The position numbers and the translations under genes are program-made. Shown here in pieces: positions 1-49,284 of a stretch of 49,284 nt of DNA. The notes beneath the pieces were generated by a model that was not told where the DNA came from, did not search any database, and saw only the letters and a program-made list of their open reading frames with translations. Source of the DNA: Candidatus Parcubacteria bacterium (GTDB lineage Bacteria > Patescibacteriota > Minisyncoccia > Phycocordibacterales > UBA2100); contig QZJK01000013.1 in NCBI GenBank assembly GCA_003599295.1, positions 1 to 49,284 of the forward strand, in the 5' to 3' direction. How positions within the stretch are numbered: the stretch's first letter is position 1; every line of letters starts with the position of its first letter.

Positions 1-144
1 CGATGGTCGCCCGCCTCTTCCGCCGAAATGCCGCCGCGGAGGGCGTCCAGGCTGATGCGGGCTCGAAGGACGAGCGGGTGCCGCCCGTCCCGGTCCGCTC
101 CCGCGCTGATGAGGCGCGGCTCCGGTGTTAGGTTCAGTAGTCAT
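1..144 (-). CDS. N-terminal fragment of a protein with an Arg/Gly/Pro-rich disordered start (runs off window edge)
   Basis: ATG at 144 on the minus strand, 48 open codons MTTEPNTGAAPHQRGSGPGRAAPARPSSPHQPGRPPRRHFGGRGGRPS; downstream of the substrate-binding protein gene. Confidence 0.5.
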   Translation of the reverse strand, partial: MTTEPNTGAAPHQRGSGPGRAAPARPSSPHQPGRPPRRHFGGRGGRPS

Positions 145-173
145 ATATGTAATCTAAAATCAATGGAAATAAA

Positions 174-1970
174 TTATTCTTCGGCAACATTAGTGAATAC
201 GCTCCACACCTGCTCCGTCTCGGTGTACCACTCGTGGACATTCACGAAGCGTTCTGACGGTGTTGCAAGCGTGCCAAGCGTTACTCCCTGGATGTGTTCT
301 GGGAACACATAGAGGAATTGCGGAGCGAAGAGGAACACTGCCGGACGGTCTTCTTTCACCACCTCGGCGAATTGCATGTAGAGGTCTTCTCGCTCGTTCC
401 TGTTCGTCGTCGCGCGCGCGTTCGCAAGAAGGCTGTCAGCCCGAGTGTTCGTGTAGAGTGCGAGGTTAAGACCCGGGTCATTCCTTTGCGAAGAATGCCA
501 GAACGCGAAGAGGTCGAGCGTTCGTCCGACGACCTCGCCGAACAGGAGCGCGTCGTATGCGCGCGGCCGGATGATAGAAGAGTTCAATTCCGATGTCGGA
601 TACACATGCACGCTCACGAGCATGCCGGCCGCCTGCCACCATTTCGCGAGTGTTTCCGCAGTCGCTACCAATTCCGGCGAATCTGAAGTGACGAGCGTGA
701 ATGAAAGCGCTTGGTCATCCTCGTTCTTCCACGCGCTGTCTTCTTCGCTCCACGTCCAGTCGTTCCGTTCGAGTATTGCACGTGCCTCTTCGGTAAACGC
801 CGGGTCCGGTTCAACTGTTAGCGCTCCTTCGCTCGACATGCCTCCCGACAAAGCGCTGGGAGGAATGGGTCCGTCGAGGATGGCCGCGTACCCGCGCAAT
901 ATCGCGTTCGCGAGTGCCTGCTTGTCTATCGCCGCATCGAGCGCCGCGCGGACGGCGATATCCTGAAGCACCGGCGCGTGTCCTTGATTGAGAAAGACCC
1001 CGAAAACGCGCGGAAGCGGTGCGCGCAGTATCAGCGCGGGCTCTTCGAGAGCCGGCAGCTCCGAAGGAGATATACCCGCGAAACTGTCGATGCGTCCTGC
1101 GTTCCAAGCCTCGATGGCTGCGCCTTCATTCGGGAAGAACACGAACGTTATCTTGCTCAGGTGCGGCGTACCGAGCGCGAATCCTTGAAAGGGCGTAAGT
1201 TCATAGCGCGTAAGCGCGCCGGTTTTATCGGTATCTATTGCTTTCACCTGGAACGGCCCCGTTCCCACCGGATTGGTATTGAGAGGGGAAAAAGGGAATT
1301 CTTCGGGCGTAACGTTCTGCCACAAATGCGCGGGAAGAATGCCCAGTGTCGTATTCTCTAAGAATGGCGCGTACGGTCTCGGAAGCGTGAAGACGACGGT
1401 GAACGGGTCCGGCGACGCCACGGTAACGCCTTCCCAATCGGCTCTGCGCAGGCTTTTGACGTCTGCGTTCTGCGCCGAACGGACGGTGAAAAGCACATCC
1501 GCGGCAGTGAACGGAGTGCCGTCATGGAACGTGAGCCCCTGGCGAAGCACGAACGTGTAGGTCGTGCCGTCCCCCGATATTTCGTATGAAGATGCGAGGT
1601 CGGGGACTATCGAGCCGTCGGGCGAGACACGCATGAGGCCTGAATACACGAGCTGAGAAATGTCTCTGTCCGGCTCGGAGAGCGCCAAGAGGGGATTGAT
1701 GAAGCGCGCAGTACCGACAACGCCTTCTGTGAGCGTGCCGCCCGAGGCCGGAACGGATACCGAGGTACTTGCGTTGACGCCCGCGAGAAGCGCCAAAGCG
1801 CTGATTGCGAGTATGCCGGTCAGCACGTACAGAGCCAATCGCTCTGCGGGGGAGAAAGACACGAGAAGGTTCCCGAGCCGTTTAAGATAACCGATGTCGT
1901 GCCGCTTGTTCAGAGGATTTTCCGGCTCTGCGGAAGCGGGTCGAGAGTATGAATCTGGAAATACGTCCAT
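174..1970 (-). CDS. Peptide-type ABC transporter substrate-binding protein (family 5), N-terminal TM anchor
   Basis: 598 aa; family-5 SBP features (LVYSGLMRVSPDGSIVPDLASSYEISGDGTTYTFVLRQGLTFHDGTPFTAADVLFT). Confidence 0.9.
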   Translation of the reverse strand: MDVFPDSYSRPASAEPENPLNKRHDIGYLKRLGNLLVSFSPAERLALYVLTGILAISALALLAGVNASTSVSVPASGGTLTEGVVGTARFINPLLALSEPDRDISQLVYSGLMRVSPDGSIVPDLASSYEISGDGTTYTFVLRQGLTFHDGTPFTAADVLFTVRSAQNADVKSLRRADWEGVTVASPDPFTVVFTLPRPYAPFLENTTLGILPAHLWQNVTPEEFPFSPLNTNPVGTGPFQVKAIDTDKTGALTRYELTPFQGFALGTPHLSKITFVFFPNEGAAIEAWNAGRIDSFAGISPSELPALEEPALILRAPLPRVFGVFLNQGHAPVLQDIAVRAALDAAIDKQALANAILRGYAAILDGPIPPSALSGGMSSEGALTVEPDPAFTEEARAILERNDWTWSEEDSAWKNEDDQALSFTLVTSDSPELVATAETLAKWWQAAGMLVSVHVYPTSELNSSIIRPRAYDALLFGEVVGRTLDLFAFWHSSQRNDPGLNLALYTNTRADSLLANARATTNRNEREDLYMQFAEVVKEDRPAVFLFAPQFLYVFPEHIQGVTLGTLATPSERFVNVHEWYTETEQVWSVFTNVAEE

Positions 1971-2072
1971 TGTAAAAGGAGAGACTGCGAGCCCGAGTTA
2001 AGGGCTTTTTCTGTTGTGGAGTCGCTTGCTGACTTGTCTCTAAGGAGTCGGACGCAGTTTGATCTGCGTCGT

Positions 2073-2306
2073 TTAACTGATAATAAGATTGACGAGTGCC
2101 GATATGGCGAAAAGGATACCGAGCGCAATAGTAGCACGGAAGAGGGTCTTCTCCAATCCGCGGCGGGTGTGGAAACCGGACGAAAAGTTGTCGGAACCGA
2201 AGGCACCCCCGAGAGACGCACCCGTGCGCTGCAAAATGACCGCAACGATAAGGAGTGCGCCAAGAACTATCTGTATGTAGGGGAGCATCCCCTGGAGAAA
2301 ACTCAT
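2073..2306 (-). CDS. secG: Preprotein translocase subunit SecG
   Basis: MSFLQGMLPYIQIVLGALLIVAVILQRTGASLGGAFGSDNFSSGFHTRRGLEKTLFRATIALGILFAISALVNLIIS; two TM helices, LQR..GLGG-type motif; start could be 2315. Confidence 0.85.
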   Translation of the reverse strand: MSFLQGMLPYIQIVLGALLIVAVILQRTGASLGGAFGSDNFSSGFHTRRGLEKTLFRATIALGILFAISALVNLIIS

Positions 2307-2385
2307 CGGCACCATGGTAGCATATTGAACTCTCAGCATCAAGTATGGAAATCGTTGGCCGCGGCGGACACTCGGTCCGCCGCGG

Positions 2386-2691
2386 CTAGTCGTCGATTTT
2401 CCGGAGGGCGGCAACAAAGCCGGCCATCACGGCAACGACCACTGTGAATATCTGCCGCTCGTCATTATCGTAAAATCCGACGAGAATATCCGCCATAGAT
2501 GAAGCCAAGAACTCTCCGTCATAGAACGTGCCCTTCCCTACCTTCGCCGACATGAACGTGAGCGCGAAGAAGGTCGAAAAGCCGATGAATCGCAAGATGA
2601 ACAGCTGTAGCCACCCTTGGACAAGTATGGCGACGAGAGCGCTCATCACAAACACCATGAGAATAGTTGCTAGTGCACCTTCCACGCTCAT
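2386..2691 (-). CDS. Small membrane protein (101 aa), unknown function
   Basis: MSVEGALATILMVFVMSALVAILVQGW...; start overlaps the stop of the upstream ORF (ATGA). Confidence 0.6.
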   Translation of the reverse strand: MSVEGALATILMVFVMSALVAILVQGWLQLFILRFIGFSTFFALTFMSAKVGKGTFYDGEFLASSMADILVGFYDNDERQIFTVVVAVMAGFVAALRKIDD

Positions 2692-3008
2692 GGCTCCCTC
2701 CTCCACGCCGCGTATATGCCGGCAGCCAGACAGATCAGAGCAAGAACGAGAAGACCAGGTTCTGGGCTCGCGAGATTCGTCTCCATAAAATCTCTCGCGA
2801 CGCCGAAGAAGGCCTCTTTTCGCGCTCTTGGTCGCATCCAGATAACAGCAAGCACGATAGTGCCGAACAAAAAGAGGCTGTATCCGATGGAGCGGACCAC
2901 GAACCGTCCGAACCATCCGAATGCCCATGACACGAAGATGGCGACCCCTAAGGCGGAGGCCGCAACGATGGGCCATTTCACGCCCAACAGTGCGATGTAC
3001 TCCCGCAT
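2688..3008 (-). CDS. Small membrane protein (106 aa), unknown function
   Basis: Several hydrophobic segments; ATGA overlap with the next ORF. Confidence 0.6.
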   Translation of the reverse strand: MREYIALLGVKWPIVAASALGVAIFVSWAFGWFGRFVVRSIGYSLFLFGTIVLAVIWMRPRARKEAFFGVARDFMETNLASPEPGLLVLALICLAAGIYAAWRREP

Positions 3009-3183
3009 TGTCCGGATCTCCGATTACCGCCTCACCCCGACGGCAGGGGACCTAATTTCAGTACATCACCGCCACATGAGCGAGTCAAGTTGACCCCCAC
3101 CTTCATTTTCCGTATATTTCCTCAGCGTCGCAGCCTCGAACTGCGAATCTCAAAACTTTATTATTAGCACAAGTATTTTAACT

Positions 3184-3510
3184 ATGAAAAAAGCCAATGA
3201 TAAAGCCACAAAAATAGCATTTAAGCCGGCGGGGGACCGCGTGCTCGTGAAGCCGCAAGAGTCGGAGGACGAGAAGACCCCGTCTGGCATCATCATTCCT
3301 GACACGGCGGAGAAGGAGAAGCCAGAACGCGGCACGATAGTCGCCGTCGGCGAAGGCAAGCGCACAGACAAAGGCGACGTGCTTCCGCTCCGCTATAAAG
3401 TCGGTGACAAAGTTATGTTCTCGAAATACGGATACGACGAAGTAACTATTGATGGCGAAGAATATTACGTCATTGCCGAATCGAACATTCTCGGCACGTT
3501 CGGAAAGTAA
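3184..3510 (+). CDS. groS: Co-chaperonin GroES
   Basis: KPAGDRVLVKPQESEDEKTPSGIIIPDTAEKEKPERGTIVAVGEGK; directly upstream of groEL. Confidence 0.97.
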   Translation: MKKANDKATKIAFKPAGDRVLVKPQESEDEKTPSGIIIPDTAEKEKPERGTIVAVGEGKRTDKGDVLPLRYKVGDKVMFSKYGYDEVTIDGEEYYVIAESNILGTFGK

Positions 3511-3540
3511 ATCGATTAAGAATCTAATTCTCAAAACACC

Positions 3541-5208
3541 ATGGCAGCAAAACAAGTCATCTTTGATCAGGACGTACGAAATGCTCTAAAGCGCGGCGTT
3601 GATATCGTTGCCGGTGCGGTCAGGGTCACGATAGGTCCCCGCGGCCGGAACGTCGCCGTGGATAAATCCTGGGGAAGCCCGACCATCACGAACGACGGTG
3701 TTTCCATCGCGAAAGAGATAACGCTTGCGGACAAATTCGAGAATATGGGCGCCTCGATAGTGAAAGAGGTCGCTACGAAAACGAACGACAAAGCGGGCGA
3801 CGGCACAACGACAGCAGTCGTTCTTACGCAGGCTATCGTGCATGAAGGCCTGAAGAGGACGGCGCTCGGTGCCAACGCCATGATGGTGCGCCGCGGCATT
3901 GAAGCCGCCGCAAAAGACGCCGTCGAGGAGTTGAAGAAAATGGCGAAAGAGATAAAAACGAAAGCCGAAAAGCGACAGGTCGCGACCATATCTGCGGAAT
4001 CGGCAGAACTTGGCGAGACCATTGCCGATACCGTGGATAGAGTCGGAAAGGACGGCGTCGTCACTGTCGAGGAATCGCAATCCATCGGTATCGAATCGGA
4101 TTTCGTTGAAGGAATGGAATTCGACAAGGGCTATGTGTCCGCGTACCTCATCACGAACGCCGAGCGGATGGAGGCCGAAGCGAAAGACGCTTCAATTCTC
4201 GTGACCGACAAAAAGATATCGACCGTAAAAGACATCCTGCCGCTTCTTGAAAAATTGGCGCAATCGGGGAAGAGGGATTTGGTCATCATAGCCGATGACG
4301 TGGACGGTGAAGCGCTTGCGACGTTCATCGTCAATAAACTCAAAGGTGTTTTTAACGTGCTCGCAGTCAAGGCGCCGGGCTATGGCGACAGAAAGAAGGA
4401 AATGCTCTCCGACATCGCGATAACGGTCGGCGGTCAGCTTGTGTCCGAAGACCTCGGAATCAAGCTTGAGAACGCGGAGCTCTCCATGCTCGGGCGCGCT
4501 AACCGCGTCGTTGCGACGAAAGATTCGACGGTCATCGTCGGTGGCAAGGGAAAGAAGTCCGACATCGAAGATAGAGTCACCCAGCTTCGCAAACAGCTTG
4601 AGCAGACCGATTCGAAATTCGATAAAGAAAAATTAGAAGAGCGCATTGCGAAACTCTCCGGCGGTGTTGCGGTCATCCGCGTCGGAGCGGCAACGGAAAC
4701 GGAAATGAAATACTTGAAAGATAAGATAGAGGACGCGGTCAACGCGACGAAGGCAGCAATCGCCGAGGGCATAGTGCCGGGCGGGGGAGCCGCGCTCGCA
4801 AAGGTCGCGGAGAAACTTGGCAAAAAGGTAAATCCGAAAGCGCACGACGAGCATACCGTCGGCTACCGAATCTTGCTTTCAGCGCTTTCCGCGCCGTTCC
4901 TCCAGATAGCGAAGAATGCCGGTCGCGAGGATGGAGCGGTCTTGCTCCGCGATGTCGTCTCGAAAGGCGCCGCGTGGGGCTTTGATGCTTCCGCAGAAAG
5001 TGACGAGGCACACATCGTGGACATGTTCGAGGCGGGCATCATCGATCCGGTCAAGGTAACTCGCAGCTGCGTTGAAAACTCTGCTTCTGCGGCGGCCGTA
5101 CTTCTTACGACTGAAGCCGCGGTTGCCGATTTGCCTGAAGAGAAAAAAGCGTCGCCGGGTGGCGGAGGCGGCATGGGCATGGGCGGGGGAATGGATGAGA
5201 TGATGTAG
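3541..5208 (+). CDS. groL: Chaperonin GroEL
   Basis: 555 aa; canonical GroEL motifs, GGM-rich C-terminus. Confidence 0.99.
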   Translation: MAAKQVIFDQDVRNALKRGVDIVAGAVRVTIGPRGRNVAVDKSWGSPTITNDGVSIAKEITLADKFENMGASIVKEVATKTNDKAGDGTTTAVVLTQAIVHEGLKRTALGANAMMVRRGIEAAAKDAVEELKKMAKEIKTKAEKRQVATISAESAELGETIADTVDRVGKDGVVTVEESQSIGIESDFVEGMEFDKGYVSAYLITNAERMEAEAKDASILVTDKKISTVKDILPLLEKLAQSGKRDLVIIADDVDGEALATFIVNKLKGVFNVLAVKAPGYGDRKKEMLSDIAITVGGQLVSEDLGIKLENAELSMLGRANRVVATKDSTVIVGGKGKKSDIEDRVTQLRKQLEQTDSKFDKEKLEERIAKLSGGVAVIRVGAATETEMKYLKDKIEDAVNATKAAIAEGIVPGGGAALAKVAEKLGKKVNPKAHDEHTVGYRILLSALSAPFLQIAKNAGREDGAVLLRDVVSKGAAWGFDASAESDEAHIVDMFEAGIIDPVKVTRSCVENSASAAAVLLTTEAAVADLPEEKKASPGGGGGMGMGGGMDEMM

Positions 5209-5219
5209 GGAGCGCTCAG

Positions 5220-5335
5220 GCCGGTATTGCCCGGCCCGAACAGTACGCGCGCGGGATAGGATTCTGTATCACCACTGCGCAGTCTTCTCTTAGATTGAGC
5301 GTCGCCCACGCGATGTTCTCTCGGGCAATACCGGC
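5220..5335. repeat. Long-range inverted repeat downstream of groEL (14-bp perfect arms)
   Basis: GCCGGTATTGCCCG (5220-5233) / CGGGCAATACCGGC (5322-5335). Confidence 0.8.
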
Positions 5336-5350
5336 TCTCGCTTGAAAGTT

Positions 5351-5386
5351 TGGAAAAGGAGAAGCCCGGCAATGCGCCGGGCTTCG
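5351..5386 (-). terminator. Hairpin, probable terminator of the minus-strand ORF
   Basis: AAGCCCGGC-N5-GCCGGGCTT followed on minus strand by CTCCTTTTCC. Confidence 0.5.
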
Positions 5387-5395
5387 TCACACGGG

Positions 5396-5713
5396 TTAGA
5401 GCACGAGGATGCCGCTCCGGATGGCTGAGGCGAGATTTCCAAAGGCATCGTCGACCCAGGTGACCTGATCGGATGACATGGAATCGCGGCGCGAGAAGAG
5501 ATCGCTTAGGTAGCTCCGGATGGTGTAGAGCTCGTTCGCACCCTCAGCGATCTGCTTGTTCCACAGCGGATAGCACGCTGAGTACCTTCGGCACATGTGC
5601 GCCAACGAACGTTCCGAATACTCGTGAGCGACTATCTCGCCAGCGAACGCCGCCACCCCGTGCCACCCGAGGTGAGTGAACTTGAAGTGCAGGTCATGCA
5701 TCGACTGCCGCAT
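5396..5713 (-). CDS. Small hypothetical protein (105 aa)
   Basis: Start MRQSMHDLHFKFTHLGWHGV chosen because GGAGG lies 8 nt upstream of its ATG; followed by a hairpin. Confidence 0.6.
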   Translation of the reverse strand: MRQSMHDLHFKFTHLGWHGVAAFAGEIVAHEYSERSLAHMCRRYSACYPLWNKQIAEGANELYTIRSYLSDLFSRRDSMSSDQVTWVDDAFGNLASAIRSGILVL

Positions 5714-5788
5714 CGGGAAATCCTCCGAAATTTCTACTACCATTGTTGTAGTACAAGGATTTTATAAAGACAAGCGGGCTATATATGC

Positions 5789-5794
5789 TATAAT
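5789..5794 (+). promoter_or_regulatory. -10 element (TGCTATAAT) of lemA, 8 nt before ATG
   Basis: Extended -10 TGC-TATAAT immediately upstream of the start. Confidence 0.6.
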
Positions 5795-5802
5795 GCATGC
5801 AT

Positions 5803-6363
5803 ATGAATACAGGACTTGTTTTATTGGGTGTAGTTGCATTAGTCGGCGTGTGGGCTATTTGGGCCTACAACCGCTTCGTCGCGCTCACGAATCGATGCGA
5901 GGAAGGGTGGTCTGATATCGAAGTGCAGATGAAGCGCCGCTACGACCTTATCCCGAACCTTGTTGAAACTGTCAAAGGCTATGCGAAGCACGAGGCAGGC
6001 ACGCTCCAAAGCGTGACGGACGCCCGCACGAAGGCGATGGGTGCACAATCCGTTGCCGATCACGCGGTCGCGGAAAATATGCTCACGAGCGCCTTGAAAT
6101 CGCTTTTCGCGGTTGCCGAAAGCTATCCGGATTTGAAAGCGAACACCAATTTCTTGGAGCTTCAGCGCGAACTTTCTGACACCGAGAACAAGATTCAGGC
6201 CGCGCGCCGCTTCTACAACTCCGTCGTCATCGAGCTTCAGAACGCGCTCGAGCAGTTCCCCACGAATCTCATCGGCAACATGTTCGGATTCAAGACCCGA
6301 GAATTCTTCGCGCTCGCGGATGGCGAAGAAGCCGCGAAGAATCCCGTGAAGGTGAGTTTCTAG
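5803..6363 (+). CDS. lemA: LemA family protein
   Basis: N-terminal TM, YDLIPNLVETVKGYAKHE, TRKYYNSVV-like segment RRFYNSVVIELQNALEQFP; ORF opens at 5797. Confidence 0.95.
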   Translation: MNTGLVLLGVVALVGVWAIWAYNRFVALTNRCEEGWSDIEVQMKRRYDLIPNLVETVKGYAKHEAGTLQSVTDARTKAMGAQSVADHAVAENMLTSALKSLFAVAESYPDLKANTNFLELQRELSDTENKIQAARRFYNSVVIELQNALEQFPTNLIGNMFGFKTREFFALADGEEAAKNPVKVSF

Positions 6364-6365
6364 CG

Positions 6366-7256
6366 ATGGCCTCTCTCTACACGCACCAAGCCGCCAATAT
6401 CCGAAAGACCTGGTTTTTGATGACCGGCTTTTTGGTCATTATCGTCGGGCTCGGCTGGCTCATGTCGCAGCTCTATGGCAACGCCGCCATTCTCTACGGC
6501 GCGATAGCGTTTTCGCTTTTTATGAATGTCACGGCCTACTGGTTCTCCGATAAGATCGCGCTTGCTTCTACGGGTGCGAAACCGGCGGATGAAAATCAGT
6601 ATCGCGAATTGCATCGCATTCTCGAAAATCTTGCGATTACGGCGGGCATCCAAAAGCCGCGCCTCTACATCGTTGACGACCCTGCCCCGAACGCATTTGC
6701 GACGGGCAGGAACGCGAAGCATGCGGTCGTTGCCGTGACGACAGGGCTTCTCGCACGGCTCGATAGGAGCGAGCTTGAAGGCGTTATCGCGCACGAACTT
6801 TCGCACATCGGCAATCGCGACATTCTCGTCATGACGGTCGCCGTCGTGCTTGCGGGTGCCGTCGCGATGCTTACCGACATATTCCTCCGCATCAGTTTCT
6901 TCGGAGGGAACAATAACGACAATAAGAACCCCATACTTCTCATCGCGGGTATTGCCGCAATAATCCTCGCTCCAATCGCGGCGCAATTGATACAGCTCGC
7001 TGTCTCGCGTAAGCGCGAATTTCTCGCGGACGCTTCCGGCGCGCTTCTCACACGATATCCGGATGGTCTTGCTTCAGCTCTTCAGAAGATCTCCTCCTAC
7101 GGGGCGCCTATGCGCCGCGCGAATCATGCGACGGCGCACCTTTTCATCTCGAATCCGTTCGGCGCGCATGAAAGAGGGAAGTTCATCGCGAAGATATTCG
7201 CAACGCACCCGCCAGTAGAGGAAAGAGTAGCGGCGCTCACACAGATGCGGGTGTAG
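6366..7256 (+). CDS. htpX: M48 zinc metalloprotease HtpX
   Basis: HELSHIGNRD motif, NAFATGRN, four TM segments; adjacent to lemA. Confidence 0.97.
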   Translation: MASLYTHQAANIRKTWFLMTGFLVIIVGLGWLMSQLYGNAAILYGAIAFSLFMNVTAYWFSDKIALASTGAKPADENQYRELHRILENLAITAGIQKPRLYIVDDPAPNAFATGRNAKHAVVAVTTGLLARLDRSELEGVIAHELSHIGNRDILVMTVAVVLAGAVAMLTDIFLRISFFGGNNNDNKNPILLIAGIAAIILAPIAAQLIQLAVSRKREFLADASGALLTRYPDGLASALQKISSYGAPMRRANHATAHLFISNPFGAHERGKFIAKIFATHPPVEERVAALTQMRV

Positions 7257-7282
7257 TTCTCCCGTGCTATAAAAGACGCCAC

Positions 7283-7367
7283 GGAGGCGTCGCATAGTGG
7301 TCTAGTGCGCTCGCTTGGAAAGCGAGTAGGGGGAAACCCCTCCAGAGTTCGAATCTCTGCGCCTCCG
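7283..7367 (+). tRNA. tRNA-Ser (anticodon GGA)
   Basis: Acceptor GGAGGCG/CGCCTCC, anticodon stem CTCGC-TTGGAAA-GCGAG, long variable arm, T-arm GTTCGAATC; CCA not encoded. Confidence 0.95.
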
Positions 7368-7435
7368 CACTAAGCACTGACCACAGCAATTCTTCATAAT
7401 TTCCACATATATTGAGAAGGTATACTTACTTAAAC

Positions 7436-7615
7436 ATGGTGAGGAAATATTCTCGGAGCGCGGGTAAAGACGTAGAGCGCGCTGTGCGCGCATATAAGCG
7501 CGGCACATTAAAGTCCGGGCGAAGCGGTGCGCGCGTAAAGAGCAGGGAGCAAGCGATAGCCATCGGACTTTCCGAAGCGCGGCAAAAAGGCAAGAAGGTG
7601 CCGCGCAAAAAATAG
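7436..7615 (+). CDS. Small basic protein, resembles DUF6496-type proteins
   Basis: MVRKYSRSAGKDVERAVRAYKRGTLKSGRSGARVKSREQAIAIGLSEARQKGKKVPRKK; KSREQAIAIGLSEARQKG signature. Confidence 0.75.
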   Translation: MVRKYSRSAGKDVERAVRAYKRGTLKSGRSGARVKSREQAIAIGLSEARQKGKKVPRKK

Positions 7616-7628
7616 GAAAACTGATCTC

Positions 7629-8168
7629 ATGAAACCCGCAACTATAACTATAGGAGTACTTGTACTCCTTCTTGCCGCGATTGCAGTGTACTTACTGGCT
7701 GCGACTTCCCCGGTACCACTTCCTGGAGAAACAGCATGTACACTCGAAGCGAAGCTTTGTCCGGATGGTTCGTATGTCGGACGCACCAGTCCAAACTGTG
7801 AATTCGCCGCCTGCCCCGGTATGGCTACTACATCGTCGGGCGGAGGAATAGCGCCGTACAAATCCGGCATACGCGGTACCGTGATGCTTGGCCCGACGTG
7901 TCCGGTTGAACGTATTCCGCCGGATCCAGCGTGTGAGGACAGACCATACCAAACGCTCATCATTGTCTTTCGTGCGAGTGATCCGGTGCACGCGATAGCT
8001 TTCGCCAAGAGCGATGCCAAAGGAATGTTTGCAGTTTCCCTGCCACCGGGAGAGTATGTCGTGGGAGCCGGTGAGAGCAATCTGCCGCAATGCAGCCAAC
8101 TACAAACAACTGTCGAACCGGATGCCTATACCGACGTTCTCGTCTCGTGCGACACCGGCATCAGATAG
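7629..8168 (+). CDS. Secreted/membrane-anchored protein with LCPDGSYVGRTSPNCEFAACP motif and carboxypeptidase-regulatory-like C-terminus
   Basis: N-terminal TM; C-terminal segment GMFAVSLPPGEYVVGAGESNLPQC. Confidence 0.7.
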   Translation: MKPATITIGVLVLLLAAIAVYLLAATSPVPLPGETACTLEAKLCPDGSYVGRTSPNCEFAACPGMATTSSGGGIAPYKSGIRGTVMLGPTCPVERIPPDPACEDRPYQTLIIVFRASDPVHAIAFAKSDAKGMFAVSLPPGEYVVGAGESNLPQCSQLQTTVEPDAYTDVLVSCDTGIR

Positions 8169-8375
8169 TCGAGAATATCCTCGCGAGACTTGGTTCTTGA
8201 AAAGTCTTTAAAACTCGGACGGTGCCTTGCATCGAAACAGAGGGCATGCTACTATGGCGACATCAATTCAGGGTGATCCGGGTACGTAGGGATCGACCTC
8301 CAACTCCACTCACTGCTTTTGATCCGACCTAGAAAAAGCGGTCGCGTTTAATAACCAAATCCATTCCATAGAAAT

Positions 8376-8576
8376 ATGCAAACAGGAACAATCGCCCGTC
8401 TCACTGACAAAGGTTTCGGGTTCATCTCTCGCGAGGGACAGGAGAAAGACCTCTTTTTCCACTCTAACGAGCTCGTCAACGTAAAGTTCGACGAACTTCG
8501 CGAAGGAGACACGGTGACCTTTGAAGTCGCGGACAGTCCGAAAGGACCGAACGCGGTCAAGGTTAGCCGCGCCTAA
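8376..8576 (+). CDS. Cold-shock domain protein
   Basis: MQTGTIARLTDKGFGFISREGQEKDLFFHSNEL; RNP1/RNP2 motifs. Confidence 0.95.
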   Translation: MQTGTIARLTDKGFGFISREGQEKDLFFHSNELVNVKFDELREGDTVTFEVADSPKGPNAVKVSRA

Positions 8577-8578
8577 CG

Positions 8579-8604
8579 AAAGCGCCCCGAAAGGGGCGCT
8601 TTTC
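8579..8604 (+). terminator. Rho-independent terminator
   Basis: GCGCCCC-GAAA-GGGGCGC-TTTT. Confidence 0.9.
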
Positions 8605-8623
8605 GTATTCGGTTTTGGGGTTG

Positions 8624-8629
8624 TATACT
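8624..8629 (+). promoter_or_regulatory. -10-like TATACT, 7 nt before ATG
   Basis: TATACT-GTTCTCC-ATG. Confidence 0.5.
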
Positions 8630-8636
8630 GTTCTCC

Positions 8637-9032
8637 ATGAGTAAAAGAGCCGTGCTATTCCTCGCGCTTCTCGCTCTCGTTTTTATCGTTTTCATGTTCG
8701 TGAGCCCGAAACTGCTTTCGGCTCCCAGTGAAGTCGCCACCGAACCACAAGATTTCGGCACGTATCCGTATGAATGCGACGAGCACGTGACCTTCACGAT
8801 GACTCCTGCGAATGACTTGAACACCATTCTTATTCAACCCACGATTCTGGGTGCCTATCCTCCTCGAAGCGTACTTCTGCGGAATGACACCGTTGCCGGC
8901 ACTCGCTACGAAGGGAACGGTGTCATATTTACCGCAAGGGGAGAAACAGTGACGCTCGGCGAAGGGGATTCTGCCATCAATTGCTCGCCAGTGCCGAACC
9001 CGGAAGAAGCGCCGTTCAATTTCGGGGATTAG
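8637..9032 (+). CDS. Hypothetical protein with N-terminal TM (131 aa)
   Basis: MSKRAVLFLALLALVFIVFMFVSPK...; own -10 element. Confidence 0.6.
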   Translation: MSKRAVLFLALLALVFIVFMFVSPKLLSAPSEVATEPQDFGTYPYECDEHVTFTMTPANDLNTILIQPTILGAYPPRSVLLRNDTVAGTRYEGNGVIFTARGETVTLGEGDSAINCSPVPNPEEAPFNFGD

Positions 9033-9193
9033 AGCTTGCTTGAAAACCTCCCCCTGCCTGCGCGGCAAACCTACGGGCTGCGGCGCCTCATCTCGGACTC
9101 AATGTAGCCATGGGTACACCTCGTCCTCCGACTCGCGCCTCGCCTACGCAGGTTTGCCGCTCGGCTTGGGAACCCGGGTTTTCAAACAAGCTC
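9032..9193. repeat. Nested long foldback element
   Basis: Outer arms GAGCTTGCTTGAAAACC/GGTTTTCAAACAAGCTC (16/17); inner arms GCGGCAAACCT/AGGTTTGCCGC (11/11). Confidence 0.8.
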
Positions 9194-9415
9194 CAAGGCG
9201 TTTTCATTGACAAACATCCTCTTTCTGGTATTATTACCCGCGTCAAACCCTCTCTATTGGTTTTTTCGTCTTGGGAGATTCCAAGACCGTCCCACAGCAA
9301 GCACGGGATGAAAGTCTCTCGAGATAGTTCGACATCATTTTAGTCCGCATCCCATCTCCGCCTTCTGGCGGATGATGGAGCGGAAAAGCCCGACATTCGG
9401 GCTATACAACACACC

Positions 9416-10666
9416 ATGAGCGCATACAGCAAGCATTCAAGTAGGCCCGCGCGAAGAGGCGGCCGGAACTTTTCACATTCTCGTGGGTACAGCGGCCGCG
9501 GGCGCTCGTTCGGGCACGCTACGCGCCGCCCGCAGGGCGGAAACCGCGGAGCGCATCGCGGTCAGCACATCGACGTGTCGCGCTTCATACATAAAGGCAC
9601 GCCAGTTGCGGAAGTAAAGCCGTTCACGCCGAAGAATCGCTTCAGCGATTTTCCCATCGACGAGGCGCTCAAGAAAAATATTACGAAGAAAGGATATGCG
9701 ACGCCGACCCCCATTCAGGACTCTTCGATACCGCACACGCTAGAGGGGAAGGATGTCGTCGGTATCGCGAATACCGGCACGGGGAAGACGGGCGCATTCC
9801 TCATCCCGCTCGTGCATAAGATACTCCAGGACCGCAAAGAACGAGTGCTCATCATGGTCCCGACCCGCGAACTCGCGCTTCAGATAGAAGAGGAATTTTG
9901 GGGCTTTGCCGACTCTCTCCGCATTGGCGCGGTCTCGTGTGTCGGCGGTGCGAACATCAACCGCCAAATATCGATACTCCGCCGCGACCCGCACATGGTC
10001 ATCGGTACGCCGGGACGCCTCAAGGACCTCATCGAGCGCCGCGTGCTTAACCTCTCAAGGTTTCGCACGGTCGTGCTCGACGAAGCCGACAGAATGCTCG
10101 ACATGGGATTCATCAACGATATGAAGACCATCCTCGCGCACATGCCGAAGGAGCGGCACACGCTCTTTTTCTCTGCGACGCTCTCGCGCGACATAGAAAC
10201 GCTCATCAAGGATTTTCTTATTGATCCGGTGCACATCTCGGTTAAAACCGGCGATACCGCATCCGGCGTTGATCAGGACATCATTCGCGTAGGGGCTGGA
10301 AAAACGAAGATAGACGTGTTGCACGAACTTTTGATACAGCCGGAATTCAGCAAAGTATTGGTGTTCGGCAGGACAAAGCACGGCGTCGAGAAACTCTCGA
10401 AAAACTTGGCGGAGCGCGGCTTCAAAGCGGAGTCTATTCACGGCAACAAGAACCAGAATCGCCGCGAGCGCGCGCTCGCGCTTTTCAAGGGCAACCGCGT
10501 GCAGGTCTTGGTCGCGACGGATGTCGCGGCGCGCGGCATTGATATCGACGACATCAGCCACGTCATCAATTTCGACATACCGACAACCTACGAGGATTAT
10601 GTGCATCGCATAGGCCGCACGGGCCGCGCAGGAAAGCGGGGCAAGGCGCTTACCTTCATCGAATAA
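9416..10666 (+). CDS. DEAD-box RNA helicase with RG-rich N-terminus
   Basis: TGTGKTG, DEAD, SAT, HRIGRTGRAG motifs. Confidence 0.97.
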   Translation: MSAYSKHSSRPARRGGRNFSHSRGYSGRGRSFGHATRRPQGGNRGAHRGQHIDVSRFIHKGTPVAEVKPFTPKNRFSDFPIDEALKKNITKKGYATPTPIQDSSIPHTLEGKDVVGIANTGTGKTGAFLIPLVHKILQDRKERVLIMVPTRELALQIEEEFWGFADSLRIGAVSCVGGANINRQISILRRDPHMVIGTPGRLKDLIERRVLNLSRFRTVVLDEADRMLDMGFINDMKTILAHMPKERHTLFFSATLSRDIETLIKDFLIDPVHISVKTGDTASGVDQDIIRVGAGKTKIDVLHELLIQPEFSKVLVFGRTKHGVEKLSKNLAERGFKAESIHGNKNQNRRERALALFKGNRVQVLVATDVAARGIDIDDISHVINFDIPTTYEDYVHRIGRTGRAGKRGKALTFIE

Positions 10667-10679
10667 TCCGCTTTTTACT

Positions 10680-10823
10680 ATGTCGAAAAATTATCACAAG
10701 GACGGCAAATGGATAGAAAAACCGTACGAGACGGTAATCTTGATATGCATCTGCGGTGGGAAATATATAAAAACGCGTGTAGACCAGAAAAGGTGTCTGC
10801 GCTGTTTGGGGAAGGTGAAATAA
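10680..10823 (+). CDS. 47-aa putative zinc-ribbon microprotein
   Basis: MSKNYHKDGKWIEKPYETVILICICGGKYIKTRVDQKRCLRCLGKVK; CxC...CxxC; below the 60-aa cutoff of the ORF track. Confidence 0.5.
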   Translation: MSKNYHKDGKWIEKPYETVILICICGGKYIKTRVDQKRCLRCLGKVK

Positions 10824-10891
10824 CGAAAGGCGGAACGCGCTCGCGCCGCCGGCAATTTTTTCAAGGTATATAATTTTCGTATACTGCACGC

Positions 10892-11899
10892 ATGGCACTC
10901 CAAAGCACTCAAGGATTTTGGCCGGTTGCCGCCGCGATAGGCGGTAATTTCTTTGTTATGGTCATCAAATTCTTCGCAGCCGTTAGCTCGGGCTCGAGCT
11001 CGATGCTCTCCGAGGCGGTGCACAGTTTGGCCGACACGGTCAATCAAATACTGCTTCTTATCGGTCTCGGGCGCTCGATAAAGAAGGCCGATGAATCATT
11101 CGAATACGGATACGGCAACGAGCGCTTTTTCTGGGCGCTCATTTCCGCGTGCGGCGTATTATTCGTTGGAGCAGGCGTTACCTTATACAACGGCATTTCT
11201 GCGCTGACGAAGCCGCACGAAGTCGAGTTCTCCGCACTCGTATTCGGCGTGCTACTCGTCTCTTTTGTCATCGAGTCATACACATTTTTTGTCGCCGCTC
11301 GGGCTTTGAAAAAGGATTTTCCGAGAGCAAACTGGAGCGAACGGCTTTCACGCGCCGACCCCTCGACACTCTCGGTTTACCTTGAGGATGCGGTGGCGGT
11401 CCTCGGTATCGTTGTCGCGTCCGCCTCGATAACTCTGTCCTATTACACAGGCAATGCTATCTGGGACGCAGTCGGCTCCGTACTCATTGCAATTCTCCTC
11501 GGTGCAATCGCCATTACGCTCATAGTCAAAAATCGTTCGTATCTTATCGGACGTGCCATGCCGGAAGAACTGCAGGAAGAAGTCATCGAACTCCTACGGG
11601 TCGAGCCGGCTATCGAGAAAGTTATTGATTTTAAATCAGTGACGGTAGGATTCGGCGTGTACCGCATCAAATGCGAGGTTGAGTTCAACGGCTCCGCGCT
11701 CCTGCGCGAAGCGTATCGGGACAAGGCGTTGCGCGCGGAATACGAGGAGGTGCACGGGGATTTCGAGGCGTTCAAGCGCTTTTGCGCTGACTATGCGGAC
11801 CGCATCCCACGCCTCATCGGCAAGAAAATAGACGACATTGAAGCGCACATAAAGAAACTCCATGCCGGCATACGCCACATCGATATCGAAATCAACTAA
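10892..11899 (+). CDS. Cation diffusion facilitator (CDF) transporter
   Basis: SSMLSEAVHSLADTVNQ motif, multiple TMs. Confidence 0.93.
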   Translation: MALQSTQGFWPVAAAIGGNFFVMVIKFFAAVSSGSSSMLSEAVHSLADTVNQILLLIGLGRSIKKADESFEYGYGNERFFWALISACGVLFVGAGVTLYNGISALTKPHEVEFSALVFGVLLVSFVIESYTFFVAARALKKDFPRANWSERLSRADPSTLSVYLEDAVAVLGIVVASASITLSYYTGNAIWDAVGSVLIAILLGAIAITLIVKNRSYLIGRAMPEELQEEVIELLRVEPAIEKVIDFKSVTVGFGVYRIKCEVEFNGSALLREAYRDKALRAEYEEVHGDFEAFKRFCADYADRIPRLIGKKIDDIEAHIKKLHAGIRHIDIEIN

Positions 11900-13242
11900 G
11901 CGAGGAGAATGCTTGCGATGGAAAGATAGATGAATACGCCGATAACATCGGAGACGGTCGCGATAAGAGGGGAGCTAGCAACAGCGGGGTCCAGTTTCAA
12001 TTTGTGAAGAAGGAAGGGGAGTGAAAGGCCGACGAGGCTTCCTATGACGACGACCAGTATCATGGTGAGCGTTACCACAACGGCGATTTCCGGCCCGGCG
12101 CGCCAAATCCCGAGGAACCACACGACGAAGCCCATCGTGACGCCGAGCGCGGCCGCGACGGCGAGTTCTTTCGCCGTCAATTGGAACCAGTCTTTCATTT
12201 TCACTTCTCCCGTCGCGAGCGAGCGCACGGCCAAGGTCGCCGCCTGCGAGCCTGCATTTCCTGCACCGGCTATCAAGAGGGGAAGGAAGGATACAAGAAC
12301 GAGCGCGTGCGAAATAGTTTCCTCAAAGTGCACGATGATGGCGCCGGCCATGAGATTCACGAAAATAAGAACTACGAGCCATCCGACGCGACTCGAATAG
12401 AGAAGTCTGACGCTTGCCTTATTGAGGTTCACCTCAAGCGATTCAACACCGGCGCTTCGGTAGATGTCCTCGGTGGTTTCTTCCTGCGCGACATCCATGA
12501 CATCGTCGAAGGTGACGATGCCGACGAGCACGTTTGCCGAATCGACGACAGGGAGCGCGGCGAGGTCGTATCTACTCATAAGCTCGACCGCTTTTTCCCG
12601 GTCGTCGTTCGCGTTTCCCTTGATGACCGAAGTGTTCATGATGGTCTCGATGACGGTATCCGGCTCGGCAAAAATGAGCTTTCGAAGCTTTAGGACGCCT
12701 ACAAGATGCCACTTGTCATCCGTCACATAGAGGACGCTCACGGTCTCGCTTTTCGGGTCTCGTTTCCGGATATGCGCGAGCGCTTCTCCCGCAGTCCATT
12801 CAGGCCGGAGTGCGACGTAGCCCGGCGTCATCAAGCGGCCGATGCTTTCTTCCGGATACCCGAGGATTACTTGTGTTTTCTCGCGGTCCTTCGGGTCAAG
12901 GAGGTTCAAGAGACGTTGCACGACGACGCCCGGCAGTTCTCCGAGGAGCTCTGCACGGTCATCCGGTTCAAGTTCGGCGAGAAGCCCACGCGTCTCTTCA
13001 TCCGATAATTCGTGAAGGAACGCTTGTGCATCATCATGGGTAAGTTCTGAAAAAGCGTCCGCGGAGATGTCGCGCGGGAGCGCTCGAAAAAGAAGCACGC
13101 GGTCGCGCTTTTCAAGGCGCATAAGAAGCTCCGCGATGTCAGCTGACTGCATTTTGCCGACCCTCGCGCGGATCTCATCCCATTTATGTTCCGCGATGAG
13201 CGTCGCGAAAGTATTTTTCCTGCGCTCTGCCCTTTCTACCAT
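11896..13242 (-). CDS. mgtE: Magnesium transporter MgtE
   Basis: MgtE N-domain, tandem CBS, C-terminal TM domain with GNAGSQ. Confidence 0.97.
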   Translation of the reverse strand: MVERAERRKNTFATLIAEHKWDEIRARVGKMQSADIAELLMRLEKRDRVLLFRALPRDISADAFSELTHDDAQAFLHELSDEETRGLLAELEPDDRAELLGELPGVVVQRLLNLLDPKDREKTQVILGYPEESIGRLMTPGYVALRPEWTAGEALAHIRKRDPKSETVSVLYVTDDKWHLVGVLKLRKLIFAEPDTVIETIMNTSVIKGNANDDREKAVELMSRYDLAALPVVDSANVLVGIVTFDDVMDVAQEETTEDIYRSAGVESLEVNLNKASVRLLYSSRVGWLVVLIFVNLMAGAIIVHFEETISHALVLVSFLPLLIAGAGNAGSQAATLAVRSLATGEVKMKDWFQLTAKELAVAAALGVTMGFVVWFLGIWRAGPEIAVVVTLTMILVVVIGSLVGLSLPFLLHKLKLDPAVASSPLIATVSDVIGVFIYLSIASILLA

Positions 13243-13249
13243 ACGCGAA

Positions 13250-13255
13250 ATTGTA
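13250..13255 (-). promoter_or_regulatory. -10-like TACAAT 7 nt before mgtE ATG
   Basis: Minus strand TACAAT-TTCGCGT-ATG. Confidence 0.5.
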
Positions 13256-13373
13256 GCTCTCCAATAATGAAAATGCGCCTCATGCCTTTGAGAATGTGCA
13301 CAAAGCGCACACGTACCATACCACGCGGTGCGGTGATGCGGAAGAGGCGAGAGCGGGCTATAATCCCCTCACC

Positions 13374-13826
13374 ATGCGAACGGTCAATCTCTCGTGGCGG
13401 CAGGTGGAAGAGCTTTCGAGAAAGTTGGTGAAGAACGTGCGCGCGAGTGGTTTCAAGCCGCAGTATCTTGTCGGCATCACGGTGAGCGGCCTGTTTCCGG
13501 TCGCGCTCGTCGCGAAAGTGTTCGATACGAAGGATGTTGCGATCGTTTCAGCGCGTTCGTACAGCAAACGGCGGCAGGGAAAGCTTAAAGTGACGGCACT
13601 TCCAAAAGTGGACTTGCGCGGCAAGCGCGTGCTGTTGGTGGATGAAATAGCGGATCGAGGAACAACCCTCAAGCACATTTCGAAGATACTGAAGACACAC
13701 TACAAAGTGGGACAACTAAAGACCGCCGTGCTTGTCGTGAACAAGAAAAATTGCGAAACATGGCCGGATTATTACATGCTCACAGTGGACAAATGGGTCG
13801 TGTTCCCATGGGATAGTCGTTCGTAA
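13374..13826 (+). CDS. Phosphoribosyltransferase-family protein
   Basis: VLLVDEIADRGTTLKHI PRPP-binding motif; TATAAT 9 nt before this ATG. Confidence 0.9.
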   Translation: MRTVNLSWRQVEELSRKLVKNVRASGFKPQYLVGITVSGLFPVALVAKVFDTKDVAIVSARSYSKRRQGKLKVTALPKVDLRGKRVLLVDEIADRGTTLKHISKILKTHYKVGQLKTAVLVVNKKNCETWPDYYMLTVDKWVVFPWDSRS

Positions 13827-13943
13827 TATTGTTCGCGTGGAACCCGGCCGCTCGTCCAGCGGCTCTCAGCCTTAGGTTCGCCGCGCGGCGGCCTTTGGCC
13901 GACCGTGCCCGCGCGCCTGCACAGGTTCCACACAAACAATATT
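13825..13943. repeat. Long foldback element with internal hairpins
   Basis: AATATTGTTCGCGTGGAACC / GGTTCCACACAAACAATATT (18/20); internal GCCGCT-CGTCC-AGCGGC and CGGCC-TTT-GGCCG. Confidence 0.8.
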
Positions 13944-14004
13944 CCTCGCTGAAGGTTGTTTACCAGTTGATTCTGTTCTTTCCGAGGAGTACAGTGTCGC
14001 GAAT

Positions 14005-14511
14005 ATGAACATCACGCTTATCGGGATGGCTGGGGCGGGGAAAAGCTACATCGGTCGGCGCTTAGCGGAACGGCTTGGACTCACCATGCTCGACGTGGAC
14101 CGGGACCTCTGGGAGATGAAATATGGCAAGCCAATCCAGGAAATATTGGACGAACTCGGCGAAGAAAAGTACGTTGCGGAAGAAGAGCGGCTCATCGTAG
14201 ATGCCACGAAAGACAAAGATGACCTGCTCATTTCGCCCCCGGGGAGCGTTGCATACCAGAAAGATGCGATGCGGCATCTTAAGGATATTTCGACTGTCGT
14301 CTATTTGCGCGTTCCGTTTTCGGTCATAAAAAAGCGCGTGGAAGCAAGTCCGCCTCGCGCTATCATTGGGCTCGGCACGAAAACCTTGCGCGAGCTGTAT
14401 GACGAACGCCACCCGCTCTATGAAAAGCACTCGCATTTCATTGTTGACACGCACGAGAGAGAGGCAGGAGAGGTGATGGCCGACATCGAGAATTATTTGA
14501 ACCGTTCGTAG
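14005..14511 (+). CDS. Shikimate-kinase-like P-loop kinase
   Basis: GMAGAGKSYIGRRLAERLG P-loop and DVDRDL; classical FRxxE and GGG motifs not evident. Confidence 0.75.
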   Translation: MNITLIGMAGAGKSYIGRRLAERLGLTMLDVDRDLWEMKYGKPIQEILDELGEEKYVAEEERLIVDATKDKDDLLISPPGSVAYQKDAMRHLKDISTVVYLRVPFSVIKKRVEASPPRAIIGLGTKTLRELYDERHPLYEKHSHFIVDTHEREAGEVMADIENYLNRS

Positions 14512-14643
14512 ACATAGTTGACGCCGCAGCCTCGTTTGCTACAGTTGGACTATGCACAGGCACTTTCAGCGCATGATGTTGACCTTGATGATTCTCCCGC
14601 GCGGAGGCGTTTTGCCTGCATAACTTTTCCAAGGTATCCAGAC

Positions 14644-14669
14644 AAAAACCCTCCGCTCGGAGGGTTTTT
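14644..14669 (+). terminator. Rho-independent terminator
   Basis: AAAAACCCTCCG-CT-CGGAGGGTTTTT. Confidence 0.9.
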
Positions 14670-14748
14670 GCTCTTTCGGTTCTTTGAAAGCGGTTGGGGA
14701 TATCAGGCTGGCAGGGGAACGTTCCTCGTTAGCCAGTGTTCCCAACGC

Positions 14749-15141
14749 ATGGGGGTTCTTATGGTCATTGTGAATGCGGCAGCCGATGCATTGGCATCGG
14801 CAGTTCAGGTATCATGCAGGCGACTTGAGAATAATCGTGGGCTTGCGATCGCGGTCATTCCATCGAAGCCCGACGGATATTTTCACCTCCGTCTCGTAAA
14901 AGTGTCGCCAGATACGAGCGCGGCACCCGAGACCTTGAAGCGCTTCGACGACGTACGGCGCGATATAGTGCCGATTCGGATCAAACAATTCGGCCAAGAC
15001 GCCCGGGTCAAGGACGCAGTCATCTTTCTACAGAAGCAGCAGAAGGGTGGACATTCGCACTGTTGGCAATCCGTAGATTCGGAACTGCAGCCAACAGACG
15101 TGAGGGGCGAGCAAATCATCGTCCCCTATACCCCGACTTGA
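14749..15141 (+). CDS. Hypothetical protein (about 130 aa)
   Basis: MGVLMVIVNAAADALASAVQVSCRRLE...; lies between two terminators; ATG at 14761 is an alternative start. Confidence 0.5.
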   Translation: MGVLMVIVNAAADALASAVQVSCRRLENNRGLAIAVIPSKPDGYFHLRLVKVSPDTSAAPETLKRFDDVRRDIVPIRIKQFGQDARVKDAVIFLQKQQKGGHSHCWQSVDSELQPTDVRGEQIIVPYTPT

Positions 15142-15170
15142 ATGCCGTCAACTCGCATCAATGCGAACAT

Positions 15171-15210
15171 CCGGCAGAACGACCACGGTCGTTCTGCCGG
15201 TTTCCTTTTT
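15171..15210 (+). terminator. Rho-independent terminator
   Basis: CCGGCAGAACGACC-AC-GGTCGTTCTGCCGG-TTTCCTTTTT. Confidence 0.9.
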
Positions 15211-15236
15211 AAGCGGTTTTGCTACTATGAAGCCCA

Positions 15237-16073
15237 ATGCCAGGACGCAATTTTCGGGAACTGCTGGAAAAGAAATGGGACGAAGGCAAGTTTTTATGCG
15301 TGGGGCTTGATACTGACCTCGAAAAAATACCCGATAGCGCGCAAAAAGACAGCACCCGAGCGACCATGGTCGCCTTCAATCGTGCCATTGTTGATGCGAC
15401 GAAAGATATCGTTTGTGCATACAAACCGAACAGCGCGTTTTATGAAGCGCGCGGTGATGAGGGGTTCGCGGCACTCCGCGAGACTACGCAGTATATTCTC
15501 GATCAAGCGCCCGATGTTCCCGTCATCCTCGATGCAAAGCGAGCGGACATCGGCAGCACTAACAAGGGCTACGTAGATTCCATCTTTCACTATTTACAAA
15601 TGGATGCGGTGACAGTGCATCCATACCTCGGCAGCGAGGCACTCAAGCCTTTTCTTGAACGCAAGGACAAAGGCATTTTTGTTCTTTGCCGTACTTCGAA
15701 TGGCGGCGCAAGAGAATTGCAGGATCTCATGACCGATGGGGAACCACTCTACAAGAAAGTGGCGCACCTTGTCAGAGAGAAATGGAACACGAACGGCAAC
15801 TGCGGGGTCGTCGTCGGCGCGACGTATCCCGAAGAACTCCGCGAAGTTCGTAAAATAGTCAGTGATATGCCCATCCTCATACCTGGCGTTGGAGCGCAGG
15901 GCGGAGATCTGGAAAAGGCCGTACAAGCGGGGAAAGACAGTCGCGGGAAAGGCATGATAATAGCTGCCGCACGCTCGGTCATTTTCGCCTCACCCGGCGC
16001 GGACTTTGCCGAAGCGGCACGCGCTGAGGCTTCGAGACTTCATGGAGTTATTAGTAAAGCACTGGTAAAATAG
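15237..16073 (+). CDS. pyrF: Orotidine 5'-phosphate decarboxylase
   Basis: VGLDTDLEKIP, VILDAKRADIGSTN, PGVGAQGGD. Confidence 0.97.
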   Translation: MPGRNFRELLEKKWDEGKFLCVGLDTDLEKIPDSAQKDSTRATMVAFNRAIVDATKDIVCAYKPNSAFYEARGDEGFAALRETTQYILDQAPDVPVILDAKRADIGSTNKGYVDSIFHYLQMDAVTVHPYLGSEALKPFLERKDKGIFVLCRTSNGGARELQDLMTDGEPLYKKVAHLVREKWNTNGNCGVVVGATYPEELREVRKIVSDMPILIPGVGAQGGDLEKAVQAGKDSRGKGMIIAAARSVIFASPGADFAEAARAEASRLHGVISKALVK

Positions 16074-16079
16074 CATCCT

Positions 16080-16709
16080 ATGACCGAATCCGATGTCCTT
16101 GAAATACTGCAAAAGGTCGGCGCATTCCGAAGCGGGCACTTCGTCTTCACGTCGGGACGTCACGGCGATTCCTATGTGAACAAAGATGCGCTGTACACGC
16201 ACACGCACGACCTCTCGCGTCTCTGCCGCGGCGTCGCCGAGCGATTCGCCGACAAAGGCGTCGAAGTGGTCATAGGACCCGCCGTCGGCGGGGCAATACT
16301 CTCGCAATGGGTCGCGTATCACTTGACGGACCTGACCGGCCGCGAGACGTATGCCGCATTTGCCGACAAAGACGGCCAGGGCGGATTTGTGGTGAAGCGC
16401 GGCTACGAGAAGCTCTTGGCAGGGAAGAAAACGCTTGTCGTCGAGGACCTGACGACGACGGGCGGCTCTCTTAAAAAAGTAGTCGAGGTCGCGCGTGCGA
16501 CGGGTGGCGACATCGTTGCTGCAGTCGTCGTTTGCAACAGAGGAGACGTGAAAAAAGAAGACGTCGGCAATCCGCCTGAATTCGTCTCGCTCGTCAATCT
16601 GGAGCTCGATTCATGGACGGAAACGGAGTGCGATCTTTGCAAGGGGAATATTCCAGTGAACACCGACATAGGCCACGGGCGGGAGTTCTTGGCGCGAAAG
16701 GGAAAGTGA
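16080..16709 (+). CDS. pyrE: Orotate phosphoribosyltransferase
   Basis: FTSGRHGDSYVNKD, VVEDLTTTGGSLKKVV; adjacent to pyrF. Confidence 0.95.
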   Translation: MTESDVLEILQKVGAFRSGHFVFTSGRHGDSYVNKDALYTHTHDLSRLCRGVAERFADKGVEVVIGPAVGGAILSQWVAYHLTDLTGRETYAAFADKDGQGGFVVKRGYEKLLAGKKTLVVEDLTTTGGSLKKVVEVARATGGDIVAAVVVCNRGDVKKEDVGNPPEFVSLVNLELDSWTETECDLCKGNIPVNTDIGHGREFLARKGK

Positions 16710-16752
16710 CGTGATATACTTTTTTACCAGTTATTAGGTAGCAAACAAACAT

Positions 16753-17256
16753 ATGAAGCAATTCTTAACGGCAGTGATAATAGTAGCGATAGCAGGGGGC
16801 GCGTACTGGTGGTGGCAGAATCAAAATACCGCGACAAACGGGGAGATGATGGATTCCGGCTCGGAGACCACGGGCAATGACTCCATGCAGGACGCCATCG
16901 AGGGTGGCGCAATGATGGAAGACGGCGTTATGGGAGACGGCTTTTCAGCACCGATGACAGCCACTATCACGTATAACGGCACAAGCTTCTCACCGGGAGA
17001 AGTAACCATTAAAAAAGGCGGTACGGTCACCTGGAATGGCACTGGAAACATGTGGGTCGCATCAGCACAGCATCCGACGCACACGGTCTATGCAGGCACT
17101 TCGCTTCAAGAACATTGTCCAAGCGGTTCGGCAGAAGCCTTCGACCAATGCGCGACGGGAAATTCGTACTCCTTCACCTTCGACAAAGTAGGCACGTGGT
17201 TCTACCACGACCACATCAACGCATCAGCGTTCGGGAGCGTCGTTGTAGTAGAATAG
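16753..17256 (+). CDS. Cupredoxin-domain (plastocyanin/azurin-like) protein, N-terminal anchor
   Basis: FSPGEVTIKKGGTVTWNGTGNMWVASAQHPTH...YSFTFDKVGTWFYHDHINASAFGSVVV. Confidence 0.9.
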   Translation: MKQFLTAVIIVAIAGGAYWWWQNQNTATNGEMMDSGSETTGNDSMQDAIEGGAMMEDGVMGDGFSAPMTATITYNGTSFSPGEVTIKKGGTVTWNGTGNMWVASAQHPTHTVYAGTSLQEHCPSGSAEAFDQCATGNSYSFTFDKVGTWFYHDHINASAFGSVVVVE

Positions 17257-17260
17257 CGGC

Positions 17261-17650
17261 ATGAAAGAGGGGACCCTTGCTCATATTGCGCTTCGGGCGG
17301 GTGTGGCGTTCGCGTTCCTCTATCCTCCCATTAATGCGCTTTTCGACCCGTACGCGTGGATAGGGTACTTTCCGCCGTTCGTGAAAGGCTTCATTCCCGA
17401 CCTTACGCTTCTCCACATCTTTGGCGCGGTCGAAGTCATTCTCGCGCTCTGGATACTCTCCGGCTGGCGGATATTCTGGCCTTCGCTCACTGCGGGAGGC
17501 ATGCTTCTTGGCATCGTCGTCTTCAATATGCCGAACTTTCAGGTGCTGTTCCGGGATATATCGATTGCTGCGATGTCTCTGGCCCTTGCTGTGATAAGCT
17601 ATCAAAATCATGGAATCGGAATTTCCGGACGAACTGGAACAGAAGTTTGA
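17261..17650 (+). CDS. DoxX-like membrane protein
   Basis: Four hydrophobic segments; [17 protein letters not shown]. Confidence 0.65.
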
Positions 17651-18575
17651 TCGCGAAGAGACCCTCCGCTACGGAGAAAATCCTCACCAGCGGGCCGCTC
17701 TCTATCTCGACCCGGCGAGTACGCGGCCGGGCGCAGCGCGCGCTCGAAAAGTGCAAGGGAAAGAGCTTTCATACAATAATCTTCTCGATGCCGATGCGGC
17801 ATTCGAATGCGTAGCCGAATTTTCCGAGCCAGCGGTCGTTATCGTGAAGCACATGAATCCGTGCGGTGTCGCGGTAGCAGCGTCATCCCGCGAGGCCTAT
17901 GCGAAAGCGCTTGCGTGCGACCCGATTTCTGCGTTCGGCGGCATCGTTGCTTTGAACCGCGCGCTTGATGCTGATACCGCGCACGAACTCGTAAAAATAT
18001 TCTTGGAAGTCGTTATTGCACCCGACGCGGAAGAAGAGGCGCTCAAAATACTTTCCGAAAAGCCGAACGTTCGCGTGCTTCTTACGAGTAGCATGCCCGA
18101 TGCGAAAGAGACTACGCGTACAATGCGCTCGATTGCGGGAGGTCTGCTTGTGCAAACGCGGGATGAGAAAGTCCTGGAGGGGGAGCCAAAGACGGTCACG
18201 AAGCGCTCGCCTTCCGAATCGGAGATGAAAGACCTTCTGTTCGCATTCACCGTTTCAAAGCACGTAAAATCGAATGCCATCGTCTATGTGAAAGACGGCG
18301 CGACGCTTGGCATCGGGGCGGGGCAAATGAGCCGCATTTACAGCGCAAAAATAGCCGCTATAAAAGCGGCTGATGTAAAATTATCCCTCAAAGGCGCAGT
18401 ATTGGCTTCGGACGCGTTCATGCCGTTCCCCGATGTCGTCGAAGAGGCGGCTCGCGTCGGTGCGACGGCGATAATTCAGCCCGGAGGTTCTCTAAAAGAT
18501 AAGGATTCCATTGATGCTGCGGATGCCGCCGGCATCGCGATGGTATTCACCGGAATACGTCACTTTAGGCATTAA
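17610..18575 (+). CDS. purH: AICAR transformylase domain protein (PurH C-terminal domain only)
   Basis: [86 protein letters not shown]; no IMP cyclohydrolase domain. Confidence 0.92.
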
Positions 18576-18642
18576 TAGACACAAATAACGCGTCAGTATA
18601 TATTCCTTGGCGTGCGCACTGACGCGCAAAGCGGAGGAAATC

Positions 18643-18858
18643 ATGGCGAAGTACGCAATTGCCCTTTATGCCTCCCGCGGTAAGCCCGGCCGTCTTTACG
18701 TCGGAGGCGAGCTACTCGGCCCTTTCGAGACCGACCGAGAAGCCGTCATCGCGGGACGCGATGAGGAGCACGTCGGCATCGAAGGTCCCCCGACGAGCGT
18801 CCTCGTATTCGACGGCGAGGTCCACGAGCTCCCCGCGAAAGTGAGCCGGGCCGCCTGA
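18643..18858 (+). CDS. Small hypothetical protein (71 aa)
   Basis: MAKYAIALYASRGKPGRLYVGGELLGPFETDREAVIAGRDEEHVGIEGPPTSVLVFDGEVHELPAKVSRAA; GGAGGAAATC-ATG. Confidence 0.75.
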   Translation: MAKYAIALYASRGKPGRLYVGGELLGPFETDREAVIAGRDEEHVGIEGPPTSVLVFDGEVHELPAKVSRAA

Positions 18859-18879
18859 TCGGTTCACGGCCCTCGAGAG

Positions 18880-18922
18880 GGAGACGCGCGAACAGCGAGT
18901 AGCGCGTCTCCTCAATTTTTTT
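18880..18922 (+). terminator. Rho-independent terminator
   Basis: GAGACGCGC...GCGCGTCTC then T7. Confidence 0.85.
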
Positions 18923-19835
18923 GCAGGGAGAAATAAATATCCTCAAGTGCCTTTACGGCATCTCCAGCGGCGATGTTGTTCTGATGATATCGGCCGTCCG
19001 TGCAATCGCCAGCTGCCCATACGCGCGGATGTGAGGTCTTTTGCGAGCGGGCATCAACCACTACCTGCTTGATCTCATTCATGCGAAGAACGCTGTCGAG
19101 CCATTCCGTGTTCGGCAATAATCCTATTTCAACGAATACTCCTTCCACGGGCAATAGCTCTTCCTTGCCGCTCTTTACATCTTTCCAGCGGAGTCCGGTG
19201 ACGAATTGTTCACCGACGACCTCGGTAGGTTCTGCGTTCAGGATGCCGCGCATCTTCGGATTTTTGAGAGCCGCCTCAACGCTTATTTCGTCCGCCCTGT
19301 ATTTATCTCCCTTATGAAAGAGCGTTACACTTTTGCAGTACGCGAGAAGCTGGAGCGCTGTCTCAAAACCGGCGTTGCCACCGCCGATAACCGCGACATC
19401 TTTGTCCGCGAACAAGGGGCCGTCGCACGAAGCGCAGTAGGTGAGGCCTTTCTGGTCGAACTCTTTCGCACCGGGAACTTCGAGGATGCGCCGTCGTGCG
19501 CCCGTCGTAATAAGTACCGTCCGACCCTCCTCGCGCTTGCCGTCCTTGAGGACCACCGTCACCGAGTCGTCCTTCGGTTCGAGTGCGGTCGCTCGTGCGG
19601 GGCTCCGTATCTCGAGGAATTTACCCGCATAGGCTTCCACGTGCTTCTTCAAGTTGTCCGCCAGGTCGGCACCAGAAATAGAAGGCGTTCCTATCCAGTT
19701 TTGCACGTCCGAGGATATCGCGCTCTGACCCCCCCACTCCTCTACGACAAGAAGGGTTTTCAATTGTTTGCGAGCCGCGTACACGGCGGCTGCGGCTCCC
19801 GCAGGGCCGCCTCCGACTATGATGAGATCATACAT
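18912..19835 (-). CDS. trxB: Thioredoxin reductase (NAD(P)/FAD-dependent)
   Basis: DLIIVGGGPAGAAAAVYAARK, CASC redox motif, GGGNAGFE, WAAGDC. Confidence 0.96.
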   Translation of the reverse strand: MYDLIIVGGGPAGAAAAVYAARKQLKTLLVVEEWGGQSAISSDVQNWIGTPSISGADLADNLKKHVEAYAGKFLEIRSPARATALEPKDDSVTVVLKDGKREEGRTVLITTGARRRILEVPGAKEFDQKGLTYCASCDGPLFADKDVAVIGGGNAGFETALQLLAYCKSVTLFHKGDKYRADEISVEAALKNPKMRGILNAEPTEVVGEQFVTGLRWKDVKSGKEELLPVEGVFVEIGLLPNTEWLDSVLRMNEIKQVVVDARSQKTSHPRVWAAGDCTDGRYHQNNIAAGDAVKALEDIYFSLQKN

Positions 19836-19914
19836 AAAGTAGATGCCACTAGGAGGGTACAGCCTCTAGCGGCTTAACGAGTATTTTACTACACCAAGTC
19901 CATTCCGTCAGCTT

Positions 19915-21111
19915 TTATTTTCTTCGAAGAAATGAGGGTAATCCGCCCCAGCCGTCATCCTCATCTTCCATCGCATCGAATGAGGGAACCGGGCGAGCAG
20001 GCTCTTTCATTGCTTTCTCCGTTTTCTCGGCGGGTTCCGGCTTCCTGCCATCACTCCGAGGCACGCGCATGGTCGCAGGAGGGACATCGGCGTCGCGCTT
20101 CGCCGTAAACCGCTCCGCTCCCCTAAAAAGGGCGGCAGGGCGCACAACGCCGCCCTCCGGGAACCCGGTCGCGATGACCGTAACGCGCACCTGACCTTTC
20201 TTGAGCGATTCGTCGGTGACGGCGCCGAAGATGACCTTCGCGTCGGCGTCTATAGCTTCCGTAATGACATTCGCAGCATCCTGCACCTCCAGCATGCCAA
20301 GGTCGTCGCCTCCGGCGATAGAGAAGAGCACGCCCTTGGCGCCGGTGACCGATACTTCCAAAAGGGGAGAGTTTATGGCGGCGCGTGCGGCTACTTCGGC
20401 GCGCTTCTCACCGGTCGCCGAGCCGATACCCATGAGGGCGGAACCGGCGTTCGCCATAACGGCGCGGACGTCGGCAAAGTCCACGTTGATGATGCCTGTC
20501 TGGGTGATGAGGTCGGAGATGCCCTCAACGGCTTGCTTCAAGATGTCATCGCACATCGCAAAGGCGTTCTTGATGCCGGTGTCGCGCGAAACGATGGCGA
20601 GGAGCTTGTCGTTCGGGATGGTAATAAGGGCGTCTACGGCTTTCCGAAGCTCGCCCAAACCTTGTTCTGCGAGCCGCGCCCGCTGTGCTCCTTCGAATCC
20701 GAAGGGTTTCGTAACGACCGCAACGGTCAAAGCTCCGAGGTCGCGTGCTATTTTCGCGACGACGGGCGCGGCGCCAGTCCCGGTCCCGCCGCCCATGCCG
20801 CACGTGATGAAGACCATGTCGGAACCTTTTATCGCATCCTGGATTTCTTCGCGCGTCTCATCAGCCGCCTGTTTTCCGAGGTCGGCATTCATGCCGGTGC
20901 CGAGTCCGCGCGTCAGCGTCTTTCCGATATGGATTTTTCTTTTTGCCTTTGATTTGTGGAGATCCTGTCCGTCAGTGTTCACTGCGATGAAATCAACGCC
21001 GGAAACGTGCGACGACACCATGTGATTGACCGCGTTGCCTCCCGAACCGCCGACCCCCACTACCCGTATCCTTGCAAATGACTCGACATCCGATTTCACC
21101 TGCTTGGTCAT
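19915..21111 (-). CDS. ftsZ: Cell division protein FtsZ
   Basis: GVGGSGGNAVNHM, GGGTGTGAAPVVA tubulin signature. Confidence 0.99.
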   Translation of the reverse strand: MTKQVKSDVESFARIRVVGVGGSGGNAVNHMVSSHVSGVDFIAVNTDGQDLHKSKAKRKIHIGKTLTRGLGTGMNADLGKQAADETREEIQDAIKGSDMVFITCGMGGGTGTGAAPVVAKIARDLGALTVAVVTKPFGFEGAQRARLAEQGLGELRKAVDALITIPNDKLLAIVSRDTGIKNAFAMCDDILKQAVEGISDLITQTGIINVDFADVRAVMANAGSALMGIGSATGEKRAEVAARAAINSPLLEVSVTGAKGVLFSIAGGDDLGMLEVQDAANVITEAIDADAKVIFGAVTDESLKKGQVRVTVIATGFPEGGVVRPAALFRGAERFTAKRDADVPPATMRVPRSDGRKPEPAEKTEKAMKEPARPVPSFDAMEDEDDGWGGLPSFLRRK

Positions 21112-21230
21112 ATTGGGGCAATAGTATCATTTTCGACACATGCGCAAACTTGACCCACTATTGTAATCGTGCTATTGTTTTTGGCGGTAACCCGCACCAG
21201 ATACATGCGGGCAATCCAAGGGGTTCGGAC

Positions 21231-21422
21231 ATGGAAGCCGTCTTGATCATCGTGGTACACCTGCTCAACAATGCAGGCGTGCCGATCTATGCAATAACAA
21301 GCCAGCAGGTCGCGATCATCAACCTTGACTTCTGCGAGCAAGTGGCCAAACCCAAGGCCGTCAAGGAACTGAGTTCGGAGTACGTCAAGGTCGACGGCAC
21401 CTGCTTGCCGCTGGGCAAATAG
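21231..21422 (+). CDS. Small hypothetical protein (63 aa)
   Basis: MEAVLIIVVHLLNNAGVPIYAITSQQVAIINLDFCEQVAKPKAVKELSSEYVKVDGTCLPLGK; AAGGGG upstream; terminator downstream. Confidence 0.55.
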   Translation: MEAVLIIVVHLLNNAGVPIYAITSQQVAIINLDFCEQVAKPKAVKELSSEYVKVDGTCLPLGK

Positions 21423-21452
21423 TCGCTTCGCGGTCGGTCGACTGCCGAGTCG

Positions 21453-21499
21453 AAGAACAGCCGAGTCGGCTTCTCTTCGGCTCGGCGGTTCTTCTTTTT
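21453..21499 (+). terminator. Rho-independent terminator
   Basis: AAGAACAGCCGAG...CTCGGCGGTTCTT followed by CTTTTT. Confidence 0.85.
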
Positions 21500-21576
21500 A
21501 CTATTGCTGTATCTTCAATCATGTCCTATAGGACAAAATTGCGAATGTTTGAATTACGACTTTGTAAGCCGATTAT

Positions 21577-21612
21577 TACTACGAACCACGTACTACGTTC
21601 TACGAACTACGG
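21577..21612 (-). repeat. Heptanucleotide tandem repeat overlapping the ftsA stop
   Basis: Minus strand: GTAGTTC GTAGAAC GTAGTAC GTGGTTC GTAGTAA. Confidence 0.75.
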
Positions 21613-22779
21613 GAGAAGCGAACGCATCGCGCGCTTCACGAATTCTCCGGCGCGCCTGACGACTTGCCCGAGCGAGTAACGGCTGTCAGCGGTGTCCTCC
21701 ATGAATCCCCAGCGGCAGAGTCCGTACGCGACCGCCCACGTAGAATCGACTCCCGATGAGCGCGGAAGGTATCCAATTTGTGCGACCTGCGCGGGAAGCT
21801 TCATCGTAGTGCGCACCACCTCAATGGCGGGAGTAAGACTGCTCCCGCCTCCCGTGAGAATAACGCCGGCGGGCAAGAGCCGATGGCGTCCGATGGCCTT
21901 CAAATGAATGTTGACGAGAAGGAACATGTCCTTCAATCTCGTCGCGACAGCAGTGTTCATTTTTTGCGGGGGAATGCTGCTTCCGGTGACAGCGCCTCGT
22001 TTCATCTGCTCGGCTTCGGTCAGAGGTATGCGGAAGGAAAGTGCGATGGCATTCGTGACGTCGGCTCCGCCCACGGAAAATACTTTTACGGAGACGGGGA
22101 CATCATTGTCGAACACGATTGTAGAAAGCGTCTCTCCGCCGATGTTCACGAGAATAACGCCTGCGGTCTTTTGCGCCTTCGAGAGGGTCACGAAACTCGC
22201 CGCGAGAGGGGAGGCCATGACACCTTCGACCTCGACACCCGCCGCTTCGACCGCTTCTATGGCATCGTCGTAATGTTTCGCGAGAACGGCGATGAAAAGC
22301 GTGTCGACGGAAAGTTTCGTCCCCTGAAGCCCATGCGGCTTCCCGAAGACTTTTTGTCCGTCGACCCTGTATTCGAGGGGGATAGTATGAAGCACGGTGC
22401 GGTTGACCAATCTCGGCGTTGCGCGCTTCTCGCTCTCGGAGACGGCACGCTCGACCTCTCGGTCGGTCACGATGCCCCCTGACGGGGTAAGCGTTATGTC
22501 TCCGGTCGAGCGGATATCCTCAAGGCTCATGCCCCCAAGAGCGAGCCGGGCGCTCCGTACGGGCACTTTTGCCGCGGCGCGGGCTCTCCCGAGCGCTTCG
22601 CGGATGCTTTTTGCGGCCTCCTTTATGTCCGTCACATAGCCGTGGCGCACGCCTTTCGAAGGCGCCGTGCCCGTGCCCAATATCTGCATCGGGAGTTCGG
22701 AGTTCTCTGCCGGAGTGGCGATGACCACTTTTATGTAGGAACTTCCGATATCGATGCCAGTGTGAACTCTCCGAGTCAT
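21607..22779 (-). CDS. ftsA: Cell division protein FtsA
   Basis: TGIDIGSSYIKVVIA, actin-like ATPase motifs; start MTRRVHTGIDIGS chosen because TACAAT lies 6 nt upstream. Confidence 0.95.
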   Translation of the reverse strand: MTRRVHTGIDIGSSYIKVVIATPAENSELPMQILGTGTAPSKGVRHGYVTDIKEAAKSIREALGRARAAAKVPVRSARLALGGMSLEDIRSTGDITLTPSGGIVTDREVERAVSESEKRATPRLVNRTVLHTIPLEYRVDGQKVFGKPHGLQGTKLSVDTLFIAVLAKHYDDAIEAVEAAGVEVEGVMASPLAASFVTLSKAQKTAGVILVNIGGETLSTIVFDNDVPVSVKVFSVGGADVTNAIALSFRIPLTEAEQMKRGAVTGSSIPPQKMNTAVATRLKDMFLLVNIHLKAIGRHRLLPAGVILTGGGSSLTPAIEVVRTTMKLPAQVAQIGYLPRSSGVDSTWAVAYGLCRWGFMEDTADSRYSLGQVVRRAGEFVKRAMRSLLP

Positions 22780-22785
22780 CCGGCT

Positions 22786-22791
22786 ATTGTA
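22786..22791 (-). promoter_or_regulatory. -10-like TACAAT 6 nt before ftsA ATG
   Basis: Minus strand TACAAT-AGCCGG-ATG. Confidence 0.5.
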
Positions 22792-22815
22792 GCGTGCCAT
22801 TTGGAGCCGCAAAAA

Positions 22816-23220
22816 CTAGGTTGTGGGGGAAATCGTGCGGAACCCGAATTTTTTTAGCGTACGCTTCTCAAGCCGCTCCATCCTCTCTCCATGCTTCATA
22901 CCAAGGAGGTGCAGGCATCCGTGGGCGAAGAGATGCGCTATTCTATCTTCTTTGCGTAGGCCGAACGAGCGCGCTTCGCGCTCTGCTTTCCGGAGGTTCA
23001 GGAATATCTCTCCCTCGTATTTCTCTATAGGGAATGAAAGGACGTTCGGCACGTAGTCTTTTTTGCGGTACGCGCGATTCATCCGGCGGGACAGGGTGTC
23101 GCCGCATAGGACGAGGCTCAATTCATACCGTCTGGGCAGCAATGCACCGGCAATTTCCTTAAAAGGAACGCGCGCGTTCCCGCGCGCTACATGCCGTACA
23201 CCGATCGTGGGTCCCTGCAT
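22816..23220 (-). CDS. ybeY: Endoribonuclease YbeY
   Basis: MNRAYRKKDYVPNVLSFP; HLFAHGCLHLLGMKHG metal-binding motif. Confidence 0.93.
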   Translation of the reverse strand: MQGPTIGVRHVARGNARVPFKEIAGALLPRRYELSLVLCGDTLSRRMNRAYRKKDYVPNVLSFPIEKYEGEIFLNLRKAEREARSFGLRKEDRIAHLFAHGCLHLLGMKHGERMERLEKRTLKKFGFRTISPTT

Positions 23221-23236
23221 TCTCTTCTGTAGATGG

Positions 23237-23548
23237 TCAGCGCTCTATTGGCGCTCCTTCTGCCGGGCGTGTTTGAGACGTTGATTCACTCTGGCCAGGT
23301 CCTCGCGAGTACCCGCGGCGAGGCGCCTCGATTATCTTTCCCTCTCTGACTAGTTTGTGGTATTCGGCCCGGCGCTTCAAAAGTTTGAGAGCCCGTTTCT
23401 TTTTGACTATCTTCGATGCGTCGCGCGCGTAATAGCGGCGCTTACGCACCGTTTTCACGAGGCCGGTGCCCTGGACCTTCCTGCTGAATTTGCGGATGGT
23501 CGAGAGAGCGCTTTCGCTTCCGGTCTTGCTCACCTCTACATTGATACT
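23237..23548 (-). CDS. rpsU: Ribosomal protein bS21
   Basis: MSINVEVSKTGSESALSTIRKFSRKVQGTGLVKTVRKRRYYARDASKIVKKKRALKLLKRRAEYHKL. Confidence 0.88.
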   Translation of the reverse strand, partial: SINVEVSKTGSESALSTIRKFSRKVQGTGLVKTVRKRRYYARDASKIVKKKRALKLLKRRAEYHKLVREGKIIEAPRRGYSRGPGQSESTSQTRPAEGAPIER

Positions 23549-23583
23549 CATTGGGAGAACTCTAACACGACGGAAGCCGGCTT

Positions 23584-24801
23584 TCAAGCAGGCACGGATG
23601 ACCTCCACACGCCCATGCGATGACGGCGGAGGTACCCGGGGAGTTCCAGAAGAGGCACGGCTTCCTGCGAATTGGTCGCGACCTCGCGCACCAGTATCGT
23701 TCCTTCGACAGCTTCTTTGTGTCCCATGATAAGGACGTATGGCGTTGCGTGTTTGCGCGCCGCCGCCATCTGCTCCCCGATGCGTTCGTGGAGAAGCCCT
23801 TGGTGGACCATGATTCCTTCTTTGCGGAGTATCTCAAGAACGGGAAGAGAGCGGCGGCGCGCCTCCGCTCCCAGATGCGCGTAATAGATGGCAGGCATGC
23901 CGGTATTCTCGCGTTTTACGCGCGAACGGCCATGCACCTCGCAAGAGATGCTTATCATCGCGGAAGGCATGGGTCCGTGAGCGAAACGCGCGGCAAGCGG
24001 GTCATAGCGGCCGCCGAACGCGAAGGAGATGCGCCCGCTTGTCTCCGGGTCAATAGTAGATATTTCATATAGGGAGTGCGCCCAGCAATCCCGGCTTCCC
24101 AATACCTGGGGAGAGAGCTCGTAGGAGAGGCCGGACATCTCTAGGTATTCGAGTATTTCCCAAAATCGCCTCCGTTCCTCTTCGGTCAGATATTCCATTG
24201 CCTGTGGAGCGCGCGAAACAGCCGGGTGTCCGCGCTCGATGAGTTGGACCAGGGCGCCAAGGGGGTCGCTTGCCGCGCGCGGGCGAAGCGTCGGGGAAAT
24301 CGATTCGATGTGTTTGCGCAAGTACGTGGAAATATCGCGAACGTATCGGTTCGAGGATTCTATGGAGCCGATGTTGTTGATGGAGAGCACGCGTTTCTCG
24401 ATGCCCGCTTCTTCCGCGATGGCGTTCGCAACGACGATGAGGAGTGCTTCGGCTATCGCAGACGAACTGCCGACCACGTGAAGCTCGAGCGAGAGGGAAG
24501 GCATATCTCCGCGTTCTTTCGTCGAGCTTCCGCCTGTGCGCCACGCAAGGAGAGTCCGTCCTGAACCCCGCGCGCGAATGGCGCATCGCCGCGCGCCGAC
24601 CGCGAGCGGCCGCTCCTCGCGCCGCGCGAATACTATTTCCGCCTCGGGTTTTTTCCCTGCGTCTTTGCGTGCATCACCCACGGCGCGCGGCCCGGGTGCA
24701 TTATCTTCGAGCGGAGCGAATCCGTAATATTCCGCGATGCGTATCGCGGAAGAAAGAAATGATGCGGTATTTGGGTGCCGTGTATCTTTAAGTCTGATCA
24801 T
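23584..24801 (-). CDS. hisS: Divergent histidyl-tRNA synthetase-like protein
   Basis: Class II core with FGGRYDPLAARF (motif 3-like) and HGTP-type anticodon domain; N-terminus MIRLKDTRHPNTASFLSSAIRIAEYYGF. Confidence 0.75.
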   Translation of the reverse strand: MIRLKDTRHPNTASFLSSAIRIAEYYGFAPLEDNAPGPRAVGDARKDAGKKPEAEIVFARREERPLAVGARRCAIRARGSGRTLLAWRTGGSSTKERGDMPSLSLELHVVGSSSAIAEALLIVVANAIAEEAGIEKRVLSINNIGSIESSNRYVRDISTYLRKHIESISPTLRPRAASDPLGALVQLIERGHPAVSRAPQAMEYLTEEERRRFWEILEYLEMSGLSYELSPQVLGSRDCWAHSLYEISTIDPETSGRISFAFGGRYDPLAARFAHGPMPSAMISISCEVHGRSRVKRENTGMPAIYYAHLGAEARRRSLPVLEILRKEGIMVHQGLLHERIGEQMAAARKHATPYVLIMGHKEAVEGTILVREVATNSQEAVPLLELPGYLRRHRMGVWRSSVPA

Positions 24802-24877
24802 GCGATCGTTTTGACTTTCAATTATCCGAATGAATTGAATTTGATTGGGCCCAATGCAAAACACTCACACCGAAAAC

Positions 24878-25480
24878 TCACTCCTCGTACCGCGCTTCTC
24901 CCGGAAGTACGTCGATGACGTTGAACGGATATAAACGAACGAATGCGCGTCCGACAATGTTGCCGCGCGGAAGCGTTCCCCATATGCGCGAGTCGGCGGA
25001 AACGCGGCGATTGTCTCCAAGCACGAAATATTCTTCGTCTTCAAGCGTGACGCGCAGGCTGTTGCCGCCATCAAGGTTCGCGGAATCAAGATATGGTTCA
25101 TCGAGAGTAAATCCTTTCGGATGCGCTTCGTTCACTATCCTCACGGAGTTGCCGTTCAGTACCACCGTTTCTCCCGGAAGCCCGATGACGCGCTTGATGA
25201 GCGATTTTTCCGGGTTATCAGGAAGGTCGAAGACGATAACATCGCCGCGCACCGGCTCTCCGAGCTCATAGGTGACACGGTCCACTATTAAATAGTGCCA
25301 ATCTTCGAACGTCGGGTCCATTGAAGCGCCTGAAACGACGTACGGCGCGGCAACAAAGAAGCGAATAAAGAGTGCGAGACCCAATGCGAACACCGTGTAC
25401 GTTAAAAGCGAACTAGAACTCTCGATCGGTTTCCCCATTGGACCCGGTGATGAACTTTTTTGCATCACAGGATCATTCAT
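24878..25480 (-). CDS. lepB: Signal peptidase I
   Basis: VVSGASMDPTFEDWHYLIVD, KSLIKRVIGLPGETV, YFVLGDNRRVSADSR; ATG at 25480 has TACAAT 8 nt upstream, ORF opens at 25504. Confidence 0.96.
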   Translation of the reverse strand: MNDPVMQKSSSPGPMGKPIESSSSLLTYTVFALGLALFIRFFVAAPYVVSGASMDPTFEDWHYLIVDRVTYELGEPVRGDVIVFDLPDNPEKSLIKRVIGLPGETVVLNGNSVRIVNEAHPKGFTLDEPYLDSANLDGGNSLRVTLEDEEYFVLGDNRRVSADSRIWGTLPRGNIVGRAFVRLYPFNVIDVLPGEARYEE

Positions 25481-25596
25481 GAAGCTGAATTGTACTCGCT
25501 TCACGGGATTGACACCAAGTGCAGGCGATGTTCCATCGTTCTAATCCCTAAAAAAATCTCAAAATTCAAGCGCGATGTTGATTGCGCGGCATTTTT

Positions 25597-25624
25597 TAGA
25601 GTTTAGAGCTTAGAGATTAGGGTT
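25597..25624 (+). repeat. Heptanucleotide tandem repeat upstream of pth
   Basis: TTAGAGT TTAGAGC TTAGAGA TTAGGGT. Confidence 0.85.
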
Positions 25625-25656
25625 TACATCCGCGGCATCGTGATATGATGCCGCGG

Positions 25657-26256
25657 ATGGCATGGGTTATCGTCGGATTAGGGAATCCTGGAGACAAATA
25701 CGACTCCACTCGGCACAATGCTGGCCGCATGGCTGTCGAATATTTCGCAAAAGCGAAGAATTTGAACGGTTGGCACGAAGATAAGAGGTCAAAATCCATG
25801 ACGGCAGGTGGCATGGTGGGGAAAACCGCGGTCGCAGTCGTGCTTCCGGATACATTTATGAACAAATCCGGTTCGGCGGTCGCAAAATTCGTGAAATCGG
25901 CGAAAGCTGCCGAGCGGCTTGTGGTCGTCTATGACGATCTCGACTTGCCGCTCGGGAAATTCAAGCTATCGTTCGACCGCGGCAGCGGGGGACACAAAGG
26001 ATTGGAATCCATCATGCGCACCCTGAAGACAAAAAAGTTCGTTCGCGTCCGTATCGGCGTTTCTCCATCGACGGCTTCGGGAGTGCTCCGAAAACCGGAA
26101 GGGGAAAAAGTCATCCTCAATTTTATTTTGACGAAATTCCGCGCACACGAACTCGAGGAATTAAAACGCGTCATGAAGCGCGTCGCGGATGCACTCGAAG
26201 TCGCCGTCACTGACGGTCGTGAACGCGCGATGAACGTGTTCAACGCCGACGCGTAG
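25657..26256 (+). CDS. pth: Peptidyl-tRNA hydrolase
   Basis: VGLGNPGDKYDSTRHNAG, PDTFMNKSG, YDDLDLPLGKFKL, RGSGGHKGL; ORF opens at 25645. Confidence 0.97.
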   Translation: MAWVIVGLGNPGDKYDSTRHNAGRMAVEYFAKAKNLNGWHEDKRSKSMTAGGMVGKTAVAVVLPDTFMNKSGSAVAKFVKSAKAAERLVVVYDDLDLPLGKFKLSFDRGSGGHKGLESIMRTLKTKKFVRVRIGVSPSTASGVLRKPEGEKVILNFILTKFRAHELEELKRVMKRVADALEVAVTDGRERAMNVFNADA

Positions 26257-26282
26257 TCGGCATTCCGGCACACGCGTTCGGA

Positions 26283-27401
26283 TTACGCGATTGGCTTCAA
26301 AGTCATCCGCCTGTCCTTCGGTTCAAAGAAAGTGATAGTGAACGGATACACTTTTCCGAGCTCCAGCTTCGAACGCAATTCCTGTTCGTTCGTGAATTCG
26401 GAAATGTGTACGAGTCCGGCAACGCCTTCTTCTATCGAAGCGAGAGCGCCGTGCTTGTTGTATTTGATGATGACCGCGTCCACCTTTTGGTCCTTTTTGT
26501 ATTTCGCAGCCGCGGCTTTCCACGGATCGTCAATGAGAGCTTTGATGGAGAGAGAAACCTTCCCGTCTTTTATCTCGATGACTTTCACTTTCACATTGTC
26601 GCCGGCCTTGTAGCGAGTTTTCGGATTCTCGACGAGCGCCCAATCCATTTCGGAAATGTGCACCAGTCCCTCGAGACCTTCTTCAAGCTTCACGAAGACG
26701 CCGAATTCCGTCGCACCTGTAACGATGCCTTCAAGCACATCGCCTATCGTGTATTTTTCGACGAGCGATGCGCGCTCCGAAGGCGCAGCGCCTTTTTCAG
26801 AGAAGATGAGCTTTCCTTCTTTCGGGTTCGCGTTGATTATCATCACTTCGAGCTTCTCTCCGACAAGCTTTTTCAATTCTCCGAATATCTTGTCCTTGTC
26901 GCCGTCTGGGACGCGCGGGTAGTGCGCGGCGGCGAGTTGCGATGCCGGCAAGAATCCTTGGATGCCGTTCCACGCGATGATGAGTCCGCCTTTGTTCGCT
27001 TCCGTTATCGGAAGTTCGAAGACGGTCTTCTTCTGCACAGCCACTTCTGCTTCGTTCCAAATGAGAGCCTGCCGCGCTTCGCGGAGGGAAAGTTCAATAT
27101 ACCCCTCGTCATTTTCCGAGCCGACGACTTTCGCCGTTATCGTGTCGCCGAGGTGGATGTTCTTCAGGGCTTCGCGCGCGGAAAGGTATTCGCGGCCGTA
27201 AATGATGCCGGTGCCAAAAGGCGGCAAATCGACGAAGACCCGCGCGCGGCCAATCGCGATGACGGGACCTTCTACGACATCTTCTATCGCCGGCGGCTTT
27301 GCGCTTCCGCGGAAGACTTCCGCCATCGGGCCCTCTTTCTCCGGCACTACCTCTACTTCATCGTCGTTCACTATCGCACTCTTAAGTTCTGCTTCTACCA
27401 T
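26283..27401 (-). CDS. rpsA: Ribosomal protein bS1 (multiple S1 domains)
   Basis: Repeated S1 motifs including GVFVKLEEGLEGLVHISEMDW. Confidence 0.95.
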   Translation of the reverse strand: MVEAELKSAIVNDDEVEVVPEKEGPMAEVFRGSAKPPAIEDVVEGPVIAIGRARVFVDLPPFGTGIIYGREYLSAREALKNIHLGDTITAKVVGSENDEGYIELSLREARQALIWNEAEVAVQKKTVFELPITEANKGGLIIAWNGIQGFLPASQLAAAHYPRVPDGDKDKIFGELKKLVGEKLEVMIINANPKEGKLIFSEKGAAPSERASLVEKYTIGDVLEGIVTGATEFGVFVKLEEGLEGLVHISEMDWALVENPKTRYKAGDNVKVKVIEIKDGKVSLSIKALIDDPWKAAAAKYKKDQKVDAVIIKYNKHGALASIEEGVAGLVHISEFTNEQELRSKLELGKVYPFTITFFEPKDRRMTLKPIA

Positions 27402-27537
27402 TGTTGTGTACGCTCGGGCTATCCTGCCTGCGCTACCGTGTCTGGGAGCAGGGAAGCGTTAACCGAACGCTCTATTAATTAATAAACGCCCTAGGGGCGT
27501 GCATTCAATATATATGAAATGAGTCATTTGCACAAGC

Positions 27538-27582
27538 TAAAAAAGCGTTGGGGGTGCTGGACGCGAAGTCGCAGACACCCCC
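27538..27582 (-). terminator. Minus-strand terminator
   Basis: Minus strand GGGGGTG-N19-CACCCCC-AACGC-TTTTTT. Confidence 0.75.
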
Positions 27583-27977
27583 GGTAATGTTGGCCACTGT
27601 TAACAAATCCCAACGCGTCGCGCCAGGTTTGACTTGGGCCATCGGCTCATCTAGAGCCGATACAATATTCCGAGCTTATGCCGAAAGAGCATTGGGACGA
27701 GTCCTTCGAACTTTTCTTAAGAGTTCTCGGGATTCTTCGTTGGTTTCTCCCTGCAGTTGCGTTTCCTAAAATTCGCCGACCGACCTTACGTGGCCTTGAG
27801 CCCCGTGGCCATCATTCCTCCCGTTGTATGAGGAGTTTTGCCCAGTAAATTGACCAGGCGGTTCTGCTCGGGTATTCCCACGTTGGAGGCGGGTCACCGA
27901 GCTATCGGGACACTACTATTCTGCAAAGCTCACGTCAAATCCGACGTGTGAATCAAATTTCGGTTATAATGCTGGAC

Positions 27978-28031
27978 ATGCCTCGAATTTCCATACCTTA
28001 TACGAGATACTTTATACCGTATACCTTATGA
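27978..28031 (+). CDS. 17-codon leaderless uORF overlapping the MBL-fold gene start
   Basis: TATAAT (27965-27970)-GCTGGAC-ATG; MPRISIPYTRYFIPYTL*; TGA overlaps the ATG at 28028. Confidence 0.4.
   Translation: MPRISIPYTRYFIPYTL
27993..28027 (+). repeat. Heptanucleotide tandem repeat abutting the MBL-fold start codon
   Basis: ATACCTT ATACGAG ATACTTT ATACCGT ATACCTT | ATG. Confidence 0.9.
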
Positions 28032-28648
28032 TCCTCACCTACCACACCGGCGCGTGCATTCGGGCCCAGGCGGGCGACACGACGCTTGTGTTTGCTCCCG
28101 TTTCCAAAAAATCGAAGAATTTCAAGCAGACGAATTTCGGCGCCGATGTCGCACTCGTCCCACTCAATCATCCGGACATGAACGGCGTCGAGGAAGCGGG
28201 GCGCGGCGATAAACAGCCGTTTGTCATCTCCGGCCCAGGCGAGTATGAAGTGAAGGATATGACGGCCGCGGCGTTCGCCTCCGGTTCGAAATGGGAGGGA
28301 GAGCCGCGCACCAACACGATTTATTCCATCCATTTCGACGGACTCTCTGTCCTATACCTTGGAGCACTCGGAGACCTCGATCTGCCGGGCGACGTTTTGG
28401 AAATGGACGCGCCGGATGTGCTCATCCTTCCCGTGGGAGGCGCCGGCGCATTGACGCCCGCAGAGGCGCAGAAGCTCGCGGTAAAGCTTGAGAGCAAAAT
28501 AGTCATTCCTATTTTATACGACGATAAAACGCTCAAGCAGTTCTTGAAAGAAGCGGGAGAAGAAGGAACGAAACCGGTCGATAAGCTGACCCTCAAACCG
28601 AGAGACGTCGTCGGAAAAGAGAGTGAAGTGGTTGTACTCTCTGCATGA
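28028..28648 (+). CDS. MBL-fold (metallo-beta-lactamase superfamily) protein
   Basis: UlaG-like layout: TGACIRAQAGDTTLVFAP...FVISGPGEYEVKD...LYLGALGDLD. Confidence 0.85.
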   Translation: MILTYHTGACIRAQAGDTTLVFAPVSKKSKNFKQTNFGADVALVPLNHPDMNGVEEAGRGDKQPFVISGPGEYEVKDMTAAAFASGSKWEGEPRTNTIYSIHFDGLSVLYLGALGDLDLPGDVLEMDAPDVLILPVGGAGALTPAEAQKLAVKLESKIVIPILYDDKTLKQFLKEAGEEGTKPVDKLTLKPRDVVGKESEVVVLSA

Positions 28649-28659
28649 GCACGACAAAT

Positions 28660-28779
28660 TCTCAATTTTCAAGGTACAATTTTCAATGAATTATCAATGT
28701 TCCAATTTTCAAACAACACGTCCATCAGCTCAGGTTGAATTTTTTTGAAAATTGAAAATTGGTAATTGAAAATTTAAAA
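28660..28779. repeat. Two opposed heptanucleotide repeat arrays
   Basis: TCTCAAT TTTCAAG GTACAAT TTTCAAT (28660-28687); TTGAAAA TTGAAAA TTGGTAA TTGAAAA TTTAAAA (28745-28779). Confidence 0.85.
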
Positions 28780-28780
28780 T

Positions 28781-29137
28781 ATGGTCCTCCAAAAAGCTCT
28801 CGACAGCGCGAAAGACCGCCCGAAGGACGAGAAAAAAGTCATTGCCGGCGGCATCGCGATATTCGTCGTCGTCGCACTTTTTTTCGGCTGGGCGATATTC
28901 TTTCTTAAGAAAATACAGAGCGGCGAGCAAAGACTCGAATTCGGCGGGGGAGCGCAAGATGAATTCCTTCCTGAATCTGTTCGCCAGGCACAGCAGAACA
29001 TCATGGAGGGTTTCTCGAATCTGGAAGAACTCGAAGCGATACGGAACGAATCCACCGCGCGGCAGGTCGAAGGAGGGGGCGTTCCGCTCGACACGGGCAG
29101 CGGCGATGATCCGTTCGGGACACCCGACACACAATAG
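28781..29137 (+). CDS. Hypothetical single-TM protein (118 aa)
   Basis: TM segment VIAGGIAIFVVVALFFGWAIFFLKK; directly upstream of lysS. Confidence 0.75.
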   Translation: MVLQKALDSAKDRPKDEKKVIAGGIAIFVVVALFFGWAIFFLKKIQSGEQRLEFGGGAQDEFLPESVRQAQQNIMEGFSNLEELEAIRNESTARQVEGGGVPLDTGSGDDPFGTPDTQ

Positions 29138-29138
29138 T

Positions 29139-30596
29139 ATGTCTGAAGCAGACATTCGCGCGGAACGGATAAAGAAACTCGCACTCCTCAAAAAGGCGGG
29201 GATGGAGTCGTACCCGTCCGATTCGCACCGGGACGTCACCAACGCGGACGTGCGAGATTCATTTGAGACGCTTGAAAAGAGCGGGAAGAAAATCCACGTC
29301 GGCGGCCGCATCATGTCGCTTCGCGGCCAGGGCGGCATCGTGTTCGCGGATATGTTCGACGGCACCGCGAGATTGCAGGCGGTGTTCCAAAAAGCCGATA
29401 TGGATGAGAAGTCGTTCGAACTTTTCTCGAACGCGGCAGATATTGGCGACTTCATAGAAGTAATGGGAACGGCCTTTAAGACGAAGCGCGGAGAACCTTC
29501 GGTCAAAGTGGAAAAGTGGCGCATGCTTTCGAAATCACTTCTCCCCATACCGGCGGAACGCTTCGGCCTTAAAGACGAAGAGAAACGCTTACGCGAGCGG
29601 GAGATAGACATACTGACAAATCCGGAAACACGTGCGATTTTCGAACGCAAAGCAAGATTTTGGCAATCTGCGCGCGATTTTTATCGCGCCCGAGGTTTTC
29701 TCGAAGTAGAAACACCGGTCCTCGAGACGACGCCGGGCGGTGCCGATGCGCGGCCCTTTATAACGCATCACAACGCACTCGACATTGATGTCTATATGCG
29801 CATCTCATGCGGCGAATTGTGGCAGAAGCGCCTTCTCATCGCGGGCTATCCGAAAGTGTTCGAGATAGGACGCATCTTCAGGAACGAAGGACAATCGCGC
29901 GAGCACTTGCAGGACTACACCCAGCTCGAATCATACGAAGCATTCAGTGACGCGAAAGCCGGCATGAAATTCGTGCAGGAACTATACAGGTATATCGCAA
30001 AAGAAGTGTATGGAAAATACACATTTGAAGTAGGAGGACACACAGTAGATTTCGCCGACGATTGGAAAAGAATAGATTTTTGCGAGTCATTAGAAAAAGA
30101 ATTTGGCATCAACCCGCTTTCGTGCAGTGAGAAAGAAGCTATCCAAGCCGTGCGCGATGCGAAGATAGAATACGGAGAAGCGCTCAATAAGGCGCGCGCT
30201 GTCGACCATCTTTGGAAAAACCTTCGGAAGAAAATTTCAGGCCCGGCATTTTTGACGGGCATTCCCGTGTATCTCGAACCACTCGCCAAGCGTTCAAGCG
30301 AGAATCCGGAGACCGTCGAACGCATTCAAGTGCTTATCGCCGGTTCGGAGGTGGGGAAGGGGTATAGTGAGTTGAATGATCCGCTAGACCAGCGCGCGCG
30401 TTTCGAGGAGCAGCAGAAACTTCGTGACAAAGGCGACGAAGAGGCCCAGCGGCTCGACCTCGATTACGTGCGCGCAATGGAATACGGCATGCCGCCCGCA
30501 TTCGGCTTCGGCGTTTCCGAACGACTCTTCGCGTTCCTTGAGAACAAACCTGCGCACGAAACGCAGATATTCCCGCTTCTTCGTCCTCGGCAATGA
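29139..30596 (+). CDS. lysS: Lysyl-tRNA synthetase
   Basis: VGGRIMSLRGQGGIVFADM, GGADARPF, RIFRNEG; start MSEADIRAERIKKL. Confidence 0.96.
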   Translation: MSEADIRAERIKKLALLKKAGMESYPSDSHRDVTNADVRDSFETLEKSGKKIHVGGRIMSLRGQGGIVFADMFDGTARLQAVFQKADMDEKSFELFSNAADIGDFIEVMGTAFKTKRGEPSVKVEKWRMLSKSLLPIPAERFGLKDEEKRLREREIDILTNPETRAIFERKARFWQSARDFYRARGFLEVETPVLETTPGGADARPFITHHNALDIDVYMRISCGELWQKRLLIAGYPKVFEIGRIFRNEGQSREHLQDYTQLESYEAFSDAKAGMKFVQELYRYIAKEVYGKYTFEVGGHTVDFADDWKRIDFCESLEKEFGINPLSCSEKEAIQAVRDAKIEYGEALNKARAVDHLWKNLRKKISGPAFLTGIPVYLEPLAKRSSENPETVERIQVLIAGSEVGKGYSELNDPLDQRARFEEQQKLRDKGDEEAQRLDLDYVRAMEYGMPPAFGFGVSERLFAFLENKPAHETQIFPLLRPRQ

Positions 30597-31126
30597 CTAA
30601 ATCCGTAGTATTCGGCGGCGGATGTTTTTGGTGCACGGAGGCGGTGTTCGCGATGCTTAAGGGGGTCTCGAAAGTCGAGCCTGGATACGCGGGCGGTTCG
30701 GTCGAAAATCCGTCGTACGAAAAGGTAAGCGGGGGAGACACGGGGCACGCGGAAGTTATTCGTGTCACGTATGACCCTGCCGTTATTTCGTATGAAGATT
30801 TATTGACCGTCTTTTTCGGTTCGCATGACCCGACTACTCCGAATAGGCAAGGAGCGGACACAGGAGAACAGTATCGCTCTATAATCCTCTACGAGACGGA
30901 TGAGGAGAAGAAAGCAGCGGAGAAGATGATAAAAGAAGTCGACACGTCGCTCAAAGACGGTACGCGAGTCGTCACGCAACTTATTCCGCTCGGGAAATTC
31001 TTTCCGGCGGAGGAGTACCACCAGGAGTATTTCAAGAAAAATCCAAGCGCGACATATTGCCAGCTCGTCATCGAACCGAAAATAGAGAAGGTGAGGAAAC
31101 GGTTCGCAGAGTTGCTTAAACAATAG
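30593..31126 (+). CDS. msrA: Peptide methionine-S-sulfoxide reductase MsrA
   Basis: FGGGCFWCTEAVF, GYAGG, HDPTTPNRQGADTGEQYRS. Confidence 0.97.
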   Translation: MTKSVVFGGGCFWCTEAVFAMLKGVSKVEPGYAGGSVENPSYEKVSGGDTGHAEVIRVTYDPAVISYEDLLTVFFGSHDPTTPNRQGADTGEQYRSIILYETDEEKKAAEKMIKEVDTSLKDGTRVVTQLIPLGKFFPAEEYHQEYFKKNPSATYCQLVIEPKIEKVRKRFAELLKQ

Positions 31127-31234
31127 CGTCCTGTATCGTGGATGCGGGACGGCTCGGACGATTGACGTTCGAGGGCTTCCGTCCGTAAGTAGGGAGTGCT
31201 TCGTCAGAGCGAATTATAGCGATCCAGCCTCCCA

Positions 31235-31280
31235 GGTGATGCACGTGCTCGGTTGGCGCGCGTGCATCACCCCCGTTTTT
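31235..31280 (+). terminator. Hairpin plus T-run ending exactly at the next ATG
   Basis: GGTGATGCACG...CGTGCATCACC-CCCGTTTTT-ATG. Confidence 0.7.
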
Positions 31281-31667
31281 ATGCTCCGACAAGATTTTGA
31301 GAAACTAGCAGCCGAAGGCTTTGAACGCTTGCCTGAATGGGTGCGTTTAAAAATAAAGAACGTCGCACTTCTCGTCGAAGATGAACCTTCGCACGAAGAC
31401 AGGGAAGCCGAAGGTCTCTCTGATGACGAAACGTTACTCGGCTTATACAAAGGCATACCGCTTTCAGCACGCGGTGAGCAATACGGAGTCGGGATGACGA
31501 TGCCCGACACGATTACCTTGTATCAGAGGCCCATAGAACAAGCGGCGGAAGAGGACGGAAAAGATGTACGTGATGTCGTTGCGGAAACGATATGGCACGA
31601 ATTCGCCCACCATTTCGGCATGGATGAACACGAAGTGCGCGAACGTGAAGCAAAACGAAACAGTTGA
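31281..31667 (+). CDS. Minimal zincin-type metallopeptidase family protein
   Basis: HEFAHHFGMDEHE (HExxH); LYQRPIE. Confidence 0.9.
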   Translation: MLRQDFEKLAAEGFERLPEWVRLKIKNVALLVEDEPSHEDREAEGLSDDETLLGLYKGIPLSARGEQYGVGMTMPDTITLYQRPIEQAAEEDGKDVRDVVAETIWHEFAHHFGMDEHEVREREAKRNS

Positions 31668-31780
31668 CCGAGACGGATGTTTGCGTAAAATCCGAATTGC
31701 GTAGACGGTCGCGCGGAACCGACGTTAGGCGGGTCTGGCACGCGCCCCGTCCAGATCTTTCCAGCGGCGTACTGGCCGTC

Positions 31781-31808
31781 CGGGTGTCCTTTGGGCACCC
31801 GTTTTTTT
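31781..31808 (+). terminator. Rho-independent terminator
   Basis: CGGGTG-TCCTTTGGG-CACCCG-TTTTTTT. Confidence 0.9.
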
Positions 31809-31818
31809 ATCCGTGTGC

Positions 31819-31824
31819 TATATT
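31819..31824 (+). promoter_or_regulatory. -10-like TATATT 6 nt before tyrS ATG
   Basis: TATATT-TTCGCT-ATG. Confidence 0.45.
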
Positions 31825-31830
31825 TTCGCT

Positions 31831-33084
31831 ATGGCAGAACTTTCGGAAATCCTCAAAGAACGCGGGTACGTCCAGCAATTCTCTTCGAAAAAGCTTGAAG
31901 AAATCACGGACGGGCCGAAGCGGACGCTCTATCTTGGCATCGACCCTTCGGCGAACTCACTCCAAGTCGGACAATTGCAAGCTTTCCTTATACTCCGGCA
32001 TTTTCTCGAGGACGGTCACAAGGTCATTCTCCTTATCGGCGGAGGGACGGGGATGATAGGGGATCCGGGCGGTAAAAATGCCGAGCGCCCGCTCCTTCCT
32101 CCCGAACAGGTCCGCGCAAACGGCGAGGCTATCGCTGCGCAAGCTAAACAACTTTTTGGAGGCGCCGACTTCACACTACTGAATAATGCCGACTGGTTGG
32201 AAAACCTGCCTCTCATTGAATTCCTTCGGGACGTCGGTAAGCACTTTTCGGTGAATGCGATGCTGCAGCGCGATTTCATAAAAGACCGCATCAAGAATGT
32301 TGAAGAGGGCATTTCATACACGGAATTTTCGTACGCGCTTTTGCAAGCATACGATTATCTCCACCTGCATGAAAAGAACGGTTGCGACGTGCAAGTTGGC
32401 GGTTCAGACCAGTGGGGCAACATCGTATCGGGTGTTGATTTCATTCGCAGAAAGACCGGCGACACGGTGTACGCATTCACATGGCCGCTCCTCATCAACA
32501 AGGCGACGGGCAAGAAATTCGGGAAAAGCGAGCAGAGCACGGTATGGCTCGATCCGGAGAAAACGTCGCCCTTTCAGTTCTACCAATTCTGGCTCAACGT
32601 CGAGGACGAGAACCTGAAAGAATATTTGCTCAAGATGACGATGCTTTCCGAAGCGGAGATAAGTGCGGCGCTCGAGCTTCATAAGCGCGACAAAAAAGAG
32701 CGGCACGGTCAACAGCTTTTGGCGCGCGAGGTGACGACGCTCGTTCACGGAGCAGAAGAAACGGCGAAGGCGGAGAAGGTCTCCCGGTCTCTCTTCGGCG
32801 ATAACGACATCACGTCGTTTTCCAAGGAGGAAGGAGAGATGCTTAGGAAAGCAGCTCCTTCATATGAAATAAAAGCGGGCGCTTCAATGGCAGATGTGCT
32901 TGTAGGTGCAGGCCTCGCGTCGTCCAAAAGAGAGGCGCGCCAGTTCCTGGATGAGAAAGCGGTGAACCTCAATGGGAAAGTAGTCACGGACGAAAAGCGT
33001 GAATTCACAGATTCAGACTTTCCGAATGGATTCGCACTTTTGAAACGTGGCAAGAAGAATGTGTGCGTCCTCGTGCTTTCTTGA
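31831..33084 (+). CDS. tyrS: Tyrosyl-tRNA synthetase
   Basis: YLGIDPSANSLQVGQ, KFGKSE (KMSKS equivalent), C-terminal S4 domain. Confidence 0.97.
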   Translation: MAELSEILKERGYVQQFSSKKLEEITDGPKRTLYLGIDPSANSLQVGQLQAFLILRHFLEDGHKVILLIGGGTGMIGDPGGKNAERPLLPPEQVRANGEAIAAQAKQLFGGADFTLLNNADWLENLPLIEFLRDVGKHFSVNAMLQRDFIKDRIKNVEEGISYTEFSYALLQAYDYLHLHEKNGCDVQVGGSDQWGNIVSGVDFIRRKTGDTVYAFTWPLLINKATGKKFGKSEQSTVWLDPEKTSPFQFYQFWLNVEDENLKEYLLKMTMLSEAEISAALELHKRDKKERHGQQLLAREVTTLVHGAEETAKAEKVSRSLFGDNDITSFSKEEGEMLRKAAPSYEIKAGASMADVLVGAGLASSKREARQFLDEKAVNLNGKVVTDEKREFTDSDFPNGFALLKRGKKNVCVLVLS

Positions 33085-33096
33085 TAGAGTAGGTCG

Positions 33097-35133
33097 ATGT
33101 CCGGTTTTAAGATAGAGAGCGACTATAAGCCCGCGGGCGACCAGCCTACGGCTATAGCTACGCTTCTAGAGGGCCTCAAAGCGGGCAAACGCGACCAGAC
33201 GCTCCTCGGGGTAACCGGTTCCGGGAAGACCTTTAGCATGGCGAACGTCATTGCGAAATGGGGGAAGCCGACGCTCGTTATCGCTCACAATAAGACGCTT
33301 GCGGCCCAGCTTGCCGCGGAGTATCGGGACTTTTTTCCGAATAGCGCCGTTCACTATTTCGTCTCGTACTACGATTATTACCAGCCGGAGGCGTATGTCC
33401 CTGTTACCGATACGTATATCGAGAAAGAAGCGCAGATAAACGAGGACATCGAACGGTTACGCCATGCCGCGACGCAGGCGCTTTTGACACGCAAAGACGT
33501 CATTGTTGTCGCATCCGTCTCGTGTATTTATGGCCTCGGTTCTCCAGTTGAATACGAAAAAATAAATTTAAAGCTCGCTAAGGGGGAAGAGATGACCCGG
33601 GCAACGCTCACGCGAAAGCTCATCTCGCTCTATTTCGAGCGGACACCGGGAGACCTTAGCCCGGGAACGTTCCGCGCGCTCGGGAGCCGAGTCGAGATCA
33701 TGCCGGCGAACGAACGAGTCATTTATCGCCTCGACCTTTCGGGCGGCAAGGTATCGAAGATAGAAGAGATAAACGCGACGACGCGCGAAATAGAAGGGAA
33801 GCCGAACGCAGTCTTCCTCTTTCCCGCGAAGCATTACGTAACGCCGAAAGACGTTCAAGAGGCCGCACTTGCCGACATGGAGGTAGAACTCGCTGAGCGC
33901 TTGAAGCAGTTGAACGATGAGGGGAAAATACTCGAAGCGGAGCGTTTGAAGCGCCGGACGCGGCAAGACATATCAATGATACGCGAGTTCGGCTACTGCA
34001 ACGGCATTGAGAATTATTCCCGTCATTTCGACCGGAGAAAACCGGGCGAGCCGCCGTACACGCTCATTTCGTACTTTCCGAAGAAAGCGGACGGTAGCCC
34101 TGATTTTCTGACCATCATAGACGAATCGCACGTAACGGTGCCGCAGATAGGCGGTATGTATGCGGGGGATCGCTCGCGGAAATTGACGCTCGTCGAGCAC
34201 GGGTTCCGTCTCCCCTCCGCAGTGGATAACAGACCTCTCAAGTTCGAAGAATTTTTGGAGCGTACCGGCCAAACGATATACACCTCCGCGACGCCCGCGG
34301 AATACGAGCTCTCAAAGAGCGGCGAACCGGCTTCGCAGGTTATCCGTCCGACAGGTCTCATAGATCCGGAGGTTACTGTGCGCCCCATCGTGAGCTCTGA
34401 CACGTACGCAGGCCAGGTAAAGGATTTTATCGCAGAAGCCGAGGCCGTGACGAAACGAGGCATGCGTTCCATGGTGACTGTACTGACCAAGAAAATGGCG
34501 GAAGACCTCACTCAATTCCTCATAGAACGTGGAATCAAAGCGCGCTATATCCATAGCGACGTTGAGACTATAGAGCGCATCGAGATACTGACCGATTTTC
34601 GAAAGGGGAAGTTTGATGTTCTCGTCGGCGTGAATCTTCTTCGCGAGGGTCTCGACCTTCCGGAAGTCGAGCTTGTCGGCATCTTGGATGCCGACAAAGA
34701 AGGTTTCCTTCGAAGCGAAACGTCGCTCATCCAGACCATCGGCCGCGCGGCGAGGAACGTACATGGCCGCGTCCTTCTCTATGCCGACGGTATGACAGGC
34801 TCGCTTGAGCGTGCGATAGGGGAGACAAACCGCCGTCGGGAGATACAGATGGCGTATAACAAAAAACACAAGATTACGCCGAAGACCATCGCAAAGCGGA
34901 TACACGATATTGTCGGCGACATCGAACGCACGCGTAAACGCGCCATTACGGAACTTGCGCGGATGGATGTCTCCGCATACAGCGGAGATACGACGAAGCT
35001 TCTCAAAGAGAAGCGGCGTCAAATGCACGAGGCTGCTGACCGGCTTGATTTCGAGACCGCAGCGCTCCTCCGCGATGAGATACGAACACTCGAGGAAAGC
35101 AAGAAAGGGGAGAGGACAAAATCAAAAGTATGA
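33097..35133 (+). CDS. uvrB: Excinuclease ABC subunit B
   Basis: GVTGSGKTFSMANVI, YYDYYQPEAYVP, C-terminal UVR motif. Confidence 0.99.
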   Translation: MSGFKIESDYKPAGDQPTAIATLLEGLKAGKRDQTLLGVTGSGKTFSMANVIAKWGKPTLVIAHNKTLAAQLAAEYRDFFPNSAVHYFVSYYDYYQPEAYVPVTDTYIEKEAQINEDIERLRHAATQALLTRKDVIVVASVSCIYGLGSPVEYEKINLKLAKGEEMTRATLTRKLISLYFERTPGDLSPGTFRALGSRVEIMPANERVIYRLDLSGGKVSKIEEINATTREIEGKPNAVFLFPAKHYVTPKDVQEAALADMEVELAERLKQLNDEGKILEAERLKRRTRQDISMIREFGYCNGIENYSRHFDRRKPGEPPYTLISYFPKKADGSPDFLTIIDESHVTVPQIGGMYAGDRSRKLTLVEHGFRLPSAVDNRPLKFEEFLERTGQTIYTSATPAEYELSKSGEPASQVIRPTGLIDPEVTVRPIVSSDTYAGQVKDFIAEAEAVTKRGMRSMVTVLTKKMAEDLTQFLIERGIKARYIHSDVETIERIEILTDFRKGKFDVLVGVNLLREGLDLPEVELVGILDADKEGFLRSETSLIQTIGRAARNVHGRVLLYADGMTGSLERAIGETNRRREIQMAYNKKHKITPKTIAKRIHDIVGDIERTRKRAITELARMDVSAYSGDTTKLLKEKRRQMHEAADRLDFETAALLRDEIRTLEESKKGERTKSKV

Positions 35134-36053
35134 GCCTCACGATAAAAGAGAATATCCCGCTCGCGCCTCTTACCACATTCAAGATAGGCGGACCGGCACG
35201 GTATTTTGCGGACGTCTCGTCAGAAGGAGATATTCGCGAAGCAATACAGTGGGCAGGAGAGAAAGGGTTGCCTGTCATCGTTCTTGCCGGAGGCAGCAAC
35301 GTACTTGTTCCGGACAGTGGGTTAGACGCGCTTGTCATTCGTATCTCGGGCGATGAATATTCTTTTGAGGGAAATGTTCTTAGCGCGCATCCGGGTTGCA
35401 ATCTTCTTACGCTCATTAAAATATCCGGAGAGCGAGGATTCGGCGGGTGGGAAAAACTTGCGGGCATTCCCGGCACCATCGGCGGAGCCGTCCGAGGAAA
35501 TGCAGGTGCGTTCGGCCCGGAAATAAAAGATTTTATCGAATGTGTGCGTGCGTTGAATATAAAGACGAGCGAAGTGCGGGACTTCAAGAACGAAGAATGC
35601 TCTTTTGAGTACAGAGAAAGTTTCTTTAAGAAAAATCCGGAGTGGCTCATCACGCGCATCATTCTCAAACTTCTGCCCGTTACTCCGGATGAAAGCAAAA
35701 AAATCTCCGAGGAAACGATACGAGAGCGTGAGAAAAGACACATACAAAATGTTTGCGCAGCCGGTTCGTACTTCAAAAACCCTGTAGCACCGCCGGACGT
35801 CGTTTCGATATTCGAGAAGGAAAAGGGGTTGACCTCTCGCGGCGGACGTGTTCCAGCAGGTTGGCTTATAGAGAAAGCCGGAATGAAAGGAGCTGTCGTA
35901 GGGGATGCACAGTCGAGCTCTCAGCACCCCAACTACATCGTCAACAATGGACGCGCTACGGCGGAACAAGTGCGCACTTTGGCTGAAAAGATACGAGAGT
36001 CGGTGTTGATGCAGTTCAAGATTCATCTTGAGGAGGAGGCGGTAATATTGTAG
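35130..36053 (+). CDS. murB: UDP-N-acetylenolpyruvoylglucosamine reductase
   Basis: TTFKIGGPARYF, AGGSNVLVPD, AGIPGTIGGAVRGNAGAFG, AGSYFKNP. Confidence 0.97.
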   Translation: MSLTIKENIPLAPLTTFKIGGPARYFADVSSEGDIREAIQWAGEKGLPVIVLAGGSNVLVPDSGLDALVIRISGDEYSFEGNVLSAHPGCNLLTLIKISGERGFGGWEKLAGIPGTIGGAVRGNAGAFGPEIKDFIECVRALNIKTSEVRDFKNEECSFEYRESFFKKNPEWLITRIILKLLPVTPDESKKISEETIREREKRHIQNVCAAGSYFKNPVAPPDVVSIFEKEKGLTSRGGRVPAGWLIEKAGMKGAVVGDAQSSSQHPNYIVNNGRATAEQVRTLAEKIRESVLMQFKIHLEEEAVIL

Positions 36054-36094
36054 ATAATTTCGTATCTCGAGCAGGCGAGATATACATGTTATTA

Positions 36095-36123
36095 GCCAAT
36101 CTCGGTGAGCCGAGATTCTTTGG
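36095..36123 (+). terminator. Hairpin after murB
   Basis: CCAATCTCGG-TGAG-CCGAGATTCTTTGG. Confidence 0.55.
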
Positions 36124-36314
36124 TTGATGAGGAGAAGTCCTAAAAGATCCATCGGATTTTTATATCAGAAGACTCTCGAGTCGTAATAGGTAGCCCGATT
36201 TCAGTCGAATGCCTAGGGGCCCGAGTCGGATGGAAATATTCTGCCGAGATATTTGTATTTTTTTCATCGGTACTTTTTTATCCACTTCCGATAGAAAGGT
36301 TTCCCGCGAGATTC

Positions 36315-36348
36315 GCGAAGATATCTAATAAAATATAGATATATTCGC
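36315..36348. promoter_or_regulatory. 34-bp dyad upstream of the giant-protein gene
   Basis: GCGAA-G-ATATCTA-N8-TAGATAT-A-TTCGC; overlaps TATATT (36340-36345); ends 9 nt before ATG. Confidence 0.7.
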
Positions 36349-36357
36349 TACTCCTAT

Positions 36358-39300
36358 ATGGCCTCCAACTCTACTCCAGATTCAGAAAAATATATCTCGA
36401 TTGAAGAGGCCTCTCGCTTGGCGAAAAAGCACGAAGCCTACATCCGACAGCTTTGCAGAACAGGCAAACTGGACTCGACCAGACAGGGTAAGAACTGGTA
36501 TGTGAAAAGAGAGTCTCTATCCTCCTTCCTGGCCGGACAGGAGATGCGCAAGACCGCGCGTCGCGAACAGTTGGCGGAGAAACGGCACGAGGAATACAAA
36601 GGCCTGAATAGCGGAGGTACTGCTCCGATAACGGTAGTAGAAGCAGCTCGGGAATTAGGAGTAGACGAAGCGTACGCTCGAGAGCTATGCAGGAGCGGCA
36701 AAGTGAAAGCACAACGCATAGGTGCGACGTGGTACATAAACCGCGAATCAATATCTTCTCTTCTCGTCGTGCAAAGTTATCAGCAAGCATTGCGTCGCGA
36801 AAAACTTGCGCGCGAACGTATTCAAGAGTACGCGAGAACGAATGGGCAAGTTAGTGCCGCCGGTTCGTCAGGGCGTCAGTATGTAAAGATGAGGTTTTCG
36901 GAAGCGGTATCTACTCCGCTTTCTTTTCTTTCTCTGCGCTACACAATATTTTCTATGATGCTTATTCTCATCATCGGCACATTTTTTGCAATTAAACCTC
37001 TTGAAGAACTTTCCTACGAACAAAGCTTTAACGGCCCTAGGGAATCGCAATTCGCCGCTGTCGGCGATGATGCCTCGGGTGTTTTGAATATTTTGTCTCG
37101 CTTAGCACGTTCCTGGAACGCAGCTATCGACGGAGTTTTATACGGCATTGCTTTTCCTCGACCTCTCGTGGAGAGCGGGGCGGTCGTTGCGAATATCACT
37201 GTCCCACCGAGGGTGTCGAATGATCTCGAGCCCGGACAAGAGCCAACTGCTCCAAGTAATACGAGGAGCTCAACTGTCGTCGTACATCAACCTGTCATTG
37301 AACGCATCGTCGAGCGTCAACTGCTCGCTGTGCAAGGTGGTATTACGGAAGACATTCTTAATACTCGCATTGAAGCCTTGGACACAGCGCTCTCTAACAA
37401 AATCTACTCTCTCACCTCCGCCAACACGACCGTCATCAACAACACATACGAAACACTCGGCGCCGTCGCACGAAGCGACAACTTCGACGACATCAACATC
37501 GACGACTCTGACATCACGGACTCGCGCATCTCAGGCGGCACCATATCGGGCGCGACCATCACCGGCGGCTCGGTGACCGCGACTGCTTTCAGCGGCGTTC
37601 TCGCTATCGGAAGCGGCGGCACCGGCACATCCACTGCACCGTCCTACGGCAATGTTCTTCTCGGGAACAGCGCAGGCGGCTATGACCTCGTAGCGACCTC
37701 AAGCCTCGGCATCTCCGGGGGAAGCGGCACATTCTCGTGGACCCCGACCACCTTCGGCGGAACAGCCGCCAACGCCACCTCAACACTTATCGGCTTCGAT
37801 GCCGGGCTCTACGCACTTGCATCCTCTACCATCGGCTCCGGCGCACAAGCAGGAGGTCTCACCATATCAGGCGGTGCGACGACGACGGGGAATGCGTACT
37901 TCGCGGGAAATGTGGGGATAGGCGGGATAGCCGATTCAGAATTTGCTCTCCATATCACTGGTCCTACCGCTGACAGCGCACAGCTGATGATCCAGGCTGT
38001 CTCGAATGAAGATGCCCTTATTCGTCTTCGCGAGGGAGGAACAACGAGATGGTCTATAGGGAACGACAGTACTGCGGACACGTTCTTCTTTTCTACCGGG
38101 AGTACCCTTAGGACTGACGAGAGGGTTGCCATAACTCAAGCCGGCAACTTCGGCATCGGCACTACGTCTCCGTGGGCAAAACTCTCCATCAACAACTCCA
38201 CCGCTGATACTGCGGGCCAGCCGCTCTTTGCAGTCGCGTCTTCTACAGCAACTGCAACAACAACTGCATTCATCATCACGAGTACTGGCAGAGTAGGTAT
38301 CGGCACGACCTCACCCACCCAGCTTTTGCATTTGGAAAATGGCGAAGCAATGATCGTCTCGTACGACACGGACAATTCAATAAGTTCCTCACGTCCTGCA
38401 TGGGCGTTTGGTGCCGGCGGTAATACCTTCGAAATAAATAGTGCAAGCGATTGGGGTAATTCTTTCCCGAGTTCGTGGACGAACCGTTTAACCATCGATT
38501 CCTCGGGTAACGTTGGGATTGGGACGACCACTCCAGTTGCCCCATTAACAGTCATTGGCCAAAGCACTCAAAACGGTCCATCGTTCTCGTTGCGGCAATC
38601 AGGGTCGTTCACTTACCTTGGATACGATTTCGATCTAGACACTTCTTCAGGGGGCACGGCAAATTTGAGCTTGTACGCTCGAAATACCACTGGCGACACG
38701 AGAAACGTCGGTTGGTCAGTCAATAGAGCAACAGGATTTGTGGGTATCGGGACAAGTACGGCGTATAGCAAACTCTCGGTTTGGGGCGCAGGCACTGGCA
38801 CCGGACAGGCATTCGAGATCACTAATAACGCCTCATCGACCTTGATGAAAATACTTGATAATGGTCTGGCCTACTTCCTCGGCAACGTCGGCATCGGGAC
38901 GACGACTCCCTGGGGCAAGCTCTCGATTACTAACACGAGCGGCGACTTAAGTTTTGTAGTCGAAGACGAGGCTTCACCGGACAGTTCACCATTCGTCGTC
39001 GACAACAGCGGACGGGTCGGTATGGGTACCTCGACTCCGAGCTCGTGGGCGAGTGAGGAGCTTGTTATCGCGCCCACTCCAGGCTCGAGCGATACAGTCG
39101 TCGCCCTTACCCACGGCTCGTCCATATTCCGGCTTACACTCGAGACGGACGTGAACAGCGGTTCGTTCATTATCGAAGAAAATACGTCCGATCGATTTGT
39201 ACTCGCTCCCGGAGGCAATATCGGCATAGGCTCCTCAACCCCGTGGGGCAAATTCACAGTCACTAATACTGGCAGCGACCCGTCATTTATAGTAGAAGAC

Positions 39301-41580
39301 TCGTCTTCCCCGGACGCCACACCGTTCATTATTACCGCTTCGGGAAATGTTGGCGTAGGCACGTCTTCGCCAACCAATGGGTTTACGGTGAGTGGTAATA
39401 CTACCTGGCGTGATATCGCCAATGTTGTTGGCAGCTTCCAGGCAGCTGACACGCCCTCAACTGATGCCGCACTAGCAATATCTGTAAGAGGGGGTTCTGA
39501 TGTAACGCTCACCTCGCTGCCAAAGTCGGACGGCAACGGCGGCGGTTTGGATTTAATGGTGCAAGGGTCAAGCAGTCTAACCCTCGGCACGAACGACCTG
39601 GTTCGGTTGTCGATAAGCAGTGGGGGTAATGTAGGTATTGGTACGACCACCCCATCGGCAAAGTTCTCTATCAATAACTCCACCAACGACGCTGCTCGCC
39701 AGCCGCTCTTTGCAGTGGCCTCTTCGACAGCAAACTCAACGACAACATTGTTTTCAATAAGCAATACTGGCTCGACCACAGCCGCAAACGGCATCAACAT
39801 CACCGCCGGCTGTTATGCGAGGAACGGCGAGTGCATCGGCGAGACAACCGCGCTTGCCGCTATCTATTCAACCTCAACTCCCGGCTCCAACGTTTCTGTA
39901 GTATTTACCGGAGCAGTTGACAGCTCCCCAAGTTTTTCTGTTGGCACGCTGACCCTCCCTTCAAACACTTCCTACTACACAATTGAAATTTGGAGCGGCG
40001 GTGCAGGCGGTGGCGGAGCTGACACTGGACAAGATGGCGGCGGCGGAGGTGGCGGTGGATATTCCAGCGAGGTCTTCACGGATACCACAGCAATGTTTTA
40101 TACGGTAGGTTCAGGTGGCCCTGGGAACACCGGTACCGGTACCGGCACGTCTGGTGGTCAGAGCTGTTACGGCACCAATTCAACTGCCTGTACTAGCCCC
40201 TCGCTTTCGGCAACCGGCGCTACTGGAGGAGGAGGCGGAGGCACAGGTTCGGGAGCAGCCGGTGCCGGAGGAGTTGGTTCCGGAGGGAATGTAAATATTT
40301 CCGGTAGTGCCGGTGCAGCTGAAGATGATGCAGACCCCGGCAAGGGAGGCGACTCTCCTCGTGGTGGTGCTGGCGGTACGGGAGGAACCAATACGGGCGG
40401 GATTAACGGTGTAGATGGCGTAGCACCGGGTGGTGGAGGCGGTGGCGGAGCAATTTCCGGCGGTAACGGCGGCGATGGCGCTTCGGGCGGGCTCGTCATC
40501 TATGTATACACCATTTCAGACAGTGGTGCCGACCTTGCGGAAAATTATCCGGTCACAGATGCAACTCTTTCTGCAGGCGACATCGTTGCGTTTAGCTCCG
40601 AGCAGTTTGGTGCAGTTGAACGAGCATCGGTAGATGTACCGATGCCGCTTGCCGGCGTTATCTCCACCAAGCCAGGCCTCTTGCTTAAGACTAGCGACGA
40701 AATCGGCCAGCGTCCCATTGCGCTCAAGGGCCGCGTACCGACCAAAGTAAATCTGGGGGGTGGCGATATAAGGGTAGGGGACCGCATTGCGCTCTCTTCA
40801 GTTCCCGGTATCGGCCGCAAGGCAACGATTTTTGAAGCGTCCGTAGGTATCGCACTTGAACCCTATAACGAAACTGTGGAAGAAGACCCCCTCATCGAAC
40901 TCTTCATAGACCTCGAACCGGGGATCGATATTGAAGACCTGACCGACGCGCTTCTTGAAAAACCCGTAGCTACGAGTACAGCAACGACGTCGGATGAGCA
41001 TGCGTCGAGTACACCCGTTTTCTCGACGTTCCTTTCTAAACTTTTTGGAAATCTTGTCCGATGGTTTGCGGATGCAAGTAACGGCATCGTAAACTTCTTC
41101 GCAGAGAAAATACACGCTAAAGATCTGTACACTGAGAAATTCTGTCTTGCCGATGAGGCCGGCGAGACTTGCGTCACCAAGAAGGAACTCGACGCACTCC
41201 TTGGAGCGGCGGCTATCTCGGCTGCGAGCGAGGCAGCAACGCCGAGCTCGGAGGTCAGCACGTCCATCTCTGCAGTCGAAGAGATCCAGGAACCGCCGGA
41301 AGTAAGTATCACGCCTGAAGAGTCTGTGGACGGAGCAGCATCCTCAACACCAAGCGAACCGCCTCTTGAGGAGTCGTCGGAACCTCCGCCAGCGGAAGAG
41401 CCTCTCGAAATCGTAAATGAGGCGCCACCTGAAGAAGCCCCTGTGCCTCAAGAAGAACCTGAAGTCGCAGAACCTTCTCCCGAACCTACTGCGGAACCGA
41501 CTCCGGAGCCAACTCCTGAACCAACACCGGAGCCGGTAAGCCCGCCGGAAGCAGAACCAGAAACCGAACCGGAAACGTAA
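36358..41580 (+). CDS. Giant modular protein: two MerR/excisionase-like HTH repeats, TM, GxVGIGTxxP repeats, Gly-rich block, Pro/Glu-rich tail
   Basis: 1740 aa uninterrupted ORF; modules read from the translation. Confidence 0.9.
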   Translation: MASNSTPDSEKYISIEEASRLAKKHEAYIRQLCRTGKLDSTRQGKNWYVKRESLSSFLAGQEMRKTARREQLAEKRHEEYKGLNSGGTAPITVVEAARELGVDEAYARELCRSGKVKAQRIGATWYINRESISSLLVVQSYQQALRREKLARERIQEYARTNGQVSAAGSSGRQYVKMRFSEAVSTPLSFLSLRYTIFSMMLILIIGTFFAIKPLEELSYEQSFNGPRESQFAAVGDDASGVLNILSRLARSWNAAIDGVLYGIAFPRPLVESGAVVANITVPPRVSNDLEPGQEPTAPSNTRSSTVVVHQPVIERIVERQLLAVQGGITEDILNTRIEALDTALSNKIYSLTSANTTVINNTYETLGAVARSDNFDDINIDDSDITDSRISGGTISGATITGGSVTATAFSGVLAIGSGGTGTSTAPSYGNVLLGNSAGGYDLVATSSLGISGGSGTFSWTPTTFGGTAANATSTLIGFDAGLYALASSTIGSGAQAGGLTISGGATTTGNAYFAGNVGIGGIADSEFALHITGPTADSAQLMIQAVSNEDALIRLREGGTTRWSIGNDSTADTFFFSTGSTLRTDERVAITQAGNFGIGTTSPWAKLSINNSTADTAGQPLFAVASSTATATTTAFIITSTGRVGIGTTSPTQLLHLENGEAMIVSYDTDNSISSSRPAWAFGAGGNTFEINSASDWGNSFPSSWTNRLTIDSSGNVGIGTTTPVAPLTVIGQSTQNGPSFSLRQSGSFTYLGYDFDLDTSSGGTANLSLYARNTTGDTRNVGWSVNRATGFVGIGTSTAYSKLSVWGAGTGTGQAFEITNNASSTLMKILDNGLAYFLGNVGIGTTTPWGKLSITNTSGDLSFVVEDEASPDSSPFVVDNSGRVGMGTSTPSSWASEELVIAPTPGSSDTVVALTHGSSIFRLTLETDVNSGSFIIEENTSDRFVLAPGGNIGIGSSTPWGKFTVTNTGSDPSFIVEDSSSPDATPFIITASGNVGVGTSSPTNGFTVSGNTTWRDIANVVGSFQAADTPSTDAALAISVRGGSDVTLTSLPKSDGNGGGLDLMVQGSSSLTLGTNDLVRLSISSGGNVGIGTTTPSAKFSINNSTNDAARQPLFAVASSTANSTTTLFSISNTGSTTAANGINITAGCYARNGECIGETTALAAIYSTSTPGSNVSVVFTGAVDSSPSFSVGTLTLPSNTSYYTIEIWSGGAGGGGADTGQDGGGGGGGGYSSEVFTDTTAMFYTVGSGGPGNTGTGTGTSGGQSCYGTNSTACTSPSLSATGATGGGGGGTGSGAAGAGGVGSGGNVNISGSAGAAEDDADPGKGGDSPRGGAGGTGGTNTGGINGVDGVAPGGGGGGGAISGGNGGDGASGGLVIYVYTISDSGADLAENYPVTDATLSAGDIVAFSSEQFGAVERASVDVPMPLAGVISTKPGLLLKTSDEIGQRPIALKGRVPTKVNLGGGDIRVGDRIALSSVPGIGRKATIFEASVGIALEPYNETVEEDPLIELFIDLEPGIDIEDLTDALLEKPVATSTATTSDEHASSTPVFSTFLSKLFGNLVRWFADASNGIVNFFAEKIHAKDLYTEKFCLADEAGETCVTKKELDALLGAAAISAASEAATPSSEVSTSISAVEEIQEPPEVSITPEESVDGAASSTPSEPPLEESSEPPPAEEPLEIVNEAPPEEAPVPQEEPEVAEPSPEPTAEPTPEPTPEPTPEPVSPPEAEPETEPET

Positions 41581-41606
41581 GTAGTTTTCGGCTCGGGTAT
41601 TTCCCC

Positions 41607-41634
41607 TTATACCAAATACTTTATACGTTATACT
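41607..41634 (+). repeat. Heptanucleotide tandem repeat upstream of the cupin gene
   Basis: TTATACC AAATACT TTATACG TTATACT. Confidence 0.85.
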
Positions 41635-41642
41635 GATTTCCT

Positions 41643-42224
41643 ATGACATTCGAACCTTACGCCTCGCGGACGCACGAGAAGATGAAAGAAGTGCTAATGA
41701 GCCCGGGTGCGCCGGGGCCCGCCATTCATTACTACATGATCCGCGGTGGAAGCGAGAAGCGGAACATTACCATTTGGGAATCGGGCACAGTGGGCGGGGA
41801 GTACATAAAGACGTACGGCCACTATCACGTAGACGAACTCGACGAAACGTACTGGATACTCCACGGTGAAGGAGTCATCCTTCAGCAAAAGCTCGTTGTC
41901 GAGAACGGCGTGCCGGTGCAAGACAAAGTTGAGGAGTTTAAGGCGATTTCGGTGAAAGCGGGGGATTCAGTCTATATGCCGCCGAACGTCGGCCACTTGG
42001 CGGTGAATACGGGAAAGACGTGGTTCGTCACCGCAGACGACAGCCCGGTCGCGGGAACAGGCGATTCATCATCCATGCCCGTGCACGCCGATTATGAGCG
42101 GGTGAAGAATATGCGCGGATTCGCGTTTTACGTTATCGAAAAGGACGGCAAGCCCGCACTTGTCGCGAACAAACTCTACAAAGAAATAAGAAAAACGGAT
42201 TTTGGCGGGCTCGCAGTTATATGA
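41643..42224 (+). CDS. Cupin-type glucose-6-phosphate isomerase-like protein
   Basis: TYGHYHVDELDETYWILHGEG, YMPPNVGHLAVNTG cupin motifs. Confidence 0.85.
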   Translation: MTFEPYASRTHEKMKEVLMSPGAPGPAIHYYMIRGGSEKRNITIWESGTVGGEYIKTYGHYHVDELDETYWILHGEGVILQQKLVVENGVPVQDKVEEFKAISVKAGDSVYMPPNVGHLAVNTGKTWFVTADDSPVAGTGDSSSMPVHADYERVKNMRGFAFYVIEKDGKPALVANKLYKEIRKTDFGGLAVI

Positions 42225-42862
42225 AAGAGCGGCCCGATCGCCCGTATTCTCGAGAAGATCTTATCAAGGCAATAAACTCGCTTGATAACAGTATTCCCTC
42301 CGAAGGAAGAAGCGCGGGCGAGTACTTGCACCAATTGAATATTCGCACTGAAAATCTGGAAGGGAAACGGGTGCTAGATCTGGGGTCCGGCAGTAACTTG
42401 AATCTTGCGCGACAACTCCCGGAAGAGGGAATACAGGCGGAGGTTATTTCTTTTTCTCCCGGGTTCTATCACGGAAAAACATGGAACGAAAGGGCAGAAC
42501 GCGCCGACGAGGCACGGACACTCACGGTCGCGGGTATGGCAGAAGAACTGCCTTTTGCCGACGGGTCCTTCGACACGGTGCTTGCGTTTTATGTGACGAT
42601 CTATCTCCAAGACTCGAAGCGAATAGAAATTGCGATATCCGAAATGATACGCGTGCTCAAGCCGGGAGGGGCCGCCTACATCGGTCCCATTTTTGTGTTA
42701 GATCCTGTAAGGAAAGTGCGCGGCATTGATACAAATACAATATGACTCGATAGATATTTCATCGCGGGCCTTCTTGAAGGGAAGGCTCAAGCAGCATGGG
42801 AACGTGCGCCATTTGCCGATAGGGAGGCGTACTCGATTCGGGTCGTAAAAAATAAGGAGTAA
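42221..42862 (+). pseudogene. SAM-dependent methyltransferase interrupted by in-frame TGA (42743-42745)
   Basis: VLDLGSGSNLNLA, ADGSFDTVLAFYV, RVLKPGGAAYIGP; in-frame continuation LDRYFIAGLLEGKAQAAWERAPFADREAYSIRVVKNKE* to 42862. Confidence 0.7.
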
Positions 42863-42918
42863 TGCTATACTCGCTCCACCTACCCCCTATGGCTAAGCCG
42901 GGGGCCGGTTTCGTGTAT

Positions 42919-45585
42919 ATGGCAGAATCAAAAAAAACAGGTTCAGACCCCGGTTCGGCTGGGGCGGGCAACATAGTTGTCAAAGGAGCGCGTACTCACA
43001 ATTTGAAGAATGTGAGCGTTGAGATGCCGCGCAATAAAATGGTCGTGTTCACGGGGCTTTCCGGGAGCGGAAAGTCATCTCTCGCATTCGATACGATTTT
43101 CGCGGAAGGCCAGCGCAAGTACGTCGAATCCCTTTCCGCGTACGCGCGGCAATTCTTGCGGCAAATGCAGAAGCCGGATGTGGATGAGATTTCCGGTCTG
43201 TCTCCCGCCATTTCGATAGACCAAAAGTCCCGCTCAAACAACCCGCGCTCGACCGTCGCGACTATCACCGAAATCTACGATTATCTTCGCGTTCTCTACG
43301 CACGCGTGGGAAAAGCGCATTGTCTAGAATGCGGCCGTGAGGTGCGGAAGCTCTCGAATGAAGAAATAATGGAAACCGTATTCGGCATGGTGGAAGAAGC
43401 GCGAAAGCAGAAAAAAGAGTCGACCAAAGGAAAACTCACCAAAGGTGTTTCGGCGGCAAAAATACGCATCAGCTCGCCCGTCGTCGTGGGCAGAAAAGGG
43501 GAGTACTACCAACTTTTGTATGACCTTTTGAACAAAGGCTTCGAGAAGGTGGTCGTCGACGGGGAAGAGAAGTCTCTCCGGAGCCGCATTGAGCTCAAGA
43601 AAAATTTCAAACACTCCATCGATGTTGTCGTCGACGAGATATTCGTGTCCGAATTCACGGATGATCCAAAGGGAACGCGCGAGCGCGTATCCGAGGCCCT
43701 TGAGCGCGCACTTCATGAATCGGAAGGTTTGGTCCGGATAACCGACCCGAATGGCAGCGAGAAGGTCGTATCGGCAAAATTCATGTGTCCCTATGACGGA
43801 TTCTCGTTTCCCGAAGTAGAGCCGCGGCTTTTCTCGTTCAACTCGCCGTACGGCGCATGCCCTGAATGCAAAGGCCTTGGCACCAAATATTTCTTCGGCG
43901 ATGAGCCGTGCGACGTCTGCGGCGGCGCCCGACTGCGCCCCGAAGCACTGAATGTGTTCTTAGGAAAAGTCGAGGAGAGCGGCGGAAAAGGACCCGCAAA
44001 AGGCATGAATATAGTGCATCTTGCGTCGCTTTCTATCGCGGATGCGCAGGAATTTTTCAGCAAACTGAAACTCACGAAGAAAGAAGAAGAAATATCCCGC
44101 GTTGTCATCAAGGAAATAACGAACCGCCTCCAATTCATGCTGAATGTCGGCATCGAATACCTGACACTTGACCGAAAGGCGAACACGCTTTCAGGGGGCG
44201 AGGCCCAACGCATTCGGCTCGCATCGCAGTTGGGGAGCGGACTAGTGGGTGCTCTGTATGTGCTCGACGAGCCGACGATAGGACTTCATCAGCGGGATAA
44301 CGACCGGCTCATCACGACACTGAAACATTTGCGCGACCTCGGGAATACAGTGCTCGTCGTCGAGCACGATGAGGATACGATATTCGCTTCGGATTACATC
44401 ATTGATCTAGGACCTGGTGCCGGGACACACGGCGGCAACATCATCGCATCGGGCTGGCTTGAAGACCTGCTTACGGCAAAGACGAATAAGTCCGGGTCGC
44501 GCACACTCGCGTATTTGCGAGAAGAGACAGAAATAGAAGCACCGGAAAAGCGCCGTACGGCGGATAGAGGGAAATTGAAAATCCGCGGCGCGTCCAAATT
44601 CAATCTCGATAAAGTGAACATTGACGTGCCGCTCGCGAAACTAGTATGCGTCACCGGCGTTTCCGGAAGCGGCAAATCAACATTCCTTTACGAGATACTT
44701 CACAGAAATCTTCTTGCCCGGTTCGATAAACGCTACCGAAGCGCGAAGATCTACAACTGCGCGGAATTCAGCGGTACTGACCATCTCGGTCGCTCTATTT
44801 TGATAGACCAATCGCCGATAGGGCGTACGCCGCGCTCGAACCCGGCGACGTATACGGGCGCGTGGACGCACATTCGCGACCTCTTTGCGATGTCCGAAGA
44901 ATCAAAGGCGCGCGGCTGGGGACCGGGGCGGTTTTCTTTCAATGTGAAGGGCGGACGCTGCGAAGCATGCCAAGGCAACGGCCTCGTCGCTGTTGAAATG
45001 CACTTTTTGCCGACGGTCTACGTGACGTGCGACGTCTGCGGCGGAAAGCGCTTCATGAAAGAAACGCTCGAAGTGAAATACAAAAAGAAGAGCATTCACG
45101 ACATTCTCTCAATGACTGTCGAGGAAGGTCTCGCATTTTTTGAAGACATTTCGGCCATTTCGGATAGGTTGCAGACGCTCGCTGATGTGGGGCTCGGGTA
45201 TCTCGAACTTGGGCAAAGCGCGACGACTCTTTCGGGCGGCGAAGCGCAGCGCGTGAAGATAGCCTCCGAGTTATACCGTCCCCTGATGACGAAAACGATG
45301 TATCTTCTCGACGAACCGACCGTCGGTCTTCACTACGACGATGTTGCCAAACTCATTTCAATCCTCCAAAAACTCGTCGAGCGCGGGAATTCGGTCATCG
45401 TCATTGAACACAATCTCGATGTCTTGAAATGTGCGGATTACATCATAGACCTTGGTCCGGAAGGCGGCGCGGGCGGAGGGAATATCGTCGCGAAAGGAAC
45501 GCCCGAAGAAGTATCACGTACTGACGGGTCCCATACCGGGTATTACCTAAAACGCGCATTGAAGAAGAAGCGAAGCGAGCGCTAG
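42919..45585 (+). CDS. uvrA: Excinuclease ABC subunit A
   Basis: [14 protein letters not shown], two ABC domains, zinc-finger cysteine pairs; alternative starts 42862/42889. Confidence 0.98.
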
Positions 45586-45599
45586 CGAGCGAAGTCCCT

Positions 45600-45749
45600 T
45601 CACGCGCTGTGCGTGTGTGGGGAAAAAGTAAGTCTTGCCTTCCGGGCACTAAACAAGTAGATTCTCTCCGGCATCAGGGCGGCCGGCTGTTTACCGGTCT
45701 TTGCGCCTCGAGCCTGCGCGGCTTTTCGTGGCCTTTTTTGCGATCCCAT
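45600..45749 (-). CDS. Possible small basic protein (49 aa)
   Basis: MGSQKRPRKAAQARGAKTGKQPAALMPERIYLFSARKARLTFSPHTHSA; open frame only. Confidence 0.25.
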   Translation of the reverse strand: MGSQKRPRKAAQARGAKTGKQPAALMPERIYLFSARKARLTFSPHTHSA

Positions 45750-45810
45750 GGATGCCGCTAAGAACGCCTTCGCCTCTTTGGTTTTATGAGGGGCGAAGGC
45801 ACAATCTTTT

Positions 45811-48800
45811 TTACTTTCGATATTCAGCCCACGCTTTCGCGTTAAGCCCGTTCCCTTTGCTTTCAGTCTCGGCAAGCGCGGCGATGAATCCTTCCGCAAG
45901 CTGGCGGTTAGTGATAAGAGGGATGTTCATATCAACGGCCTTCCGGCGAATAATGAATCCATCGGTCGATTCGCCGACGAACGCGCGAGTGGGGATGTTG
46001 ATGATGAGATCCAGAGTGCCATTTTCCAAGAGTTCCGAGACGTTCGGCGATTGCCCGGAACTTATTTTGAATACTTTTTCGCAAGGAATGTCGTTAAGGG
46101 TTAGAAAATCCGCGGTGTGCTCGGTCGCATAGAGTTTGAATCTCATCCCAGAAAGCATCCGAAGTGAGGGCAAGAGCTTCTGCTTGTTCTCCTCTTGCCC
46201 GAGCGAGACGAGCACATTCTTTTTCGGGAGGCGGAAGCCGGAAGCGAGCATCGATTTGAGAAGCGCTTCCGCGTAGGTATCGCCGAAGCACGCAACCTCT
46301 CCCGTCGATGCCATTTCAACGCGGCTTCTCGGGTCGGCGCCCTTGATGCGGCTGAATGAGAATTGCGGCGATTTGACCGCAACGTAGTCCAGTTCGAGCG
46401 TCCGGTACTGCCCTTCGATATTTTCGCCAAGCATCGCGCGGACGGCCAGTTCCGCAAAATTGTAGCCGGTCACTTTGGAGACGAACGGGAACGAGCGGCT
46501 CGCGCGGACGTTGAGTTCAATGACCTGTATGCGGTTCTCTTTCGCGATGAATTGGATATTGAACGGGCCGGTAATTTTCAATTCTTTAAGAATAGCCCTC
46601 GTCATATCCTTGGCGCCTTTGATGGTTTCTATATAGGTGCGCTGCGGGGGAAGCACGACCGTCGCATCGCCCGAGTGCGTCCCCGCGTTCTCGACGTGCT
46701 CGGTGATGGCATACACCACGAGTTTTCCTTTCTGCGCGACGCCGTCAATTTCTATCTCGCGCGCGTTCTCGATGAATTTAGAGATGACGACAGGATGGTC
46801 AGGAGAGACGTCAGCGGCGCGTTTCAAGAATTTGAGAAGCGATTCTTTATCCGCGGCGACTTTCATCGCCGCGCCGGAGAGGACGTATGAAGGACGCACA
46901 AGCACCGGGTAGCCGATCTTGCCCGCGGCAAGCGCCGCTTCCTCATGCGTACCCACTTCGGTCCATGACGGTTGGTCTATGTGAAGGCGATCGAGGAGAG
47001 CGGAGAAAGCATGACGATTTTCGGCGCTGTCGATGTTCTCGGGAGACGTGCCCAATATTTTGACCTTGTTCTTGTAAAGGGAAAGTGCGAGGTTGTTCGG
47101 CACCTGACCTCCCATTGAAACGACGACACCGCTAGGTTGTTCGAATTCGACGATATCCAATACACGCTCCAAGCTTAGTTCATCGAAGTAGAGTCGGTCC
47201 GACATGTCGTAGTCGGTTGAGACAGTCTCCGGATTCGAATTTATCATGATGGTCCGATAGCCTTTCCCCGAAAGCGTCTTGAGAGCCTGCACACACGACC
47301 AATCGAATTCAACGGACGAACCAATCGCGTATGGGCCGCTCCCTAAGACCGCGGCGGATTTTTTGGATTTCTTCACGTCGTGCTCGCTCCCGTGATAGGT
47401 GAGATAAAGGTAATTCGTCGCGGTAGGGAATTCACCGCCCAGCGTGTCTATCTGCTTTATGACCGGAAGGACTTTTAATTTCTTGCGGAGCGTGCGTATC
47501 TTCGCCTCAGTCGTCTTTCTAAGGGTCGCGAGCTGGCGGTCGGAAAATCCGGCACGTTTCGCTTCGCGCATCAACTCGACGTTCAGCTGACGCCCTCGAA
47601 GGCGTTTTTCGAGCAGAACGATATTCTGCATTTTATCCAAAAACCAGCGGTCTATGTTCGAGGCCTTCGCTATTTTTTCCGGCGAGACACCGTCCTCTAT
47701 CGCATTCGCTATCGCGAAAATGCGGCGCGTCGTCGGTTCACGTATTTCGTCCATGTAATTCGGGACATGCAAGTTCCCGTTCCTCTGTGCAACGAAGCCG
47801 TCGGCTCCGATTGCGAGCATGCGGAGCGCTTTTTGAAGCACTTCCTCGAAGGAGCGTCCGATAGCCATGACCTCGCCGACGCTTTTCATCTCCGTTCCTA
47901 TTCTGAATTGCGCGTTCTCGAACTTGTTAATGTCCCAGCGGGGCATTTTGAGGACGAGGTAGTCGAGCGCAGGTTCGAAGCAGGCGGTTGTCGTTTGTGT
48001 GACGGAGTTCTTAAGCTCCGGAAGCGTGTAGCCGAGCGCCAGTTTCGCGGCGACGAAGGCGAGCGGGTAGCCGGTCGCTTTCGAAGCCAGCGCCGACGAG
48101 CGTGAAAGGCGAGCATTCACCTCGATGACGCGATAGTCGCCCGTTTTGGGATTGAGCGCGTACTGAATATTGCACTCGCCGACGACGCGCAGGTGACGGA
48201 TGGTTCTTATCGCTATCTCACGCAGACGATGGTATTCCTCGTTCGTGAGTGTCTGCGACGGTGCGACGACGATTGATTCTCCCGTGTGTATGCCCATGGG
48301 GTCGATGTTCTCCATGTTGCAAACGGTGATACAGTTGTCCGCTCTATCACGCACGACTTCGTACTCAACTTCTTTCCATCCCGCGAGATACTCTTCGATA
48401 AGGACCTGCGGAACGGAACGGAACACCTCGGACAGTTTTTGCGAGAGTTCGTTCGCGTCTCTGACGACACCGGAACCTTCGCCGCCGAGCGCAAAACCGG
48501 CGCGCACCATGACAGGGTAGCCGATCGTATCTGCAGCCTTCAACGCGTCATTCACGTTTCGCGCGGCCTTGCTTCGCGCCGTTTGCACATCAATCTCGTT
48601 CAATCGTTTTATGAACAATTCACGGTCTTCGGTGTCGCGAATGGTCGAGACCGGCGTTCCCAAGACGCGCACTTTGTATTTTTTCAGGATGCCGCTTTTT
48701 TCGAGTGCGAGCCCGAGATTCAAGGCAGTTTGTCCGCCGAAGGAAAGTAAAATCGCATCCGGCTGCTCTTTCTTGATGACTTTCGCCGCGAATTCTTCGG

Positions 48801-48999
48801 TGAGGGGAAGGAAGTACACGGAGTCGGCAAGCCCCTTGTCAGTTTGTACTGTGGCGATGTTCGGATTCATGAGAATGACCGACACACCTTCCTCCTTGAG
48901 CGCTTTGATCGCCTGCGAACCGGAGTAATCGAATTCCCCCGCTTGGCCGATGCGGAGGCCTCCAGAACCAAGTAGAAGTACTTTCTTGGGCCTCGTCAT
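45811..48999 (-). CDS. carB: Carbamoyl phosphate synthase large subunit
   Basis: 1062 aa, duplicated ATP-grasp halves, C-terminal MGS domain. Confidence 0.98.
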
Positions 49000-49284
49000 A
49001 TGCGTTTTTTCACGAGGTTGAGGAAATCATCGAAAATCCAAGCGGTGTCCGTCGGGCCGGGTGCCGCTTCGGGATGGAATTGCACTGAGCGAAAAGGTTT
49101 TGTCTTATGCCGAAGCCCCTCGTTCGAGCCGTCGTTCGCGTTTGTGAACCATTCCTCCCAGCCGTGGGGAAGAGTTTTTGCATCAACGGCGTAGCCGTGA
49201 TTTTGCGACGTGATGTAGCACCGCTTCGTGCCGGACTCGAGACAGGGCTGATTCTGCGAACGGTGCCCGTATTTCAGCTTGTAG
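48996..49284 (-). CDS. carA: Carbamoyl phosphate synthase small subunit, C-terminal part (truncated by window)
   Basis: [34 protein letters not shown]...[33 protein letters not shown] overlap with carB. Confidence 0.95.

Follow-up and report, generated by a model that had tools for sequence, protein, structure and literature searches.

A giant fibre-like protein of a Kaiserbacteria-like bacterium opens with tandem winged-HTH units, and a conserved operator-like dyad precedes its gene

We found that a giant gene of a Kaiserbacteria-like member of the Patescibacteria encodes two winged helix-turn-helix (HTH) units, a single transmembrane (TM) helix, and a long fibre-like region, and that an operator-like dyad is conserved before genes of this kind in related genomes. 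Our preferred reading, to which we give a rough probability of 0.55, is that the protein is a membrane-tethered HTH end joined to an adhesin-like outside fibre and that it controls its own gene by binding the dyad. No description of the HTH-TM-fibre architecture or of the site was found in the open-access papers searched. Attachment to other cells is the presumed way of life of Patescibacteria. A cultured epibiont counts predicted adhesin surface proteins among its essential functions, and a 2024 perspective describes as "completely unknown" how cells are directed into the attached or the swarmer state (PMC11665869). A widespread protein that is adhesin-like outside and predicted to bind DNA inside, together with a candidate operator, offers a concrete and cheap test of a link between contact and expression.

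The window, meaning the whole stretch of DNA that was analysed, comprises 49,284 nucleotides. The giant gene and its parts are as follows.
36358..41580, + strand: giant type 'B' gene for the HTH-TM-fibre protein (1740 aa from an ATG, uninterrupted by stops)
36388..36531, + strand: winged HTH unit 1, residues 11-58 (Pfam HTH_17, PHROG 6401; AlphaFold2 pLDDT about 95-98)
36628..36765, + strand: winged HTH unit 2, residues 91-136 (Pfam HTH_17 best stretch 92-133; AlphaFold2)
36946..37002, + strand: single TM helix, signal-anchor like, residues 197-215 (hydropathy 2.13; charge bias)
37015..37647, + strand: post-TM stalk, residues 220-430 (alignment; tblastn)
37795..39927, + strand: tail-fibre-like GxVGIGTxxP repeat region, residues 480-1190 (PHROG 9942, 18345, and 863)
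39946..40506, + strand: glycine-rich domain, residues 1197-1383 (Pfam Gly_rich_2, 28.4 bits, cut-off 24.3)
40516..41214, + strand: conserved C-terminal domain, residues 1387-1619 (29 of 70 family genomes have relatives)
41275..41577, + strand: Pro/Glu-rich tail (translation)

A sequence-only reading of this DNA had proposed an uninterrupted 1740-aa open reading frame with two N-terminal winged-HTH-like units, one hydrophobic segment at about residues 189-213, a repeat-rich region, a Gly-rich block, and a Pro/Glu-rich tail, and our analysis bears out this layout. The frame runs from its ATG over exactly 36358-41580, and the segment at 197-215 is the sole clear hydrophobic one in the protein (Kyte-Doolittle mean, 2.13). 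The repeats matched PHROG tail-fibre profiles with a best E of 2.2e-14, the glycine-rich block matched its Pfam family, and the tail is evident from the translation. The stalk (QPVIERIVE...GGITEDIL...) is common to other giants, with identities of up to 44% in alignments and tblastn searches. The model of the C-terminal domain reached a pLDDT of only 34.5, because its relatives are too few.

The two HTH units match DNA-binding families and folds. Pfam HTH_17 was found in two stretches of the N-terminus (E 9.5e-16; 58.2 bits against a cut-off of 27), and the excisionase profile TIGR01764 scored 37.1 bits against a cut-off of 28.8. AlphaFold2, run on residues 1-165 with 21 relatives, gave two full winged-HTH units, at residues 12-58 and 91-127, with a mean pLDDT of 91.5 and a long helix after each, such that the predicted cytoplasmic part is a body of about 190 aa and not two isolated motifs. 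Sequence searches of the PDB found nothing useful. In Foldseek searches the closest solved structure to the tandem model was the tandem winged-HTH repressor TraN of plasmid pIP501 (E 9e-4, probability 1.00), but the whole-chain rmsd of about 20 A leaves the two comparable only in unit type and tandem order, and the mutual placement of the units in the model differs from that in TraN or is uncertain. Single units superposed on mycobacteriophage Xis (rmsd 1.4) and on BldC-DNA complexes (rmsd 1.3-1.4; target-normalised TM-score 0.76-0.82 for the best chains), with the complex of DNA and the chromosome-anchoring protein RacA as a further match. The HTH residues are strongly conserved in alignments of the relatives. 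We reject a chance HTH match on the strength of the curated cut-offs, the model, and this conservation. The fold is thus supported as being of the DNA-binding excisionase/BldC/TraN type, from which we infer that the giant itself would bind DNA. For annotation of these genomes, an HTH_17 match that opens a giant frame belongs to the protein and is not a gene-calling error.

The genome spans 716 kb in 18 contigs and is 98% complete; its close relatives bear the names Candidatus Kaiserbacteria and other Parcubacteria/Paceibacterota. With residues 1-220 as the query, relatives of the HTH-TM end were recovered from 61 of the 70 family genomes, many of them opening giant frames, which reach 5980 aa. 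Typically gatB is followed by a protein A of about 300-400 aa with two HTH units, one TM helix, and a short outside tail, and A by the giant B with one or two HTH units, a TM helix, and a fibre; the majority of giants are paired with A in this conserved linkage. The genome studied here has one A-B pair, on contig C5, and a second B, the gene in the window, that stands alone. Across the phylum, giant frames in several other families begin with similar HTH units, some of these frames with a clear TM helix, and in four other Patescibacteria (G045, G262, G181, and G201) a separate small HTH-TM gene stands directly before a signal-peptide fibre gene. Because the HTH-TM and fibre parts form one protein in some genomes and neighbouring genes in others, their distribution argues that they work together.

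The neighbours of the window gene are ordinary chromosomal genes, namely uvrB, murB, a GPI-type cupin, a methyltransferase, and uvrA, together with a long minus-strand frame that we take to be a carB-like carbamoyl-phosphate synthase. The giant resembles phage tail fibres in its GxVGIGTxxP repeats and its glycine-rich domain, which match tail-fibre profiles and related ones. Unlike such fibres, the giant is TM-anchored and chromosomal, and a search of viral contigs for its relatives found none, the sole IMG/VR match (L185) being an unrelated phage region. We reject a prophage or viral origin in view of the housekeeping neighbours and the lack of relatives in viral contigs.

The preferred reading requires the HTH end of the giant to lie inside the cell and the fibre outside, the orientation that had been proposed from the sequence. 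Charge bias backs it clearly for protein A, which carries a mean of 5.7 K/R in the 30 residues on the N side of the helix versus 2.3 on the C side, with the higher net charge on the N side in 56 of 72 cases. For the giants the bias is weaker: the K/R means are 3.1 and 2.4, K/R alone near the helix are ambiguous, and net charge is higher on the N side in 27 of 38 giants and on the C side in 6. An N-in/C-out orientation is likely for the giants, as judged from charge. Neither of the two outcomes that the sequence-only reading had named as refuting it, HTH-like units outside the DNA-binding families and folds or both protein ends on one side of the membrane, was indicated by these analyses.

Upstream of the B genes there is a common block, CGAAATAnCTAGTAAAATAnTAGATAAATCG, an imperfect dyad of about 40 bp around a -10-like TAAAAT. 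Its counterpart in the window and the associated box are as follows.
36279..36286, + strand: TATCCACT, one mismatch from TATCCMCA, with the dyad core 46 nt downstream, a spacing seen in relatives
36319..36357, + strand: operator-like imperfect dyad GATATCTAATAAAATATAGATATATTCG (profile R1, 24 bits, E 1.9e-5)

The window dyad overlaps the -10-like TAAAAT at 36329-36334. An exact-pattern dyad scan of the genome gave no match because the spacing varies, and we therefore used a site profile, which was built from 36 sites and run on all 70 family genomes. The profile gave 54 matches at E<=1e-3; 52 of these are close to an HTH-TM gene start, and for most of them the distance is no more than 110 bp. 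The fairer test, confined to places outside the profile training, placed 15 of 16 just before an HTH-TM gene. One of the two exceptions sits at a contig end (G001, C9). The other (G057, L115:3121-3162) lies near gatB, 212 bp before a gene on the other strand for a 735-aa predicted secreted surface protein, which is a possible second target of the site. In the genome studied here there are exactly two matches, one per giant B gene; that in the window is the weaker of the two and a weak member of the profile, at 24 bits versus up to 49. Outside the family, a site at E 8.8e-9 directly precedes a giant B gene in G094, and a weak one occupies the equivalent place in G254. Nine of the 70 genomes lack both an HTH relative and the site, as expected if site and gene are lost together. 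The symmetry of the dyad is modest (mean, 8.6 of 13 arm matches versus 7.5 in shuffles). The idea, also raised in the sequence-only reading, that such a surface protein might autoregulate gains strong new support from this conserved operator-like site.

The distribution of the site bears on which protein would bind it. Two genomes that are 99% complete (G051 and G016) keep a B-type gene and the site without a full A protein; three others (G062, G007, and G038) have A without a clear site. The site follows B, and since G051 and G016 retain the two without full A, B itself may bind the candidate site, with A assisting. An unrelated regulator could also be the binder.

We propose the following mechanism. 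The giant would be a type II membrane protein with a cytoplasmic tandem winged-HTH N-terminus, one anchoring helix, and, on the outside, a fibre of about 1500 residues that bears adhesin-like domains. By itself or together with companion A, the HTH domain would bind the dyad that overlaps the -10 promoter region of the giant genes. As the site covers this region, binding would be expected to repress or gate transcription, and the fibre would in this way control its own expression. The outside part would be well placed to alter DNA binding once the fibre is loaded or host-bound.

The best-surviving rival, though one we regard as rather unlikely, is that the HTH end represses its own promoter only to limit dosage, keeping costly copies few in a small cell, while the outside part is a plain adhesin. 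The overlap of the site with the -10 region, the retention of B and site without A, and the sheer size of the giants all suit this explanation, and a large outside fibre need not transmit a signal. It leaves unexplained why the HTH end is tethered to the membrane and fused to the fibre, and why a companion A with its own TM helix and short outside tail is conserved. Just as tentative is the stronger form of the preferred reading, the one-polypeptide contact sensor suggested in the sequence-only reading: a host-touching giant adhesin, through its membrane-tethered tandem winged-HTH end and A, might switch transcription of its own gene and report attachment. If true, this would tell the episymbiont whether it is attached.

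It is more doubtful that some other factor binds the dyad, or that the dyad marks a special type of promoter, and that the HTH units bind protein or nothing. The HTH of RodZ, which docks to MreB, is a parallel for an HTH that binds protein. Most sites have a TATCCMCA box 43-46 nt upstream of the dyad core, and the presence of this box at other promoters too indicates that the promoter is partly general. Set against this are the near confinement of the dyad to HTH-TM genes in the 70 genomes, a fold shared with the DNA-binding proteins Xis, BldC, and TraN, and the strong conservation of the HTH residues. Least probable of all is a transertion-like tether in which the HTH end keeps the gene near the membrane for in-place synthesis and export with no regulation by signal, since its overlap with the -10 region makes the dyad a poor spot for a passive tether and protein A would be redundant, even though single units also match RacA-DNA and membrane-localised expression is proposed for another system (PMC9977878).

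Among known systems, the predicted DNA-binding domain, single TM helix, and outside part of the giant, with the N-in orientation weakly supported for B, resemble those of the ToxR/CadC-type transmembrane regulators, which are described as binding DNA through a cytoplasmic domain, crossing the membrane once to an outside part, and being active while membrane-anchored (PMC5430869, PMC11856585). In both cases a single polypeptide carries all three parts. Unlike ToxR and CadC, the giant has HTH_17/excisionase-like units in place of a ToxR-type winged helix, a giant fibre in place of a compact outside sensor, and a candidate operator at its own gene. Pfam searches found no ToxR-type (OmpR-like, Trans_reg_C) domain and gave HTH_17/excisionase-type matches and weak AbiEi matches only. 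By its predicted domains the giant would work like a transmembrane one-component regulator, and the type of its HTH units places it outside the ToxR/CadC family. TraN is reported to regulate its own promoter and to bind DNA upstream of the promoter of the tra operon (PMC10877727); the model of the giant has winged-HTH units of the same excisionase/MerR-like type in the same tandem order. TraN, however, is a soluble cytosolic monomer of a conjugative T4SS operon, whereas the giant has a TM helix, a fibre, and chromosomal housekeeping neighbours; the two are about 14% identical, and the candidate site of the giant differs from the TraN site. Giant adhesin-like surface proteins of episymbiotic Patescibacteria, very large, TM or secreted, and proposed to act in host recognition, have been reported with no HTH or operator described, and the string helix-turn-helix is absent from the main text (PMC13059738).

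Several further observations were made. We dropped the TATCCMCA box as a signature of the giant genes, as it occurs at other promoters too. At several unrelated genes (L085-L164) the box (DnaA-box-like TTATCCACA) stands roughly 45-50 nt before -10-like sequences, and it is perhaps a general promoter element of the clade. In the same set of loci a TATAnT -10-like hexamer precedes many A genes, its first base 12-14 nt from the ATG, which suggests leaderless transcripts. The C5 giant is cut by a contig end, and a 2847-aa giant on C4 has no start, also at a contig end. The two contig ends (L005 and L196) have a common stretch of 74 bp that is 94.6% identical, and the two giants may be one gene split by a repeat. 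The C4 giant was dropped as an HTH-free control, its start being lost at the contig end and the frame perhaps continuing the C5 giant. Within the stalk, the DNA at 37383-37536 matches that of the C5 giant, in the same genome, at 86.5% identity over 156 bp, yet the sequences on either side differ, a pattern suggestive of recombination or a recent exchange. At L197 (8744-9145 and 763-8790), L177, L213, and L215, a small HTH-TM gene lies immediately before a signal-peptide fibre gene or overlaps it, a split form of the giant's arrangement. In another giant (L101:8787-13001) the N-terminal HTH unit is duplicated letter for letter.
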